This document shows positions 1 through 64,000 of a stretch of 64,000 nt of DNA, piece after piece. The notes beneath the pieces were generated by a model, which was given only the letters and a program-made list of their open reading frames with translations, was not told where the DNA came from and did not search any database. The position numbers were made by a program, and so were the translations under genes. The stretch comes from Thioalkalivibrio sp. ALJ21 (GTDB lineage: Bacteria; Pseudomonadota; Gammaproteobacteria; Ectothiorhodospirales; Ectothiorhodospiraceae): positions 806,001 to 870,000 of the forward strand of contig NZ_KB905155.1 in the NCBI RefSeq assembly GCF_000378605.1. Reading direction: 5' to 3'. How positions within the stretch are numbered: the stretch's first letter is position 1; each line of letters starts with the position of its first letter.

Positions 1-1155
1 TGGGACGAGGCCCCAAGTCTGATCCGGGAACAGGGGGTGGCCGGTTTCTCGCTGCTTCAGCGTCGCCTGTTGGGGCGAATCGCGTCAGGCCTGGCCGCGG
101 GCGAGCGCATCACCCGATTCAGCGAGAACGCGACCCTCGTGCTGCTGAACCGAGCCGACGCGGAAGCCCTGTCAAGCTGGGGCGATGCCCTTTATGCGAA
201 GGTCCCGGCGCCGCATGGTGCCCCGAGCCACGCGCCGTACCCGGGCCTGAGCATCGGGATCACGGCACTGGCCGACATTCCCACGGCAGATGCAGTGGAC
301 CAGTCTCTGGCGCTTTGCGCGCAGGCCCGCCGAGAGGGCGGCAACCGTATCCAGCTGGACCCGGCGCTGATCACGCCGGAGTGCGGTGCCGCCCAGCAGC
401 AGCACTGGCGCCAGGTGATCACCCGGGCGATTCACGAGCAGCGCCTGTTCCTGGTGTATCAGCCCATCGCCAACATCGCCGGCTCCGACAACACGGAGCG
501 CTACGAAGTCCTGCTCCGGATTCGCGACCCGGAAGGCCACACCCAGCTGCCCGGCCCGTTCGTGAACATGGCCGGACACCTGGACCTCGACCGGGCGCTG
601 GACCGCTGGGTGCTGGCCAACGCAGTGGACATCCTGGGCGCACGACTGCGCACCCATCCGGACTCGGTGTTCTTCGTCAAACTGTCGCGCGGGTCGCTGC
701 GCGACCAGGACCTGGCGGGTTGGCTCGGGCGCATCCTCGCCCAGGCGGCCTTGCCCGCCCGGGCACTGGTGCTGCAACTGGCGGAAGAGGACATCGTGGC
801 GGACCTGCAACAGGCCGAACGCATCACGGGGGCGCTGCGCGACATCCAGGTCGGGGTGGCCGTGGAGCACTTCGGGCTTTCCAGCCAACAACCGACCCAG
901 CTCCTGCGCAGCCTGCAGCCCGACTACGTAAAGGTGGCCCGCCCCCTGACCCACGGGCTGCACGATGCCGCCGACAAGCTCACACGCCTGGAACCGCTGC
1001 TGAATATCGCCCGGGCCAGCGGTGCGCGCACCATGGCGGCGTATGTGGAGGACGTAGACGGCCTGGCCCTACTGTGGCAGTCGCAGATCGACCTGGTGCA
1101 GGGCAACTTCCTGCGCCAGCCGGACGAGAAACTGCGCTACGACATCGAGTTCTAG
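1..1155 (+). CDS. Degenerate GGDEF-EAL protein, FimX-like c-di-GMP receptor (5' partial)
   Basis: The reading frame is open to the first base of the window, so the 5' end is missing. The GTG at 37 is only an internal in-frame codon. The first ~110 residues resemble the C-terminal half of a GGDEF domain (LSIGITAL, then GGNRI) but the signature position reads RFSENATLVLL, so cyclase activity is unlikely. The rest is an EAL domain in which EAL is replaced by EVLLR, the usual metal-ligand blocks are altered (VKLS, LQLAEEDI, VEHFG) and the late GNFLRQP block is kept. Family knowledge: FimX of Pseudomonas has the same kind of degenerate GGDEF plus EVL domain, binds c-di-GMP without hydrolysing it and controls type IV pili. 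Receptor function here is inference. Upstream domains (PAS or REC) cannot be seen. Confidence 0.8.
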   Translation, partial: WDEAPSLIREQGVAGFSLLQRRLLGRIASGLAAGERITRFSENATLVLLNRADAEALSSWGDALYAKVPAPHGAPSHAPYPGLSIGITALADIPTADAVDQSLALCAQARREGGNRIQLDPALITPECGAAQQQHWRQVITRAIHEQRLFLVYQPIANIAGSDNTERYEVLLRIRDPEGHTQLPGPFVNMAGHLDLDRALDRWVLANAVDILGARLRTHPDSVFFVKLSRGSLRDQDLAGWLGRILAQAALPARALVLQLAEEDIVADLQQAERITGALRDIQVGVAVEHFGLSSQQPTQLLRSLQPDYVKVARPLTHGLHDAADKLTRLEPLLNIARASGARTMAAYVEDVDGLALLWQSQIDLVQGNFLRQPDEKLRYDIEF

Positions 1156-1270
1156 CGCACGGTGCAGCGGTGCCTTCAGTCGCAGGAGGGCCCGAGATCT
1201 ACCTTCGGATTGAGCAGGCCGGCGCGTTAGCGGAAGAGGTCACCCATCTTGTTCACCTACCGCCACAGCC

Positions 1271-1650
1271 CCCTTCTCTGGTAGGAGCCCAGCCCTCTGG
1301 GCGATGGGGTGCTGGACACGCCCGATCGGCGAGAGGGCTCGCCTCCTACAGTGGATAGGCCCCAGCCTCGGGGACGAAACGGCGTGCCGCATGCCGCACA
1401 AGGTCCCTTCTCCCGTAGGAGCCCAGCCCCCTGGGCGATGGGGCGCCGGGCACGCCCGATCGGCGAGAGGGCTCGCCTCCTACAGTGGGTAAGACCCAGC
1501 CTCGCCGAGGAATCGGCGTGCCGCATGCCGCACAAGGTCCCTTCTCCCGTAGGAGCCCAGCCCCCTGGGCGATGGGGCACCGGGCACGCCCGATCGGCGA
1601 GAGGGCTCGCCTCCTACAGTGGGTAGAGCCCAGCCTCGCCGAGGAACCGA
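1271..1650. repeat. Three tandem 134-bp units, each carrying a REP-type inverted pair
   Basis: Three 69-bp inverted-repeat blocks lie at 1281-1349, 1415-1483 and 1549-1617, exactly 134 bp apart. Each begins GTAGGAGCCCAGCCC and ends with an opposed copy (GGGCTCGCCTCCTAC). The ~65 bp between blocks (containing GGCGTGCCGCATGCCGCACA) is also conserved, so the whole 134-bp unit is tandemly repeated. The third unit runs up to the 3' end of the methyltransferase gene at 1658. This fills most of the gap 1156-1657. The stretch 1156-1270 shows nothing recognisable. The blocks look like REP/BIME palindromes, which may form hairpins that block read-through between these convergent genes. Confidence 0.85.
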
Positions 1651-1657
1651 CGTGCTT

Positions 1658-2311
1658 TCAGTCGGAGCTGGCGGGTCGGGCGATGGCTAGGACGGATGCG
1701 CGCGGGCCGTGGCGTCCGAGCGTGGTGAACTCGTCGATCGCGAACCCCGCTCCCGCCACCTGCTCCCGAAACGCTTCTTCGTAGGTCACGCGGCCGAAGT
1801 CGATGGTCGTGATGCGCTTGAGCAGGGGCTTGAAGCGCTCCATCCAGCGGGAGGGGCAGGTCTGGAAGGTCTGGGTGAAGAAGACCTTCCCGTCCGGTTT
1901 CAGCAGGCTGCGGCAGTGGCGCAGTGCGCCTTCGGGGTCCGGCAGGACCATGAAGCTGGCGGAGAAATAGATCGCGTCGTACGGGCCGCCCGTGTGGTCG
2001 TAGATAGATTCGAGTCGGGCCTCGGCACGATCGGCCAGGGACGACTCGCGCAGGGCTTGCCGGGCGTGCTTGATGTAGTCGGCGTCGATATCGATCCCCG
2101 TGATGACGAGCCCCTTCGCGCGCGCCGTGGCGGCATTGGCGAGCAGCGCGCCGGCGGTGCCGATGCCTACGTCCAGCAGAGCCGCCCCGTCCGGCAGCCG
2201 CCGCATTACCTCGGCATACCACTGCGAGGTAAGGCGGAGGATCAGCAGGTTGTAGAGGGCGCTGCGCATAGGGGATTCGTCACTGGGATCGGCGGGTAGC
2301 GGGCCTACCAT
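1658..2311 (-). CDS. Class I SAM-dependent methyltransferase
   Basis: A 217-residue Rossmann-fold methyltransferase. Motif I (LLDVGIGTAGAL) is near residue 45, an acidic GIDID strand near 72, and the motif IV region (YDAIYFSASFMVLPDP) carries no substrate-specific signature. The best match by feel is the UbiE/COQ5-like small-molecule group, but the substrate is unknown. An alternative start is the ATG at 2269, which gives MRSALYNLL; neither start has a convincing ribosome binding site. The gene diverges from dnaE2 with only ~70 bp between the starts, so its promoter must overlap the LexA-controlled dnaE2 promoter region. Its 3' end abuts the REP tandem array. Confidence 0.75.
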   Translation of the reverse strand: MVGPLPADPSDESPMRSALYNLLILRLTSQWYAEVMRRLPDGAALLDVGIGTAGALLANAATARAKGLVITGIDIDADYIKHARQALRESSLADRAEARLESIYDHTGGPYDAIYFSASFMVLPDPEGALRHCRSLLKPDGKVFFTQTFQTCPSRWMERFKPLLKRITTIDFGRVTYEEAFREQVAGAGFAIDEFTTLGRHGPRASVLAIARPASSD

Positions 2312-2347
2312 ACCGGAGCCGGCGCACCGGCTCGAAGCCAGGGTTTC

Positions 2348-2386
2348 TTGCCAACCCCATATACTGTTTATATAAACAGTATATGG
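2348..2386 (+). promoter_or_regulatory. dnaE2 sigma-70 promoter with LexA (SOS) operator over the -10
   Basis: A perfect 30-bp palindrome at 2357-2386 contains CTGT-N8-ACAG (2364-2379), the gammaproteobacterial LexA box. A sigma-70 promoter overlaps it: TTGCCA at 2348-2353, 17-bp spacer, TATAAA at 2371-2376. The predicted transcription start, about 7 nt after the -10, falls on the ATG at 2383. LexA bound here would cover the -10, the start point and the initiator codon. SOS control of dnaE2 is well established for the family; the leaderless arrangement is my inference. Confidence 0.9.
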
Positions 2387-5300
2387 ATGCGACTGCCCCC
2401 AAACCGCCGGAATACGCCGAGCTGACGGTGGTCAGCAACTTCTCGTTCCTGCGCGGGGCCTCGCACCCGGAGGAGCTGGTGGAGCGGGCCCGGGCGCTGG
2501 GCTATCGCGCGCTGGCGCTGACCGATATCGCCTCGCTGGCCGGCGTGGTCCGCGCGCACGCGGCGGCGAAGGACTGCGGGTTGCACCTGATCCTGGGGGC
2601 GACCTTCCGGCTGGCGGACGGCCCCGCCGTGACCCTGCTGGTACGCAATGCGGCGGGCTATGCCGCGCTGTGCCGTCTGATCACCCGGGCGCGCGGGGCG
2701 GCGGATAAGGGGCACTACCACCTGACACAGGCGGACCTCGACGCCCTGCCCGCCGAGGCCCGTACCGGCTGGCACGTCCTGCTGCGCATCGAACCCGAGA
2801 TCGCGGAGCCAACGCTCGCCGAAGCAGCCCACTGGCTGGCCGGATGGGCCGCGCCGGGGCAGGCCCATCTGGCGGTCAGCCAGCTGCGCACGCCGCAAGA
2901 TGCCACGCTCGCGAACCGCGCACGGCAGCTCGCCGAGACGACGGGACTCCCGATCGTCGCTTGCGGCGATGTACACATGCACTCTCGCGGCCGGCGTGCC
3001 CTGCAGGACGTGCTGACCGCGCTGCGCCTGCGCACCACGGTTGCCGAGGCGGCCCCGGCGCGCTTCCCCAACGGCGAGCGCTGCCTGCGCCCACGCGACG
3101 ACCTGGCGGCGCTGTATCCCGCCCGCTGGCTCGCGGCCAGTGTGCGCATCGCTCAGGACTGCGACTTCTCGCTGGACGCGGTCACCTACCGCTATCCGAC
3201 CGATCCCCTGCCCCGGGACACGAGCCCGGCCGCCTATCTGCGCGAGGAGACCCTGAAGGGCGCACGCGGGCGCTGGCCCGACGGCATCCCGCCGAAGGTG
3301 TCCGAACAAATCGAGCGCGAGCTCGAGATCATCGCGCAGCTCGGCTACGAGCCCTACTTCCTGACGGTCTACGACATCGTGCGCTTTGCCCGCGGCCGCG
3401 GGATCCTGTGTCAGGGGCGCGGCTCGGCGGCGAATTCCGCGGTCTGTTATGCCCTCGGGATCACGGCGGTGGATCCCTCGCGCTCCAGCATGCTGTTCGA
3501 GCGCTTCATCTCCGCCGAGCGTGGCGAGCCGCCGGATATCGATGTCGACTTCGAGCACGAGCGCCGCGAGGAAGTGATCCAGTACATCTACCAGCGCTAC
3601 GGCCGCGAGCGCGCGGCGCTGGCCTGTACGGTAATCCGCTACCGCCGGCGCAGCGCCCTGCGCGACGTCGGCCGCGCCCTGGGCATCTCGCGCGCGCGGC
3701 TGGATGCGCTGACCGCCAACCTCGCCTGGTGGGACGACGGCATCCCCGCCGAGCGCCTGCGCGAGGTTGGGCTGGACCCGGACGGCGCCCTGGCCCGGCA
3801 GTGGCAGACGCTGACCGCCGAGCTGCGCGGCTTCCCCCGCCACCTGTCGCAGCACACCGGCGGCTTCGTGATCGCCGAGGGCCGGCTGGACGAGCTGGTG
3901 CCGATCGAGAATGCCGCGATGCCGGAACGCTCGGTGATCCAGTGGGACAAGGACGACCTCGACGCGGTGGGGCTGTTGAAGATCGACGTGCTGGCGCTGG
4001 GGATGCTCTCCTGCGTGCGCCGTGCGCTGGAGCTGATGGCGCGCCACCGGGGCCGCGACTGGGGCCTGGCCGACATCCCCGCCGAGGACCCGGCGGTCTA
4101 CCGCATGCTGCAGAAGGCCGACACCCTGGGTGTGTTCCAGATCGAGTCGCGCGCGCAGATGAGCATGCTGCCGCGCCTGAGGCCGGCGAACTTCTACGAC
4201 CTGGTGATCGAGATCGCCATCGTGCGTCCCGGTCCGATCCAGGGCGAGATGGTGCACCCGTATCTGAAGCGCCGCGCCCACCCGGAGCGGGTGCGCTACC
4301 CGAACGAAGAGGTGAAGCGCGTGCTCGGACGCACCCTGGGGGTGCCGATCTTCCAGGAACAGGTGATCGAACTGGCGATGGTCGCGGCCGGCTTCTCCGC
4401 CGGCGAGGCGGACGGGCTGCGCCGGGCGATCGGAGCCTGGCGCCGTACCGGCCAGCTCGCACGCTACCGCGAACGCCTGATGGACGGCATGCGGCAGCGC
4501 GGCTATCCGGAGAAGTTCGCCGAGCAGCTCTACAAGCAGATCCTCGGCTTTGGCGAATACGGCTTTCCCGAGTCGCACTCGGCCAGCTTTGCGCTGATCA
4601 CCTGGGTCTCGTCCTGGCTCAAGTGCCACGAACCGGCGATCTTTGCCTGCGCCCTGCTGAACAGCCAGCCGATGGGCTTCTACGCCCCGGCACAGATCGT
4701 CGCCGACGCGCGCCGCCACGGCGTGGAGGTGCGCCCGGTGGATGTGCGCTGCAGTGACTGGGACTGCACGGTGGAAGCGGTGGCCGGGAGCGACGCGCTG
4801 GCGCTGCGCCTGGGCCTGAACCGGGTCGGCGGGCTCGCACAGGCCGTGGCCGAGCGTGTCGTCGCCGCGCGCACCGAGCGCCCGTTCGCGGACGTGCCGG
4901 ACCTGGTCGCCCGCGCTGCACTCACCCGCGCTCAGGCCAACCGCCTGGCCCGCGCCGACGCCCTGAAGGGCCTGGCCGGCAACCGCCACCAGGCGCGCTG
5001 GGCGACCGAGGCGGTGGAGGAACCCCTGCCCCTGTTCGCCGACGCCCCGGCCGACACAGTGCGCGAGTCCGACGTGACCCCGCTACTGCCGCGCCCGGAT
5101 GCGGTGGATGATCTGGTGCAGGACTACGCCACCCAGGGCCTGAGCCTGGGCCCGCACCCGCTGGCGCTGATGCGCCCGTTCCTGGAACGCAAGCGACTAC
5201 GCACCGCCGCCCGGCTGTTGGAGTGCCCCGGGCACCCGGGCGCCCGCTATGCCGGCCTTGTGATCACCCGCCAGCGGCCGGGATCGGCCAACGGCACGGT

Positions 5301-5517
5301 GTTCCTGACCCTGGAGGACGAGAGCGGCACGCTGAACCTGATCGTCTGGCCGGACCGGGTGGAGCGCTTTCGCGCCGAGGTCCTGCACGGGCGCCTGCTG
5401 GAGGCCCACGGGGAATGGCAGTACAGCGAGGGGGTCGGCCACCTGATCGTGCAGCGCCTGATCGACCGCAGCGCCTGGCTGGGCGAGCTGACCACCCGCT
5501 CCCGCGACTTCGGCTAG
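2383..5517 (+). CDS. dnaE2: Error-prone DNA polymerase, DnaE2
   Basis: A 1044-residue C-family polymerase, the usual DnaE2 length and shorter than DnaE1. It starts with the DnaE2-type N-terminus YAELTVVSNFSFLRGASHPE, followed by a PHP domain (to ~residue 270). The palm carries PDIDVDF with D385 and D387 and the third catalytic aspartate D535 in KIDVLALG. A helix-hairpin-helix region is near 830-860 and an OB-fold (TVFLTLEDESGTLNLIVWP) sits at the C-terminus. DnaE2 performs damage-induced mutagenic translesion synthesis, normally with ImuA and ImuB, which are not adjacent here. The ATG at 2383 is the only start that keeps the conserved N-terminus, and it lies inside the LexA palindrome with no Shine-Dalgarno sequence. 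The gene stands alone. Confidence 0.97.
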   Translation: MDATAPKPPEYAELTVVSNFSFLRGASHPEELVERARALGYRALALTDIASLAGVVRAHAAAKDCGLHLILGATFRLADGPAVTLLVRNAAGYAALCRLITRARGAADKGHYHLTQADLDALPAEARTGWHVLLRIEPEIAEPTLAEAAHWLAGWAAPGQAHLAVSQLRTPQDATLANRARQLAETTGLPIVACGDVHMHSRGRRALQDVLTALRLRTTVAEAAPARFPNGERCLRPRDDLAALYPARWLAASVRIAQDCDFSLDAVTYRYPTDPLPRDTSPAAYLREETLKGARGRWPDGIPPKVSEQIERELEIIAQLGYEPYFLTVYDIVRFARGRGILCQGRGSAANSAVCYALGITAVDPSRSSMLFERFISAERGEPPDIDVDFEHERREEVIQYIYQRYGRERAALACTVIRYRRRSALRDVGRALGISRARLDALTANLAWWDDGIPAERLREVGLDPDGALARQWQTLTAELRGFPRHLSQHTGGFVIAEGRLDELVPIENAAMPERSVIQWDKDDLDAVGLLKIDVLALGMLSCVRRALELMARHRGRDWGLADIPAEDPAVYRMLQKADTLGVFQIESRAQMSMLPRLRPANFYDLVIEIAIVRPGPIQGEMVHPYLKRRAHPERVRYPNEEVKRVLGRTLGVPIFQEQVIELAMVAAGFSAGEADGLRRAIGAWRRTGQLARYRERLMDGMRQRGYPEKFAEQLYKQILGFGEYGFPESHSASFALITWVSSWLKCHEPAIFACALLNSQPMGFYAPAQIVADARRHGVEVRPVDVRCSDWDCTVEAVAGSDALALRLGLNRVGGLAQAVAERVVAARTERPFADVPDLVARAALTRAQANRLARADALKGLAGNRHQARWATEAVEEPLPLFADAPADTVRESDVTPLLPRPDAVDDLVQDYATQGLSLGPHPLALMRPFLERKRLRTAARLLECPGHPGARYAGLVITRQRPGSANGTVFLTLEDESGTLNLIVWPDRVERFRAEVLHGRLLEAHGEWQYSEGVGHLIVQRLIDRSAWLGELTTRSRDFG

Positions 5518-5544
5518 TACGAGGGATTGTTCCTCGGGCGGTAT

Positions 5545-6975
5545 TCAGACGCGGCCGTAGAGGTCCTCCAGCCGCACGATGTCATCCTCGCCCAGATAGC
5601 TGCCGGACTGGATTTCGATCAGCTCCAGCGGGATCGCGCCCGGGTTCTCCAGCGAATGGATCTGCCCGATCGGCACATAGGTGGACTGGTTCTCCGTCAC
5701 CAGATAGGTCTCTTCGCCGTTGCGCACCCGCGCGGTGCCGCTGACGACCACCCAGTGTTCCGCGCGGTGGTGATGCATCTGCAGCGAGAGCTTCGCCCCG
5801 GGTTTTACGGTAATGCGCTTGACCTGATAGCGCCGCCCGACGTCGACACACTCGTAGCAGCCCCAGGGGCGATACACCGCCGGGTGGTCCACATGCTCGC
5901 TGCGGTTGTCCGACTTCAGCCGTTCGACGATGCGCTTGACGTCCTGCACGCGGTCACGATCCGCCACCAGCACCGCATCACGGGTGGCGACCACCGCGAG
6001 GTTTCGCAGGCCGATCCCCGCAACCAGCAGGCCGTCGGCATCGACCACGCAGCCCTCGCTGTCCTCCAGCAGGCAATCGCCGCGCAGGGTGTTGCCCTGC
6101 GCGTCGGTGCCGCGTACCCCGGCCAGCGCGGACCAGGACCCGATATCGCTCCAGCCGGCGGCCAGGGGCGTAACCGCCGCGCGGTCGGTGCGCTCCATTA
6201 CGGCGTAGTCCACCGAGATGTTCGGGGCCCGAGCAAACGACTCCGGGTCCACGCGCAGGAAATCGAGGTCCTCGCGCGCGCCCTCCAGCGCGGACTGACA
6301 GGCCGTCACGATCTCGGGCTCGAAGCGCTCCAGCTCCTGTAGATACTGCGAGGCGCGGAACACGAACATGCCGCTGTTCCAGAGATAGTCCCCCTGGCTC
6401 AGATACTCGCGCGCGGTGGCGGCATCGGGCTTTTCGACAAAACGCGCGACCCGTGCACCGGCCTCGCCCAGCGACTCGCCCTGCTGGATATAGCCGTAGC
6501 CGGTCTCGGGCGTCACGGGCACGATGCCGAAGGTGACCAAATAGCCGGCCTCCGCCAGCGCCACGGCGCGACCCACGGCAGCCTGGAAGGCATCGGCATC
6601 CCCGATGTGGTGATCGGCGGCCAGGACCAGGAGCAAGGGGTCGCGCCCTTCCGCGCGGGCCTGCAGCGCGGCCAGGGCAATCGCCGGGGCCGTGTTGCGT
6701 CCTTCCGGCTCCAGCAGGATGCGCGCCTGCTCGACACCAATCGCCCGCAATTGTTCGGCGGCCAGAAAGCGGTGCTCGACGTTGGCCAGCACCAATGGTG
6801 ACGCTGCCTGCAGGCCCTCCAGCCGCCCCACGGTCTGCTGCAGCAGCGTCTGGTCGCCGGTGAGGGGCAGGAACTGCTTCGGGTAATGGCTGCGCGACAC
6901 CGGCCACAACCGCGTGCCGGTACCGCCGGCCAGGATCACCGGCTGTAGTTGGTTCTGGATATCGGCAGGCGCCAT
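5545..6975 (-). CDS. manC: Mannose-1-phosphate guanylyltransferase / mannose-6-phosphate isomerase
   Basis: A 476-residue bifunctional type II enzyme (ManC/AlgA/CpsB) making GDP-mannose from mannose-1-phosphate and GTP, and interconverting fructose-6-P and mannose-6-P. The N-terminal nucleotidyltransferase has the LAGGTGTRLWPVSR pyrophosphorylase loop (residues 15-28) and FVEKPD. The C-terminal cupin isomerase domain has KPGAKLSLQMHHHRAEHW, with metal-binding histidines near 401-408. ATG 6975 follows GGGATAA, and the upstream phosphomannomutase gene ends 4 nt away, so the two are co-transcribed. Together they give the route fructose-6-P to GDP-mannose for exopolysaccharide or O-antigen. No glycosyltransferase genes lie next to them. 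Confidence 0.95.
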   Translation of the reverse strand: MAPADIQNQLQPVILAGGTGTRLWPVSRSHYPKQFLPLTGDQTLLQQTVGRLEGLQAASPLVLANVEHRFLAAEQLRAIGVEQARILLEPEGRNTAPAIALAALQARAEGRDPLLLVLAADHHIGDADAFQAAVGRAVALAEAGYLVTFGIVPVTPETGYGYIQQGESLGEAGARVARFVEKPDAATAREYLSQGDYLWNSGMFVFRASQYLQELERFEPEIVTACQSALEGAREDLDFLRVDPESFARAPNISVDYAVMERTDRAAVTPLAAGWSDIGSWSALAGVRGTDAQGNTLRGDCLLEDSEGCVVDADGLLVAGIGLRNLAVVATRDAVLVADRDRVQDVKRIVERLKSDNRSEHVDHPAVYRPWGCYECVDVGRRYQVKRITVKPGAKLSLQMHHHRAEHWVVVSGTARVRNGEETYLVTENQSTYVPIGQIHSLENPGAIPLELIEIQSGSYLGEDDIVRLEDLYGRV

Positions 6976-6979
6976 CGTT

Positions 6980-8323
6980 TTATCCCCGTATCAGGCGGGA
7001 AAGCTCTTCCACGCGCCGCTCCAGCAGGGCCGGGTCGGCGCGGGTCTCGACGTTCAGCCGCAGCAGCGGCTCGGTGTTGGAGCTGCGCAGGTTGAAGCGC
7101 CAGTCCGGGAACTCAAGGCTGACCCCGTCGGTGTGATCCTCCGCCCCACCCTGGCCCTCAAGGGCCTTGAGGACGCGATTGGTTGCAGCCTCAACATCCG
7201 TGACCTCGAAGTTCAGCTCGCCACTGCAGGGGTAGCGCGCCATGCGTTCGGCCACCATTTCGCCCAGCGACTGGCCACGGCGCCCCATCAACTCGGCGAC
7301 CCGTAGCCACGGCAGCATCCCGCTGTCGCAGTAGTAAAAGTCGCGAAAGTAGTGGTGCGCGCTCATCTCACCACCGTAGATGGCATCTTCGTGGCGCAGG
7401 CGCTCCTTCATGAAGGCATGCCCCGTCTTGGACTGGACGGGCTCGCCTCCGGCGGCCCGCACCATCTCGATGGTGTTCCAGGTCAGCCGCGGGTCGTGGA
7501 CGATCCGCTCGCCGGGGTGCCCTTCCAGACAGGCCTGCGCCAGAAGTCCCACGATGTAATAGCCCTCGATGAACTGCCCCGCTGCATCGAACAGGAAGCA
7601 GCGGTCGAAGTCGCCATCCCAGGCCACACCCAGATCCGCGCCATGCTGGCGCACGGCATCGGCCGTGGCCGCTCGGTTCTCCGGCAGCAACGGGTTGGGG
7701 ATGCCTTTGGGGAAATGGCCATCCGGATCGAAGTTCACGCGGATCAGCTCGAACGGCAGATGCGGTTCCAGTGCCTCCAGCACCGGGCCCGCACCGCCAT
7801 TACCCGGGTTTACGACTACGCGCAGCTTCGGCAGCGCCTCGCGGTCGACCGATGCCAACAGCCGGACGATGTAGTCGGGCCGGTGGTCCAGCGGATGTAC
7901 CTGGCCCTGCGGCATGGGGCGGAAGTCCCCGCGCTCCGCGCATGCCCGAATCGCGTGCAGCCCGGAATCCCCGCTGATCGGTCGCGCCTCGCCGCGCACG
8001 AGCTTGAGCCCGTTGTAATCCAGTGGGTTGTGGCTCGCGGTAACCATCACCCCGCCACCAGCCCCGTAGTGCGCAGTCGCAAAGTAGACCTCTTCGGTCC
8101 CGCACAGGCCGATGTCGGCGACATCACTACCGCCGGCGGTGAGCCCTTCGTTCAGGGCCTGGGCCAGGGCCGGGCTGGAGAGACGGATGTCGTGTCCAAC
8201 CACCGTGCGGCCGGGTCGGACCTCTTCGGCAAAGGCACGTCCGATGGCATATACCACCTCGGGGTTGAGTTGATCCGGCACGCGGCCACGTACGTCATAC
8301 GCCTTGAAGCAATCGATCTTCAT
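6980..8323 (-). CDS. algC: Phosphomannomutase / phosphoglucomutase
   Basis: A 447-residue alpha-D-phosphohexomutase converting mannose-6-P to mannose-1-P (and usually glucose-6-P to glucose-1-P). It begins MKIDCFKAYDVRG, the typical N-terminus. The phosphoserine loop TASHNP places the catalytic serine at 97, and the Mg-binding loop DGDFDRC has D236, D238 and D240. The sugar-binding GEMSAHHYFRDF and the C-terminal phosphate loop RSSNTEP are present. The ATG at 8323 is preferred because GGAAGGGA lies just upstream; a longer reading to 8395 adds a non-conserved leader. First gene of the algC-manC operon. The promoter should lie in 8324-8506, shared with the divergent methyltransferase gene. Confidence 0.95.
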   Translation of the reverse strand: MKIDCFKAYDVRGRVPDQLNPEVVYAIGRAFAEEVRPGRTVVGHDIRLSSPALAQALNEGLTAGGSDVADIGLCGTEEVYFATAHYGAGGGVMVTASHNPLDYNGLKLVRGEARPISGDSGLHAIRACAERGDFRPMPQGQVHPLDHRPDYIVRLLASVDREALPKLRVVVNPGNGGAGPVLEALEPHLPFELIRVNFDPDGHFPKGIPNPLLPENRAATADAVRQHGADLGVAWDGDFDRCFLFDAAGQFIEGYYIVGLLAQACLEGHPGERIVHDPRLTWNTIEMVRAAGGEPVQSKTGHAFMKERLRHEDAIYGGEMSAHHYFRDFYYCDSGMLPWLRVAELMGRRGQSLGEMVAERMARYPCSGELNFEVTDVEAATNRVLKALEGQGGAEDHTDGVSLEFPDWRFNLRSSNTEPLLRLNVETRADPALLERRVEELSRLIRG

Positions 8324-8506
8324 GCAGTTCCCTTCCGGCCCCCTCCGACTCCCGGCCCCGCCGGCAGCGCGCACTCCTTTCTCCTCATGATACATAGCAG
8401 AGCCGCGGCATGATGCGACGGGGGTTACAACGAGGCGAGTGCCGTTACTTGACGATCAGGAGCCATACCCCCGACCATGGTGGGTTTATCAAACGAGGAG
8501 AAGCCG

Positions 8507-9268
8507 ATGAGTGAGCCGCAAGTGAAGACCGAGGAGAAGAAGCAGCATTTCGACGATATCTACGTCGCCGAGACCCCGGTGCCGTTCAAGGAGCGCATCA
8601 TCGACGCGCTCGATTACATCTCCGACGACTTCAACCGGCAAACCTTCGACCGGCTGATTCTCCCCTGGGCACAGCAGCAGGCCGACGCGGGCAAGACCCT
8701 GAACTACGTCGACCTGTGCTGCTGCTTTGGCAATACCACCATGGCGGCCGTGCACGGCATGGATGTCGAGGCAATCCGCGCCAACTGGGCCGATGAACAG
8801 GCCTGCAAGACGGTCGCCGCCCCGCGCCGCCTGCCCATCAAGACGACCGGGATCGACATCTCCGGCAACGCCTTGGCCTACGGCAAGAGCGCGGGTCTGT
8901 TCGACCAGACCTTCGAGGCCGACCTGAACCAGGCCGACGCCGAGACGCGCAACGCGATCGAGCAGTCGATGGAAGAGGCGGACATCGTCATCTCCACCGC
9001 GTCGCTGGTCTATCTGGATCCGCCGGCCATCGAGAGCCTGGTGGACGCCTTCGCGCGCGGCAAGGGCGAAGGCTACATGCTGGTGAATTTTCTCAACCCC
9101 TTCGCACTAGAAAAAGCGGACGCCACCAAGCGTTTGTTGCTGAATCGTCTGGACTTTGTCGGCAGTACCGCGACCCGTCACCGTCGTCTGTCGCCGCTGG
9201 AGCAGGAAAACTACCCCGGCGAAGACTGGGCCCTGCTGGAAATCTGGGTGCTGCGTCGCCGCGGATAA
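8507..9268 (+). CDS. Class I SAM-dependent methyltransferase of unknown substrate
   Basis: A 253-residue soluble protein. The motif I equivalent reads YVDLCCCFGNTT (near residue 68), three cysteines replacing the usual GCGxG start, followed by an acidic GIDISGNAL strand near 118 and DIVISTASLVYLD near 155. The fold looks like a SAM methyltransferase, but I do not recognise the subfamily or substrate. ATG 8507 is chosen for the strong GAGGAG upstream; an upstream in-frame ATG at 8477 is possible. It stands alone between the divergent algC and a strong terminator, so it is monocistronic. Confidence 0.7.
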   Translation: MSEPQVKTEEKKQHFDDIYVAETPVPFKERIIDALDYISDDFNRQTFDRLILPWAQQQADAGKTLNYVDLCCCFGNTTMAAVHGMDVEAIRANWADEQACKTVAAPRRLPIKTTGIDISGNALAYGKSAGLFDQTFEADLNQADAETRNAIEQSMEEADIVISTASLVYLDPPAIESLVDAFARGKGEGYMLVNFLNPFALEKADATKRLLLNRLDFVGSTATRHRRLSPLEQENYPGEDWALLEIWVLRRRG

Positions 9269-9300
9269 GCCGTGAACGGCGCGTCCGCGCACGCATGAAA

Positions 9301-9326
9301 AAGGCCGGCGTCTGCCGGCCTTTTTT
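9301..9326 (+). terminator. Rho-independent terminator after the 8507-9268 gene
   Basis: A 9-bp perfect stem (9301-9309 with 9314-9322) of AAGGCCGGC, a 4-nt loop and a run of T. With A residues on the other side it may also act on the minus strand for the diguanylate cyclase gene ending at 9348. Confidence 0.93.
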
Positions 9327-9347
9327 GTGTCTGAATAATCCGCTGCC

Positions 9348-10622
9348 CTACAGGGCCACGACCCGATCACGCCCTGCTTGCTTGGCCTGGTACATGGCCT
9401 CGTCCGCGCGCCGCGCGAGGAGCTTGGCACTGTCACCGGAGGCGAGTTCGGCGACCCCGAAGCTCGCCGTCACACTTGGCACCCCGGGCACGCTCATGGT
9501 GGAGATGGCCTGGCGCAGTTTCTCGGCCAGGGCCGTCGCCCCGACCAGCCGCGTCTCGGGCACCACGATGATGAACTCCTCGCCACCCCAGCGACCCAGG
9601 GTGTCCGCGTCGCGCAACTCCGCGCTCACCGTTTGCGCCAGCGCCTTGAGGACCTCATCTCCCGCCTCGTGGCCGTACTGATCATTTACCGCCTTGAAGT
9701 GATCCAGATCGAACATGATCAGGCTCAGCGGACGACCATAGCGCTGGCTGCGCTCGATCTCCGCCTCCAGCGTGTTCCCGAGGCTTAGCCGGTTCGCGAC
9801 GCCAGTCAGCCAGTCGGTATGCGCCACACGGCGGATCTCGTCCTCCATGCGCACCCGGTCGGTCACGTCCTTGCCCAGCGCGACGTAATGCGAGATCTCG
9901 CCGTGGTCATCGAGCACCGGGGTGATCGTCTGCTCCAGATGGATCAGGGATCCATCGCGACGCCGGTTCACGAACTCGCCCCGGAAGGTCTCGCCGCGCT
10001 CCAGGGCCCGCCACATGCCCAGATAAAAGGCCGCATCCTGGCGGCCCGACTTGAAACGCCGGGGATTCTCGCCCAGCACCTCGCTGCGCGAGTAGCCCAT
10101 CAGCTCCTCGAACGCGGCATTGACGTAGGTGATCGTGCCTTCCGGATCGGTAATCAGCACCGGATCCCCGGACACCTCGACCGCCGTCGACAACAGCCTT
10201 AGCTGCTCGTCGCGCGCCCGTTCATCCGTCACGTCCTGCTGCAGGGACACGTAGTGGGTGATTCGTTTGGGCGCCTCTTCGGCATACACGGGGGAGATAT
10301 GCCAGCGCACCACGTACGTGCTGCCGTCCTTGCGATAGTTGATGGCCTCGCCATCGAAGGTCTCGCCTGCACTGAGTGCAGCGCGCAGGCGGTCGAGGAT
10401 CACGCGTGATGTCCGCGGGCCCTGCAGCAGGCGCGGCGTCTCGCCCAGCACCTCGCCCGCCGCGTATCCCGTCATCTGTTCGAATCCGGCATTCACGTAG
10501 ACAATGCGCGGCCCGTCATCGAGGTCCGCGTCCGTGATCAGAACGGAGTGGCGCGACTGGTCGATGGCTGCATCCAGCAGCCGGAGTTTCTCGAACCCCT
10601 CGATGTACGCGACAGTGGCCAC
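9348..10622 (-). CDS. PAS-PAS-GGDEF diguanylate cyclase
   Basis: A 424-residue soluble protein. Two PAS domains with PAC extensions (ITDADLDDGPRIVYVN near 30 and ITDPEGTITYVNAAFEELMGY near 160) precede a GGDEF domain. The active-site loop GGEEF is at 346-350 and RDAD at 337-340, five residues upstream, is a complete RxxD inhibitory site, so active synthesis of c-di-GMP with product feedback is expected. No transmembrane segment is visible. The GTG start at 10622 has AAAGGAG in front of it. It lies 68 bp downstream of the CBS gene on the same strand, at the end of the DUF1538 / PII-like / CBS group. Whether it belongs to that transcript is uncertain. The PAS ligand is unknown. Confidence 0.93.
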   Translation of the reverse strand: MATVAYIEGFEKLRLLDAAIDQSRHSVLITDADLDDGPRIVYVNAGFEQMTGYAAGEVLGETPRLLQGPRTSRVILDRLRAALSAGETFDGEAINYRKDGSTYVVRWHISPVYAEEAPKRITHYVSLQQDVTDERARDEQLRLLSTAVEVSGDPVLITDPEGTITYVNAAFEELMGYSRSEVLGENPRRFKSGRQDAAFYLGMWRALERGETFRGEFVNRRRDGSLIHLEQTITPVLDDHGEISHYVALGKDVTDRVRMEDEIRRVAHTDWLTGVANRLSLGNTLEAEIERSQRYGRPLSLIMFDLDHFKAVNDQYGHEAGDEVLKALAQTVSAELRDADTLGRWGGEEFIIVVPETRLVGATALAEKLRQAISTMSVPGVPSVTASFGVAELASGDSAKLLARRADEAMYQAKQAGRDRVVAL

Positions 10623-10690
10623 GGGACTCCTTTGAAATGGATTAGCCTGGGACCGGCACTACCGGTCCGAGTGTCCCGCGGCATGGAGGT

Positions 10691-11083
10691 TCATTCCATA
10701 TCCGCCATTTCGAGAATCGAGCCCACGATATCGCTGGTGGTGACGATTCCTTCCAGGGTATTGCCCCGCAGCACAACCAGGCGCCGGATGCCCTGATTGA
10801 CCATCAGCCGCGCCACGTACTTCACGTCCATCTCGGCCGGCACGGTGATCACTGGCTTCGCACAGACATCATAGACATTGGAGAGGTCGATATCGCCCTC
10901 CTCCGCCACGATGGTCTTCAGGATTGTTGTGTAGGTGATAATCCCGTAGGCGTCGTGCTCGTGCTGCTTGTCCACCACCAGGGACTTCACGTTGTGCCGC
11001 CGCATCAGTTGCATCGCCTCGCGCAGCGGCGCGAGCGGCGACACGGTAATCACATTGGGCTTCAGGATGTCGCTTACCAGCAT
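10691..11083 (-). CDS. CBS-pair domain protein
   Basis: A 130-residue stand-alone protein made only of two CBS motifs (SDILKPNVITVSPLAPLREA at the start; KPVITVPAEMDVKYVARLMV and GIVTTSDIV in the second half). CBS pairs bind adenine nucleotides or SAM and gate transporters or enzymes. GAGGA precedes ATG 11083. Only 12 nt separate it from the PII-like gene upstream, so it is probably the third gene of an operon with the DUF1538 membrane protein. I infer that it gives energy-charge input to that transporter-like protein. Confidence 0.88.
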   Translation of the reverse strand: MLVSDILKPNVITVSPLAPLREAMQLMRRHNVKSLVVDKQHEHDAYGIITYTTILKTIVAEEGDIDLSNVYDVCAKPVITVPAEMDVKYVARLMVNQGIRRLVVLRGNTLEGIVTTSDIVGSILEMADME

Positions 11084-11095
11084 GCTCGAGTCCTC

Positions 11096-11443
11096 TCAGA
11101 TTTCTTCCTTCACGTGTTCCTGGAACTGCTCGATCTGCTTGCGCCCGATCCCGGCCAGGTGGGCGATATCCACAGTGAACGCCACGCCGCGCGGGTCGCC
11201 TTCGAGTTCCAGGTCCTGGCTGACGGCCTTGAGCACGTTCAGCGCGACCTTCTTTTCCAGTACCCACATCAGCACCGACTGGCTGCCCTCGTAGGTCATG
11301 CCCAGAAACGTCTTGCGTGCCTCCGCGCCGATACCGCGGGCATCCATAATCGTGACGCCGCCGGCGCCCGCGGCCTTGGCCGTCTCGATGGCCCGCTGCT
11401 CGAGGTCATCCGGAAGCACGGCGATCAATGCCGAAAATCTCAT
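11096..11443 (-). CDS. PII-like (GlnB-fold) signalling protein
   Basis: A 115-residue protein of PII size. It has a ferredoxin-like beginning (MRFSALIAVLPDDLEQRAIE), a T-loop-like segment (ARGIGAEARKTFLGMTYEG) and a second beta-alpha-beta half (VALNVLKAVSQDLELEG) ending AHLAGIGRKQIEQF. It lacks the RGAEY uridylylation site of GlnB/GlnK, so it belongs to a PII-like branch. Its ATG overlaps the TGA of the DUF1538 gene (11440-11443) and has AGGAGG upstream, so it is translationally coupled to that gene. By analogy with GlnK-AmtB and SbtB-SbtA it probably binds and controls the membrane protein; that is inference. Confidence 0.8.
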   Translation of the reverse strand: MRFSALIAVLPDDLEQRAIETAKAAGAGGVTIMDARGIGAEARKTFLGMTYEGSQSVLMWVLEKKVALNVLKAVSQDLELEGDPRGVAFTVDIAHLAGIGRKQIEQFQEHVKEEI

Positions 11444-12960
11444 GGTGAATCCTCCTGTTGCGCGCCGCCCCTGCCAGTCCAGCGCTCGTAGATGTCCACC
11501 AGGATGGCGTAGACCATCACGGTGACGATGGGGAAGATCGACGCGAAGGCGATCAGGCCGAAGCCGTCGATCAGGACATTGCGGTCTTCCAGATGGGTGG
11601 CCAGGCCGATCCCGAGGGCCGTCACCAGAGGTACCGTCACCTCGGACGTCGTGACCCCCCCCAGGTCAAAGGCGAGCGCCACGATCTGCTTGGGCGCGAG
11701 GATCGTCAGCACGATCACGAGGAGGTAACCGCCCATGATGTAGTGATGGATCGAGTCCCCGGCCAGGATGCGGTGGACACCGATGGTGATGCCGATGGCC
11801 ACGCCCAGCGCGACCAGGATGCGGATGACATTGCCGCGCAGAGAACCGCGCGCGGCTTCCTCGGCCTTCTGCCCAATCGCGATCAATGCCGGCTCAGCCA
11901 TCGTGGTCGCGAAGCCGATGGAGAACGCGAACAGGTAGACCCACAGGAACAGCTCGTTGGTAATCAACTGCTCGGCCATGCTCTCGCCGATCGGGAACAG
12001 GCCCAGCTTGAGCCCGACCACAAAGGCGTACAGGCCCAGCACCACCAGCACGAAGCCGAAGATCACGCGCGGCAGATACGGGATGCGCTTGCGCAGCACG
12101 AAGTACTGGAACACCACGATCACCGCGATGATCGGGGCCACGTCGCGCAGCATCAGCAACAGATCCATACCCATCGCGGACAGCCAGTGTTCCTCGCCCG
12201 CGCCCGGAAGATCCGTGTCCGCGTCCATGGCCGCGGTCTCGCCATTGCCCGGGGCATCGACCTCCGCACCGGCAAACACGATGATCCCGTACAGCTGCAC
12301 CGTGATCATCGGCACCATCACCGCCAGCGCCACGAGCCCAAAGCCGTCCCGCAGCGGGTTGCGCCCGCTGATCGACGCCGCCAGGCCCAGGCCGAGGGCC
12401 GCCACCAGCGGCACCGTCACGATGTTCGTGGTGACCCCGCCCGAGTCATAGGCCAGACCGACGATCTCCTCGGGGGCAAAGAAGGTCACCAGCACCACCA
12501 GCACGTAGCCAGTCAGGATGTACCAGTGCAGCGGGTGGCCCATGACCGTGCGCAAGATGCCCAGCGCGACCACGGCACCCACGGACAGCGCGACAATCAG
12601 GCGCAGGACCAGGCCCTCGATCCTTCCCTCGCTGATCAGCTCCGCCTGCTCCGCGACCGCGATCAGGGCCGGCTCCGCGATCACCGTGGCAAAGCCGAGG
12701 GTGAAGCCGAAGGCCATCAGCAGCAGCAGCGAGCCGCGTCGTGCCAGCGCGTTTGAAAGGTTCTTGCCAATGGGGAAGATCCCCATCTCCAGGCCCTGCA
12801 GGAACAGCGCCACGCCAAAGACCACGATGGCCAGCCCGATCACCATGGACAGCAAGCCATCCGGCACCGTGCGCAGCACCAGTGCCTGGAACACCGCGAC
12901 CACGATCACGATGGGCGCCAGATTGCGCGCCGCATGGCCCAGCGTGTGGAGAAAGTTCAT
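11440..12960 (-). CDS. DUF1538-family integral membrane protein, internally duplicated
   Basis: A 506-residue, highly hydrophobic protein with two homologous halves of about six membrane segments each. Motifs recur at a fixed 260-residue offset: FPIG at 62 and 322, AEPALIA at 95 and 355, GGVTT at 174 and 434, DGFGL at 205 and 465. An acidic linker (about 231-262) joins the halves. This matches the uncharacterised DUF1538 family as I recall it. The inverted or tandem repeat design with unwound-looking GGVTT loops resembles secondary transporters. No substrate is known to me. First gene of an operon with the PII-like and CBS genes. ATG 12960 has AGGGAGC upstream. Confidence 0.85.
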   Translation of the reverse strand: MNFLHTLGHAARNLAPIVIVVAVFQALVLRTVPDGLLSMVIGLAIVVFGVALFLQGLEMGIFPIGKNLSNALARRGSLLLLMAFGFTLGFATVIAEPALIAVAEQAELISEGRIEGLVLRLIVALSVGAVVALGILRTVMGHPLHWYILTGYVLVVLVTFFAPEEIVGLAYDSGGVTTNIVTVPLVAALGLGLAASISGRNPLRDGFGLVALAVMVPMITVQLYGIIVFAGAEVDAPGNGETAAMDADTDLPGAGEEHWLSAMGMDLLLMLRDVAPIIAVIVVFQYFVLRKRIPYLPRVIFGFVLVVLGLYAFVVGLKLGLFPIGESMAEQLITNELFLWVYLFAFSIGFATTMAEPALIAIGQKAEEAARGSLRGNVIRILVALGVAIGITIGVHRILAGDSIHHYIMGGYLLVIVLTILAPKQIVALAFDLGGVTTSEVTVPLVTALGIGLATHLEDRNVLIDGFGLIAFASIFPIVTVMVYAILVDIYERWTGRGGAQQEDSP

Positions 12961-13020
12961 GCGCTCCCTTGCCGAGGCATGGCCCCGGAATCAATTCCCC
13001 GCGCGGCGGTCGCAGGCAGT

Positions 13021-13725
13021 ATGGAATCCCTGCAGATACCCTATCGCGCCGTGGTCGTCGGTGCCACGGGCGGGCTCGGCGCCGCGTTTGTTGAGCATCT
13101 TGAAAAAGACCCGAACTGCGGGTGCGTAGTGGCACTTGGCCGCCACAGCGAACCGCCCGTCGATCTCCTCGACGAAACCAGCATCGAACGCGCCGCTGGC
13201 TGGCTACGCAAACAAGCGCCCGAATGGGATCTAATCCTGGACGCCACCGGCATCCTGACCATCGACGGCCACGGCCCGGAGAAGCGTCTGCGCGATCTCG
13301 ATCCGGCCATTATGGCGCGCTCGTTTGCCATCAACGCGATCGGCCCGGCCCTGCTGTTCAAGCACCTGGCACCTTTGTTGCCGCGTCTGCGCAAGGGCAT
13401 CCTGGCCACCCTGTCCGCCCGCGTCGGCTCCATCGAGGACAACCAGTTGGGCGGCTGGGTGAGCTACCGCGCCGCCAAGGCCGCGCTCAACCAGATTGTC
13501 CGCACGACAGCGCTGGAGCTGCGCTTCAGCCATCGCCAGGCCACGGTGATCGCCCTGCAGCCCGGGACCTGTGCAACCCGCCTGTCGGAGCCCTATCGGG
13601 CCCGTGCTCCCGAGGTGCTCGCACCGGAATACGCAAGCGGCGAACTCCTGAAGGTTCTGGATCGTCTGGACGCGACGGACTCCGGAAGCTTCTACGACTT
13701 CGAGGGCCAGCGGCTGCCGTTCTGA
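13021..13725 (+). CDS. Short-chain dehydrogenase/reductase
   Basis: A 234-residue SDR. The nucleotide loop GATGGLG is at 14-20, and the catalytic residues are S132 (LSARVGS), Y149 and K153 (YRAAK). It resembles the CsgA/YciK-like group of small SDRs; the substrate is unknown. ATG 13021 is chosen because it gives the normal SDR N-terminus (YRAVVVGATGG); an upstream in-frame start at 12934 would overlap the divergent DUF1538 gene. The Shine-Dalgarno sequence is weak. Monocistronic as far as can be seen, ~90 bp before ompW. Confidence 0.9.
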   Translation: MESLQIPYRAVVVGATGGLGAAFVEHLEKDPNCGCVVALGRHSEPPVDLLDETSIERAAGWLRKQAPEWDLILDATGILTIDGHGPEKRLRDLDPAIMARSFAINAIGPALLFKHLAPLLPRLRKGILATLSARVGSIEDNQLGGWVSYRAAKAALNQIVRTTALELRFSHRQATVIALQPGTCATRLSEPYRARAPEVLAPEYASGELLKVLDRLDATDSGSFYDFEGQRLPF

Positions 13726-13783
13726 AAACCGACGTCGCGCATGATCTGTATCAACAAGCGCTAATGAGAGGCGGGCAATAGTA

Positions 13784-13809
13784 CCTCCGAACATTCACAT
13801 TGTCGGAGG
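13784..13809 (+). promoter_or_regulatory. Hairpin sequestering the ompW ribosome binding site
   Basis: CCTCCGA (13784-13790) pairs perfectly with TCGGAGG (13803-13809) over a 12-nt loop. The right arm is the Shine-Dalgarno sequence GGAGG, placed 8 nt before ATG 13818. Formation of the hairpin would block ribosome access. Pairing is seen in the sequence; regulation is inference. Confidence 0.5.
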
Positions 13810-13817
13810 AACCGAAC

Positions 13818-14468
13818 ATGCGCCGTACCCTGACCTTTCGTGCCCTTGCCCTGGCCGGCCTGCTGGCCCCGGCGGCCCTGATCCCGGCCCATGCGACTGC
13901 CGCCAGCGCGGATGTCTCCGCCGGCGACTGGCTGCTGCGCGGCGGCCTGACCTACATCTCGCCCAAATCCGACAATGGCGAACTGACCCCGGCCGACCTG
14001 AACGTGGACGTCGGTTCCAGCACGCGCCCGACCGGCACTGCGACCTACATGTTCACCGACAACCTGGGCCTGGAGCTGCTGGTCGGGATCCCGTTCAAGC
14101 ACGACATCGCGCTGGAAGGTCTGGGCAATGTCGGCTACACCCGCCACCTGCCGCCGACCCTGAGCCTGCAGTATCACTTCAACACCGGCTCGGCGTTCCG
14201 CCCATACCTGGGGGCTGGCGTGAACTACACCCACTTCTTTGACACGACCACCCGCGGTGCGCTGTCCGACAGCCGCCTGCGCCTCGACGATTCCTGGGGT
14301 GTCGCCCTGCAGGCCGGGATCGACATCGCCCTGGACGACAACTGGTTCCTGAACACCGAGGTGCGCTGGATCGATATCGAGAGCACGGCCCGCCTGGACG
14401 GTCAGCGTATCGGCACGGTCGAGATCGATCCGTGGACCTTCGGGATGAATGTCGGCTACCGCTTCTAA
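13818..14468 (+). CDS. ompW: OmpW-family outer membrane protein
   Basis: A 216-residue protein with a clear Sec signal peptide (MRRTLTFRALALAGLLAPAA, cleavage after AHATA) and an eight-strand barrel pattern: WLLRGGLTYISP at the start, YMFTDNLGLELLVGIPF, SLQYHF, FRPYLGAGVNYTHF, and a terminal GYRF with C-terminal phenylalanine for Bam recognition. OmpW porins pass small hydrophobic or charged compounds across the outer membrane. An upstream in-frame TTG at 13800 exists, but ATG 13818 has GGAGGA at the right distance. The transcript probably ends at the hairpin inside the convergent HIT gene. Confidence 0.93.
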   Translation: MRRTLTFRALALAGLLAPAALIPAHATAASADVSAGDWLLRGGLTYISPKSDNGELTPADLNVDVGSSTRPTGTATYMFTDNLGLELLVGIPFKHDIALEGLGNVGYTRHLPPTLSLQYHFNTGSAFRPYLGAGVNYTHFFDTTTRGALSDSRLRLDDSWGVALQAGIDIALDDNWFLNTEVRWIDIESTARLDGQRIGTVEIDPWTFGMNVGYRF

Positions 14469-14474
14469 ACCGGT

Positions 14475-14894
14475 CTAACCGAGCCCTTCCACGAGGCCGA
14501 GGACCCGCTGCATGCGGTCCTCGGCCTCGTTCTTTTCCAGACCCCGCTCGGCGGGGACACCCCAGACCGGGCCCGGCCAGGCCGGATCGCCCGGCTGACG
14601 GGCGACATGGTGCAGGTGCAACTGCCCGACAATATTGCCGAGCTTGGCCACATTCAGCGTCTCGGGCTCAAACGCCGCCTGCATCGCCCGCGCCAGGGCC
14701 GAAGACTCCCGGGCCAGAATCGCCGCATCGTCGGGCCCAAGCTCATGCAGCTCGCGCAGGCCTGCGCGACGCGGAACCAGAATGAACCACGGGATCGCCG
14801 CGTGATCCATCAGCAGTAGCGTCGACAGGGGCCAGTCCGCAACGAACCAGGTGTCCGCGCGCAGGCGCGCATCCAGCGCGAACGCCTCCTTCAT
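14475..14894 (-). CDS. HIT-family nucleotide hydrolase/transferase
   Basis: A 139-residue histidine-triad protein. The motif appears as QLHLHHVARQ (residues ~92-101), preceded by the usual PWFILVPRR strand and followed by DPAWPGPVWG, typical of the short HIT proteins seen in gammaproteobacteria. HIT enzymes hydrolyse phosphoramidate or phosphoanhydride bonds of nucleotides. Its ATG overlaps the stop codon of the M1 peptidase gene (14891-14894) with GGAAGGAG upstream, so it is the third gene of the ChaN-M1-HIT operon. Its 3' end doubles as an inverted repeat that can terminate ompW. Confidence 0.9.
   Translation of the reverse strand: MKEAFALDARLRADTWFVADWPLSTLLLMDHAAIPWFILVPRRAGLRELHELGPDDAAILARESSALARAMQAAFEPETLNVAKLGNIVGQLHLHHVARQPGDPAWPGPVWGVPAERGLEKNEAEDRMQRVLGLVEGLG
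14491..14536 (+). terminator. Terminator of ompW embedded in HIT coding sequence
   Basis: A perfect 15-bp stem (14491-14505 with 14516-14530, ACGAGGCCGAGGACC) and a 10-nt loop are followed by TCTTTT. It lies 22 nt after the ompW stop and inside the last ~20 codons of the convergent HIT gene. Confidence 0.85.
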
Positions 14895-16867
14895 TGCAGC
14901 TCCTTCCAGATCCCCGGCGTGGCCCAGTGTCCGGTGCTGCGCTCGTCCCCCTCCAGCAGGACATAGCTGTAGTGCGCCCGGTGGCGCAGCTCGCCCGCCA
15001 GTGCGCGGCGTTGCTGCGCATCGGGACCCGCAATCACGATCACATTCTCGCCGGGCACGGCCCAGGCGGCCGCGTCCGGGGACTCGGGCAGATCACTGTC
15101 GATCGCCGTCGGCGATTCCGGCCAGCCGCGGGCGCGGAGCCATTCGCGCACCGATTTGGGTTCGCCCAGTACGATACGGGTCCCTTCCACGTTCTGGCTC
15201 TGCTCGGGTGCCCGCCCCAGCCAGGGCGCGACCTCGACCGGCCGCGCCGAACCCAGCGCGATCACCTGCGTGTCCGGGTCCAGTGCGGCGCGGCGCAGGA
15301 TCGCCGGGGATTCGTCATCGGCCAGATGGCGAAACAGCCGCCAGTCCGGGTCCGCAGCGACGCGCAACGGCGCGGCATCCAGCTCGACCACGAACGACTT
15401 TTCACTATCGGCCAGCGCCAGCCAGAACGTCTCCGACCCCTGTTCGCTCTCGACCACAAGCGGTACGCGCAGATCCCAGGGTTCGTCATCGCCGGACTGA
15501 CGCAACGTGCCCGACAGCGTCCACCCGTTCTCGTCCTGGTCGACGGCGAGATCGGCCAGCTCGAGCGCCGGCGCGCCGCGCCGCTCGACCCACTGGCGGA
15601 AGAACGGTTCCAGATCCTCGTCGGTGGCGGAATCGAAGGCCGCGATGAGTGCATCCCAGTCGGCCTCGCGTCCTTTCCAATCTTGGTAGAGCGTGCGAGC
15701 ACCCTCCAGAAACGCCTCGCGCCCAATCCAGTCCTCCAGCATCCGCCAGATCATCGCGCCCCGGTGATAGCCGGCGATGCGCCGCGCGCCCTGGTTACCG
15801 CCCTGGTATTCACCGTGCGCGCGATCCTCGTCCGCCGGAAGCGCCGCGTAGTCACGCAGCCACTGTCCCCGCTCCTCGCGCCCCTCACCCGCCTCGCGCT
15901 TGAACTGGTAGTCCGCCATGTAGGTGGTCAGCCCCTCCGACCAGTTCGCGCCCAAACGGTCGACATAAACCCCCGTGCCCCACCACATGTGCAGGACCTC
16001 GTGCCCCAGCGAGGTGTGCGGGATAAACGGAAGCGGGATTACCTGTTCGCCGAGCAGCGTAAAGCCGGAGAACGCCAGCCCCACCGGCTGCGGCGAGGCC
16101 GCCACCGTCAGGCTGCTGTACGGATACGGCCCGATCTCGGATTCGAATCGCTCGATGTATTCGGCGGTCTTCTCGCGGTAGGTCTCGCCAAAGGCCTCAT
16201 GCAGCGACTGCGGGAACAGGGTGCGCACCTGCCACCCATCGCCCTCGATCACGCCCAACTCCCAAATGCCGGAGGCGAGCGCCAGATGGCGCGCAGCGGG
16301 GTGTTCGTAAAGGGCTTGATAGCGCACACCCTCGCGCGTGTCATCGATCAGCGAGCCGGAGACCACGGCCTTCTGGCCACCGTCCACTGTCAGTTGAATC
16401 CGCATGGGCACGGGCTCGTCCTCCAGCGCGGGATACCAGCCCGCACCCGCTGGCAGGAACCCGGCCTCCTCGCCCAGGAATCCCGAGCCCGGACGCGCCT
16501 GATCGGGCCGCGACAACCGCGCGCCATACGCGATCACCAGGAGCCCGGCATCGCGATCGGACAGCACACTCCCCAGTTCCAGCCAGCCCGACTCGGTCAG
16601 CTCGTGTTCGATGGGCTCACCATCCAGGGTCACGGCATCAATCCCCATGGCGGGATCAAGGCGCAATCGGCTCGGCGGGTCCCGGTCCAGGAGCTCCAGG
16701 TCCAGCGTCAGACGCCCGTCGAAGCTCGATTCGCCCGGGTGCAGGTCCACGCTCAGGCCGAGCGGGAAGTCGGAATCGAGTTCGGCGTAGTCGTTACCGG
16801 CGGCCGAAGAGACCGCGAAGCCCAGCGATGCCAGAAGGCCAATCGAGATCCACCATGCCGCGCGCAT
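14891..16867 (-). CDS. M1-family (aminopeptidase N-like) metallopeptidase, secreted
   Basis: A 658-residue protein with an N-terminal signal (MRAAWWISIGLLASLGFAVS). The gluzincin motif is HEVLH (H289, E290, H293) with the downstream glutamate E311 in WSEGLTTY, giving HEXXH-X17-E rather than the family's usual X18. The exopeptidase GxMEN loop is replaced by SPQPVGLAFSGF, so aminopeptidase specificity is uncertain. N-terminal beta domain about 30-230, catalytic domain about 230-440, then an Ig-like C-terminal extension. Periplasmic location is expected. Second gene of an operon: 13 nt after the ChaN-like gene and overlapping the HIT gene by 4 nt. GAGGGGG precedes ATG 16867. Confidence 0.88.
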   Translation of the reverse strand: MRAAWWISIGLLASLGFAVSSAAGNDYAELDSDFPLGLSVDLHPGESSFDGRLTLDLELLDRDPPSRLRLDPAMGIDAVTLDGEPIEHELTESGWLELGSVLSDRDAGLLVIAYGARLSRPDQARPGSGFLGEEAGFLPAGAGWYPALEDEPVPMRIQLTVDGGQKAVVSGSLIDDTREGVRYQALYEHPAARHLALASGIWELGVIEGDGWQVRTLFPQSLHEAFGETYREKTAEYIERFESEIGPYPYSSLTVAASPQPVGLAFSGFTLLGEQVIPLPFIPHTSLGHEVLHMWWGTGVYVDRLGANWSEGLTTYMADYQFKREAGEGREERGQWLRDYAALPADEDRAHGEYQGGNQGARRIAGYHRGAMIWRMLEDWIGREAFLEGARTLYQDWKGREADWDALIAAFDSATDEDLEPFFRQWVERRGAPALELADLAVDQDENGWTLSGTLRQSGDDEPWDLRVPLVVESEQGSETFWLALADSEKSFVVELDAAPLRVAADPDWRLFRHLADDESPAILRRAALDPDTQVIALGSARPVEVAPWLGRAPEQSQNVEGTRIVLGEPKSVREWLRARGWPESPTAIDSDLPESPDAAAWAVPGENVIVIAGPDAQQRRALAGELRHRAHYSYVLLEGDERSTGHWATPGIWKELQ

Positions 16868-16880
16868 ATTGCCCCCTCGT

Positions 16881-18041
16881 TTACTCGGCGTACGGGAATC
16901 GGGCTACGCGCTCTTCGGCCTCGCCGTTGCGCTCGATCTCCAGCGGCAGCCACGTACCCGGGGTCACGCGCTGCACGATCCGTTGCAGATCCGACGGACG
17001 CTCCACTGGCTGGTCGCCGGCGCGAAGGACTCGGTCGCCCCCCTCCAGGCCTGCGGCCTCACCCACGGAGCCTGCCTGCACGCCCTGGATGATCACGCCG
17101 CCGTCCTCGTCGCCGCGCAGCTGTACGCCGAGCATCGGCGAAGCGCGGTCAAAGCGATCCCCATCCGTGATGCCGAACACCGCCCGGGCCAGATCCGGAT
17201 CGGCCGCGGAACAGTCTTCCCGGTACTCACGGGGCAGCAGGACCGGGGCCTGCTCAAAGCCCAGATCCGCCAGCTGATGCGGCACGCCATGACCATACTG
17301 CAGGTGGCCGGAACCGATGATCCCGACCACCAGCGGCGGCTCGTCCGAAGCCTCCAGGATCTCGGCAATACCGGCGGCCATCATGCGGTCCCAGGCCAAC
17401 TGTGAGCCGATGAACCGATCGGAGTCGCGCTCCATGCCCGCCGGATGGCGTTCCATCACCTCCACCAGATACTCGCGGTAGGCCTCCGGCGGATCAGCCG
17501 GTTGGCTGACGCCGTAGCGCTCGTCCTCCGGTACCGCGTCCCAGCCTTCCTGCCCGAGCCGCTGCACCAGCGCACGTTCTGCGTTCAGCGCCACCAGCGG
17601 GACGTCATGTACACGGGCGAAATGGAGAATCGGCCAGTACAGTTCCGGATCGAACCCCCAATGGGTATACCAGTCGCTGTCGCGCAGGAACGCATCCGCG
17701 TCCAGCTCGCCGGCCACCCATTGATCCAGCACCGGCTGCGCGGAGCGCGGCAGCATCTCAAGCCCGATCACCATGTCCGGGCGCTGTCCGTGCAGGGCTG
17801 CCAGAGTTCCCAGCTGCCAGCGATGGTGATCCATGCGATCGTGGCGCTCGCCCAGGAGCACCGCATCCGCCTGTGCCAGTTCGGCGAACAGCTCCGCGCG
17901 GTCCAGTTCGTCGCCGGCCGGCGTCGCCCACTGTCCCGGGGCCGGACAGGCCGCGCTGGCCACGCCGGGCATCACTGGCGCGGCCAGCATCGCGGCCAGC
18001 ATTACGCCAATGCCCCGCCGTCGGATTCCTCTGCTCTGCAT
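16881..18041 (-). CDS. ChaN-like haem/iron-associated protein with C-terminal PDZ domain
   Basis: A 386-residue exported protein (signal about 1-30, MQSRGIRRRGIGVMLAAMLA, then ...GVASA). The ChaN/EreA-like domain has VLLGERHDRMDHHRWQL near 60-76, a GLEMLPRSAQP block and VGIIGSGHLQYGHGVPHQL near 250. A PDZ-like domain (AGSVGEAAGLEGGDRVLRAG) occupies roughly 295-380. ChaN proteins bind haem and are iron-regulated in some bacteria; the PDZ addition suggests association with a protein target, perhaps the M1 peptidase encoded next. AGGAGAG precedes ATG 18041. No Cys lipobox is evident: the mature N-terminus begins AACPAPG, where a lipoprotein reading is weak. Confidence 0.82.
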   Translation of the reverse strand: MQSRGIRRRGIGVMLAAMLAAPVMPGVASAACPAPGQWATPAGDELDRAELFAELAQADAVLLGERHDRMDHHRWQLGTLAALHGQRPDMVIGLEMLPRSAQPVLDQWVAGELDADAFLRDSDWYTHWGFDPELYWPILHFARVHDVPLVALNAERALVQRLGQEGWDAVPEDERYGVSQPADPPEAYREYLVEVMERHPAGMERDSDRFIGSQLAWDRMMAAGIAEILEASDEPPLVVGIIGSGHLQYGHGVPHQLADLGFEQAPVLLPREYREDCSAADPDLARAVFGITDGDRFDRASPMLGVQLRGDEDGGVIIQGVQAGSVGEAAGLEGGDRVLRAGDQPVERPSDLQRIVQRVTPGTWLPLEIERNGEAEERVARFPYAE

Positions 18042-18134
18042 GCCACTCTCCTTTCTGGGGCTCCATCCCCGGTGATCGACCTACTGTCGGACCCCGTGAT
18101 GGCCGGCACGTTCCGCGTCCGGTAGCCTGCCGAC

Positions 18135-18923
18135 ATGGACACTCCCGAGAACACCGCCGCGCGCAACCGCCTCCTCCAGCGCCTGCAGGCATGGCTGGGC
18201 ACTCTGCGCTCCATGGCGATCTACTGGCGACCCGGGCGTCAGGCCGGCCTGCGCCGCCTTTACGCCGGATTCGTGCGGCCCGATGATCTCGTGTTCGACA
18301 TCGGTGCCCATATCGGGGATCGCACCCGCGCCTTCGCCGCGCTCGGGGCGCGCGTGATCGCGCTCGAGCCGCAGCCCCATATCCTGCGGCTGCTGCGCAA
18401 GGCGACCTCCAGGCTCCCCGGCGTGCGCGTTCGCCGCGAGGCCGTGGGGCCCGAGAATGGTACCGCGCAACTGGAGGTCAGTCGCAGCACCCCGACCGTT
18501 TCTTCGGTCTCGCGACGTTTCACAAGCGAAATCGCGAAACGCAATCGCAGCTTCCGCAAGGTGACCTGGGACGATCAGATCGCGGTCCCGATGGTCACCC
18601 TGGACCAGCTCATCGCCGATCACGGACTGCCGGACTTCTGCAAGATCGATGTCGAGGGTCTGGAAGCGGAGGTCCTGCGCGGGCTCAGCCTGCCCGTCCC
18701 GGCGCTGTCCTTCGAGTTCGTCGCCGGTGCCGAAGAGGTCACCGAGGACTGCCTTGCACAACTGACCGCCCTGGGGGACTACGAGTACAACCTGATCGTG
18801 GGTGAACAGCGGCGCTTCCGATTCGACACCTGGCAGACAGCGGACGCCATACGGTCCTGGCTGGACCAGCATGTGGAGCGCGTAGGTTCCGGCGACATCT
18901 ACGCCCGGCTGCGCGGGGCTTGA
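18135..18923 (+). CDS. FkbM-family methyltransferase
   Basis: A 262-residue SAM methyltransferase with the FkbM pattern: VFDIGAHIGDRTRAFAALGA (motif I, near 55), VIALEPQPHILRLLR, and FCKIDVEGLEAEVLRGL (near 173), where the acidic KIDVEG block is diagnostic. FkbM enzymes O-methylate sugars or polyketides; the target here is unknown. The Shine-Dalgarno sequence is weak. It diverges from the ChaN operon (~90 bp between starts) and is followed 32 bp later by the creatininase-family gene on the same strand, so the two may be co-transcribed. Confidence 0.9.
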   Translation: MDTPENTAARNRLLQRLQAWLGTLRSMAIYWRPGRQAGLRRLYAGFVRPDDLVFDIGAHIGDRTRAFAALGARVIALEPQPHILRLLRKATSRLPGVRVRREAVGPENGTAQLEVSRSTPTVSSVSRRFTSEIAKRNRSFRKVTWDDQIAVPMVTLDQLIADHGLPDFCKIDVEGLEAEVLRGLSLPVPALSFEFVAGAEEVTEDCLAQLTALGDYEYNLIVGEQRRFRFDTWQTADAIRSWLDQHVERVGSGDIYARLRGA

Positions 18924-18955
18924 CCCGGGCGGCGCTCGCGGACAACGCTGCCTGA

Positions 18956-19759
18956 ATGGACACCCGCAATCTGATCCGCTGGCAGGACCTGACCACCGAG
19001 GCCGTTGCCGACCATGCCCGTCGCGACGCGGTCGTGTTGCTGCCCATGGCCGCGATCGAGCAGCATGGCGCCCACCTGCCACTGGACACGGACCTGCGTA
19101 TCGGCCAGGGCCTGCTGGATGCGGCGGCGCCACGCCTCCCGGGTGACCTCGAGCCGCTGATACTGCCGCCGATGGCGATCGCCACCAGTGCCGAACACAC
19201 CCATTTCGCCGGGACGCTGAGCCTGACACCGGAAACGGCGCTGGCCGTGATGCGCGAGATCGGGGCGGCCGTCGCCCATGCCGGCTTTCGCCGCCTGGTG
19301 CTGGCCAACAGTCACGGGGGCAACACCGCGATTATGGAGCTCGCCGCGCTGGACCTGCGCCGGGACCATGGACTGCTGGTCACCAAGCACCATTACTTCC
19401 TGCAACCCCTGCCGAACACCCTCGACATCCCCGAGCACGAGCGTCGACATGGGCTGCATGGCGGCCTGATCGAGACCGCGATGATGCGCGTGCTGGCACC
19501 GACACTTGTCCAGATGGATCGCGCGCAAGACGCCCGTTCCCTGGGCGAGGATCTCGAGGGCACGACCCGGCGCCTGAGCGCCACCGGCGAAACCACGTTC
19601 GCCTGGATGGCGGACGACCTCAACCCCGGCGGCGTGGTGGGAGCCGCGGATCGCGCCACTCCCGAGCTGGGTCAGGCGCTAATCGGCCACTACGCCGAGG
19701 GCCTGGCCCAGGCGATCATCGATACCGCTGCCTTCCCGATGGAGCGACTGTCTCGCTGA
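18956..19759 (+). CDS. Creatininase-family amidohydrolase
   Basis: A 267-residue protein with the metal-binding signatures of the creatininase/FAPy-deformylase/MftE family: MAAIEQHGAHLPLDTD (residues ~31-46) and ANSHGGN (near 120), plus GLHGGLIETAMM. These enzymes open cyclic amides or formamides; the bacterial versions outside creatinine catabolism include formamidopyrimidine deamidases, and the substrate cannot be told from sequence. No creatine pathway genes are near. Possibly co-transcribed with the FkbM gene. Convergent with the M17 aminopeptidase gene (8 bp between stops). Confidence 0.9.
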   Translation: MDTRNLIRWQDLTTEAVADHARRDAVVLLPMAAIEQHGAHLPLDTDLRIGQGLLDAAAPRLPGDLEPLILPPMAIATSAEHTHFAGTLSLTPETALAVMREIGAAVAHAGFRRLVLANSHGGNTAIMELAALDLRRDHGLLVTKHHYFLQPLPNTLDIPEHERRHGLHGGLIETAMMRVLAPTLVQMDRAQDARSLGEDLEGTTRRLSATGETTFAWMADDLNPGGVVGAADRATPELGQALIGHYAEGLAQAIIDTAAFPMERLSR

Positions 19760-19767
19760 AATCCCGC

Positions 19768-21159
19768 TTACGCTTTCTGGCGGGCGTAGCGCCCTTCCAG
19801 CGCCCCGTACAGCGCGCGCAGCCCCATCGCCTCACCCCCCTTGGGGCGGCCCGGCCGGGCGCGCACGTTGAACGCCATGATGTCGAAATGCAGCCAGGGC
19901 ACGTCTTCCGGCACGAACTCCTTCAGGAACAGCCCCGCCGTGATCGCGCCGGCATAGCCACCAGTCGAGCTGTTGACGATGTCAGCGACATCGCTGTCCA
20001 GCATGTAGCGATACGGGGCATGCAGCGGCAGCGGGCAGACCGGGTCGTCCCAGGCCCTGGCCGGGGCTTCCAGTGACTTCGCCCAGTCATCATCGCTGGC
20101 AAAGACGGCGCTGATCTCGGTCCCCACCGCGACGCGGGCCGCGCCGGTCAGGGTTGCGAAGTCCACCAGCAGGTCCGGGTGGAAGCTCCCGGCCCGATCC
20201 AGCAGGTCCGCGAGTACCAGCCGCCCTTCCGCGTCGGTGTTGTCCACCTCGATCGTCTTGCCGTTGCGCGCGGTCAGTACATCGCCGGGGCGGAACGCAC
20301 GCGAACCCACCGCGTTCTCCACCGCGCCGATCAGTACCGTCAGCCGAACCGGCAGTTCCGTCGCCATAATCAGACGCGCAAGGCCAAGGACGATCGCGGC
20401 CCCACCCATGTCCTTTTTCATCTGGCGCATGGAGTTGCCCGGTTTCAGGTTCAGGCCTCCGGAATCAAAACAGACGCCCTTGCCCACCAGCACCACGGAC
20501 GGGGCACCCGCGGGGCCCCAGGTGAGTTCGATCACCCGCGGGCCGTGTGCACTCGCCTCGCCCACCGCGTACACGCAGGGGAACGACTTCTCCAGCGCGT
20601 CGCTGTCGCTGACCACGTGCAGGCTGCAGCCAAAGGCCTCGGCCAGCTCGCGCGCGGTCAGGGCCAGATTGGCCGGCATCATGTCGGCGGCCGGGGTATT
20701 GATCAGGTCGCGGGTCATGGCGATGGACTCGATGTAGGCCCCCACCCGCTTGCGGTCGACCGTTTCGGGCCAGACCAGCCTGGGCGCCGACCGATCCTCG
20801 ACCGCCCGATAACGGTCGAAGCGGTAGCATCCCAGGCCCCACCCAATCGCCGCCTGCTCCTGGGTTAACGGGTCCAGCCCGTCCGTTTCGAGCCGATAAT
20901 GGCCCGTAGCCAGGGTCTCGGCGGCAGCCGCCAGCATCCACAGCGGTGTCTCGGCATCGAACCCCACCAGCACCGCAGTCAGCTGTCCGCGTTCGTTCGG
21001 CACGCGCAGGACCTGCCCATCCTTGCCCTCGAAGCGCCCCGCCTCGGCCCAGGCGCGCCAGGTTGGCGGTGCCGCCTCGAGACGGGACTCCAGGGTGTCG
21101 GTGGTGACGGGCACCAGATCGATGGCATCGTCGGCGGCTTCAACAAAGGCAGAATCCAC
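19768..21159 (-). CDS. M17 leucyl aminopeptidase-family protein
   Basis: A 463-residue cytosolic dimetal aminopeptidase. Metal and catalytic blocks are VGKGVCFDSGG (225-235), MKKDMGG (247-253) and the M17 signature NTDAEGRL (307-314), so the active site is complete. It is the shorter PepB-like type rather than PepA, whose N-terminal domain also binds DNA. Roles are peptide turnover and perhaps glutathione-conjugate processing. The GTG start at 21159 is supported by GGGAGGAAAG upstream. It diverges from the ABC exporter genes, leaving 88 bp for both promoters. Confidence 0.93.
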   Translation of the reverse strand: MDSAFVEAADDAIDLVPVTTDTLESRLEAAPPTWRAWAEAGRFEGKDGQVLRVPNERGQLTAVLVGFDAETPLWMLAAAAETLATGHYRLETDGLDPLTQEQAAIGWGLGCYRFDRYRAVEDRSAPRLVWPETVDRKRVGAYIESIAMTRDLINTPAADMMPANLALTARELAEAFGCSLHVVSDSDALEKSFPCVYAVGEASAHGPRVIELTWGPAGAPSVVLVGKGVCFDSGGLNLKPGNSMRQMKKDMGGAAIVLGLARLIMATELPVRLTVLIGAVENAVGSRAFRPGDVLTARNGKTIEVDNTDAEGRLVLADLLDRAGSFHPDLLVDFATLTGAARVAVGTEISAVFASDDDWAKSLEAPARAWDDPVCPLPLHAPYRYMLDSDVADIVNSSTGGYAGAITAGLFLKEFVPEDVPWLHFDIMAFNVRARPGRPKGGEAMGLRALYGALEGRYARQKA

Positions 21160-21247
21160 GCGGCTTTCCTCCCGGCTCGGTCAAAACGGCCATAATAACG
21201 CCCGTCGGCCGCCCCGGCCGGTACACCCACCGTCACAGGATGTGAGC

Positions 21248-22225
21248 ATGACACCAGCGCTGGAAATTCGCGGCCTGCGCAAGACCTACAAGAACGGCTT
21301 CGAGGCCCTCAAGGGCATCGATCTCGAGGTTGCGCCCGGGAGTTTCTTCGCCCTGCTCGGCCCTAACGGGGCCGGCAAGTCCACCACCATCGGCATCATC
21401 ACCTCGCTGATCAACAAGACGGCCGGCGAGGTGCGCGTGTTCGGGCACGACCTCGACCGCGATCAACAGGCCGTGAAGCGCTCGATCGGGCTGGTCCCGC
21501 AGGAGTTCAACTTCAACAACTTCGAGCCGATCGGCGAGATCGTGGTGAACCAGGCCGGCTACTACGGCATCCCGCGCCACGAGGCCTGGCGCCGCACCGA
21601 GCACTACCTGCGCGAGCTGGGACTGTGGGAGAAGCGCAAGGACATGGCACGCACCCTGTCCGGCGGGATGAAACGGCGCCTGATGATCGCCCGTGCCCTG
21701 GTGCACGAACCCAAACTGCTGATCCTGGACGAACCCACGGCCGGGGTGGACATCGAGCTGCGCCGCTCGATGTGGGACTTTCTCCGACGCATCAATACCG
21801 ATGGCCGCAGCATCATCCTGACCACGCACTACCTGGAAGAGGCGGAGTCCCTCTGCCGCAACATCGCAATCATCGATGACGGTCAGATCGTCGAGAACAC
21901 GACAATGAAGCAGCTCCTCGCGAAGCTCGAGACCGAGACCATGGTCCTGGACCTCAGCGAGCCGGTCCGGCAGCTGCCCCACGACTCCGAGATCCCGCTG
22001 CGCCAGATCGACGAGCTGACCCTGGAGGCCGACATCAAGCGCGGGCAGCACCTGAACGACCTCTTCCGTGTACTGGACCATGCAGGGCTGCGGGTTCAGA
22101 GCATGCGCAACAAGTCGAACCGGCTGGAAGAGCTGTTTCTCCGCATGACCCGTAGTGACGCCGCCCCGAGCCACCTGACACAGGGGGCCGAGGGCGCCGC
22201 CGAACAGCCGGAGAACCCGCAATGA
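21248..22225 (+). CDS. ABC-2 type exporter, ATP-binding subunit
   Basis: A 325-residue ATPase with Walker A GPNGAGKST (near 38-46), a Q-loop VPQEFNFN, the signature LSGGMKRRLMIARAL, Walker B LLILDEPTAGVD and the switch TTHYLEE. The C-terminal ~80 residues form the extra domain of YadG/CcmA-like exporters. ATG 21248 is chosen over upstream in-frame codons because it gives a normal N-terminus (TPALEIRGLRKTY) with AGGATGTG upstream. Its stop overlaps the permease start (22222-22225). Similar to E. coli YadG; the exported compound is unknown. Confidence 0.94.
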   Translation: MTPALEIRGLRKTYKNGFEALKGIDLEVAPGSFFALLGPNGAGKSTTIGIITSLINKTAGEVRVFGHDLDRDQQAVKRSIGLVPQEFNFNNFEPIGEIVVNQAGYYGIPRHEAWRRTEHYLRELGLWEKRKDMARTLSGGMKRRLMIARALVHEPKLLILDEPTAGVDIELRRSMWDFLRRINTDGRSIILTTHYLEEAESLCRNIAIIDDGQIVENTTMKQLLAKLETETMVLDLSEPVRQLPHDSEIPLRQIDELTLEADIKRGQHLNDLFRVLDHAGLRVQSMRNKSNRLEELFLRMTRSDAAPSHLTQGAEGAAEQPENPQ

Positions 22226-23004
22226 GCGAGCGTCACCTGCACGACTACTGGGTCGCCTTTCGCACCATTGTGACCAAGGAGGTGCTGCGCTTCGCGCGTA
22301 TCTGGGTGCAGACCATCCTGCCGCCCGTGATCACCACCGCCCTGTACTTCATCATCTTCGGGGGGTTGATCGGCGAGCGCATCGGGGACATGGACGGCTT
22401 TCGTTACATGGACTTCATCGTCCCCGGGCTGATCATGCTCGCGGTGATCACCAACAGCTACTCGAACGTCGTCTCGTCCTTTTTCGGCTCCAAGTTCCAG
22501 CGCCATATCGAGGAGATGCTGGTCTCGCCGATTCCGAACAGCGTAATCATCCTGGGTTTTGTGTTCGGGGGTGTGGCGCGCGGACTCAGCGTCGGCGTGG
22601 CAGTGTTGCTGGTCTCGCTGTTCTTCAGCCCTCTGAGCATCCACAACGCAGGCGTGATGCTGATCGTGGTCCTGCTCACCTCGATCCTGTTCGCGCTGGC
22701 CGGACTGATCAACGGCGTGTTCGCGCGCACCTTTGACGACATCGCGATCGTGCCCACCTTCGTGCTCACGCCCCTGACCTATCTGGGCGGCGTGTTCTAT
22801 TCGGTCAGCCTGCTCCCGGAGTTCTGGCAGGGCGTGTCGATGCTCAATCCAATCCTCTACATGGTGGACGGATTCCGTTACGGCAGCCTCGGGTCCAGTG
22901 ACTTCCCGATCATGGTCTCGTTTGCCGTAATTGTGGCCTTCATCGCGGTCTTGTACACGGCGGCCCTGATACTGTTGAACAAGGGGATCGGGATCCGGTC
23001 CTGA
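22222..23004 (+). CDS. ABC-2 type exporter, permease subunit
   Basis: A 260-residue membrane protein with six predicted segments, and the YadH pattern: FARIWVQTILPPVITTALYF near 25, GLIGERIG, the ABC-2 signature around VLTPLTYLGGVFYSVSLLP (near 185) and a final YTAALILLNKG. It pairs with the ATPase just upstream; the ATGA overlap shows translational coupling. Confidence 0.94.
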   Translation: MSERHLHDYWVAFRTIVTKEVLRFARIWVQTILPPVITTALYFIIFGGLIGERIGDMDGFRYMDFIVPGLIMLAVITNSYSNVVSSFFGSKFQRHIEEMLVSPIPNSVIILGFVFGGVARGLSVGVAVLLVSLFFSPLSIHNAGVMLIVVLLTSILFALAGLINGVFARTFDDIAIVPTFVLTPLTYLGGVFYSVSLLPEFWQGVSMLNPILYMVDGFRYGSLGSSDFPIMVSFAVIVAFIAVLYTAALILLNKGIGIRS

Positions 23005-23061
23005 TGCATCTGCGACGACGCCACCCTGCCCGCGCCTCCGCGCAACGTGGGCAAGAGGGGG

Positions 23062-23105
23062 TTTATTACCGGAAAAAACGTGGTATAAAGCGGAAACTTT
23101 TCCGG
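23062..23105 (+). promoter_or_regulatory. Candidate promoter and 8-bp inverted repeat before the M23 peptidase gene
   Basis: TATAAA at 23084-23089 is preceded 16 bp upstream by TTTATT (23062-23067), a poor -35, with TG-type extension (TGG). CCGGAAAA (23069-23076) and TTTTCCGG (23098-23105) form an inverted repeat flanking the -10, which could be a regulator site. Weak evidence. Confidence 0.35.
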
Positions 23106-23116
23106 GTAGAGGCCAT

Positions 23117-24640
23117 ATGGGCGTCAAACGAAAGATTCCACCCGTCTTTCTTCTCGGCGCGGCCGGGCTCGCTGTAGCGATCAGTGCCAGTCTCCTTCTC
23201 GCTTCGCAACCCGCAGAAACCTCTCAGCCGCTGGACATTGCAGCGCTGCAGGCCGGGTCCAACGGCAAAATGTCGCCGATGGTCCCCAGCATTTCTTCCA
23301 ATGGCCAGAATGGTCAGGTCGAGCGTCTCTCGCAGTCGCGCCATACGGCGCCAGCCGAACACACCGGTTCGCACTTCGATGCCGAAGCCACCAAGGTGGC
23401 CTACGCGACCGATTTGATTAATGATTCCGGCTTTGACGACGAGACCGACTACCCCACCTCCTACGAAACCTTCGACCTCGACGAAGGCGACGACCGCGTG
23501 GTGGAAGACGATCGCTCGGACTGGAACACCCATACGCTAGACCAGGGCGAACGCCTGACCAGTCTCTGGCAACGCGACTGGGATCTGCCGCTGGCGACCC
23601 TGTACCGCCTGCTGGACGACGACGAGAACGCCTCCATCCTCAATCGCATCCGCCCGGGGCAGGAGATCGAGTGGCAGGTCGACGAGGAAGGCTACCTGAC
23701 CCATCTGCGCCTGTGGACCGACCGCGCCAGCGGCTACGAGTGGGTCCGCGAAGACGACGGTTGGGATTTTGAACGGGGCGAAGTCGAAAACGGTCGCGAA
23801 GTCAGCCATATGGTGATCAGCGCCGAGATCGAGGGCAATATCTCCGCCGCACTGGCCGAGCGCACCGATCTCTCGCCACGCGCGGCCGGTGCCATTGCCG
23901 TGCTGCTGGATCGCTACCTCCCGGTGCGCACCCATGCCCGCAGCGGTGACGAGTTCACCCTGCTGCTGGAGATGGAAACCCTGGTCGGTGACGACACCCC
24001 GCACAACCTGCGCCTGCTGGCGTTTGACTATGAAGGTCAGCGCATTTCGGTGCGCGCCGCGCGTAATACCAACGGCCGCTTCTACACGCCGGACGGCGAG
24101 AGCCTTTTGCCACCGTTCGATCGTCGCCCGTTCTCGGGCAATTACCGCATCAGCTCCGGTTTTGATCCGCGTCGGCGGCATCCGGTGACGGGTCGTGTGG
24201 CCCCCCACTCCGGCACCGACTTCGCGATGCCGATTGGTACGCCCGTGAACGCGCCCGCCGATGGACGCGTCACGCGAGTCGAGAACCACCCCTATGCCGG
24301 GCGTTTCATCGTCATCGAGCACGGACAGGGATACTCCACTCGCTATCTCCACCTGCACCGGCAACTGGTCAGCGTCGGAGACACCGTGAAACGCGGGGAC
24401 CGTATCGCGCTATCCGGCAATACCGGCCGTTCAACCGGGCCGCATCTGCATTACGAAATCCACGTGAACAACCAGCCGCGCGACCCGATGCGCGTCGAAC
24501 TCCCCGAAAGCGAGTCCCTCGCGGGCGAGGAACTGGAGAAATTCAAGAGCCTGAGCCAGACCCTGCTCGCACAGCTCGACAACAGCGAACGCAACACGCA
24601 GGTCGCTTTCACGCCCTACGACGAGTTGCTGAGCCAGTAA
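23117..24640 (+). CDS. M23 (LytM) family murein endopeptidase with LysM/OapA-like domain
   Basis: A 507-residue protein. It has an N-terminal membrane anchor (VFLLGAAGLAVAISASLLLA, ~12-31) and an acidic, low-complexity region (~50-135). An OapA/LysM-like domain follows (QGERLTSLWQRDWDLPLATL, near 143), then the M23 domain near 350-480 with HSGTDFAMPIGTPV and HLHYEIHV carrying the zinc ligands. It resembles MepM (YebA), which cleaves D,D-crosslinks during peptidoglycan growth. Very acidic composition fits a salt-adapted exported protein. ATG 23117 follows AGAGG. Likely monocistronic. Confidence 0.92.
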   Translation: MGVKRKIPPVFLLGAAGLAVAISASLLLASQPAETSQPLDIAALQAGSNGKMSPMVPSISSNGQNGQVERLSQSRHTAPAEHTGSHFDAEATKVAYATDLINDSGFDDETDYPTSYETFDLDEGDDRVVEDDRSDWNTHTLDQGERLTSLWQRDWDLPLATLYRLLDDDENASILNRIRPGQEIEWQVDEEGYLTHLRLWTDRASGYEWVREDDGWDFERGEVENGREVSHMVISAEIEGNISAALAERTDLSPRAAGAIAVLLDRYLPVRTHARSGDEFTLLLEMETLVGDDTPHNLRLLAFDYEGQRISVRAARNTNGRFYTPDGESLLPPFDRRPFSGNYRISSGFDPRRRHPVTGRVAPHSGTDFAMPIGTPVNAPADGRVTRVENHPYAGRFIVIEHGQGYSTRYLHLHRQLVSVGDTVKRGDRIALSGNTGRSTGPHLHYEIHVNNQPRDPMRVELPESESLAGEELEKFKSLSQTLLAQLDNSERNTQVAFTPYDELLSQ

Positions 24641-24700
24641 CGCATTGCTTTTGCTACAGGTTGGCACCTCACCTCGTTACAGGTGGGGCGCGCTTCGATT

Positions 24701-26560
24701 GTGACCCCCACACATTCTCCTGCTATCCCGTGTGAACCACTGACGCAGGCGCAGCTCGTCTGGCGCGACGGGCGCCCGTACGCACCCGAATACCAGGACG
24801 CCTATTTTGGCTCGGACGATCCCCGCGCCGAGGCCCTGGAGGTCTTCGTCGAGGCCAACGACCTCCCGCGCCGATTTGCCGCCGGCGGAACGGTTGCCAT
24901 CGGAGAAACCGGTTTTGGTACAGGCCTCAACGTCCTGCTGACGCTGCAACAGTGGCGGCAACAGGCGCCCCCCGGCGCCTTCCTGTCGATACTGAGCCTG
25001 GAAGCCCACCCGTTGTCGCTCGACGATCTGCGGCAGGTCCATCGGCACCTGGACCTGGACGACGCAGACAGCCAGGCCCTGCGCGCGCAGCATCCGCCTC
25101 CGATCAGCGGCCTGCACCGAATTGTGTTCCCCGGAGCCCGGGCCATCCTGACGCTCGGTCTGGGCGATGCCGCCCCCCTGCTGGCGCAGATCCGCGGCGG
25201 TATCGATGCCTGGTTCCTGGACGGTTTCGCGCCACGTTCGAACCCGGGCCTGTGGAATACGGCGGTCTTTCGCCAGATCGCACGCCTTTCACGCCCTGGC
25301 GCCACCTTTGGCACCTATACCGCGGCCGGCCAGGTACGCCGGGATCTGGAGGCCGTGGGATTCGAAGTCAAACGCGCCCCGGGGCATGGTCAGAAACGCG
25401 AACGCCTGGAAGGGCGCTATCGCGGAACCGAGCCGGACTCGCACAACCGGCCCCGGGTTGCGATCATCGGTGCTGGCGTTGCCGGGCTCGCCTCTGCATT
25501 TGCATTGCACAACAGAGGCTGCGAAGTCGGGGTGTTCGACCCTGCCGGCGCCGGGGGCGGCGCGTCCGGAAACCCGGCCGCGGTCCTGTTGCCCAACCCT
25601 CACCCCAAAGACACGGAGCTGAATCATCTGGCCCTCGCCGGCATGCGCTCGACCCGTGCCCTGCTCGGCGAAATTACCGCGCAAACCGGCATTGACCCCG
25701 TGCTGGCGGAAGGCGTCTCCTTTCATGGCGTCAGCGCCCATGGCCGCAAGCGGGTGCAGCGCCTGCTGCGCGCAGGGCGGGAGCACACCGGGGCGTTGTT
25801 CGACCCCGAGGGCGGGCCGGATTCGGGTCCGGAGCCACGCCTGTACTATCCCGGGGGCTGCGGCCTTAATCTCGCCCGGTTTTGTACGGCCCTCGCGCAG
25901 TCGCTCCCGCCTGTGGAGACCCGCCTGATCACCGCTCTGCGCCTCACCGACGAGGGCCTGATACTGGAAGCCGAACCGGCCGAGTCCAACGCCGATCCTC
26001 TCCCATGGGATCACGTGGTCGTCGCAACGGCGGCTCCCGGGTTGCACACCCTGTGCCCGGAACTGGAACAGGTATCGACCGTTTCCGGGCAAATGACGCG
26101 GATCCGCGCCCCGCTCCCGGACTGGGGCGGACAGGTCGCGACGGGACAGGGGTACTGCATCCCGCTCGGTCCGGGCGAGGCCTGGATTGGGGCTACGTAT
26201 CGGCGGACACAGATGCCGGATGCAGTGGACGCAGCACTCGACACCACTCCCCGCGCCGAGGACGACCAGCTCAACCTCGAACACCTCAGCTGGGTTCCCG
26301 GACTCGGCGACCCCGCACAGGTCGAGACGCTGGAACGCTGGGCGGGGACCCGTGCCGTGGTACGCGATCGCCTGCCTCTGGCCGGTGCGAGTCTCCACGA
26401 CCCCAACCGCCGGATCTGGCTGAATGTGGCCCACGGCTCGCGCGGGCTGTTGTACGCGCCCCTGGCCGCGGAATTGCTGGCTGACCGCCTGCTGGGTCTG
26501 CCGGAACCGCTGCTGGACAGCACCTCTGGCCGCCTCGACCCGCAACGCCCCCTTTCCTAG
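24701..26560 (+). CDS. mnmC: Bifunctional tRNA 5-methylaminomethyl-2-thiouridine biosynthesis protein MnmC
   Basis: About 619 residues. The N-terminal domain (MnmC2, DUF752) has the SAM loop ETGFGTGLNVLLTLQQW (near 70) and catalytic DGFAPRSNPGLWN (near 172). The C-terminal domain (MnmC1) is a DAO-type FAD oxidoreductase with VAIIGAGVAGLASAFAL near 253. It converts cmnm5s2U34 to nm5s2U and then mnm5s2U in the wobble position of tRNA-Lys, Glu and Gln. The start is uncertain: GTG 24701 gives a normal N-terminus, GTG 24683 is six codons upstream. It stands alone, convergent with the GGDEF gene. Confidence 0.94.
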   Translation: MTPTHSPAIPCEPLTQAQLVWRDGRPYAPEYQDAYFGSDDPRAEALEVFVEANDLPRRFAAGGTVAIGETGFGTGLNVLLTLQQWRQQAPPGAFLSILSLEAHPLSLDDLRQVHRHLDLDDADSQALRAQHPPPISGLHRIVFPGARAILTLGLGDAAPLLAQIRGGIDAWFLDGFAPRSNPGLWNTAVFRQIARLSRPGATFGTYTAAGQVRRDLEAVGFEVKRAPGHGQKRERLEGRYRGTEPDSHNRPRVAIIGAGVAGLASAFALHNRGCEVGVFDPAGAGGGASGNPAAVLLPNPHPKDTELNHLALAGMRSTRALLGEITAQTGIDPVLAEGVSFHGVSAHGRKRVQRLLRAGREHTGALFDPEGGPDSGPEPRLYYPGGCGLNLARFCTALAQSLPPVETRLITALRLTDEGLILEAEPAESNADPLPWDHVVVATAAPGLHTLCPELEQVSTVSGQMTRIRAPLPDWGGQVATGQGYCIPLGPGEAWIGATYRRTQMPDAVDAALDTTPRAEDDQLNLEHLSWVPGLGDPAQVETLERWAGTRAVVRDRLPLAGASLHDPNRRIWLNVAHGSRGLLYAPLAAELLADRLLGLPEPLLDSTSGRLDPQRPLS

Positions 26561-26598
26561 TCGCGCAGAACACGCCCCATCAGCTGAGTGTTGGCGAC

Positions 26599-28875
26599 TT
26601 ACGCCCGCGGCGTGGAGCACCCATAGTTATGGGGTGCATCACCCGCCAGGCCGACATCGTTGCGCCCCTGCGCCTTGACCTGATACATGGCCCGGTCGGC
26701 CGCGACCATCAGGTCCGACAGATGCCGGCCTACATCCGGATAGAAGGCCACACCAATACTGGATGTGACTTTCAGCTCCACGAATTCGCCAGGACCGGTG
26801 TGGACCTCGAACGTATTATTGAGGTCCTGCTGAACCCGCTGGGCCAGGTGAAGGCCCTCTTCACGCTCCTCCAGCGGCGCGGTCAGGACGATGAACTCGT
26901 CCCCACCCAGACGGACGAGGACGTCGTCCGGGCGCAGGTGCGATTTCAGCCTTTCCGCGACCCGGCGCAAGAGCTGATCGCCCACGGCATGACCATAGCG
27001 GTCATTCACCGGCTTGAAATGATCCAGATCGATGAAGAGCAGCGCGAGGCGTCCCCCCTGACGCTCGGCACGCGCCGCCAACCGCGGGAACGCACGATCC
27101 AGTGCCGCCCGGTTGGCCATCCCGGTCAGGGGGTCTTCCCAGGCCATGGTCTTCAACTTGACTTCGAGTTCCCGCCGATCCGTGACATCAAGCGCGTGCC
27201 AGACAACGGCGGGGAGGCCGTTGATTGCGCGCGCAAGAGGCCGGATCCGTGCCTCGAACCAGCGCGCACCGGTTTCATGCTCGGGGATCCCCAGACGCTT
27301 CAGCAGATCCACGTCCAGACGGTATTCGTTCGTTTGCAGTGTCCCCTCGTCGATCGCCCGGTTCACCATTTCGAGGAAGTTCGCCGCCACGTCCGAGGGA
27401 AACAACTGATCCAGGGTGTCGCCAAGGAGGGTTGGGGCCATCTCCTGTCGATGGCAAGCCTCCCCGAACACGTGTCGAACCGTGCCCTCCGAATCGACCA
27501 CAAAGGCATACCCCGGAATGGCCTCGAACATCGCGTCCTGTAGATCCCGCGCCGCCGTCAGTGCGTCGAACAACAACCGGTTCTCATTGACGTCGACAAA
27601 CGTCAACAGCCATGCTCGGCCTTGCTCCCAGTCCACAGGCACCCAGCGCAACAGGAAAAAGCGACAGCCCCCTTGAAACACGCATATGCGAACCTCGCGC
27701 CCATGCGTCTCGGCCGGTGTATCGGTGAAATCGAGGTTGGGTGGAAGCCGATCGAGATCATCCGGATGCACAAGATCCAGCTGGGACAGCTCCGTATTCA
27801 CAGGCGGTTGTTGCCCCAGCATCCGAACAAACGCCGGGTTTGCCCAGAGGATGCGTCGCCCCGACACCACCAGCGTCGGGTCTTCCAGCCGATTCACCAG
27901 ACCCCGGTAGCGATCAAGGTCGCGCCGACGTGCCTGCATGCCCGTGCCGACGCGATAGGTGTAGCCGCCCACCGCAAGTGCGCCCACGAACCCCAATGCC
28001 CACCAGGCCATCGGGCGATCCGTACCCCTGTGCGCCGGGTCAACATCCGCCAGCAGCTGCCATTCGCCCCCCGGGAAGCGAATCCGATGCCGGTACGACG
28101 CCTCTTCGTCGAGGCCGTGCGGGTTGTAGAACAACGGGCCGGCCTCGCCCACACCATCCCGGCCGCGCAGGGCCAGCAACAGCGTCCCCCGTTGTTCACC
28201 GATGCCCGCACGCTCCAGCAAGGCCTCAAAATCCAGCGCTATGCTGCTGATACTCAGCTGGTTTGCATGCTCGTCAATGACTAGGTGAGAAGGCCCATCT
28301 GGAGCGGGATCCGTGTCCACTGGGGCGCGCACCAAGAGCCCATAGCCACCCTGAACCAGCGGCCAGGGGCCCGCTACGACCACCTCTCGTTCGTTCAGGA
28401 CTCGGCGAAAGGAATCCGCCTGTTCGGGATGAGTCGCGAGGTTGAGCCCGACCACGCCCTCGTTCCCCTCAAGGGGATAGACGAATTCGATGATTGGCCC
28501 CCGTGCTAGCGTCAGGGAGATCACCAGATCTTCATGCCCGCGGTAGATGCGCTCGGCTACGCGCTCGAACTCGTCGCTTTCCAGGTCCGGATGCACATAG
28601 GCGTAGGCCGCCAGGCCGATGGTCGAATGCACCAACCCATTGATCAGGCTTTCCACCTGAGTGCGCAGACTGGCGAGCTCGCCCGCCACCGCGGCACTCT
28701 GGCGATCTTCCAGCTCGATCTTCCAGGCGCGGTCAATCAGCAGAAACAGCCCGAGGAACACGAGAGCGGCCGCCAGGCCCAGGACAAAGGGACCCGCCGT
28801 GGAGTGCGAATCCCGGCCCCCGTGTCGAGGCGCGTCGTCAGGGGCTTCCGTGCGCGTGTGGGTACTGTCATCCAT
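26599..28875 (-). CDS. Membrane-bound CHASE-PAS-PAS-GGDEF diguanylate cyclase
   Basis: A 758-residue sensor. A membrane segment (FVLGLAAALVFLGLFLLI) near residues 32-49 is followed by a periplasmic CHASE domain (the GNEGVVGLNL and LVQGGYGLLVRAPV blocks) and a second membrane segment (MAWWALGFVGALAVGGYTY). Two PAS domains and a GGDEF domain with intact GGDEF and an RPDD inhibitory site five residues before it complete the protein. It should make c-di-GMP in response to an extracellular small molecule. ATG 28875 is chosen because longer readings run through the tRNA-Leu gene upstream. No partner gene is linked. Confidence 0.93.
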   Translation of the reverse strand: MDDSTHTRTEAPDDAPRHGGRDSHSTAGPFVLGLAAALVFLGLFLLIDRAWKIELEDRQSAAVAGELASLRTQVESLINGLVHSTIGLAAYAYVHPDLESDEFERVAERIYRGHEDLVISLTLARGPIIEFVYPLEGNEGVVGLNLATHPEQADSFRRVLNEREVVVAGPWPLVQGGYGLLVRAPVDTDPAPDGPSHLVIDEHANQLSISSIALDFEALLERAGIGEQRGTLLLALRGRDGVGEAGPLFYNPHGLDEEASYRHRIRFPGGEWQLLADVDPAHRGTDRPMAWWALGFVGALAVGGYTYRVGTGMQARRRDLDRYRGLVNRLEDPTLVVSGRRILWANPAFVRMLGQQPPVNTELSQLDLVHPDDLDRLPPNLDFTDTPAETHGREVRICVFQGGCRFFLLRWVPVDWEQGRAWLLTFVDVNENRLLFDALTAARDLQDAMFEAIPGYAFVVDSEGTVRHVFGEACHRQEMAPTLLGDTLDQLFPSDVAANFLEMVNRAIDEGTLQTNEYRLDVDLLKRLGIPEHETGARWFEARIRPLARAINGLPAVVWHALDVTDRRELEVKLKTMAWEDPLTGMANRAALDRAFPRLAARAERQGGRLALLFIDLDHFKPVNDRYGHAVGDQLLRRVAERLKSHLRPDDVLVRLGGDEFIVLTAPLEEREEGLHLAQRVQQDLNNTFEVHTGPGEFVELKVTSSIGVAFYPDVGRHLSDLMVAADRAMYQVKAQGRNDVGLAGDAPHNYGCSTPRA

Positions 28876-29021
28876 GCCCAGACCTGTCACTACCAGCGGA
28901 ATACCCACTATGCGCCCAAAACGCCCCCCTGTGAACGGTGAGATCGCTGCTCGGCAAAGGCCCAGAAACATGCTTCCGCGAGGCATGAAAGGTCCACAAA
29001 ACACGGACGGAAGGAACGGTA

Positions 29022-29108
29022 TGGTGGGGGCGGCCGGACTCGAACCGGCACAGCCTTGCGGCCGAGGCATTTTAAGTGCCTTGCGTCTACCCGTTTCGCC
29101 ACGCCCCC
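29022..29108 (-). tRNA. tRNA-Leu (anticodon UAA)
   Basis: An 87-nt class II tRNA. The acceptor arms GGGGGCG (5', at 29108-29102) and CGCCCCC (29026-29032 on the opposite strand) pair fully. The anticodon stem AGGCA/TGCCT encloses CTTAAAA with anticodon TAA. The long variable arm and GGTTCGAGTCC T-arm are present, and CCA is encoded (29022-29024). A -10-like TATGAT lies at 29119-29124 on the minus strand. Confidence 0.97.
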
Positions 29109-29151
29109 GGGGACTCGCATCATACCGGCTGCGCAAGCCCCGTGTGGAGTG

Positions 29152-31125
29152 TCAGTCGGGCGACTCGCTCCCCTGCGAGCCGTCCGCCATCTCGGCGATG
29201 GGCAGCGGGATGTGCAATGCAGCGGCCATGGCGCGTAACAGCTCGATCTCGGCCACCTGAACACCACCGCCGCGCTGAACCGTCGCCAGCATCGCCTCCA
29301 CCAGTGTCCGCTTGTCCTTGACCCGCAGCTGGTCGAGCCGCTCCAGGGCCTTGTCGAGCACGGATGCCCAGGCAGTGCCGGCAGTAGCCTGCTCGAGCTC
29401 CGGCGGGGCTTCCGACTCCAGCGGCATGATCCCCGTGAGCGCCGCCACACCGGCATTGAACGCTGTAACCGCCGCATCGGGATCATCCGGATGGCCGTGA
29501 TGGGCCAGAACCGCGAGCACGTAGCGCGCCTGCCCGCCGTTGTCGGCCAGCCGACGGCGCCCCCCCGAACGTGCCTGCGAAGGCCGTTCGATATCCCGCA
29601 GCTGGCGCCGGACAAGCCGCCCGAGCGCATACTCGAAGGCCGACACCCGTCCATCGGCCTGAATCAACTCGTCGACCAGACGCGACAGGACTTCACGTTC
29701 CTGCGGCGGGTGTCGGCGCAGCACGGGGAAGGCCATCTCCAGCAGCGGGATGCGCAGATCCGGGCTGAGTTCCGGCACTTCCTGAAGCAGTTCACGTACC
29801 CGCTTTTCGCTGTCTTCGCCACGCGTCTCGAGGATGCGCATCAGCTGGGCATCGCGCACTTCGGAATCGGACGAAATCAGCAGGTACAGCACGACCTCGG
29901 CGGCCCAGCGGTCGGAATGCACCGAGCGTTCCAGGGCGCTGGGCACCGCGGCGACCAGGAATCCCGCCCCGAGGATATGCGCAAGACCAGGGTCGCCAAT
30001 CGCCTCGAGCAGGGCCTCCGGGTGTAGCCCCAGCCCACCCCCGGCCTTCGGCTCGGCCTGTTCGCGCGCGGCTTCGGCCTTCTGCTCCTCGCGCCGGCGC
30101 CGCGCATCTTCCTGCATCCGTTTTTGCACGGCCTCGAGCTCCGAGGGGTCGAAACCCGGGTCGATTTTGCGGATGCGATCCTCCAGCGGCGGATGCGTCG
30201 CGAACATCCGGCCCAGCCCGCCGTTAACGAACAGCATGTGGCCGACCTCTTCGCTGTCCGCGTTGAGGCCGGAATAGCTGGCCCCGATCTTCTTCAGTGC
30301 CCCTGCAATGCCCTCCGGCTGGCGCGTGAACTGCACGGCCGAGGCGTCCGCCAGGTATTCGCGCTGACGCGATACCGACGCCCGGATCCAGCGCCCGAAG
30401 AACAGGCCGATGTAACCGACGATCATCAGCACCAGGCCCGCGACCACGATCCCGCCCGCGTTGCGGTTGTTGCGGGAAAAGCGCATCGCCATCAGCACAC
30501 GCTGCCCGATCAGCGCCATCACCAGAATCCCGAACAGCATCCCGACCAGGCGGATGTTCATGCGCATGTCGCCATTGAGGATGTGTCCGAACTCGTGGGC
30601 GACCACGCCCTGCAACTCGTCCCGGTTCAGGTGTTCCAGCGCACCGCGCGTCACCGCAACCGCCGCATCCGAAGGCGAATACCCGGCCGCAAATGCATTG
30701 ATCCCCGGCTCCTGCTCCAGCACGTAGACCTCGGGCACCGGCACGCCCGAGGCAATCGCGACCTCTTCCACCACGTTCATCAGGCGTCGACGCAACGGGT
30801 CCCGGGTATCCCCCTCGATCCGCGTCCCCCCGAGCTCGCGCGCGACCGCCCCGCCGCCATCGCGCAGGCTCAGCATGCGATAAAGACTGCCCAGGCCGAT
30901 CAGGCCCACGGTGAACGCGCTGGTCCAGCCGACCACGCCCAGGTTGTCGCGAAGAAACTCCCGGGTCAGCCAGGGTTCGCCCGGTGCGGTCGCCTGCGCC
31001 TGGCCGAACAACACCAGCGCGATCAGGTTCATCACCACCACAATCGCCAGCACGGCCAGCATGAACAGGCCCAGCAGCCAGCGGGTGCGCCGCTGGGCAC
31101 GGTCCTGATGCTCAAAGAAATTCAT
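29152..31125 (-). CDS. M48-family (HtpX-like) membrane metalloprotease with long C-terminal domain
   Basis: A 657-residue protein with two N-terminal membrane helices (~17-42 and 65-82). The M48 domain has HEFGH (H177, E178, H181) with the downstream glutamate in RQREYLADASA, and two further hydrophobic segments around 200-250 as in HtpX. The ~310 residues after the protease domain form a helical extension with a TerB-like stretch (LIQADGRVSAFEYALGRLVR). HtpX proteases clear misfolded membrane proteins. The gene follows lemA by 9 nt on the same strand, a LemA-M48 pairing seen in many bacteria. AGGGACAGGG precedes ATG 31125. Confidence 0.92.
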   Translation of the reverse strand: MNFFEHQDRAQRRTRWLLGLFMLAVLAIVVVMNLIALVLFGQAQATAPGEPWLTREFLRDNLGVVGWTSAFTVGLIGLGSLYRMLSLRDGGGAVARELGGTRIEGDTRDPLRRRLMNVVEEVAIASGVPVPEVYVLEQEPGINAFAAGYSPSDAAVAVTRGALEHLNRDELQGVVAHEFGHILNGDMRMNIRLVGMLFGILVMALIGQRVLMAMRFSRNNRNAGGIVVAGLVLMIVGYIGLFFGRWIRASVSRQREYLADASAVQFTRQPEGIAGALKKIGASYSGLNADSEEVGHMLFVNGGLGRMFATHPPLEDRIRKIDPGFDPSELEAVQKRMQEDARRRREEQKAEAAREQAEPKAGGGLGLHPEALLEAIGDPGLAHILGAGFLVAAVPSALERSVHSDRWAAEVVLYLLISSDSEVRDAQLMRILETRGEDSEKRVRELLQEVPELSPDLRIPLLEMAFPVLRRHPPQEREVLSRLVDELIQADGRVSAFEYALGRLVRRQLRDIERPSQARSGGRRRLADNGGQARYVLAVLAHHGHPDDPDAAVTAFNAGVAALTGIMPLESEAPPELEQATAGTAWASVLDKALERLDQLRVKDKRTLVEAMLATVQRGGGVQVAEIELLRAMAAALHIPLPIAEMADGSQGSESPD

Positions 31126-31134
31126 GCCCTGTCC

Positions 31135-31719
31135 CTAGGAGAAGTTGACCTCGACCGGCTCGCGCTTTTGCGGATCCTCGATCTCCAGCAATTGTGCGGT
31201 GCGGAAGCCGAAGTTGTTTGCGATCAAGGTGTTCGGAAACATCTCGCGCAGGATGTTGTACTGCATCACCGCATCGTTATAGCCCTGACGCGCGAAGGCC
31301 ACCCGGTTCTCGGTGCTGGTCAGCTCCTCGGAGAGCTGCATCATGTTCTCGTTCGCCTTCAGGTCCGGATAGTTCTCGGACAGCGCGAACAAGCGTCCCA
31401 GGGCGCCGGACAGCCCCTGCTCGGCCCCGGACAGCTGGCGCACGGCCTCGGTGTTCGTGGGGTCCCCGCCCACCTGCTTCAGCCGGTCCATCGCCTGATT
31501 GCGCGCCTGGATCACTGCTTCCAGCGTGTCGCGCTCGTGGCTCATGTAGCGTTCCGCGACCTTCACCAGGTTCGGGATCAGGTCGTAGCGCCGGGTCAGC
31601 TGGACGTCGATCTGGGCAAACGCATTCTTGTAGCGGTTGCGCGCCGTCACCAGCCGGTTGTATGTCCAGACCGCCCAGACCACGAGCAGCACCACAATCG
31701 CGATCAGCACCCATTCCAT
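31135..31719 (-). CDS. lemA: LemA family protein
   Basis: A 194-residue protein with an N-terminal membrane anchor (MEWVLIAIVVLLVVWAVWTY), then the LemA core: TARNRYKNAFAQIDVQLTRR, DLIPNLVKVAERYMSHE, AEQGLSGALGRLFALSENYP and the NIL.EMFPN.L.A..FGF end. LemA proteins are helical, membrane-anchored factors of poorly known role, often paired with M48 proteases. ATG 31719 is chosen for GAGGGAGAG; an upstream start at 31743 adds eight residues. It forms an operon with the M48 gene. Confidence 0.93.
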   Translation of the reverse strand: MEWVLIAIVVLLVVWAVWTYNRLVTARNRYKNAFAQIDVQLTRRYDLIPNLVKVAERYMSHERDTLEAVIQARNQAMDRLKQVGGDPTNTEAVRQLSGAEQGLSGALGRLFALSENYPDLKANENMMQLSEELTSTENRVAFARQGYNDAVMQYNILREMFPNTLIANNFGFRTAQLLEIEDPQKREPVEVNFS

Positions 31720-31858
31720 GCCGGCCTCTCCCTCAGCAAACAAAGCCCCGAGTGTACGCAGGAACGACGCCGCCGGCGAACGCCCGGGACTGCGTGAACC
31801 CGGCGCGGCCGTGCTATACCCTGACCCCCATCAATCCCGGAGCCTCACGGATTCCTGA

Positions 31859-32683
31859 ATGAATCTCTCGACCCTTCTCGGCATCATCGGCAGCCTGCTG
31901 GTCTTCGGCAGCGTGATCGCCTTTTCCTCGCAGGATTTGCATGCCTTCCTGAACCTGCCGGGGCTGGGCATCGTGCTCGGCGGCACGATCGCCGCGACCC
32001 TGATGAGCTACCCCTTTCACGAGGTGGTGCGGGTCTTCCGTGCGGGGGCGCACGCCATCCGCGAGGAACACTACGACATCGCCCGCGACCTGGAGGAGAT
32101 CGTCCAGGTTTCGCGCTACTGGTATTCGCAGAACCTGCGCGGCGTCCAGCAGCGCCTCGAACAGGTCCAGAATCCGTTCCTGCGTACCGGCATCCAGCTG
32201 GTGATCGACGACACGCCGATGGACGACATCCAGGACCTGCTGAACTGGCGCATGGCCCGCCTGCGTGCCCGCGAACAGGCCGATGCGCAGATGTTTCGCA
32301 CCATGGCCACCTATGCCCCGGCCTTCGGCATGCTCGGGACGCTGATCGGCCTGATCAACCTGTTGCTGACGACCGAGACCGACGACTTCACCATCATCGC
32401 GGTCAACCTCGGGATCGCCCTGATCACCACGTTCTACGGCATCCTGCTCGCGAATCTCGTGTTCCGCCCGATCGCGATCAAGCTGGAACGCCGCACCGAG
32501 GGCCGCGTCGTGCTGATGACCATGGTGCTCGAAGGCATCATGCTGATGCGCAAGGGCCGCACCCCGGGGTACATCCGCGAGACCCTGCGCTCGTTCATGG
32601 AGAACCACCGCGACGAGATCCGCCAGACGGAGCCCAACGGCGTAGCCGACACGGATGAAGCCGATCGGCAGGAACGCACCTGA
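31859..32683 (+). CDS. motA: MotA/PomA-type flagellar stator protein
   Basis: A 274-residue membrane protein with four segments: LLGIIGSLLVFGSVIAF at the start, LPGLGIVLGGTIAATLMSYP (the second, diagnostic of MotA/PomA), then two around 150-205 (YAPAFGMLGTLIGLINLLL, IAVNLGIALITTFYGILLANL). The cytoplasmic loop between them carries the torque residues. Paired with the MotB-like gene 3 bp downstream. It is one of possibly several stator sets; whether it uses H+ or Na+ cannot be read from sequence, though Na+ would suit a haloalkaliphile. Confidence 0.9.
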   Translation: MNLSTLLGIIGSLLVFGSVIAFSSQDLHAFLNLPGLGIVLGGTIAATLMSYPFHEVVRVFRAGAHAIREEHYDIARDLEEIVQVSRYWYSQNLRGVQQRLEQVQNPFLRTGIQLVIDDTPMDDIQDLLNWRMARLRAREQADAQMFRTMATYAPAFGMLGTLIGLINLLLTTETDDFTIIAVNLGIALITTFYGILLANLVFRPIAIKLERRTEGRVVLMTMVLEGIMLMRKGRTPGYIRETLRSFMENHRDEIRQTEPNGVADTDEADRQERT

Positions 32684-32685
32684 GC

Positions 32686-33504
32686 ATGCCCAGCCCCGGA
32701 TACTCCACTTCCAGCCGAGCGGCCATGCAGGCCGAGATGCATGCTCAGGCGGCCACGCGTCCGGAGCAGGCCTTTCTCGGTTCCTATCCCGGGGAGCGCC
32801 AGCGCGACGACGAGCACGCCTGGATCCTCACCTACCTCGACGTGCTCACCCTGGTTATCGTCGTCTTTGTGATCCTGCTGACCTTTATGGATCCGCGGGA
32901 CGACCGCCCCCTGGCCAGCGCGGCTCAACCCATACAGCTCGCCCACCCCGATCACCAGGCCCTCCTCGACCCGTTGATCGCGCCACTGATGGGAGACCTG
33001 GGGGATCTCGAGGGGCAACTGCATCAACCGCTGCCGGAAGCGGACGCCCCCGATCCGGAGGGCATGGGCACGACCGCGTCCAGAATGCGCGAGCATGCGC
33101 CTCAGGGCGTCGAGGTCGTCGAGCACCCGGGCCGCACCGAGCTGCGGATCCAGGACGAGATCCTGTTCGCCAGCGGTCAGGCCGATTTGCAACCGGAAGG
33201 CCGGACGCTGCTGGCCCAGCTGGAGCCCCTGCTGGACGAGCACGACGGCCTGATCACCGTCGAGGGACACACCGACAACATCCCGATTGCGACGGAGCGC
33301 TTTCCCTCCAACTGGGAGCTCTCCTCCGCCCGGGCCAGCGGCGTCGTCCGCTACCTGGTGGATCAGGGACTCGAGGCCGAGCGCCTGCGCGCGGTAGGCC
33401 GCGCCGACACCCAGCCTGTAGCCAGAAACGACACTGCGCGAGGCCGATCCGAGAACCGGCGCGTCGCGCTGATCCTCGAGTCTCCAACGGCCGCGCATCC
33501 ATGA
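32686..33504 (+). CDS. motB: MotB/PomB-type stator protein with OmpA domain
   Basis: A 272-residue protein with a single membrane segment (WILTYLDVLTLVIVVFVILL, ~46-65) carrying the ion-binding aspartate D52. A linker/plug region follows, then an OmpA-like peptidoglycan-binding domain (~150-265) with VEGHTDNIP, SNWELSSARA and GRSENRRVALIL. The linker is proline-rich and acidic. Together with the MotA-like protein it forms a stator anchored to the cell wall. The start at 32686 has only a weak ribosome binding site. A 9-bp hairpin without a U-run (33512-33540) follows the gene. Confidence 0.9.
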   Translation: MPSPGYSTSSRAAMQAEMHAQAATRPEQAFLGSYPGERQRDDEHAWILTYLDVLTLVIVVFVILLTFMDPRDDRPLASAAQPIQLAHPDHQALLDPLIAPLMGDLGDLEGQLHQPLPEADAPDPEGMGTTASRMREHAPQGVEVVEHPGRTELRIQDEILFASGQADLQPEGRTLLAQLEPLLDEHDGLITVEGHTDNIPIATERFPSNWELSSARASGVVRYLVDQGLEAERLRAVGRADTQPVARNDTARGRSENRRVALILESPTAAHP

Positions 33505-33624
33505 CGGTCTAGGGATTCCCATGCCTGCCCCGGGAATCCCGCAGCACGCAACCCACCACTTGACCGCAGACCCTGCGCCCCCTAAAGATGTGCGCCTTAT
33601 TCAGCTTCTGAGCAACTGGCAGAC

Positions 33625-34530
33625 ATGCGCACAGGACGCGGCCTCCTACTCGGCGACTTCCTCGACACCACCAATCACAAGGACAAGCTGATCGCCCTGA
33701 TCGGGGCCGTGATCGGTCTGTATCTGTCACTGGAGGTCGCGGCCTCGGTCACCGAAAGCGGCATTAACGGGCTCATCCTCGCCTCCCTGGGGGCTACCGC
33801 CGTCCTGCTCTTTGCCGCACCCCGGGCCGCGCTGTCCCAGCCCTGGAATGTCCTTGGCGGGCACGCCATTGCCGCCATTGTGGGGGTTGCTGTCCGGCAG
33901 GCGGTGGACCACCCGCTGGTGGCAGCCGCGCTGGCGGTCGGCCTCACCGTCTATGCGATGTACTACTTGCGCTGTCTGCACCCCCCCGGGGGTGCCACGG
34001 CCCTGTATGCCGTGGTCGGCGGGGCCTCGGTCGAGGAACTCGGCCTGCTGTTCATCCTGCACCCGGTGCTCTCCAGCGTGGCCGTGATGCTGATGGTCGC
34101 CATCGTGATCAACTACCCGTTTCCATGGCGCCGCTACCCGGCCGCCCTGGCGCGTCTGGACGAACCCTCGCCCGCCGGACCATCCGGTGCACTGGAACGT
34201 GCGGGCCTGAGCCAGGCCGACCTGGAGCACGCGATGCGCGATCTTAATTTGTATCTCGACATGACCGAGGACGACCTGGCCCGCCTCTATCTGCTGGCAC
34301 GACGCCACCACGAGCACCCGGACGCGATCGATCCTGCGGATATTCGACCCGGACAGTGCTACAGCAACGGCGCCCAGGACCACGCCTGGAGCGTGCGCAA
34401 GGTCCTGGCGCGAGATGGCGAGCTGATCACGTATCGCGTCATCAGCGGCGCGGGCGTTCCCGAGGAAGGCCGCTGCTCCGTGACGGACTTTGTTGCCTGG
34501 GCACACCATCGCCTGGACGCTCCAGGGTGA
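33625..34530 (+). CDS. HPP-family membrane protein with C-terminal soluble domain
   Basis: A 301-residue protein. The N-terminal ~165 residues form about four membrane segments with the HPP signature CLHPPGGATAL near 115 and are preceded by SLGATAVLLF. The C-terminal ~130 residues (ERAGLSQADLEHAMRDLNLYL onward) are soluble and end in a small beta domain (GQCYSNGAQDHAWSVRKVL). HPP proteins include chloroplast nitrite transporters, but most bacterial members are uncharacterised. Monocistronic. Confidence 0.83.
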   Translation: MRTGRGLLLGDFLDTTNHKDKLIALIGAVIGLYLSLEVAASVTESGINGLILASLGATAVLLFAAPRAALSQPWNVLGGHAIAAIVGVAVRQAVDHPLVAAALAVGLTVYAMYYLRCLHPPGGATALYAVVGGASVEELGLLFILHPVLSSVAVMLMVAIVINYPFPWRRYPAALARLDEPSPAGPSGALERAGLSQADLEHAMRDLNLYLDMTEDDLARLYLLARRHHEHPDAIDPADIRPGQCYSNGAQDHAWSVRKVLARDGELITYRVISGAGVPEEGRCSVTDFVAWAHHRLDAPG

Positions 34531-34563
34531 CCATCACCATAGCCTGGGCACCGCCAGGCCCCT

Positions 34564-34593
34564 TTGGCGCGAATCCCGACACATGCTTATACT
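34564..34593 (+). promoter_or_regulatory. Sigma-70 promoter of tRNA-Arg
   Basis: TTGGCG at 34564-34569, an 18-bp spacer and TATACT at 34588-34593. The predicted start lies a few bases before the mature tRNA at 34606. Confidence 0.75.
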
Positions 34594-34605
34594 CGCGGCG
34601 CGGTT

Positions 34606-34682
34606 GTCTCCGTAGCTCAGCTGGATAGAGCAGCCCCCTCCTAAGGGGCAGGTCGCAGGTTCGAATCCTGCCGGGGACACCA
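34606..34682 (+). tRNA. tRNA-Arg (anticodon CCU)
   Basis: A 77-nt tRNA with full acceptor pairing (GTCTCCG with CGGGGAC, including a G-T pair). The anticodon stem GCCCC/GGGGC encloses CTCCTAA (anticodon CCT, reading AGG), the T-arm is GCAGGTTCGAATCCTGC, and CCA is encoded. A rare-codon tRNA whose 3' end is often used by integrative elements; a 264-bp inverted-repeat element starts 23 bp downstream. Confidence 0.97.
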
Positions 34683-34705
34683 CCTTCCATTAGCGTTTCC
34701 TTATT

Positions 34706-34969
34706 GAAGCACTGATCAACGTACACGCTCGCGTTGGCACCCCAGGTTTTCCGAGACAAGGCGCGGTGCGCAGCGGGTAGTGGTTCTACCAGCACGTGCC
34801 GCAACACAGGATCGGGGAACCTGGGGTACCAACCCCGAAGGGGCTCGGCCGCTTTTGCATGCGCACGGCGTTGCGACTCCCTTGTGCAGAATGACTGCAC
34901 GGCAGTCGCCGCGCCTTGTTCGCATGCAAGAGCGACTCGAGCGCGAGCGTGTACGTCGATCAGTGTTTC
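34706..34969. repeat. 264-bp element with 28-bp terminal inverted repeats (MITE-like)
   Basis: The ends 34706-34733 and 34942-34969 are inverted copies matching at 26 of 28 positions (core GTACACGCTCGCG). Inside are nested inverted repeats: GGCACCCCAGGTT (34736-34748) with AACCTGGGGTACC (34818-34830), and ACAAGGCGCGG (34756-34766) with CCGCGCCTTGT (34909-34919). No gene is carried. It fills nearly all of the 332-bp gap 34683-35014. A related short version lies at 45429-45499. It could be a non-autonomous mobile element or a folded RNA; the sequence alone does not decide. Confidence 0.8.
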
Positions 34970-35014
34970 CTTAACGAACTGGTGTCGGCGCAAAATCCGC
35001 CGTAAGGTACGTCA

Positions 35015-35341
35015 ATGGCGACGCTCACCACGGAACAGGCCGAACGGCTGGTCGATCTCCTGGCCCCACTGATCGGGGTGCAGGGGGAAGTCGATGGCCG
35101 CATGGTGGAACTGGTCGAGGTCCTCGACGAAGGTCCCCGCGGCGAGCCGGGTATCGCGTTGATGGAGACCGGCCTGGACCGCCCGATCCAGGCCAATCAG
35201 TACGGCGACCCGCTTTCGCGGCATTCGCTGGTTCGTACCCTGCCGCTGCTATCCGAGGTCGAACGCGATGTCCACCCAGTGCTGCGCCAACTCCTTCCCG
35301 AGGACGTCCTGACGGATCTGCGCCGGGCGCTCGGAAACTGA
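35015..35341 (+). CDS. Small conserved-looking protein of unknown function
   Basis: A 108-residue acidic, helical protein (starts MATLTTEQAERLVDLLAPL; contains LMETGLDRPIQANQYGDPLS and ends LTDLRRALGN). I do not recognise it. Third codon positions are strongly G/C, as in neighbouring genes, which supports real coding. AAGG lies 8 nt before the ATG. Its last 93 bp overlap the 3' end of the tesA-like gene on the opposite strand. It follows the inverted-repeat element. Confidence 0.6.
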   Translation: MATLTTEQAERLVDLLAPLIGVQGEVDGRMVELVEVLDEGPRGEPGIALMETGLDRPIQANQYGDPLSRHSLVRTLPLLSEVERDVHPVLRQLLPEDVLTDLRRALGN

Positions 35342-36016
35342 AACCGCGTCGTCCAGACAGGCTTCTATCCCGCGCATCATGGGCTCCAGGTGGGGCCATA
35401 CCGCATCCAGCATGTAGGGCTGCGCCTCGGGCGTCGGATGGATACCGTCATCCATGATCATCCCGTCGCGAAAGGCGACCTCGTGCAGGAAGAACGGCTC
35501 GAACACCAGCCCGCGTTCCCGGGCCAGATCGGCGAAGACGGCCTCGAACCGCTGACTGTACTGGGGGCCATAGTTGGGCGGAATGCGGATCCCGAGCAGC
35601 AGGGTCTGGGCGCCCGCCGCGTCGATCGCCTCCAGCATCGCCTCCAGGTTCTGGCGCATGGCCCGTGGCGACAGCCCGCGCAGGCCGTCGTTGCCCCCCA
35701 GGGCCAGGATGACGAGGTCGGGGCTCTCGCGTTCAAGAACCTCCGGCAGGCGTTCGCGTCCCCCGGCCGTCGTCTCGCCACTGATCGAGGCATTCGCCAC
35801 GCGCCAGGGATGGTTGCGCTCGCTCAGACGCTCTTCCAGAAGCCCCACCCAGCCTTCCGCATCGCTCATCCCGAATGCCGCGCTCAGGGAATCACCGAAC
35901 ACCAGCACCTTCGCGGGTTCTTCCCCTGAATTTTCCGAGCTGATGGAATTCGCAAGGCCAAGCGGACTCCATAGCAACGCGAGCCACGCAATAATGACCA
36001 GGGAATAACGCCACAT
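35249..36016 (-). CDS. tesA: TesA-like multifunctional acyl-CoA thioesterase / lysophospholipase / arylesterase
   Basis: A 255-residue SGNH hydrolase with a signal peptide ([22 protein letters not shown]). Block I is VFGDSLSAAFGM (catalytic serine), block II ANASISGETT, block III ALGGNDGLRG and block V DDGIHPTPEAQ (catalytic Asp-His). The family usually ends shortly after the PHLEPM stretch; here ~40 extra residues follow and overlap the opposite-strand small gene. Periplasmic. AGGA precedes the ATG at 36016, inside the divergent ybbA coding region. The tesA/ybbA/ybbP arrangement is the same as in E. coli. Confidence 0.93.
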   Translation of the reverse strand: MWRYSLVIIAWLALLWSPLGLANSISSENSGEEPAKVLVFGDSLSAAFGMSDAEGWVGLLEERLSERNHPWRVANASISGETTAGGRERLPEVLERESPDLVILALGGNDGLRGLSPRAMRQNLEAMLEAIDAAGAQTLLLGIRIPPNYGPQYSQRFEAVFADLARERGLVFEPFFLHEVAFRDGMIMDDGIHPTPEAQPYMLDAVWPHLEPMMRGIEACLDDAVSVSERPAQIRQDVLGKELAQHWVDIAFDLG

Positions 36017-36725
36017 GGATGCATCCTCATCTTCGGTTCTGGAAGCCCGCGACCTGCAACAGCGGATCGCCGGCCCCAGCGGTGTACTGGATATTCTGCG
36101 CGGAGTCTCGCTCTCGGTTCACACCGGCGAGACGGTTGCCATCCTCGGCGCCTCCGGCTCCGGCAAGTCCACATTGCTGGGACTTCTAGCAGGTCTGGAC
36201 GCCCCAAGTGCCGGAGAAGTTCGCTTGCTGGGGCAAACGATCAGTGAGCTGAACGAGGATGGCCGGGCGGCCCTGCGCGCCGGGCGCGTCGGCTTCGTGT
36301 TCCAGTCTTTCCAGCTCCTCCCGGCACTGACGGCTTTCGAGAACGTGCTCCTCCCGCTTGAACTGAACCCCGAGCACGAGGCGCGCTCGCAAACCGAGAT
36401 CTCCGCCTGGGCCCGCGACGCGCTGAAACGCGTCGGGCTGAGCGAGCGCGAAGCCCACTACCCGCACCAGCTCTCGGGAGGCGAGCAGCAGCGCGTCGCC
36501 ATTGCCCGCGCGATCGTGGATCGCCCGGCCGTGTTGTTCGCCGACGAGCCCACCGGCAATCTCGACGGCCAGACCGGCAGCCGCATCATCGAACTGCTGT
36601 TCAGCCTGGCCCGACAACCGCATGACCACAACGATCGCACGGCGCTGATCCTGGTGACACACGACGCCGATCTCGCGCAGCAATGCGATCGCATACTTCA
36701 TATCGAGGACGGCGTGCTGGCATGA
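36015..36725 (+). CDS. ybbA: ABC transporter ATP-binding protein, YbbA/LolD-like
   Basis: A 236-residue ATPase with Walker [10 protein letters not shown], signature [14 protein letters not shown], Walker [13 protein letters not shown] and VTHDADLA. It is MacB/LolD-like (type VII mechanotransmission). The ATG at 36015 has AGGGAA upstream and shares two bases with the tesA start on the other strand (CATG at 36014-36017). It overlaps ybbP by 4 nt. Substrate unknown; association with tesA suggests lipid or lipoprotein handling. Confidence 0.95.
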
Positions 36726-39244
36726 CGCGGCTTTCCGGGCGCGGCGGTCCGCGCGAATGGATTCGCGGCACCTGGCGCGAATGGCGTAGCGCCGAACTGC
36801 GCGTGCTCGCCGCGGCGCTGGTAGTCGCAGTGGCGGCGGTCGCGGCGGTCGGGTTTTTCACCGACCGGGTGGATCGCGGCATGGCGCAGCAGGCGACACT
36901 GCTTCTGGGCGGGGACATGGCCGTAGTCGGCGATCAGCCAATCCCGGAAGACTGGCTCGAGGAGGCCGAACGCCGAGGCCTCCAGACCGCCCGCACCGCC
37001 GCCCTGCCCAGCGTGCTGTTCACCCCCGAGGACGACTCCCGCCTGTCCGCGCTGCGCGCGGTGGACCGTGACTGGCCCCTGCTGGGCGAAGCCCTCGTAC
37101 GCACCGCCCCGGACGCGGACCCCGAGGTACGCACCGAGGGGCCGGAACCTGGTACGGCCTGGCTGGAGGGCGCCCTGCTACAGGCCCTGGAGCTGGAGGT
37201 TGGCGATACGGTCGAGGTCGGCGAACTGGCGCTGGAAGTGGCCGGCGAGATCACGCGCGAGCCGGATCGCGGCAGCGCCCTGCTGGATATCGCGCCTCGG
37301 CTGATGCTCTCCTATGAGGACCTCGAGGTTAGCGGGCTGATCGGACCCGGCAGTCGCGTGCGCTACGAACTCTTTGTGACCGGCCCGGCGGCCCAGATCG
37401 AAAGCTACCGCGACTGGATCGAGGAGCGGCTGGAGCCGGGTCAGCGCCTGCGCGGCCTCGATGACGCCAACCCACAGCTGCAGGTCGCGATCGAGCGGGC
37501 CGAGCGCTTTCTCGGGCTGGCCTCGCTGATGGCGGTCCTGCTGGCCGGTGCGGCGATCGCGGTCGCCGCCCATCACTTTGCCCAGCGTCGTGCGGACGCC
37601 GCCGCGGTCATGCGCGCGCTGGGCGCCAGCGGGCGCCATGTACTCAGGCTTTATTTTGGTCACGTCCTGATCATTGCCTTGCTCGCCAGTGGCATCGGGC
37701 TGGTCATCGGGTTCGCCGCGCAGTTCGTACTCTCCGCGCTACTCGGGGAGTGGCTGGCGGGCGACCTGCCGCCGCCGGGGTGGCGCCCGGTGGCGGCGGG
37801 CCTCGGCGTGGGCCTGATTACCGCGATTGGCTTCGCCCTGCCCGCGTTGCTGCGCATCGGCCAGGTGTCTCCCCTGCGCGTGCTGCGTCGTGATCTGGGG
37901 CTACCGCCCGCCTCCGTCTGGCTGTCGGGGCTACTGGCCCTGTTGGCCTTCGGTGCGCTGTTGTATTGGCAAGCGGCCGACCCACGCCTGGCCGCCTGGG
38001 TCCTGCTGGGAACCGCGGGTGCGCTGGTCGTACTCGGGGCGCTGGGCCTGCTGCTGGTGCTGGCCCTGCGCCCGCTGCGCAATCACGGGGGCATGGCCAT
38101 GCGATTTGGTCTCGCCAACCTCTCCCGCCGGGGCGGACTGAGCGCCGTGCAGCTGGTCGCCTTCAGCATCGGCATCCTTGCGCTATTGCTGCTGGCGATT
38201 GTGCGCGTGGACCTGCTCTCGGCCTGGGACGCCAGCATCCCCGCCGATGCACCGAACCAGTTCTTCGTCAACATCCAGCCCGGACAGGAAGAGGCGTTCG
38301 CTGACCGGATCGAGGCCTCCGGGCTCGAGCGCCCGCAGATGGACCCGATGATTCGCGGACGCCTGATCGCGATCAACGACAACCCGGTCCAGCCCGATGA
38401 CTTTGAGGACGACCAGACCCGGCGCCTGGTGGATCGCGAGTTCAACCTCTCCTACGCGGAGGAGCCGCCGGAGCACAACCGCGTGACGGAGGGCCACTGG
38501 TTCCACCACGGGCCGACCGGCGAGGCGGCCGACGGTGCCTGGTCGGTAGAGGCCGGGCTGATGGAGCGCTTCGGACTGGAGATCGGCGACAGCCTGACCT
38601 TCCGGGTGGGCGGGCAGCCGGTGCGCGGGATCATCGCCAATGTACGCGAGGTCGACTGGGACAGCTTCCGCGTCAATTTCTTTGTGATCGGCCCGCCCGC
38701 CCTGCTGGGCGAGCAGCCGCGCACCTACATCACCGCACTGCATGTGCCGGAGGGGATGGGCGCCGAGCAGAACCGCTGGCTTCGCGAATTCCCGGCCGTC
38801 TCCGCGATCGACGTCGGCGCGATCATCGAACAGGTCCGTGACGTGATGGACCAGGCCACGCGGGCGGTGGAATACGTGTTCCTGTTTACGCTGCTCGCGG
38901 GCCTGACGGTGTTGTTTGCGGCGGTACAGGCCACGCGCGACGTCCGCCGCCGCGAGACCGCCCTGTTGCGCACGCTGGGGGCCCGACGCCACCACATCCG
39001 GCGGGCGCTGCTGGCCGAGTTTGGCAGCCTGGGCTTTCTGGCCGGCCTGCTGGCGGCCATCATCGCCACCGCGGTGGGGGCCCTGCTGGCCTGGCAGGTG
39101 TTCGAGTTCGACTACCGCATCAACCCGATGACGTTCGTGTTCGGGATCGTCGGCGGGACCCTGGGCATCGCGCTGGCCGGTTGGCTGGGGACGCGCAGCG
39201 TACTGCGCCAGGCGCCGCTCGGGGTCCTGCGCGGCCCCGAGTGA
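36722..39244 (+). CDS. ybbP: ABC transporter permease, YbbP-like
   Basis: An 840-residue protein with the FtsX/MacB-like layout in duplicate: an N-terminal membrane helix (LRVLAAALVVAVAAVAAVGFF), a large periplasmic domain (~50-250), and a membrane core with the FtsX signature around MAVLLAGAAIAVAAHHFAQRRADAAAVMRALGAS. Further helices, a second periplasmic domain (~500-700) and a second FtsX core (VQATRDVRRRETALLRTLGA) complete it. The ATGA overlap with ybbA at 36722 decides the start. It works with YbbA as a mechanotransmission complex of uncertain substrate. Confidence 0.94.
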   Translation: MTRLSGRGGPREWIRGTWREWRSAELRVLAAALVVAVAAVAAVGFFTDRVDRGMAQQATLLLGGDMAVVGDQPIPEDWLEEAERRGLQTARTAALPSVLFTPEDDSRLSALRAVDRDWPLLGEALVRTAPDADPEVRTEGPEPGTAWLEGALLQALELEVGDTVEVGELALEVAGEITREPDRGSALLDIAPRLMLSYEDLEVSGLIGPGSRVRYELFVTGPAAQIESYRDWIEERLEPGQRLRGLDDANPQLQVAIERAERFLGLASLMAVLLAGAAIAVAAHHFAQRRADAAAVMRALGASGRHVLRLYFGHVLIIALLASGIGLVIGFAAQFVLSALLGEWLAGDLPPPGWRPVAAGLGVGLITAIGFALPALLRIGQVSPLRVLRRDLGLPPASVWLSGLLALLAFGALLYWQAADPRLAAWVLLGTAGALVVLGALGLLLVLALRPLRNHGGMAMRFGLANLSRRGGLSAVQLVAFSIGILALLLLAIVRVDLLSAWDASIPADAPNQFFVNIQPGQEEAFADRIEASGLERPQMDPMIRGRLIAINDNPVQPDDFEDDQTRRLVDREFNLSYAEEPPEHNRVTEGHWFHHGPTGEAADGAWSVEAGLMERFGLEIGDSLTFRVGGQPVRGIIANVREVDWDSFRVNFFVIGPPALLGEQPRTYITALHVPEGMGAEQNRWLREFPAVSAIDVGAIIEQVRDVMDQATRAVEYVFLFTLLAGLTVLFAAVQATRDVRRRETALLRTLGARRHHIRRALLAEFGSLGFLAGLLAAIIATAVGALLAWQVFEFDYRINPMTFVFGIVGGTLGIALAGWLGTRSVLRQAPLGVLRGPE

Positions 39245-39257
39245 TGCACCACGGCCA

Positions 39258-40139
39258 TCAGTGACCGTACATGATGTCCACGTCGAGGAAGCCGAACAGC
39301 ACCAGGGCCGCCAGCGCCCAGACGTAGAAAGAGAAGACCTTCAGACGCGCGCGATAGAGGAAGAACAGCACCATCTTCAGCGAGACCACCCCGACCACCG
39401 CGGACACCACAAACCCCACAATCAGCGGCGTCCAGCTCAGGTCCCCCAGCCCGTTGCCGTTCGTCCAGACATCCAGCGACTGGACGGCGGTGGCCGCCAG
39501 AATGGTCGGGATGGCGAGGAAGAAGCTGTATTCCGCCGCCCAGCGCCGCTTGAGGCCCGAGAACAGCGCGAAGGTGATGGTCATCCCGCTGCGGCTCAGC
39601 CCGGGCACCAGCGCGAAGCCCTGCGCCACACCAATAACCGTGGCGATCTTCGGCCCCAGCTTGCGCAGGCCCAACGGACGGCGACTGAGACGGTCCGTCC
39701 ACCACAGCAGGATGCCCGTGAGCGTGAGCGTACCGGCGATCAGCGTCGGGTTGGCGAACACGTGCTCGAAGCTCGCCTTCAGCGTAAAACCGATCACGGC
39801 CGTCGCGAACACCGACAAGCCGCAGAGCAGCGCGAGGCGCAGGAACAGCATCTCGCGGCCCGCGCTGCCGCCGGCCGAGGCCCATTGCCAGCTCTCGCGG
39901 GCGATCCCGCCGCTCAGGCGCCACAGACTCTGGCGGAACACATAGACAATCGACACCAGCGTACCGACATGCACGACCAGATCGAACAGGATCATCTCCG
40001 GGCTTTCCGGCGGCGGCAGCGGCTCGCCACTGAGGATCAGCCAGTGCTGGGTGAGCACCAGATGCGCGGTCGAACTGACCGGCAAAAACATGAAAATGCC
40101 CTGCACGACACCGAGCAGGGTGGCAACCCAAACTGTCAT
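39258..40139 (-). CDS. uppP: Undecaprenyl-diphosphatase-family (UppP/BacA) membrane protein, atypical active site
   Basis: A 293-residue polytopic protein. PGLSRSG (near 175) is the conserved phosphate loop, and FLPVSSTAHL carries the essential serine-histidine region. The N-terminal (E/Q)xxxE motif of UppP is here QGIFM, so the second glutamate is methionine, and SSTGH reads SSTAH. UppP recycles undecaprenyl diphosphate for peptidoglycan, so activity of this copy needs caution. ATG 40139 is preferred because the upstream reading (to 40223) adds a non-conserved leader. Convergent with ybbP (13 bp apart). Confidence 0.85.
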   Translation of the reverse strand: MTVWVATLLGVVQGIFMFLPVSSTAHLVLTQHWLILSGEPLPPPESPEMILFDLVVHVGTLVSIVYVFRQSLWRLSGGIARESWQWASAGGSAGREMLFLRLALLCGLSVFATAVIGFTLKASFEHVFANPTLIAGTLTLTGILLWWTDRLSRRPLGLRKLGPKIATVIGVAQGFALVPGLSRSGMTITFALFSGLKRRWAAEYSFFLAIPTILAATAVQSLDVWTNGNGLGDLSWTPLIVGFVVSAVVGVVSLKMVLFFLYRARLKVFSFYVWALAALVLFGFLDVDIMYGH

Positions 40140-40397
40140 TCCGATTCCGGTTTTGTCCCAAAGGCGGGCGCAGTATACGGAAACGGCCCGGGAAACGTTG
40201 TTACCGGGTTCGCGCCCCGACACTCGGTTTCATATACCCAACGTACTTGTTTTTGCGCCAGCACGCGCTTATCGTGCCGTTATACATTCACGTAGCCGTA
40301 TATTTGGCAGCCGACCAACCGAACCCGTGCGACCCGCGAGAACGTACGGGACCTGGCGAGCGCCGATCTGGCCTGCAAACCGCCAACGAGTCACCCC

Positions 40398-40829
40398 ATG
40401 CAACTAACTCGCTTTACTGATTTCTCCCTGCGCGTCCTGATGTACCTCACGGTCCAGCCCGACGGCCAGCGCGTCACCGTCACCGAGATCTCCGAACGCT
40501 TCGGCATCCCGCGCAACCACCTGGTCAAGATCGTTCACCAGCTGGGCCAGAAAGGATACCTGGTCACCCGCCGCGGCAAGGGCGGCGGCATCTCGCTCGC
40601 GCGCGCCCCTGAATCGATCAATATCGGGGCCGTCGTTCGCGACATGGAACCCAACCTCAAGGTCGTCGACTGCGAAAGCCCGATGTGCCCGATCCTGCCC
40701 GGCTGCCAGCTGCGCGGGGTACTGGACGACGCCCGCGACGCCTTCCTCGCCGTGCTCGATCAGTACAGCGTGCGCGATGTCACCCAGTCGCCCGAGAACC
40801 TTCGGTCCCTGCTACGCTATAGCGCCTGA
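40398..40829 (+). CDS. nsrR: Rrf2-family nitric-oxide-sensing repressor NsrR
   Basis: A 143-residue winged-helix regulator (MQLTRFTDFSLRVLMYL; EISERFGIPRNHLVKIVHQL). Three cysteines C92, C97 and C103 (CESPMC...GCQL) match the NsrR 4Fe-4S ligand pattern, and the GKGGGISLA wing is typical. NsrR senses NO through its cluster and derepresses NO detoxification genes. No such gene is adjacent; the next gene is a secreted nuclease 23 bp away. The upstream 258-bp gap (40140-40397) is AT-richer near 40260-40320 but I see no certain promoter. Confidence 0.93.
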   Translation: MQLTRFTDFSLRVLMYLTVQPDGQRVTVTEISERFGIPRNHLVKIVHQLGQKGYLVTRRGKGGGISLARAPESINIGAVVRDMEPNLKVVDCESPMCPILPGCQLRGVLDDARDAFLAVLDQYSVRDVTQSPENLRSLLRYSA

Positions 40830-40852
40830 GCCGCAATCCCGAGGACGCCGCC

Positions 40853-42520
40853 ATGGATCGGCACGTGACCTCCTTGCAACCACCACGATGGACCGCAACC
40901 CTGCTACTTGCGGCCCTTGTGCTTGTCGCGTCGCCCGCGCTTGCGCTGGCACCCGCCTGCCCGTCCGACCGCGCCAGCCTCACGACCGACGAGCTGCTGG
41001 CGGAACCACTGGCGGACGATACATCCGTCGTCCTGGAGGGCATCGTCACCGGGGTCTTCATGGGCGACGATGAGCTGGGCGGCTTCTACCTGCAAAACAA
41101 CGACCCTGAAAGGCCAACCGGGCTGTTCGTCTATGCCCCGCGCCACGAGCCGGTTACGCCGGGTGATCGTCTGCGCGTACAGGGCCGCTTTGGCCATCAC
41201 CACGGCCGTCCCCAGCTCGCCCGCATCGACGGCGTCGAGAACTGCGGCAGCGGTCGCCTGCCCGAAGCGGTGATGCTCGAGCTCCCGCGCGACGCCGAAC
41301 GACTGTCTGACTTTGAAGACGTGCGCGTGCGCTTTGATCAGACGCTGACCGTATCGGGCCACAATGAACTCGAGCGCTACGGCAACCTGAAACTCGCCGC
41401 CGGCGGACGCCTGTGGCACCCGGGGCAGACGGGAGCATTCGACGACCACGACCATGCAGAACGCCGCATCGTGCTGGACGACGGCAGTTACCGCGCCCGT
41501 CCGGACCCCATCCCTTATCTCGACGACCAGGGGACGCGGCGGGTCGGCAGCCAGGTCACGGGCCTGACCGGCATCCTGACGCATGCCTTCGATGCCCACC
41601 GCCTGCACCCGACCGAAACGCCACGGTGGGAGGGTGGCACCCGCCCCGAAGCGCCTGAACCGCCGGCCGACGGGGCACTGCGCATCGTCACTGCGAATAT
41701 GGAAAACGACTTTGTCACGCTGGGCGAGCGTGGCGCGGCGAGTCGCGGCGAGCGCGAGCGACAGGAGGCCAAGCTGAATGCCGCCCTGCTCCCCCTGAAA
41801 GCGGACCTGATGACAACCATCGAACTGGAAAACCAGCCCGCCGCCCGCGAACGCCTGATCGAACGCCTGAATCAGCACGGCGATATCCACTACGAGGCCG
41901 TCCGGCACCCGGCGCCCGGTACCGACGCCATCAAGGTGGGCATTACCTATAGACCCGATCGGCTGGAGCTGCTGGATGCCGTGGCCGACGAAGACCGCAT
42001 ACACCATCGCCCGCCACTGCTCGCATGGTTCGGCACGCCGGAAGGCGAACCCCTGTTCGGGGTGGTCGCGGTGCATTTCAAGGCCAAGGTCGGCTGCCCA
42101 TCCAGCGGCGACGTGGATCGTGGACAGGGCTGCTGGAACAAGCGGCGCACGGCCCAGGCCGAACGCCTGGCGCAATGGATCGAACAGGAACGTCGTGAAG
42201 GGCTGCCCGTGATCATTGCCGGGGACCTGAACGCCTACGCCGCCGAGGATCCGCTACGTGTATTGCGCGAGGCGGGCAAGCACGATCTGGTCCATGACGA
42301 GCCCGACCAGGCCTATAGCTATGTCTTTCGCGGACAGTCCGGGCAACTGGACTACCTGCTCGGCCCCGAGGGAATCGCTGAACACGTCGGGGACGCTGGC
42401 TCCTGGGCCATCAATGCCGACGAACCGGCGTTTCTGGTATTCGACGGGAACCAGCCCGCCGACGGACCATGGCGCGCCTCCGACCACGACCCGGTCTGGC
42501 TGAACCTGCGGGTCGACTAG
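40853..42520 (+). CDS. Secreted endonuclease/exonuclease/phosphatase-family nuclease (ExeM/NucH-like)
   Basis: A 555-residue exported protein: signal peptide (TATLLLAALVLVASPALALA), an OB-like domain (~45-125, SVVLEGIVTGVFMGDDELGG) and a C-terminal EEP nuclease domain (~275-550). Catalytic blocks are RIVTANMEND, TTIELENQ, AGDLNAYAAEDP and SDHDPVWL. ExeM-type enzymes degrade extracellular DNA and affect biofilms; that role is inferred. GAGGACG precedes ATG 40853. Its stop overlaps the convergent MscS stop (42517-42520). Confidence 0.92.
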   Translation: MDRHVTSLQPPRWTATLLLAALVLVASPALALAPACPSDRASLTTDELLAEPLADDTSVVLEGIVTGVFMGDDELGGFYLQNNDPERPTGLFVYAPRHEPVTPGDRLRVQGRFGHHHGRPQLARIDGVENCGSGRLPEAVMLELPRDAERLSDFEDVRVRFDQTLTVSGHNELERYGNLKLAAGGRLWHPGQTGAFDDHDHAERRIVLDDGSYRARPDPIPYLDDQGTRRVGSQVTGLTGILTHAFDAHRLHPTETPRWEGGTRPEAPEPPADGALRIVTANMENDFVTLGERGAASRGERERQEAKLNAALLPLKADLMTTIELENQPAARERLIERLNQHGDIHYEAVRHPAPGTDAIKVGITYRPDRLELLDAVADEDRIHHRPPLLAWFGTPEGEPLFGVVAVHFKAKVGCPSSGDVDRGQGCWNKRRTAQAERLAQWIEQERREGLPVIIAGDLNAYAAEDPLRVLREAGKHDLVHDEPDQAYSYVFRGQSGQLDYLLGPEGIAEHVGDAGSWAINADEPAFLVFDGNQPADGPWRASDHDPVWLNLRVD

Positions 42521-43455
42521 TCGCGCGCTGGGAGTTGCTCTGACGCTCCTGCGTCGGCCTCCGGCTCGGTGACCTCCTCGTCGATCTTCTCGGCGGCCTC
42601 CGTTTCCTCTTCGCTCAGGTTGTCCTGGATCAGGCGCACGGGGATCGGCCCACCATCAATATGGCTCAGCGTGCGCTGCGGGAACGGGATCTCGATGCCG
42701 GCCTCGTCCAGTGCGGCCTTCACCTGCATGTGCATGCTGTTGCGCAGGTCCAGGAATTTCTCGCGCCGCGCCCAGACCGACAGCTGAATCTTCAGTGCGG
42801 AATCCCCGTATTCAAGGAAGATGAACAGCGGCTTGGGCTCCTCCAGGCAGACCGGGTTACGGTCCGCCACGCCCATCAGGATGTCGCGCAGCGCCTTCAG
42901 GTCGGTGCGATAAGCCACCCCGATCTGCATGTCCAGACGACGGATCGGGAAGCGCGTCATGTTGGTGATCTGCGACTTCACCAGGCTTTCGTTCGGCACC
43001 CGCACCAGCAGGTTGTCGAAGGTGCGCAGCTTCACCGACAGCAGGTCGATGGACAGCACCTCGCCGGTCGCGTCCCCCACCTTGATGATGTCGCCCACCG
43101 AGAAGGGCCGTTCGCCGATCAGGAACAGCCCCGAGATCAGATTGGACGCCGAGGTCTGCGAGGCAAAGCCCAGCGCGACCGTCAGGATGCCCGCCGCCCC
43201 CAGCAGAACGGTCAGATCGAAACCCAGCTCGCGCAGCCCGGAGACAACCGCCAGCACGATGATGATGTAGAAGCTGATGCGACGCATCAGCATGATCTGC
43301 TGGGCATCCATGTGCCGGCCGAAGGCCCGCGTCAGGTTGCGCGAGACCAGCCGCGCCAGGATCAACCCGACGATGATGTACAGCGAGGCCCGCAGCGCGG
43401 CGAGGAAACCGTCGCTGGTCAAAAAGTCCATGGTGCTTTGCATCCAGGCGTCCAT
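42517..43455 (-). CDS. MscS-family mechanosensitive channel
   Basis: A 312-residue channel with three membrane helices, the pore-lining one reading VLLGAAGILTVALGFASQTSASNLISGLFLI (~90-120). The MscS beta domain follows (GDIIKVGDATGEVLSIDLLSVKLRTFDN) and the C-terminal cage region is FPQRTL. An acidic tail rich in Glu follows (~285-312). It opens under hypo-osmotic shock to release ions. AGGAACGCAGG precedes ATG 43455. It follows the partner gene by 9 nt on the same strand. Confidence 0.95.
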   Translation of the reverse strand: MDAWMQSTMDFLTSDGFLAALRASLYIIVGLILARLVSRNLTRAFGRHMDAQQIMLMRRISFYIIIVLAVVSGLRELGFDLTVLLGAAGILTVALGFASQTSASNLISGLFLIGERPFSVGDIIKVGDATGEVLSIDLLSVKLRTFDNLLVRVPNESLVKSQITNMTRFPIRRLDMQIGVAYRTDLKALRDILMGVADRNPVCLEEPKPLFIFLEYGDSALKIQLSVWARREKFLDLRNSMHMQVKAALDEAGIEIPFPQRTLSHIDGGPIPVRLIQDNLSEEETEAAEKIDEEVTEPEADAGASEQLPARD

Positions 43456-43464
43456 CCTGCGTTC

Positions 43465-44316
43465 CTATTGAAACAGGGCGCTGAACGCCCGCACCATCAC
43501 ATGCCGACCACCCACCTCGCGCGGCTCGGCGATCCGCGTTGCGCCCTCGGCCTCAGCGGGCGGCCCAGCGTCGATCTTCATCGCCGCCATATCCTTGTCT
43601 TCCTCGCGCTCCATGCGTACCGCCGGGGTCCACAAGCGGTTGTGGCGATCGGCATAGACCGGGAGACGCGGCACCGGAAGATTCACGCGCTCCAGGAACA
43701 GCGCATCCAGCGCCTTGTTGTGGATCGTCAGCGGCGTGACCACGCGATGGGGGCGCTCGGGGACATCCTCCAGGGCCAGCCGCGCCTGGGTGCGCGTCGC
43801 ATAGCACAGTTCCCCCTCGACCGTATTGGGGCCGAACCAAGTGTCCGAGGGCGCATAAACCGGGAACTCGTGGGCCCGTGCATCGCCCAGATAGAACTGG
43901 ACCCAGGCAGGCGAACTGAGAAACAGCGTGACCCGGCCCTGGGCCGGCACATAGAACGGGTTCTCCGGCCGACTGACCATCGGACGGTCGGCCAGGGCGA
44001 TACGCAGTTCCGGCTGGGTGTCGCCGGTAGCACCGGCGAAGCGCAGGCGCTCCGAGAGCGACTCGGGCCACTCGGCATCGGTCGGCACCTCGATATCCAG
44101 CGTTGCATCGGCCGCGTCCCGCGGCCGGTCCAGCCCAAGGCGCCATTCCGCCGGGGAATGTTCGAGCCAGATATCCAGCGGCCCGACCGACCAGCGCCCG
44201 ATCCGTCCTTGTGGCAGCGACCAGCGCCCCCACCAGGTTGGCCGCTTCCCTGTCTTGTCCTTGTCGGTCATCCCTGGTGGTGTCCTGTGTCCGTTGCCGA
44301 TGTTCTCGACGACCAC
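43465..44316 (-). CDS. Uncharacterised protein paired with MscS (possibly DUF432)
   Basis: A 283-residue soluble protein rich in beta-strand patterns (WSVGPLDIWLEHSPAEWRLG; FYVPAQGRVTLFLSSPAWVQF; EFPVYAPSDTWFGPNTVEGE). I tentatively associate it with DUF432, a family often found beside MscS genes, but cannot confirm. Its position 9 nt upstream of mscS suggests a regulatory or accessory subunit. GTG 44316 is preferred because AGGAG lies 9 nt upstream; ATG 44271 is an alternative. Both the gene order and the acidic termini suggest a cytoplasmic role. Confidence 0.65.
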   Translation of the reverse strand: MVVENIGNGHRTPPGMTDKDKTGKRPTWWGRWSLPQGRIGRWSVGPLDIWLEHSPAEWRLGLDRPRDAADATLDIEVPTDAEWPESLSERLRFAGATGDTQPELRIALADRPMVSRPENPFYVPAQGRVTLFLSSPAWVQFYLGDARAHEFPVYAPSDTWFGPNTVEGELCYATRTQARLALEDVPERPHRVVTPLTIHNKALDALFLERVNLPVPRLPVYADRHNRLWTPAVRMEREEDKDMAAMKIDAGPPAEAEGATRIAEPREVGGRHVMVRAFSALFQ

Positions 44317-44328
44317 TGTAGCGCACTC

Positions 44329-45414
44329 CTAGAAGAGTTCCAGCTGCGGACCGCGGTCGGCCTCCGGCGCCGCCGGTGGACGAAAGCGTGTGGTATCCAG
44401 CTCCGCAAGGCGGCCTGCCAGACCGGCCCTGCGCCGGGCCAGGCGAAAGCGCTGGCGCAGCAGTGTGGCATAGGGGCCCGCTCCGACCATCCGGTGGCCG
44501 AAGGTCGAATCGTACAACTGCCCCCCGTGCGCCTCGCGCAGGCGCTGCAGCACATGGTCCGCTTTCAGTGGGTGGTGCGTACGCAGCCAGTCCTCGAACA
44601 GCGGCGCCACCTCCCGCGGCAGGCGCAGGAGCACGTATCCGGCGCTGGTCGCCCCGGCCTCGCGCGCCGCATCCAGCAGAGATTCCAGCTCGCCGTCGGT
44701 GAGCACCGGAATCAGGGGTGCGACCAGCACCGCCACCGGCACCCCGGCCTCGCTCAGCCGTCGCATGGTTTCCAGACGCCGCTGGGGCGCGGCCGCGCGG
44801 GGTTCCAGGTGGCGCGACAACGCTCGATCCAGCGTGGTCACGGAGATCGCCACCTGCACCAACCCCTGCTCCGCCATGGGTCCCAGCAGGTCCAGGTCCC
44901 GCTCCACCAACGCGGACTTGGTCACGATCGAGACCGGATGTCGCGCCTCGGCCAGCACCTCCAGCACCTCACGGGTGATGCGCCACTCGCGCTCCACAGG
45001 CTGGTAGGCATCCGTGTTGATGCCCAGTGCCAGCGGCGTCACGCGATGCGCGGGCCGTGCCAGCTCGCGGCGCAGGCAGTCCGCCGCGCCGACCTTGGCG
45101 AACAGCCGGCTCTCGAAATCCAGGCCCGGTGACAGCCCGACATAGGCATGCGCCGGTCGCGCGAAACAGTATGCGCAGCCGTGTTCACAGCCCCGGTAGG
45201 GGTTCAGGGACAGTTCGAACGGGACATCCGGCGACTGGTTCCAGGACAGCACCTTGCGTGGGTGCTCCGGTGTCACCTCGGTGCGCAGCGGCCGAGGCTC
45301 CTCGTCGTCGCCCACCCAGCCATCGTCAAATGCTTCGCGGTGCGTGGTCTCGAAACGCGCCAGGGGCTGGATCGTCGCGCCGCGGCCACGAACCGGTCCA
45401 TCACGCTGGTTCAT
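44329..45414 (-). CDS. PA0069-family radical SAM protein
   Basis: A 361-residue protein with the radical SAM cluster motif CEHGCAYCFAR (~80-90) preceded by LNPYRG, as in the PA0069/SplB-like family. Other blocks are GINTDAYQPVER and VTKSALVERDLDLL. Members are annotated as DNA photolyase-like (spore lyase-like) enzymes, but reactions are unproven. It sits 12 nt upstream of the MscS-partner gene on the same strand, so the three may be one operon. A hairpin repeat (45429-45499) lies just upstream. Confidence 0.9.
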   Translation of the reverse strand: MNQRDGPVRGRGATIQPLARFETTHREAFDDGWVGDDEEPRPLRTEVTPEHPRKVLSWNQSPDVPFELSLNPYRGCEHGCAYCFARPAHAYVGLSPGLDFESRLFAKVGAADCLRRELARPAHRVTPLALGINTDAYQPVEREWRITREVLEVLAEARHPVSIVTKSALVERDLDLLGPMAEQGLVQVAISVTTLDRALSRHLEPRAAAPQRRLETMRRLSEAGVPVAVLVAPLIPVLTDGELESLLDAAREAGATSAGYVLLRLPREVAPLFEDWLRTHHPLKADHVLQRLREAHGGQLYDSTFGHRMVGAGPYATLLRQRFRLARRRAGLAGRLAELDTTRFRPPAAPEADRGPQLELF

Positions 45415-45428
45415 CGGCGCGGGCCGTC

Positions 45429-45499
45429 AAGGGAAGCACTGATCCATGTACACGCTCGCGCCCGAGCGCGCCCGTGTACATCAATCGGTGCATCCCTGG
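45429..45499. repeat. Short hairpin repeat related to the 34706-34969 element
   Basis: A ~70-bp imperfect inverted repeat (GGGAAGCACTGATCCATGTA ... TACATCAATCGGTGCATCCC) sharing the core GCACTGATC-GTACACGCTCGCG with the ends of the element near 34.7 kb, as if its two termini were joined. A further half copy (GAGGAAACGCTGATTGAG) lies near 47679-47697. It sits in the gap between the radical SAM gene and the macrodomain gene. Confidence 0.75.
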
Positions 45500-45512
45500 A
45501 AGACAGCATGCG

Positions 45513-46004
45513 TCAATGCCCCAGCCGTTCGCGGTAGACATCCGCATCGGCCGCACTGAACGCGCAGACCAGCAGACGGCGAAACTGGTCCTCCTGCGCG
45601 CGCAGCTGTTCCAGCGCGATGCCCGCCGCGCGGTCCTTCGGAAAGCGGTAGACACCCGTGCTGATCAGGGGAAAGGCCACCTCGCGCAGGCCATATTCGA
45701 TCGCCAGTTCCAGGCTTGCGCGGTAACAGGAGGCCAGAAGATGGTCCTCGCCTGCCTGACCATCCTGCCAGACGGGGCCGACGGTGTGGATTACGTACTC
45801 GGCCGGGAGTCGAAACCCGGGGGTAATGCGCGCCTCGCCGGTGGGGCAGCCACCAAGGGCCCGAGTCGCCTCCAGGAGTTCGGGGCCGGCGGCGCGATGA
45901 ATGGCCCCGTCGACGCCGCCACCGCCCAGCAGACTCTCGTTGGCGGCGTTGACGATCGCATCCACCTCCAGGGTGGTGATGTCGCCCTGTACGACCGAGA
46001 TCAT
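45513..46004 (-). CDS. Macrodomain ADP-ribose hydrolase (YmdB-like)
   Basis: A 163-residue single macrodomain: [37 protein letters not shown], the phosphate loop [11 protein letters not shown] and the ADP-ribose patch VCAFS. It removes ADP-ribose or O-acetyl-ADP-ribose from targets, as YmdB does. Slightly shorter than YmdB (177). AGGGCAGC precedes ATG 46004. It follows the membrane-protein gene by 7 nt on the same strand. Confidence 0.92.
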
Positions 46005-46011
46005 GGCTGCC

Positions 46012-46476
46012 CTACGCCGGCACCATCCAGAGCGTCAGTGACAGCAGGATGGCCGTCATGCTCAGGCCGATCACCGGCAGCATCATGATCCCCGCCAGCG
46101 CCTCGCGCCGGAACAGCCGAAACGCCATGCCAATAAGCGTCAGGGCCCAGCCAAAGGCGACGAAGAATGCCAGTGCGAAGATCTCGTTGCCCCACAGCAC
46201 GATCAGGGCTACCGGCAGCGCCAGGTTCAGGAACACCACGCCCAGCTCCTGCGAGCCTGCGGCACGCCCGGCCGTCAGCGCGTAGCCATAGGCGGCCCAG
46301 ACCATCACCATGCCAAAGGCCAGCGCGCCTGCGGCCGGCGACTCCAGCGGCGCGCGCAGGATGGCCGCGCCATGCGGCTCCAGGCCCACGCCCAGCGCGA
46401 TGATCAGCAGGCCCACGCCCACACTGATCAGCAGCCAGAACCACAGGGTTCCGCGTTGTACGTCCGGTTCGGTCAT
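46012..46476 (-). CDS. Small integral membrane protein of unknown function
   Basis: A 154-residue protein with about five membrane helices ([20 protein letters not shown] at the start, [71 protein letters not shown]). I do not recognise the family. ATG 46476 is chosen for AGGGAGGG upstream; an upstream start at 46515 adds 13 residues. Next to the macrodomain gene. Confidence 0.7.
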
Positions 46477-46600
46477 GTGCCCTCCCTGGGGTCGGAAATT
46501 GGCTACTCGATGCAAACGATGTCTGTACTACCGGGGACCACGGGGACGGCTTGAGGTTCGGACCCGCCACCGCCGCTGTCGTGTCGGTCACGCCGTGGGG

Positions 46601-47638
46601 TCAATGCCGCGCCAGCTGCCAGGCGACGGTTTCGCCCGCGCGCAAGGGCACGCCCGGGTCATGGCCGAACAGCACCGCCTCCGGCACGGTCCAGTCCACC
46701 CGCTCCAGCGTGATGGTGTCCGTGTTGCGCGGCAGGCCATAGAAATCCGGGCCGTGGAAGCTGGCGAAGCCCTCCAGCTTGTCCAGCGCATCCACCGAGG
46801 CGAAGGCTTCCGCATAGAACTCGATCGCCGCATGGGCCGAGTAGATGCCCGCGCAGCCACAGGCGGACTCCTTCGCATGCCGCGGGTGCGGCGCGCTGTC
46901 GGTCCCGAGGAAGAAGCGCGGGTGCCCGCTGGTCGCGGCTCGCAACAGCGCCTGGCGATGGCGCTCGCGCTTCAGGATCGGCAGGCAGTAGTGATGCGGC
47001 CGAATACCGCCGACGAACAGCGCATTGCGGTTATACAGAAGGTGCTGCGGGGTAATGGTCGCGGCGATGTTGTCCGGGCCCGACTCGACGAACGCCACGC
47101 CCGATTCGGTCGTGGTGTGTTCCAGCACCACCCGCAGTTCCGGGAATTCGCGAATCAGCGGCTGCAGGTGGCGTTCGATAAACACCGCCTCGCGGTCGAA
47201 GATGTCGACCTCCGGATCGGTCACCTCCCCATGCACCAGGAGCGGCAGATCGACCCGCTGCATCGCCTCGAACACCGGATAGCATCGCCGGATATCCGAC
47301 ACACCACTGGCCGCGTTGGTCGTCGCCCCTGCCGGGTACAGCTTCACCCCGTGAATGAACCCGCTGGCCTTGGCGGCCTCGATCATCCCGGGCGTGGTTG
47401 CCTCGGTCAGATAAAGCGTCATCAGCGGCTCGAAGTCGGCTTCCTCCGGAAGCGCCGCGAGGATGCGCTCGCGATACTCGGCCGCCGCCTCTACCGTCGT
47501 CACCGGCGGCTTGAGGTTCGGCATGATGATCGCGCGGCGAAAACGCCGGGCGGTATCCGGCAGCACGCTGCCGAGGACATCGCCATCGCGCAGGTGCAGG
47601 TGCCAGTCGTCGGGTCGGGTAATCGTCAGACGGTTCAT
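46601..47638 (-). CDS. pyrC: Dihydroorotase
   Basis: A 345-residue type II dihydroorotase. It starts [20 protein letters not shown] with the metal-binding DWHLHLRDG, carries the modified-lysine site in the [12 protein letters not shown] block, and HGE, EHTTT and GTDSAPH zinc ligands. It catalyses the third step of pyrimidine synthesis (carbamoyl-aspartate to dihydroorotate). ATG 47638 is chosen as the conserved N-terminus; a reading to 47704 adds 22 unsupported residues. Monocistronic as far as visible. Confidence 0.95.
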
Positions 47639-47704
47639 GGGATCCTGGAAGAGTCGCGGGAGCCCTGGCGGCTCCATTGAGGAAACGCTGATTGAGTCTG
47701 GCAA

Positions 47705-47962
47705 TCAGAATAACGCGCGGTGCAAGTCCGCCTCGCTGTAACCCTCGATCGCCACGGTCTTGTCGCGCGCGGTCGCACCCGCCACAACGCTCACGTCACG
47801 GGCCGGGCAACCCAGCGCCTTCGCCAGCAGGGCACAAACGGCCTCGTTTGCCCGGCCTTTCTCTGGTGGGGCCTGCACCCGAAGCTTGAGGATATCCCCC
47901 ATCCAGGGGCCAATCGCATCGCGCTTGCTGCCCGGCGCCACGCGGACCCTAAGGCGAGCCAA
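47705..47962 (-). CDS. DUF167/YggU-family small protein
   Basis: About 85 residues (LRVRVAPGSKRDAIGPWMGD; VQAPPEKGRANEAVCALLAK; DVSVVAGATARDKTVAIEG), the DUF167 pattern of a small mixed alpha-beta protein of unknown role. The start is uncertain: TTG 47962 fits the family's length and GTG 47941 is an alternative. A much longer open frame to 48439 overlaps ubiE in another frame and is not supported. It lies 5 nt after the ubiE stop, so co-transcribed with ubiE. Confidence 0.75.
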   Translation of the reverse strand: MARLRVRVAPGSKRDAIGPWMGDILKLRVQAPPEKGRANEAVCALLAKALGCPARDVSVVAGATARDKTVAIEGYSEADLHRALF

Positions 47963-47967
47963 ACCGC

Positions 47968-48714
47968 CTAGTCGGCCGGCCGCGTCGCCAGGTAGGCGCT
48001 GAATACGCCGAGCTGCACATCGCGCTCGACGTCGCGGAAACCGACATCCTCCAGCACGCCCATGATCTTCTCCGGCGGCACGCACTCGTTGATCGTGTCC
48101 CAGAAATAGCGCATCAGGAGATGGCCGTCCGGGTCGCGCGTCAGCAGACGGCTGAGAAACGGGATGAAGTCGCGGAAATAGAACCGCGCCATCTTGAACT
48201 GGCGCTCCGTGCTGGGCCGCGAGACCTCGAGGATCATGCAGCGACCGCCCGGCTTGAGCACGCGGAAGTACTCCCCAAACAGCTCGTGCAGGTCGCGCAC
48301 ATGGCGCAGGCCGTAGCCCATGTACACACGGTCGAACTGTTTGTCCGGCAGCGGCAGCTGCTCGCCCAGACCCTCGATGAAGCGCGCCTTGATCGAGCGC
48401 CGGGCCACGTCGATCATGCCGCGGCTGGGATCGACACAAGTGATGTTCTCGTCACCGACCACCTTGCGCACCTCGCGCGCCACCGGGCCCGTGCCCGTCG
48501 CGACATCCAGGATACCCATGCCGGGCTGCAGGCCGGATTTCTTCAGCGCGTAGCGGCGATAGGCCTGGCCGGTGCCGAGAAACCCCCAACGCAGGATGCG
48601 GTCGTAATGCGGTGCCGTTCGGTCGAACAGGTCATCGACAAACGCCCGTTTTTCCGACTCGTCGCCGTAATAGTCCTTCAGTACCGGATGCGGCTTGTAC
48701 CCCGGATCATTCAT
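47968..48714 (-). CDS. ubiE: UbiE/COQ5-type C-methyltransferase
   Basis: A 248-residue SAM methyltransferase. FDRTAPHYDRILRWGFLGTG (~28-47), motif I ILDVATGTGPVAREV and RVYMGYGLRHVRDL are UbiE/MenG family marks. It methylates the ring of demethylubiquinone or demethylmenaquinone. GGGGGAAG precedes ATG 48714. It sits 72 nt downstream of a chorismatase gene on the same strand, pointing to a shared role in quinone formation. Confidence 0.88.
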   Translation of the reverse strand: MNDPGYKPHPVLKDYYGDESEKRAFVDDLFDRTAPHYDRILRWGFLGTGQAYRRYALKKSGLQPGMGILDVATGTGPVAREVRKVVGDENITCVDPSRGMIDVARRSIKARFIEGLGEQLPLPDKQFDRVYMGYGLRHVRDLHELFGEYFRVLKPGGRCMILEVSRPSTERQFKMARFYFRDFIPFLSRLLTRDPDGHLLMRYFWDTINECVPPEKIMGVLEDVGFRDVERDVQLGVFSAYLATRPAD

Positions 48715-48786
48715 CCACTTCCCCCTTCTGCGCGCCGCGCGCGCCCAATGCCAGTTCAATGCCCGCGAGAGGCGGGGCCCTGCGGG

Positions 48787-49788
48787 CTAGCCCTCGCGGT
48801 ACAGCCCTTCGATTTCCACTAACAGTTCGCTGCGGCAGATATCCCCATGCAGCAGCAGGATGTCAACGTCTTCGCCCAGGCACTCGCGCAGATGCCGCTG
48901 CGCGCGAGCACCGTCTGCTCGGTGGCGCAGATAGACCTTCAGCATCGACAGGTCGCCGGGATCGCGCAGAGCCACAGCGCCCTCCTCGGAGGCCGCCGCC
49001 AGCAGCACCCCGATATTGCGCAGGCTCTCGTCGATCTGGGCCTCGAGATCCTCCGCGTGCCGGCTTTCGTGGCCCACGATGCTGGCCGTCCCGGAGATGA
49101 ACAGTTCCGCGGCCCCGCACGCCTCCTGACTCATCCGCGCCCGCGCGAACGACGGGCTGCGCGGTCCGTACTGCCGCGGATAGCGAAACGCGCTGACCTG
49201 GCGCGGATTCTCGATACGCAGCGTGGTCTCGCGCATGGCGATGAAGTAGATCAGCATGCCATCGACATGCGTACCAATAGCCGTCGCCGCCGGCAGGTGC
49301 CGCTCGAAATCCGGCAGGGCCTCGAACACACGGGCGCGCCCGGCACAGAAACTGCGGTAGCGCTCCTGGCCGTTCAGTTCCTGGTTGATCGCGGGGAAGT
49401 AGTTCCAGGCGCGCACCAGGTGCCCGAATCCCCGCTCCTGGCAGGCCTCGAGGATCGCATGATAGGCCTGCTCGGTGATCGCCTCGGGGTCCTCGTCGGC
49501 GCCATGCGGCCGATACCAGCAGCCCACGAGCCGGTCCCCCGCGTGCGCCAGCATCAGGTCATCGATTTGTTCGGTGCGCACCGCGCCCGCCGCATACCAG
49601 AGCTCGGGCGCCGCCTCGCGGCCTTCCGGGATCTCCAGCGGCTCGAGACCTAGGGCAATATCGATCCCGTCCGGGCGCAGCTTGGCCCCGGTAACGGGAC
49701 CGAAACGCAGCGTGAGTACCGGTGCGTCCCCCCGGCCTTCCTGCCGACTGATCGCGAGCCCCGGTGGGCCTAATTCAAGCTGAGGCAT
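48787..49788 (-). CDS. Chorismatase (XanB2/FkbO/Hyg5 family)
   Basis: A 333-residue protein with the RidA-like chorismatase layout: GHLVRAWNYFPAINQELNGQ (~120-140), ERYRSFCAGRARVF, FSAFRYPRQYGPRSPSFARA and the C-terminal SGTASIVGHESRHAEDLEAQ. Chorismatases hydrolyse chorismate; XanB2 yields 3- and 4-hydroxybenzoate, and others give dihydroxycyclohexadiene products. Which class this belongs to cannot be told by eye. The neighbour ubiE suggests 4-hydroxybenzoate for ubiquinone. ATG 49788; weak ribosome binding site. Confidence 0.85.
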   Translation of the reverse strand: MPQLELGPPGLAISRQEGRGDAPVLTLRFGPVTGAKLRPDGIDIALGLEPLEIPEGREAAPELWYAAGAVRTEQIDDLMLAHAGDRLVGCWYRPHGADEDPEAITEQAYHAILEACQERGFGHLVRAWNYFPAINQELNGQERYRSFCAGRARVFEALPDFERHLPAATAIGTHVDGMLIYFIAMRETTLRIENPRQVSAFRYPRQYGPRSPSFARARMSQEACGAAELFISGTASIVGHESRHAEDLEAQIDESLRNIGVLLAAASEEGAVALRDPGDLSMLKVYLRHRADGARAQRHLRECLGEDVDILLLHGDICRSELLVEIEGLYREG

Positions 49789-49844
49789 TCATGCGTCCAT
49801 GCCGTTCAAGACGGGCACAAAAGACGCCGATTTTAGCACCGCGC

Positions 49845-50702
49845 CTACTCCCCGTCCCCATTCGTCGCATCCCGCGGGCGCAGCTCCAGGCCTGCATCCT
49901 CCAGAAACTCGCGCAGGCCCTCGATGTAGCGCGATCCGGTCGCCCGAAAGGCATCATTGTGCCCGCCGTCCATCTCCATCAACTGTGCCTCGTCTCCGCT
50001 CGCCTCCAGCAGACGCTCGGCATGCGCAAACGGCACGATCTCGTCCTCGCGCGCATGGGCGAACAGCAGCGGCGCCTCGATCGCCCCCACCCGTCCAAGC
50101 ACGTCGTATTCATGCCGGATCAGCGCGCGCACCGGGAGCCAGGGGTAGACCTCCGCCCCGAGGTCGGCGGCCGAGGTAAAGGCCGCCTCCAGGATCACAG
50201 CCGCGGGATTCCGGGTCTCGGCCAGCCGCGCCGCCACGGCCGCGCCCAGGGACCGCCCAAACAGCACGATCTCCTCGGGTTCGTACTCCAGGTGCTCGCG
50301 CAGCCAGTACCAAGCCGCACGGGCATCCTCATAGGTGCCCTCCTCGTGGGGCCGCCCCTGGCTCTGGCCGTACCCGCGGTAGTCGATAATCAGCACTGCA
50401 AGCCCCAGGTGATGGAACTGCTCGAGCGACTCCAGGCGATGGCCGATATTCCCCGCATTGCCATGCAGAAACAGCAAGACCGGCGCATCATCTTCCGGGC
50501 CCGGCAGATACCACCCGTGCAGCCGCACGCCGTCCTCGGTCTCCAGCGCCACGTCCTCGTATTCCAGCCCGATATGCGCGGGACTGCCGACCACATTGCT
50601 GCTGGGCATGTAGATCAGTCGGTCCTGCGTCAGATAGATCAGGCCCACGACCAGGGCGTAGCCAACCGCCAGAATCAGCGCCAGTTTGAACAGGTTCAGC
50701 AT
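49845..50702 (-). CDS. BEM46-like alpha/beta hydrolase, membrane-anchored
   Basis: A 285-residue protein with an N-terminal membrane anchor (LFKLALILAVGYALVVGLIYL), oxyanion block LFLHGNAGNIGHR and nucleophile elbow FGRSLGAAVA (GxSxG), with catalytic aspartate in HAREDEIVP and histidine in MDGGHND. BEM46/YqkD-like; the substrate is probably an ester, unknown. ATG 50702 is chosen as the start of the anchor; a reading to 50954 overlaps relA and is rejected. It diverges from relA (~120 bp). Confidence 0.92.
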   Translation of the reverse strand: MLNLFKLALILAVGYALVVGLIYLTQDRLIYMPSSNVVGSPAHIGLEYEDVALETEDGVRLHGWYLPGPEDDAPVLLFLHGNAGNIGHRLESLEQFHHLGLAVLIIDYRGYGQSQGRPHEEGTYEDARAAWYWLREHLEYEPEEIVLFGRSLGAAVAARLAETRNPAAVILEAAFTSAADLGAEVYPWLPVRALIRHEYDVLGRVGAIEAPLLFAHAREDEIVPFAHAERLLEASGDEAQLMEMDGGHNDAFRATGSRYIEGLREFLEDAGLELRPRDATNGDGE

Positions 50703-50820
50703 GATCCGATCGTGACCCGGCAGGGGTCCGATGGCAAGCCAAACCGGCAGACCGTCACATGAATTGCCTTCGGACAGAGCCTTTGCCCGCCGGACGGCTG
50801 ACGTACAATAGCAAGCGATC

Positions 50821-53022
50821 ATGCGCCATTCGCTACTCACCAACACCGAGCTGCAGGGCCTGGACCGCGACCAGATGGTCGCGCGCTTTGCCGGGCCCAA
50901 TGGCGATGCCGCATCCGCAACCGCGCTCGCGGAGGCGCTGGACCTGGCGCTCACCTCGGTGGATGCCTCCGGGCTGGAGTCTCATCCGCTGGACGTGGCC
51001 GAGGTCCTGCGTCACCTGAACGTCGACCGGCAGACCATCACCGCCGCGCTCCTGGTCAGCGCCTATCTGGCCCGACAGATCGACGAGCGTGCCCTCAAGG
51101 AGCGCTTTGGCGACTCGATTGCGCGCTTGACCGTCAACGTCGCGGCCCTGGTCAGCCGTCGCTTCGAGGCCCCGGTCGGGCGCCCGGAACAGGCCGAACG
51201 CCTGCGCCGCATGCTGATGGCGATGGTCGACGACGTGCGCGCGGTGCTGATCAAGCTCGCCTACCGGGTGCAGCACCTGCGCCTGGCGGTGAAGGAGCCG
51301 GACGACGGCGCCCGCGTGCTCGCCCAGGAGACGCTGGACGTGATCGCCCCGCTAGCCAACCGCCTGGGCGTGGGCCAGCTGAAATGGGAGATGGAAGACC
51401 TCGCGCTGCGCATCCTCGAACCCGAGACCTACCGCGAGATAGCCAAGGGCTTGGAGGAGAACCGCACCGAGCGTGAGGCCTATGTCGAACGCTTCGCCCA
51501 TACCCTGCGCGACCGGCTGGCCGAGGCCGGCATCCAGGCGCGGGTGTTCGGGCGGCCCAAGCACATCTACAGCATCTGGAAGAAGATGCAGCGCAAGCAG
51601 ACCTCGCTGGACGAGCTCTACGACCTGCGCGCCACGCGGGTGATCGTCGACGAACTCGCCACCTGCTACACCGTGCTTGGCATCGTGCACAACGACTGGC
51701 GCCACCTGCCCAGCGAGTTCGACGACTACATCGCCAACCCCAAGGACAACGGCTACCAGTCACTGCACACGGCCGTGGTAGGCCCCGATGGCAAGGTCGT
51801 CGAGGTGCAGATCCGCACCCGCGAGATGGACGACTTCGCCGAACTCGGGGTTGCCGCGCACTGGCGCTACAAGGAGGGCGGGCGCGAGGATCAGGCGCTC
51901 AACCGTGCGATCAGCAGCCTGCGCCAGTTGCTGGAGGCCGCTGACAATTCCGACCAGAACCTGCTCGACGAGATCCAGAGCGAGCCGCTGCACCAGCGCG
52001 TGTTCGTGCTCACGCCCCAGGGCGAGGTAATGGACCTGACCCAGGGCGCCACGCCACTGGACTTCGCGTACGCCGTACACACCGAGGTCGGCCACCGCTG
52101 CCGGGGTGCCAAGGTGGACGGGCATATCGTCCCGCTGACCTACAAGCTGAAGTCCGGCGAGCGCGTCGAGGTGCTGACCACCCGCGAGGGCGGCCCCAGC
52201 CGCGACTGGCTCAACCCCAATCTCGGCTACCTGAACACCGCCCGCGCCCGCTCCAAGGTACGCACCTGGTTCCGCCAGCAGCACCAGGACGAACACCTGG
52301 CCACCGGCAAACACCTGCTCGACCGCGAATGCCAGCGCCTGGGCTGCGGCTCGAACCTGGACCGCACCGCGCTCGCCGACGCCATGAAGTTCCAGACCTT
52401 CGACGAGCTACTGATCGCACTCGGCGCCGGCGACATCACTACCTCCCAGATCGCCGGACGCATCTCCCAGCAGCTGCGCGAACAGCGCCAGGCGGAAAAG
52501 GCCCACGCCGAAGAGGCGGCCCCTCCCCAACCCGCAGAACCACGCCGGGAAGAACGCATCCAGGACGACGAGATCCGCATCCGTGGCGTCGGCGGCCTGC
52601 TGACCTCCCGCGCGCGCTGCTGCAACCCGCAACCGGGCGACCCGATCGTCGGCTTCATCACCCGCGGCGCCGGCGTCTCCGTCCACCGCAGCGACTGCGT
52701 CAACATCCTGCGCATGCCGGAGGACAAACGCGGCCGCCTGATCCCCGTCTCCTGGGGCGACGAGCCGGAACGCGAACCCATCACCCTCGAGCTCGAGGCC
52801 CACGACCGCGCCGGCCTGCTCGGCGAAGTCGGCAATGCCTTCTCCGCCAGCGGCATCAACCTGCTGCGCGTGAACACGCGAACCGACCCCCACGACCGCA
52901 GCGTGCACATGGAACTCGAAGCCGAGATCACCGACCTCGGCGAACTCAGCACCCTCTTCGACCGCCTGCAATCCCTCGGCAGCGTCCAGTCCGTGCGCCG
53001 CACCCCCAATCCGTCAACCTGA
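50821..53022 (+). CDS. relA: GTP pyrophosphokinase RelA
   Basis: A 733-residue (p)ppGpp synthetase. The pseudo-hydrolase domain lacks the HD motif (LLVSAYLARQIDERALKERF). The synthetase domain has FGRPKHIYSIWKKMQRK and NPKDNGYQSLHT, and the EFDD signature (about residues 298-301) marks a monofunctional RelA rather than the RxKD of SpoT. TGS (VFVLTPQGEVMDL), zinc-finger (RARCCNPQPGD) and ACT domains follow. It responds to uncharged tRNA on stalled ribosomes. The ribosome binding site is weak. REP palindromes follow the gene at 53050-53114. Confidence 0.97.
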   Translation: MRHSLLTNTELQGLDRDQMVARFAGPNGDAASATALAEALDLALTSVDASGLESHPLDVAEVLRHLNVDRQTITAALLVSAYLARQIDERALKERFGDSIARLTVNVAALVSRRFEAPVGRPEQAERLRRMLMAMVDDVRAVLIKLAYRVQHLRLAVKEPDDGARVLAQETLDVIAPLANRLGVGQLKWEMEDLALRILEPETYREIAKGLEENRTEREAYVERFAHTLRDRLAEAGIQARVFGRPKHIYSIWKKMQRKQTSLDELYDLRATRVIVDELATCYTVLGIVHNDWRHLPSEFDDYIANPKDNGYQSLHTAVVGPDGKVVEVQIRTREMDDFAELGVAAHWRYKEGGREDQALNRAISSLRQLLEAADNSDQNLLDEIQSEPLHQRVFVLTPQGEVMDLTQGATPLDFAYAVHTEVGHRCRGAKVDGHIVPLTYKLKSGERVEVLTTREGGPSRDWLNPNLGYLNTARARSKVRTWFRQQHQDEHLATGKHLLDRECQRLGCGSNLDRTALADAMKFQTFDELLIALGAGDITTSQIAGRISQQLREQRQAEKAHAEEAAPPQPAEPRREERIQDDEIRIRGVGGLLTSRARCCNPQPGDPIVGFITRGAGVSVHRSDCVNILRMPEDKRGRLIPVSWGDEPEREPITLELEAHDRAGLLGEVGNAFSASGINLLRVNTRTDPHDRSVHMELEAEITDLGELSTLFDRLQSLGSVQSVRRTPNPST

Positions 53023-53049
53023 GCTTCCGGCTGCGTAAGCACTACTGCA

Positions 53050-53114
53050 TCGGCCAGAGGGCTGGCCTCCTACACCAACACGCGCCCACCTGTAGGAGCG
53101 CAGCCCCTGCGCGA
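53050..53114. repeat. REP/BIME pair after relA
   Basis: Two opposed REP-type copies: an inverted one at 53050-53073 (CGGCCAGAGGGCTGGCCTCC, then TAC) and a direct one at 53092-53114 (GTAGGAGCGCAGCCCCTGCG). Same family as at 59.3 and 60.9 kb. They lie between the convergent relA and the fliT-like gene and may act as a transcription boundary. Confidence 0.85.
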
Positions 53115-53133
53115 TCCAACGCTGGACAGCCCC

Positions 53134-53517
53134 CTAGCCCCCAGGCTTCATCGGCCCGGAGCGCATGGAGTTGCGGCGGGTGTTCTCGTAGGCGTTGGTG
53201 CCTTTCCGCCCCGCGCGCAGTTCGCGCAACTGGCGGCTGGCATCACCGCGGCGTTCGGTCAGGATCGGAACGGTTTCTTCGTAGAACGCCGACAGGCGTT
53301 CCAGCGCGCTGCGCAGGGCCTCGCCCGTGTCATCACGCAATGGTACGGGCTCTTCGCCAAATGCGCGTTCGACCAGTACGCGCGCCTTCAGGTCGAGCTC
53401 TTCCAGGCGATCCCAGTTTTCTTCGCGGATGGCCTGGTCCATCAGGCCGCGTACAGCCTCCACCGCATCCTCCAGCGTTGCACCGGAGTCCTCTGTACCC
53501 GCATCGTTTGTCGTCAT
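53134..53517 (-). CDS. FliT-like flagellar chaperone
   Basis: A 127-residue helical, charged protein (TLEDAVEAVRGLMDQAIREE; DRLEELDLKARVLVERAF; YEETVPILTERRGDASRQLREL). Sequence features are weak, but the size, helical pattern and place just after fliD and fliS match FliT, the chaperone for FliD and FlhDC antagonist. ATG 53517 is selected; a longer reading to 53667 lies in the fliS gene. Operon fliD-fliS-fliT. Confidence 0.65.
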   Translation of the reverse strand: MTTNDAGTEDSGATLEDAVEAVRGLMDQAIREENWDRLEELDLKARVLVERAFGEEPVPLRDDTGEALRSALERLSAFYEETVPILTERRGDASRQLRELRAGRKGTNAYENTRRNSMRSGPMKPGG

Positions 53518-53566
53518 GATCGGCGAACAACAGCACGCGGCTCCCCCGCGGTCAAGGTCGGACGCC

Positions 53567-53980
53567 TCAACCGGCCTTGCGCTGACGTTCCTCCGGCGGA
53601 ATCTCGTCCCAGCCGGCCTTGATCTCGCGAAGAAGCTTGGCGACCTCGTCCAGCGCCTCCGGGTCATTCTGCGCGTTGCCTTCCAGCAGACGACGGCTCA
53701 TGTAACCGTAGAGTGCATCCAGGTTCGCTGCCAGCTCCGGCCGATGCTTGTGATCCAGCATCGCCCTGAGTGATTCGACGATATCGATCGCCTTGCCAAT
53801 GCGTTCGCCCTTGACGGTGACATTGCCCTGCTGGATCGCACCCTTCGCCACCGCGATACGCTCCAATGCCCCCTCGAACAGCATCTGAATCAGACGGTGA
53901 GGATTGGCCACCTGTGCCTCGGCCATGGGCCCCGCTTCCCGATACTGGTTGACTGCCCTGTTCATGCCCGGTCCATACAT
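53567..53980 (-). CDS. fliS: Flagellar export chaperone FliS
   Basis: A 137-residue helical protein with the FliS pattern: NRAVNQYREA, NPHRLIQMLFEGALERIAVAKGA, KGERIGKAIDIVESLRAMLD and NLDALYGYMSRRLLEGNAQND. It binds the C-terminus of flagellin in the cytoplasm and prevents early polymerisation. 23 bp after the fliD stop. Confidence 0.96.
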   Translation of the reverse strand: MYGPGMNRAVNQYREAGPMAEAQVANPHRLIQMLFEGALERIAVAKGAIQQGNVTVKGERIGKAIDIVESLRAMLDHKHRPELAANLDALYGYMSRRLLEGNAQNDPEALDEVAKLLREIKAGWDEIPPEERQRKAG

Positions 53981-54003
53981 TTCACTACCCCTGGTCGGTG
54001 AGG

Positions 54004-55362
54004 TTATCGGGATTGATTTCTGGCCAGCGGCGTGTTGGCCAGTTGCGCCATCAGTTGATCACCCGTCGCCTGCATTTGCGCCACCATGGAGTCCATGCGG
54101 GAAAACTGGCGGACCCAATTCGCCTCGAGGCGCTCAATGCGGGCCTCCAGATCCTCACGCTGGCGCTCGATTCGGCTGAGATCGCTTTGCAGGCCGTCCT
54201 GCCGGACCTGTATCAGTCCATCGCGACCGGTAAAGCTGTCGGTCACATCGCGCATCTGGCCCGCGATGTTGCGCACGGTGTCGGAGATGTTCTCGAACCC
54301 GTCACGGTCCATGGCCGAACTGAAGCGAGCGCTGTCAAAGCTCAGCGTCCCGTCTCGGTTGGAGATAATGCCGAGTTCGGCCAGCGTCTGATTCGAGCCG
54401 CCTGCACCTTCCGCCGGCTGGATCAGTGCATTGCCTAGACGGCTGCGAATCCCGCGCACCGTGCTGTCGCCCGTCAGCACGGCTGCCTGATCTTCTTCGG
54501 GATCGTAAGCGGTGAGCTGGTTGGTCTGCCCAATGAGCGCGTTGTAGTTCTCCACGAAGCTCTGCAGCAGCGATTCCAGCTCGTCGCGATCCTCCGACAC
54601 AGACACGGTCGTCGGTCCGCTGGAGACACCCGTCAGTTCAATTTCGAGCCCCTCGATCGTGTCGCTCAACGTGTTAGTGGCGCTGGTTACGGTCAGTCCG
54701 TTGATGACAGCCTCGGCATCCTGGGCCGCCCTTGTCTCGGTCAGGTTGCTGCTATCCAGACGCCCCAATCCACTTCCCTCGGGGTCTTCCGTCGCAGTGA
54801 CGGAGATGGTGTTTTCCGCTCCGGTCTCATTCGCGCTAAGGACCAGGCGCGCGCCGTTGCCGTCATTCACAATGGACGCGGTGACACCCGCTTCGGAGTC
54901 GTTAATCGCATTGCGCACGTCACGCAGCGTGGCGCCCTCTTCCACGTCGATGGAGACCGCATTGCCATTCCCGACCTGGATTTGAAGCTGACCCGCGCCC
55001 ACCTCGTCATCGGCGCTGTCGAAATCTCCGGCAGCCGAGGCGACGATCTGAGATTGCGCGAGCTGATTCACCTCAAGCGAGAAATCGCTGTTCTCGGCGT
55101 CCCCGGTCACCGTGACATTCGCCACACCTTCATCCGCCACCGAGGCCGATTGCGCAGGCTCGAAACCGGAAAGGTCGCCCAGCACCGAACCCACCCGATC
55201 CACACTGCTGGTCAGCTCGCCAAAGGCCGAGATTTGTGCGTCGATCCGTTCTTCGCGCTGGTTAAGGCGCAGCTCCTTTGGCTCGCGTTCGGCTGCTACG
55301 AGCTGCCCTACCAGCTGATTCAGGTCCAGCCCGGACCCTACACCAAGAGAACTGATTGCCAT
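54004..55362 (-). CDS. fliD: Flagellar hook-associated protein 2 (filament cap)
   Basis: A 452-residue cap protein: N-terminal MAISSLGVGSGLDLNQLVGQ, the D0/D1 parts FASxL-like heptads and the late coiled coil (RIERQREDLEARIERLEANW with QFSRMDSMVAQMQATGDQL at the C-terminus). The middle is acidic and beta-rich. ATG 55362 starts the conserved N-terminus; a reading to 55380 adds six residues. Driven by the FliA promoter at 55419-55445; first gene of fliD-fliS-fliT. Confidence 0.95.
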   Translation of the reverse strand: MAISSLGVGSGLDLNQLVGQLVAAEREPKELRLNQREERIDAQISAFGELTSSVDRVGSVLGDLSGFEPAQSASVADEGVANVTVTGDAENSDFSLEVNQLAQSQIVASAAGDFDSADDEVGAGQLQIQVGNGNAVSIDVEEGATLRDVRNAINDSEAGVTASIVNDGNGARLVLSANETGAENTISVTATEDPEGSGLGRLDSSNLTETRAAQDAEAVINGLTVTSATNTLSDTIEGLEIELTGVSSGPTTVSVSEDRDELESLLQSFVENYNALIGQTNQLTAYDPEEDQAAVLTGDSTVRGIRSRLGNALIQPAEGAGGSNQTLAELGIISNRDGTLSFDSARFSSAMDRDGFENISDTVRNIAGQMRDVTDSFTGRDGLIQVRQDGLQSDLSRIERQREDLEARIERLEANWVRQFSRMDSMVAQMQATGDQLMAQLANTPLARNQSR

Positions 55363-55418
55363 GACGCGCCACCTCACCACGCCCCTGTTCGGGACTTTCG
55401 CATGCGTTCTAGCTGAGT

Positions 55419-55445
55419 ATAACGACTGTCTCAGCGATTTCTTTA
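55419..55445 (-). promoter_or_regulatory. FliA (sigma-28) promoter of fliD
   Basis: On the minus strand: TAAAGAAA (55438-55445), 11-bp spacer, GTCGTTAT (55419-55426), compared with the E. coli consensus TAAAGTTT-N11-GCCGATAA. It lies ~57 bp before ATG 55362. The same -10 form GTCGTTA is found before both flagellin genes. Confidence 0.85.
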
Positions 55446-55556
55446 GCCGAGCCGGACCACTTCATTCGTGAACCGCCTCACCCTTTTCGCTCCATTCTGG
55501 CCTAACCGAAGGGGTTACCCAGCCTGCCCCCGTATGCCTCGGATTCACAACCGCCC

Positions 55557-55592
55557 AATAAAAAAGGGCGGGCAGCCAAAAGCCACCCGCCC
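55557..55592 (-). terminator. Terminator of flagellin gene 1
   Basis: On the minus strand: an 11-bp stem with two G-T pairs (55582-55592 with 55566-55576, GGGCGGG outer part) followed by a TTTTTT run, 30 nt after the flagellin stop. Confidence 0.92.
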
Positions 55593-55621
55593 CCAATAAG
55601 GCCTTTTTGGAAGACCCTGAG

Positions 55622-56869
55622 TTACTGCAACAGTGCCAGCACGTTCTGCGACGTGGCGTTCGCCTGCGACAGTACGGAGGTCCCCGCCTGCTGCAGGATC
55701 TGGGCACGTGTCAGCTCCGCGGTTTCCTCGGCGAAGTCGGCGTCCCGGATCCGGGAGCGGGCCGCATCAAGGTTCTCCGAGGAGATCTCCAGGTTGGCGA
55801 TGGTGTTCTCGAAACGCACCTGCACCGAGCCCAGGTCGGCTCGCAGGGAGTTCACCTGGTCCAGGGCGCCATCCACTACGGCCAGGGCTTCGGTGGCGCC
55901 CGCGCGGCTACCGATGTCCACATCCGTTAGGTTGAGCGGATCCGATTCGACGCCATCGGTACCGGCAGTTTCGGAGAAGAGATCAATCTCGTCACCGTCC
56001 TCACCACCTTCCAGTTCAACCTGTCCACCGCTGACGGTAAACTCGGTATCAAAGTTCCCGCGTACCGCAATGGTAGTGTCGCCATCATTGTCTGTTACGA
56101 GAGCGGCGCTAAGTCCGGCGCTCCGTACCAAGTCTGTCTCATCGTCATCCCCATCGAAGTTCGCAATCGCCGAATTGATCTCTCGGACCGCGTCCTCGAG
56201 CGATGTGACCCCATCCAGATTGACCTCAATATCAAGATCTTCGATGTCCTCCTGGACCCCGACCGCGGTCAAGCTGATCTCGATGTCACCGATCTCCTCG
56301 ATGCCGACGTCGTTAATTTCCTCCTGGCTCAGGCCTTCTGCACCTTCGGCGATCGCCCGACCCAGTTCGGTTGCCCGCGCATCGGCGCCGGACACCGCGA
56401 TGTTCTGACCCTGGTTGGCACCGATCTGGAAGAAGATGTCGTTCAGCGCACCATCCAGGATGGCGTCGCCGTTGAACTCGGTCTCGTTGGCCACGCGGCT
56501 GATCTCGGCCACCAGCTGCTGGGCCTCGTTGTTCAGGGCTTCGCGGTCGGACGAAGAGTTGGAGTCGTTCGCCGCCTGCACGGACAATTCACGGATACGC
56601 TGCAACGCGTCGCCCACGGTGCTCAGCGCACCTTCGGCGGTCTGCGAGAACGAGATACCGTCGTTGGCGTTGCGCACGGCCTGGTTCAGACCGTTGATCT
56701 GCGTGCTGAAGCGCTCGGAGATGGCCAGACCGGCAGCATCATCCTTTGCGCTGTTGATTCGCAGGCCCGAGGACAGCCGCTCGAGGCTCTGGCCCAGGGC
56801 ACCCTGCGACTGGCTCAGATTGCGCTGAGCATTCAGGGACAGGATGTTCGTGTTGATAACTTGGGACAT
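55622..56869 (-). CDS. fliC: Flagellin (first copy)
   Basis: A 415-residue flagellin with conserved ends: MSQVINTNILSLNAQRNLSQ, the SSGLRINSAKDDAAGLAIS block, and the C-terminal heptads ending TSVLSQANATSQNVLALLQ. The central D2/D3 region (~165-310) is variable and very acidic (IGDIEISL, DGDDDETD, GGEDGDEIDL), as expected for filaments in salty, alkaline medium. AAGGAG precedes ATG 56869. A FliA promoter lies at 56947-56973. A second copy is 766 bp upstream, separated by flaG. Confidence 0.97.
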   Translation of the reverse strand: MSQVINTNILSLNAQRNLSQSQGALGQSLERLSSGLRINSAKDDAAGLAISERFSTQINGLNQAVRNANDGISFSQTAEGALSTVGDALQRIRELSVQAANDSNSSSDREALNNEAQQLVAEISRVANETEFNGDAILDGALNDIFFQIGANQGQNIAVSGADARATELGRAIAEGAEGLSQEEINDVGIEEIGDIEISLTAVGVQEDIEDLDIEVNLDGVTSLEDAVREINSAIANFDGDDDETDLVRSAGLSAALVTDNDGDTTIAVRGNFDTEFTVSGGQVELEGGEDGDEIDLFSETAGTDGVESDPLNLTDVDIGSRAGATEALAVVDGALDQVNSLRADLGSVQVRFENTIANLEISSENLDAARSRIRDADFAEETAELTRAQILQQAGTSVLSQANATSQNVLALLQ

Positions 56870-56946
56870 GATTACGTCTCCTTACGGCATAGCTTTAGAC
56901 CGCCTCGGGCGATCGCGATGGCGGCATTCAACCGCTCTCAGGCCCG

Positions 56947-56973
56947 TTAACGACAAGCTATCCGCCAGCTTTA
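56947..56973 (-). promoter_or_regulatory. FliA (sigma-28) promoter of flagellin gene 1
   Basis: On the minus strand: TAAAGCTG (56966-56973), 11-bp spacer, GTCGTTAA (56947-56954), six of eight -10 positions matching GCCGATAA. About 80 bp before the start codon. Confidence 0.88.
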
Positions 56974-57071
56974 ACACGAATTTTCGATTTTCTTGTCATT
57001 GTGTCTCTGTCGGGTCCGCAACAACTTCCATAGAGCCCCCACATCAGGTGCACACCCAAGTCTCCAGACAG

Positions 57072-57094
57072 AAAAAAGCCGGGACAAGCCCGGC
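57072..57094 (-). terminator. Terminator of flaG
   Basis: On the minus strand: GCCGGG with CCCGGC (57089-57094 and 57078-57083), 5-nt loop, then TTTTTT. About 36 nt after the flaG stop at 57130. Confidence 0.93.
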
Positions 57095-57129
57095 CGAAAG
57101 TCACTGTGATTGATAATGCGTCGGGTCAG

Positions 57130-57561
57130 TCAGGCGCGTTCCTCGACCCCCGTACCATCCAGGCCTTGCTGTTCCTGGAAATGACGGATCAGGGCAACTA
57201 CTGCCTCCGGTGGAATCTGCCGGATCACCTCGTCCTGCTCGGCATCCTTCACCGTGATCACCGTCCGGCCGCTGGAATCATCCACACTGAATTCCAGCGC
57301 ACGCTTGGACGATTGCAGATATGCATTGATCGACTCCACCACTTGCTCCATGCCCTCCGACTCTCCCAAATCCACAGACTGGGTCGACTCATCCAGCCCC
57401 CGTTCAGGAGCACCGGGGCCCACCGGGGCATCCCCGAAACTGGCATTCCGAGAACTCGCGGTATCGGTCAACCCTTTGGCAACCGGCATCGAGGCATCGC
57501 CCTGCCCCTGACGAGCAGGCTGAAACACCAATGAAGTGATACTGCCAATCGAATCACTCAT
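57130..57561 (-). CDS. flaG: FlaG family protein
   Basis: A 143-residue protein with a disordered N-terminal half and the FlaG C-terminal domain (EGMEQVVESINAYLQSSKRA; LEFSVDDSSGRTVITVKDAE; DEVIRQIPPEAVVALIRHFQ). FlaG affects filament length and sits beside flagellin genes in many bacteria. ATG 57561 has GAGGGAAG upstream. It begins 75 bp downstream of flagellin 2 and right after its weak hairpin, so it is probably expressed by read-through from that flagellin. Confidence 0.93.
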   Translation of the reverse strand: MSDSIGSITSLVFQPARQGQGDASMPVAKGLTDTASSRNASFGDAPVGPGAPERGLDESTQSVDLGESEGMEQVVESINAYLQSSKRALEFSVDDSSGRTVITVKDAEQDEVIRQIPPEAVVALIRHFQEQQGLDGTGVEERA

Positions 57562-57582
57562 CTTGCTTCCCTCGCCATTAAA

Positions 57583-57608
57583 GGCGGGTGACCGTCTGGC
57601 CACCCGCC
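57583..57608 (-). terminator. Weak terminator/attenuator between flagellin 2 and flaG
   Basis: An 8-bp perfect stem (57601-57608 with 57583-57590, GGCGGGTG) with a 10-nt loop and only TTTAATGG after it. The short U-run suggests partial read-through into flaG, setting its level below flagellin. Confidence 0.7.
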
Positions 57609-57635
57609 CGTCTCATGGCCTTTTACCGGTTCAAC

Positions 57636-58892
57636 TTACTGCAACAGGGCCAGCACGTTCTGCGACGTGGCGTTGGCCTGGGCCAGCACCGAGGTACCGG
57701 CCTGTTGCAAAATCTGCGCCCGGGTCAGTTCGGCCGTTTCGGCGGCAAAATCCGCATCACGGATCCGGGAGCGGGCGGCCTCCAGATTCTCCGAGGACAC
57801 CTGCAGGTTCGCGATAGTGTTCTCGAAGCGCACCTGGACCGAACCCAGGTCGGCCCGCAGAGAATTCACCTGGTTCAAAGCCCCGTCGACGATGGCAAGG
57901 GCTTCGGTCGCGCCGAACCGGTTGCCGATATCCACATCAGTCAGATTCAGCTGCTGCGATTCCGTGTCGTCGAAAAGCGCGATCTCGTCCGTTCCTGCGG
58001 TACCACCCTCAAGGAGGATCCCGTCTTCTTGGTCAACGTCGAACGCCGTGTCGAAGTTCCCGCGAATCGCGATAGTCGTCAGACCCTCGTTATTCGTGAC
58101 GAGTGAGGCGCTCAAGCCAGCGTCACGAACAGCCTGCTCTTCCAGCGCTGCATCCTCGGGATCTGTCTCATCCGATGTGAAGTTCGCAATCGCAGAATTA
58201 ATTTCTCTCACGGCATCTTCAAGGGAGGTGACGTCCTCCAGGTCAACCTCGATCTCAATGCCAAGATCCTCCAACACCCCAACATTGTCGAGCGTAATCG
58301 TGATATCACCGATGCTTGCAATCCCAACATCGTTGATCTGTTCTTGGCTCAAACCGACCGATTCATCGACCGCTACAGCTCGGCCCAGTGAGGTGTTTCT
58401 GGCATCCACCCCAGACACAGCGATGTTCTGACCCTGATTGGCCCCGATCTGGAAGAACAGGTCGTTCAGCGCCCCATCCAGGATCGCGTCACCGTTGAAC
58501 TCGGTGGAGTTCGCGACGCGGCCGATCTCGGCGATCAGCTGCTGGGCCTCGTTGTTCAGGGCTTCGCGGTCGGAGGCGGAGTTGGAGTCGTTCGCCGCCT
58601 GCACGGACAGCTCGCGGATACGCTGCAGCGCGTCGCCCACGGTGCTCAGCGCACCCTCGGCGGTCTGCGCAAACGAAATGCCGTCGTTAGCGTTGCGCAC
58701 GGCCTGGTTCAAGCCGCGAATCTGAGTGGTAAAGCGTTCGGAGATCGCCAGACCAGCGGCGTCATCCTTGGCGCTGTTGATACGCAGGCCGGAGGACAGT
58801 CGCTCCAGGCTCTGGGCCAACGCGCCCTGGGAATTGCTCAGATTGCGCTGAGCATTCAGGGACAGGATATTGGTGTTGATGACTTGAGACAT
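57636..58892 (-). CDS. fliC: Flagellin (second copy)
   Basis: A 418-residue paralogue of the flagellin at 55622-56869. The first ~165 and last ~90 residues are nearly the same; the centre differs (VAVDESVGLSQEQINDVG, EDLGIEIEVDLEDVTSLED) and is also acidic. CAGGAG precedes ATG 58892 and a FliA promoter sits at 58969-58995. It ends ALLQ like copy 1. Which copy dominates the filament cannot be told. Confidence 0.97.
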   Translation of the reverse strand: MSQVINTNILSLNAQRNLSNSQGALAQSLERLSSGLRINSAKDDAAGLAISERFTTQIRGLNQAVRNANDGISFAQTAEGALSTVGDALQRIRELSVQAANDSNSASDREALNNEAQQLIAEIGRVANSTEFNGDAILDGALNDLFFQIGANQGQNIAVSGVDARNTSLGRAVAVDESVGLSQEQINDVGIASIGDITITLDNVGVLEDLGIEIEVDLEDVTSLEDAVREINSAIANFTSDETDPEDAALEEQAVRDAGLSASLVTNNEGLTTIAIRGNFDTAFDVDQEDGILLEGGTAGTDEIALFDDTESQQLNLTDVDIGNRFGATEALAIVDGALNQVNSLRADLGSVQVRFENTIANLQVSSENLEAARSRIRDADFAAETAELTRAQILQQAGTSVLAQANATSQNVLALLQ

Positions 58893-58968
58893 GATTACGC
58901 TCCTGTAGCGTCATGCCGAACCACCTTGGTCGGCTTCCTCGGCGAACACTCGTGCGCCTTCGAAAGCA

Positions 58969-58995
58969 GTAACGACCACTCGACCGAATCCTTTA
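58969..58995 (-). promoter_or_regulatory. FliA (sigma-28) promoter of flagellin gene 2
   Basis: On the minus strand: TAAAGGAT (58988-58995), 11-bp spacer, GTCGTTAC (58969-58976). About 77 bp before ATG 58892. The rest of the 524-bp gap 58893-59416 holds no supported gene: it has this promoter, a GC-rich tract without recognisable signals (58996-59330) and the BIME at 59332-59403. Confidence 0.83.
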
Positions 58996-59331
58996 GCCCC
59001 ATTCCGGAAAAATTTTGCCGCCCGCCTGAACGTGTCCGCCACGGCGCCTCTCGCCATCCCCAGCGCTTCGGCTCACACCACTCATCAGCCACGGCCGATG
59101 CCGATGCCGAGCCGAACTGCGCCACAGGGGACACCAGGCCAGCCACATACCCGTGGCCCTGAACAACTGCTTTGACGCACCCAGGTAATGCGAGAAAGCT
59201 GTGTCAGGTCCGAAGCCACTACTACCGTCATTGCCAAGGAGCAAGGCCACGCAGCAATCGCCCTGGACCCTCAGAGATACGGATCTCGGGTAACGAAAAC
59301 CAAAGCGGCCCCCAGTTGCCCGATTGCCCCC

Positions 59332-59403
59332 TGTAGGAGGCCAGCCCTCTGGCCGATGGGGCGTTGGCATATTCCCAATCGGCCAGAGGGCTGGCCTCCT
59401 ACA
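59332..59403. repeat. 72-bp REP/BIME palindrome
   Basis: Two opposed REP copies (TGTAGGAGGCCAGCCCTCTG ... CAGAGGGCTGGCCTCCTACA) around a short centre. It is the near-exact reverse complement of the copy at 60915-60986, apart from a few centre bases. Confidence 0.92.
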
Positions 59404-59416
59404 GGGCCGGAGTGAA

Positions 59417-60046
59417 TCAGATCAGCCAGGTCGTGCCGATGCGGGTCCCTGGGGTGGCGCCAGGGATCAGGTCCATCAGCAGCCAGCCGAAGATGAGGGT
59501 GATGAAGGCGCCGCAGAAGACGGTGGCCACGAACAGGCCGATGCGGTTGCCGCGCTTCAGGCCGAGGATGCCGCGCAGTGACCAGTACAGCAGCCACAGG
59601 CTGTAGAGGATCAGCAGCAGGCCAACGGTGTTGCCCCAGGGCCAGGGGAAGGCGGCGGCCACCTTCCCCACCCAGGCGGGCAGCAGCCCGATGGTCACCG
59701 CCAGCATCGCTCGGTCCGGGTGGGAGTACCCCTGGAACAGTTCGGTCAGATAGTGCGCCGACCAGGCCAGGCCGAGCACCCCGATGCTCATCGCCAGCAC
59801 GCTGTAGGCGCCGAAGCCCCAGGCCCCCGGCATCGCCTCCGGCGGCAACCCGGTCGGAATGACCTGGTACAGCCACTGGCTGGCAATCACGCTAACCAGC
59901 AGCACCGGGAGCGCCAGACGCAGAAAGGTTTGCCACCAGGGGGGTATCGCCTCCAGTTCGCCCACCTCCCGCACCGCCCGCAGGGGGTTCGTCAGCGTGC
60001 GCAGGACCAGAAGGCCCGGGTTCAGGCGAGAGGGGAATGAGTTCAT
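59417..60046 (-). CDS. Yip1-like integral membrane protein
   Basis: A 209-residue membrane protein with five helices (LALPVLLVSVIASQWLYQVI, GAYSVLAMSIGVLGLAWSAH, AMLAVTIGLLPAWVGKVAAA, LLLILYSLWLLYWSLRGILG, FVATVFCGAFITLIFGWLLM), like the Yip1 domain of many bacterial proteins. Function unknown. ATG 60046 is the only sensible start; the much longer open frame to 60949 crosses cobS and is a frame artefact. It is downstream of cobS on the same strand (75 bp). Confidence 0.8.
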   Translation of the reverse strand: MNSFPSRLNPGLLVLRTLTNPLRAVREVGELEAIPPWWQTFLRLALPVLLVSVIASQWLYQVIPTGLPPEAMPGAWGFGAYSVLAMSIGVLGLAWSAHYLTELFQGYSHPDRAMLAVTIGLLPAWVGKVAAAFPWPWGNTVGLLLILYSLWLLYWSLRGILGLKRGNRIGLFVATVFCGAFITLIFGWLLMDLIPGATPGTRIGTTWLI

Positions 60047-60120
60047 TCCGTCAGTATGTGGCAATGCGGTGACGGTTTCGTGACAACGTCTGTCTTTAAC
60101 CTGGCCTGATCGACCCGGGC

Positions 60121-60891
60121 TCAGCCCGCGAGCGTCAGCACCAGAATCACGAGGGTCAGGGTCTCTACCAGCTCCAGCGTGGCCCCGGCCGTGTCGCCGG
60201 TGAAGCCTCCCAGCCAGTGTCGCAGTACGCGCGTTGCAATCCACAGCGTCAGCCCGGCGGCGAGCAGGGCCGGTATCACCCCCCAAAGGCCGGAGAGCAG
60301 GCCCAGCACCAGCACCACGGCAGCCGAGACTGCGACAACGCCGATGGCGGCGCTGCGTGGAAGGTGCCTGGCCATGTCCGCGCCCAATCCGACGGGGTTC
60401 ACGTAGGGCGTGGTCAGAAACAGCACCGGCGGCACCACGCGCCCCAGGAGCACCGCCAGCAACAGCGCGACCCAGGCGCCGGTATCGACCAACGCCACCA
60501 GCGCCGTACCTTTCAGCAGCAAGATCAGGATCAGCGCCGCGACCGCCATAGGGCCACAGGCCGGGTCTTTCATGATGGCCTGGGCCCGCTCCGGATGCCG
60601 CTGACCGCCGACCCAGGCGTCCACCGTGTCCGCCAGCCCGTCCAGGTGCAGCGCGCCGGTCAGGGCCACCCAGAAGGTCAGCACCAGCGCCGCGACCAGC
60701 AACACCGGCGCCCCGGGGATCGCGGAAAGCCCGATCCCCACCAGCACGAGCAACAGCCCCAGGATCAGGCCGACCAGCGGATACGCCAGGACCGAACGGC
60801 CTAGGTCCTCGGGCTGCGGCTCCTGTGCCGGCGTCGGCACGCGGGTCAGGAACTGCAGGGCCAGCCAGAAGGGGGCTAATACCGAGTTCAT
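60121..60891 (-). CDS. cobS: Adenosylcobinamide-GDP ribazoletransferase (cobalamin synthase)
   Basis: A 256-residue membrane enzyme: FWLALQFLTRVP at the start, GALHLDGLADTVDAWVGG (the diagnostic acidic motif, near 78), MKDPACGPMAVAAL and LTTPYVNPVGLG. It joins adenosylcobinamide-GDP with alpha-ribazole (or its phosphate) to make cobalamin. ATG 60891 follows AGGGGTG; a longer reading to 60954 lies in the REP repeat and is rejected. Next gene downstream of cobC across a BIME. Confidence 0.95.
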   Translation of the reverse strand: MNSVLAPFWLALQFLTRVPTPAQEPQPEDLGRSVLAYPLVGLILGLLLVLVGIGLSAIPGAPVLLVAALVLTFWVALTGALHLDGLADTVDAWVGGQRHPERAQAIMKDPACGPMAVAALILILLLKGTALVALVDTGAWVALLLAVLLGRVVPPVLFLTTPYVNPVGLGADMARHLPRSAAIGVVAVSAAVVLVLGLLSGLWGVIPALLAAGLTLWIATRVLRHWLGGFTGDTAGATLELVETLTLVILVLTLAG

Positions 60892-60914
60892 TGCACCCCT
60901 CCGTCCCTTCTTGC

Positions 60915-60986
60915 TGTAGGAGGCCAGCCCTCTGGCCGATTGGAAACATGCCAACGCCCCATCGGCCAGAGGGCTGGCCTCCTACA
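60915..60986. repeat. 72-bp REP/BIME palindrome, mirror of 59332-59403
   Basis: Same inverted REP pair in the gap between cobS and cobC. Reverse complement of the 59332-59403 copy except for a few central bases, so the two bracket cobS and the Yip1-like gene. Confidence 0.92.
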
Positions 60987-61000
60987 TAGGTTCTGCTTGA

Positions 61001-61573
61001 TCACGAGGGCACCCCATCACGCTGGCCCGGCTCGACAATGTGCAGCGAGGCCAACGGGACTTCGATCGACAACAGCTTTTCCAACGGCCAGCCCTCCAGG
61101 TGCGCACGCAGCAGGCGGATCACCCCGCCATGCGTCACCACAAGCACACGATCGCCCGGCGCGATCACGCTCTGCTCCCAGCCGGCCAGCACCCGGTCGC
61201 GGAAGCTGCCGAGGTCTTCGCCGTTGGGTGGCGGGTAGCCGAACGGGTCTTCCCAGAACCGACCCAGTGCCTCGGCGTCCGTCTGCATTAGTACCTCGGC
61301 CGTTTGCCCCTCCCAGTCACCAAAATGTAGCTCCTGCAGGCGGGGATCACACTGGACGGGGAGCCCGGCCGCGCGGGCGAAGCCCTCGGCCGGAAGCCGG
61401 CAGCGCTGCAACGGAGAGCACACGACACGATCCCACTCGCCCGAGGCCTCGAACGCCGCACACATCGCCCGCTCGCCTTCCGGGGTCAGCGGATCATCGC
61501 AGCCGCGCCCGCGAAAGCCGGCACCGGTCGTCTCGCCGTGGCGCAGCAGACCGATACGGACCGATTTGGTCAT
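61001..61573 (-). CDS. cobC: Alpha-ribazole phosphatase (histidine phosphatase family)
   Basis: A 190-residue phosphatase. The phosphohistidine motif LLRHGET places H12 as nucleophile; ELHFGDWEG and [13 protein letters not shown] carry the other active-site residues. It removes the phosphate from alpha-ribazole-5'-phosphate or adenosylcobalamin-5'-phosphate. ATG 61573 overlaps the cobT stop (TGA 61572-61570). Without neighbours it would be hard to tell from other histidine phosphatases; the cob context supports CobC. Confidence 0.92.
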
Positions 61574-62631
61574 GGGGTATCGCCCGACACGCCAGCCTCG
61601 GCGAAGGTCGCCATACCGGCGTGTAGCTCGCACGCCAAGCGCAGCAGCGGCACGGCGGTGGCCGCCCCGCTGCCCTCGCCCAGGCGCATGCCGAGATCGA
61701 GCAGGGGTTCGGCGGCGAGTGCTTCCAGCAGCCGCTGGTGCCCAGGCTCCGCCGAGCTGTGGGCGTAGAAGAACCAACCCGACGTGCCCGGACACAGCCG
61801 TTCGGCCGCCAGCGCCGCCGAGGTGCTGATGAAACCATCCACCAGCACCGGCAGCCCGATCTGCGCCGCGGCGATATAGGCACCGGCGAGGCCCGCGATC
61901 TCGAATCCCCCCAGACAACGCAGGCTGCCGAGCGCCTCGCTGCGCACCGCTGCGTGGGTTCGCAGGGCCTGTTCGATCACCTCGGCCTTGTGGCGTACGC
62001 CAATCGCGTCCAGGCCCGTGCCGGGCCCGGCCAGATCGGCCGGCGGCAGGTCCAGCAGTGAACAGGCGAGTGCAGCAGCCGCCGTCGTGTTGCCGATGCC
62101 CATCTCTCCACCGATGAACAATTGCGCCCCGCCCCTTCGCGCCCGCTCCGCGCACTGGCGGCCGGCGTTCAAGGCGCGTTCCAGCTGTGCCGGTGTCATC
62201 GCGGGTTCGCGGGCCAGGTTCGCGGTGCCGGGGCCCAGGTTCAGCTGCTGTACGCCGGCGACGGCCGGTGGCTGGGCCACGGTACCGAGGTTGATCACCT
62301 CGATGGACGCGCCCAGGTGCCGCGCCAGCACCGAGATCGCGGCGCCGCCGTTCGCAAAGTTCGCAACCATCTGCGCGGTCACGGCTTGCGGGAAACGCGA
62401 AATGCCCTCCGCCACCACACCGTGATCGCCCGCGAACACCGCGACATGCACGCGCTCGAGCGCAGGCTGGGCCACACCCTGCATGGCGGCCAGGCGCTCG
62501 GCGATCGCCTCCAGCCGTCCGAGCGAACCCGGCGGCTTGGTCAGCTGGGCCTGCCGTTCGGCCGCCGCCCGGCGCGCCTCCGCGCTCAGGGGCGCCGGCG
62601 GCACCTGCAGCCAGTCACAGTCTTCGGTCAC
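61570..62631 (-). CDS. cobT: Nicotinate-nucleotide--dimethylbenzimidazole phosphoribosyltransferase
   Basis: A 353-residue enzyme ([54 protein letters not shown]) with the catalytic glutamate in [14 protein letters not shown] near the C-terminus. It makes alpha-ribazole-phosphate from the lower ligand base and nicotinate mononucleotide. Second gene after a BIME downstream of cobU; overlaps cobC by 4 nt. Confidence 0.97.
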
Positions 62632-62653
62632 GCCTTCTCCTTATTCGGTCAGG

Positions 62654-62740
62654 ATTCGCGGGCAAGCCCGCTCCCACAAGCAAATCCTCTCCCAAAAGGG
62701 CAGGTGCGGCAGCCCTGTGGGAGCGGGCTTGCCCGCGAAT
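62654..62740. repeat. REP pair with perfect 25-bp inverted arms, between cobU and cobT
   Basis: Arms 62654-62678 and 62716-62740 are exact reverse complements (ATTCGCGGGCAAGCCCGCTC, then CCACA), the type known from Pseudomonas REP elements. 37-nt centre. A different REP subfamily from the GTAGGAG copies elsewhere in the window. Confidence 0.93.
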
Positions 62741-62776
62741 CGCCGTCATCCTGGCCGCGGCAAAGCACGCTCTGGA

Positions 62777-63298
62777 TCACAGAGGGTCACCCTTGAGCAC
62801 ATGCGGAAGGCCGGCGACGGTCAGGACAACGCGGTCCATCGTGGGGGCCAGGCGCTGGTGCAGCCAGCCCGCCTCGTCGGCGAAGCGGCGGGACAGCGCG
62901 TCCATCGGGGTGATTCCCATGCCGGTCTCGTTGGAAACGAACACCAGTGTGCCCGGCAGCCGCGGCACGGTGGCGATCAGGGCCTCACGTTCGCGTTCGA
63001 TCAGGGCCTCGTTCTCGGTGCACAGGAGCTGGGTCAGCCACAGCGTCAGGCAATCCACCAGTAGGCATTCATCCGGTTTCGCGGCTTCTTCAAGTGCGGC
63101 GGCCAGGCCGGTATCGGCCTCAACCAGGCCCCAGTCACCGGGCCGGTCTGCGCGGTGGCGCTCGATACGCCGTGCCATTTCGGCGTCGTCGGCACGCGCG
63201 GTGGCGACATAGGTCACGCGCAGGCCGCTGGCATCGGCGAGATTCTCCGCCAGCCGGCTCTTGCCGGAACGCACACCCCCCAGTACCAGCGTCTTCAT
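62777..63298 (-). CDS. cobU: Adenosylcobinamide kinase / adenosylcobinamide-phosphate guanylyltransferase
   Basis: A 173-residue bifunctional enzyme: P-loop GGVRSGKSRLAE (residues 7-18), YVATARADDAEMARRIERHR and LLVDCLTLWLTQLL. It phosphorylates adenosylcobinamide and adds GMP to form adenosylcobinamide-GDP. ATG 63298 overlaps the cobQ stop (63295-63298). Confidence 0.97.
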   Translation of the reverse strand: MKTLVLGGVRSGKSRLAENLADASGLRVTYVATARADDAEMARRIERHRADRPGDWGLVEADTGLAAALEEAAKPDECLLVDCLTLWLTQLLCTENEALIEREREALIATVPRLPGTLVFVSNETGMGITPMDALSRRFADEAGWLHQRLAPTMDRVVLTVAGLPHVLKGDPL

Positions 63299-64000
63299 GT
63301 CACAGGCTCCGTGTTCTCTGCCCGCAGCAGGGCAAGGATGCGCCCCAGGTCCAGATGCGCCTCCAGCGTATCGGCCAGGCGTTCCAGGCCACGCTCGCGT
63401 GCGGTCCCCAGGTCTTCGCCATGCTCCGTCCCCGTGCGCATTCCGGCCCAGTGCAAAAGGGCCTCGGCTGCGGCGGAAGTATCGAATACTCCGTGGACAT
63501 AGGTCCCCGCCACCGCATCGTCCTCGCTGCGCGCACCGTCCGGGCCATGCTGCAGCTCCAGCAGCGGGTGATCCAGCCCGGGCCCGGTCGTCACACCGGC
63601 ATGAATCTCGTAGCCCTCCACGCGGGCCTCCCGGCCCAGCACACGGCCCCCGTGAACTCGCTCCAGGCGCTTGTCGGGTGCGAGGCGCGTCTCCATGTCC
63701 AGCCAGCCGAGCCCCGGCGTGGAACCAGGGCGCCCCTCGACGCCGTCAGGATCGTGCACGGCCCGGCCCAGCATCTGGAAGCCGCCACAGATCCCGAGCA
63801 CCTTGCCGCCATAACGCACATGGCGCTGCAGCTCGTCTTCCCAGCCCTGTTCCCGCAACCAGGCGAGGTCGTCACGCACGGCCTTGGACCCGGGCAGGAT
63901 GACCAGGTCCGCCGGCTGCAGCGACTCGCCCGGGCCGGCGAAGCGAAGGTCCACACCCGGGTGCAGGCGCAGCGGGTCAAAATCGGTATGGTTGGAGATA
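63295..64000 (-). CDS. cobQ: Cobyric acid synthase, C-terminal part (runs off the window)
   Basis: The frame is open to the last base of the window, so the 5' part (DTB-like synthetase domain) is missing. What remains is the class I glutamine amidotransferase domain: SNHTDFDPL at the edge, ILPGSKAVRDDL, VLGICGGFQMLG with the catalytic cysteine, the GYEIHAG and VHGVFD blocks. CobQ amidates four carboxylates of adenosylcobyrinic a,c-diamide. The operon promoter, and any cobalamin riboswitch, would lie beyond 64000. Confidence 0.95.
   Translation of the reverse strand, partial: ISNHTDFDPLRLHPGVDLRFAGPGESLQPADLVILPGSKAVRDDLAWLREQGWEDELQRHVRYGGKVLGICGGFQMLGRAVHDPDGVEGRPGSTPGLGWLDMETRLAPDKRLERVHGGRVLGREARVEGYEIHAGVTTGPGLDHPLLELQHGPDGARSEDDAVAGTYVHGVFDTSAAAEALLHWAGMRTGTEHGEDLGTARERGLERLADTLEAHLDLGRILALLRAENTEPVT

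Follow-up and report, generated by a model that had tools for sequence, protein, structure and literature searches.

The 266-bp nested inverted repeat at positions 34705-34970 of the window, the 64,000-nucleotide stretch of Thioalkalivibrio DNA analysed here, very probably belongs to a MITE family that has been moved in trans by a DDE transposase of the IS5 type. A sequence-only reading of the same DNA had described a MITE-like element of 264 bp at 34706-34969. The element stands with these corrected bounds, and so do the 26 matches counted over its 28-bp arms (from 34706) and the nested inverted pairs (37-nt arms, 86%; inner pairs of 22 nt, 86%, and 17 nt, 88%). The repeat finder stretched the arms to 37 nt because a solo inverted end at 34689-34700 adjoins the left target copy; this solo end is better kept in the related genomes G041 and G040 than in the window. 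A tRNA-Arg gene indeed lies upstream, at a spacing of 22 nt instead of the 23 bp given before. The core of the window copy lies in the 'GTTGG' orientation and all three hairpin tips have the short form. The parts of the locus are as follows.

34606..34682, plus strand: tRNA-Arg (CCT), a neighbour outside the element
34689..34700, minus strand: inverted remnant of a solo end, adjoining the left target copy on its outer side
34701..34704, no strand: left presumed copy of the 4-bp target duplication, TTAT here and TTAA in G041 and G040
34705..34970, plus strand: complete MITE copy, 266 bp (inverted-repeat search, fold, copy alignment)
34705..34733, plus strand: left arm, terminal inverted repeat, 29 bp (inverted-repeat and end-match search); the outermost 12 bases, TGAAGCACTGAT, form a decayed end
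34733..34833, plus strand: core side hairpin 1, tip A in short form, outer pairs 34733-34754 with 34812-34833
34834..34843, plus strand: small central hairpin, tip B in short form
34844..34941, plus strand: core side hairpin 2, tip C in short form, including 34850-34866 paired with 34918-34934
34942..34970, minus strand: right arm, 29 bp, with the intact end GGAAACACTGAT (inverted-repeat and end-match search)
34971..34974, no strand: right presumed copy of the target duplication, TTAA

An HPP-family membrane protein (PF04982) is encoded upstream of the tRNA gene (33625-34530) and a GDSL lipase downstream of the element on the other strand (35249-36016).

The element belongs to a large dispersed family, as had been proposed. 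In its own genome (G000) a 23-base arm pattern gave 87 matches at up to 3 mismatches and 0 in the reversed control, and at least 44 full-length dispersed copies could be parsed and aligned, a lower bound since 40 of 89 candidates were scored (one partial duplicate parse, L019_-1596, was removed from 45). Single-copy status is rejected on these counts. Full-length copies measure mainly 265/266, 280/281, 295/296 or 310 bp. These steps of 15 arise because each of the three hairpin tips has a short and a long form; tip forms were called by pattern, which left some tips undecided. The family was found in 16 of 30 genomes of the genus and in 0 of 17 others of the bacterial family (47 genomes in the order search), and 0 of 15 genomes of other families matched. 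Where genomes were named, the best 80 of 106 matching stretches, a set from which the own genome may be missing, were all Thioalkalivibrio, and the MITE has so far been found only in Thioalkalivibrio-type genomes. We found no description of this repeat family in the literature, in which subscription journals were thinly covered. Some copies carry a second arm type on the same core (GGAGACGCTGATTGAATCGC...). It stands at both ends (GGAGACGCTGATT..AATCGC...) in L026, L028, L080, L103, L104 and L105, and the four such copies that were aligned have the same core as the rest of the family. The lack of coding capacity noted before is confirmed: copy lengths differ by single bases and the differences between copies have hardly any 3-base periodicity, on which grounds a coding element is rejected. 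Two frames are open over at least 80 codons in 115 and 110 of 137 copies.

The reading as a non-autonomous transposon is borne out by the many copies, by 4-bp duplications, by empty sites and by an IS5-type element with the same ends. The 4 bases that adjoin each end favour YTAR, and left and right 4-mers agree above permutation in all four genomes compared (p 0.0016 in G000, 0.0002 in G041 and 0.006 in G004; 0 of 5000 permutations as good in G040), with exact identity in only 11 of 44 copies in G000 and 10 of 39, 10 of 37 and 5 of 17 in the other three. Comparison of 160 kb of G000 with 160 kb of G041 revealed empty sites both ways. Of two complete copies in G000, G041 lacks one and retains a single CTAG; of three complete copies in G041, G000 lacks one, and in this case the duplication is imperfect.

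The likely parent, as judged by its ends, is an IS5-type insertion sequence of about 1200 bp that is held by related genomes, e.g. at L144, L155 and L158. At loci of the L155 and L158 type the 1200-bp element has the ends GGAAACGCTGATCAATGG and GGAAACACTGATTTATT; the ends of the candidate parent are also given as GGAAACRCTGATCAATGG and GGAAACACTGATTTATT. It is flanked by GTAG on both sides in L158 and by TAAG on both sides in L144, a YTAR-like 4-bp target as in the MITE. Its 321-aa product belongs to the IS5 family (NF033581, 319 bits against a cut-off of 140; also PF01609/PF05598). The first 12-17 bp of the ends match between MITE and IS, with at most 17 bp common with one IS end. In contrast to the MITE, the IS measures about 1.2 kb and carries a transposase gene, and pairing between its ends extends little beyond 12 bp, against 28 bp for the MITE arms. 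PF05598 is present in 10 of 30 genus genomes, and IS DNA matches occur in 9 of 30, in five of them at full or nearly full length (G040, G010, G022, G021 and G012). The own genome gave no match to the IS DNA query among the 14 of 56 candidates scored; as this genome is full of MITE copies, the two elements share no long interior. Neither PF01609 nor PF05598 was found there, which counts against current mobilisation from the own genome. In the mechanism we favour, the IS5-type transposase would recognise GGRAACRCTGAT at both ends of the MITE, which the two elements share, and would insert it at YTAR-like sites with duplication of 4 bp.

The family also has reduced members. The hairpin near 45.4 kb that had been said to share the ends of the element does carry the family arms, without a core, whereas the 'half copy' near 47.68 kb is weaker than claimed.

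45432..45495, plus strand: core-less member, two arms only, 64 bp
47681..47698, plus strand: 18 bp, possibly what is left of a solo end, similar to the alternative arm type of L148

At the counterpart of the 45.4-kb site G041 has the same left flank followed by a full element of about 282 bp, but the right flank that matches is displaced by about 350 bp; in G040 the site carries a short hairpin. With up to 2 mismatches allowed, the window contains 8 end-like matches where 2.05 are expected, so the 47.68-kb site alone proves little. In G040, a pair of ends with slightly different arms spans about 310 bp at L148:450-759, and a full IS5-type element lies 4 bp away. A bare 22-bp palindrome of two fused ends (GGAAACGCTGATCAGTGTTTCC) adjoins TTAG at L029:2602-2623 and is apparently the smallest family remnant.

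Orthologous copies show that arms and core change differently. We compared orthologs across the four genomes (44, 39, 37 and 17 copies parsed), and a check of the flanks left 29 shared sites. The copies retrieved include an ortholog for 25 of the 44 in G000. At these 29 sites the arms persist. The core has changed length at 17, mostly in 15-nt steps, and is inverted between unchanged flanks at 4, the window site among them. The flank-checked set itself gave 16 length changes and 3 inversions, and the window site adds one of each through G040, where it spans two sequence stretches, was missed in the ortholog pairing and is counted separately. There, the same flanks and arms enclose a core that is inverted and 15 nt longer. 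Over 69 orthologous pairs the divergence is 0.029 in the arms, 0.045 in the core and 0.052 in the flanks, and core length differs by at least 10 nt in 34 pairs. This set still includes two L092 pairs whose unmatched immediate flanks keep them out of the 29 sites; a half-matched pair was kept out. Between orthologs, core differences are overdispersed and lie in blocks. The variance/mean ratios for the six genome pairs, which stand without a flank control, are 6.6, 10.8, 2.5, 10.3, 4.3 and 4.6, that is, 6.6 to 10.8 among G000, G040 and G041 and 2.5 to 4.6 in pairs with G004. For the arms the ortholog was nearer in 100 of 134 directed comparisons, the own-genome paralog in 13, and 21 were equal; for the cores the ortholog was nearer in 55, the paralog in 76, and 3 were equal. 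The count for the cores is suggestive only, as a minimum over many paralogs is biased. No donor core was traced: for the 22 most changed pairs, even the closest core of the own genome has 4-25 differences. Many copies are old residents. Their outer arms stay and slowly lose pairing, whereas their cores change in blocks and sometimes flip between the arms; the most likely process is recombination or gene conversion that involves other copies.

The two arms of a copy resemble each other far more than arms of different copies (1.55 against 5.17 mismatches of 28; 0 of 2000 permutations as low). In 60 ortholog pairs that agree in core orientation and differ at no more than 4 of 56 arm positions, 47 arm differences were one-sided and 2 two-sided. 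Since changes between orthologs are nearly all one-sided, in-place conversion from arm to arm is rejected as the source of the matched arms. Equally close paralogs gave one- and two-sided counts of 292/96 (G000), 272/147 (G041) and 186/59 (G040), which share copies and are not independent. The matched arms appear to be set when a copy is made and not maintained in place, with room left for slow compensation in place. One would expect copies without a detected ortholog to be younger and to have better matched arms. This was not seen in any of three genomes: mean mismatches in copies without and with a detected ortholog were 1.71 and 1.44 in G000, 2.50 and 1.14 in G041 (including one copy with 20 mismatches that is probably misparsed) and 1.71 and 1.60 in G040, which argues against a simple clock of decay since insertion.

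Genes are not arranged evenly around the element. Using gene calls from a simple codon-position G+C script, which is crude, we found reading frames that end flush with the 5' side of the core at 39 of 92 sites, with the 3' side at 11, with both at 8 and with neither at 34 (39 against 11, p 9e-5); tandem gene contexts are 39 ++ against 13 -- (p 0.0004). Both the shared sites (14:3) and the copies for which no ortholog was detected (25:8) show the bias, which is absent among the G040 representatives (6 vs 5). In many cases the flush stop codon is supplied by the target as TAG (18) or by the end as an internal TGA (16). Copies settle flush behind genes and leave the genes unbroken, probably because target sites often overlap a stop codon. 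This bias of the core towards the direction of the adjoining gene keeps transcription in play; selection against antisense copies or the direction of replication could each produce the bias as well. For replication, dnaA lies at the start of G040 C1, a search for a dif pattern found nothing, and 25 of 40 G040 matches, counted by eye, run with the fork if the terminus is opposite, so that a replicative origin of the bias keeps a place among the explanations. A pure parasite does not predict an orientation bias, which counts against our preferred explanation. In that explanation host transcripts probably carry the element as a genomic parasite in their 3' tail, where the antisense orientation would be somewhat disfavoured.

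The same bias speaks for a rival explanation, a structured RNA, either free or as an ERIC-like 3' untranslated tail, selected for its fold and spread by the transposase. The fold is indeed very stable (-180.7 kcal/mol for the window element, whereas shuffled sequences average -105.7; z -15, a value that 0 of 200 shuffles reached), at least one copy has changed on both sides in 30 of 87 consensus pairs, and ERIC orientation matters for mRNA stability according to the accessible part of PMC2229807. However, both strands of the element fold equally well. Under selection for an RNA fold, the sense strand should tolerate G-U pairs but no A-C pairs. We counted only pairs present in the folds of both strands, as pairs of one strand are biased by construction. 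No excess of G-U over A-C was seen: 44 own copies gave 42 G-U and 43 A-C cells over 61 inner pairs and 12 and 37 over the 28 outer pairs, the A-C excess in these arm pairs coming largely from two of them (8 and 14 of the 37 cells). The G-U:A-C cells over 137 copies were 128:184 inside and 49:129 in the arms, and 59:88 and 24:57 over the 60 copies that a gene enters from the 5' side alone. Since A-C is G-T on the other strand, the test speaks against selection on the sense strand only. In ortholog arm pairs, one change led from one Watson-Crick pair to another, against 65 to non-Watson-Crick pairs, 15 of them G-U. An Rfam family is rejected, as neither the window nor three loci searched separately gave a match over the element, the three loci having weak hits only. 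A tRNA lies within 600 bp of the element at 1 of 56 loci scanned (L001 only). A tRNA-linked element is thereby rejected, and the proposed read-through from tRNA-Arg, while possible, concerns a neighbour peculiar to the window copy. Together with the absence of the bias from the G040 representatives, these results make the structured RNA suggested by the sequence-only reading rather unlikely.

A switch, in which a dedicated invertase flips the core between arms that serve as its recombination sites, we hold to be very unlikely. Two 28-bp arms around about 210 bp do resemble known invertible segments, and the four inversions between conserved flanks fit such a system. However, at 3 of the 4 sites the inverted core also differs in length, by at least 14-16 nt, which exchange with other copies would predict, and no promoter-like site turned up in a simple scan of the window copy. 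Palindromes of the REP/REPIN type, moved by a RAYT (HUH) transposase, have the flanks of the MITE on their side, which are often CTAG or GTAG, and Thioalkalivibrio genomes carry GTAG-type REPs according to the accessible part of PMC3733652. Set against a tagged palindrome of 20-40 bp, the size of about 260-310 bp with long paired arms, the agreement of the flanking 4-mers and a DDE parent with the same ends leave this origin extremely improbable. A more far-reaching version of the IS5-driven MITE is a doubtful proposition at present: transposition would re-template both arms from one arm through a fold-back intermediate, and the resident arms would act as 'sockets' that exchange and flip pooled cores, with the transcribed orientation favoured. 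If true, the family would be one of shuffled-core, gene-tail cassettes instead of a passive MITE.

With the likely IS5-type parent, an abundant Thioalkalivibrio repeat family is now tied to a transposase. Its many orthologous copies separate initial differences (the matched arms) from later change (the core), and make the origin of matched arms testable. They also carry a warning, in that paired changes in MITE hairpins are no proof of RNA function.

The closest precedent for the inversion is found in the Correia (NEMIS) elements of Neisseria, which the accessible parts of PMC10969869 and PMC2229807 describe as MITEs with ends of about 24 bp, a stable hairpin and a place beside genes. In-place inversion, common to both families, has already been reported for them there, above all in PMC10969869. 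Correia elements have TA at their termini and contain promoters, according to the same parts of these sources, whereas the Thioalkalivibrio MITE has GG...CC ends inside YTAR-like 4-mers without TA termini, and a branched core with tips in short and long forms. ERIC (IRU) elements of enterobacteria are likewise intergenic palindromic MITEs whose orientation matters, as the part of PMC2229807 available to us states. They differ in their 127 bp and TA termini, and the orientation effect seen here is a statistical bias in position only. QMITE2 of Coxiella shares ends of 23-29 bp and a strong fold with our family, judging from the accessible part of PMC10969869, and differs in its direct repeats of 7-9 bp and its shorter core of 113-145 bp.
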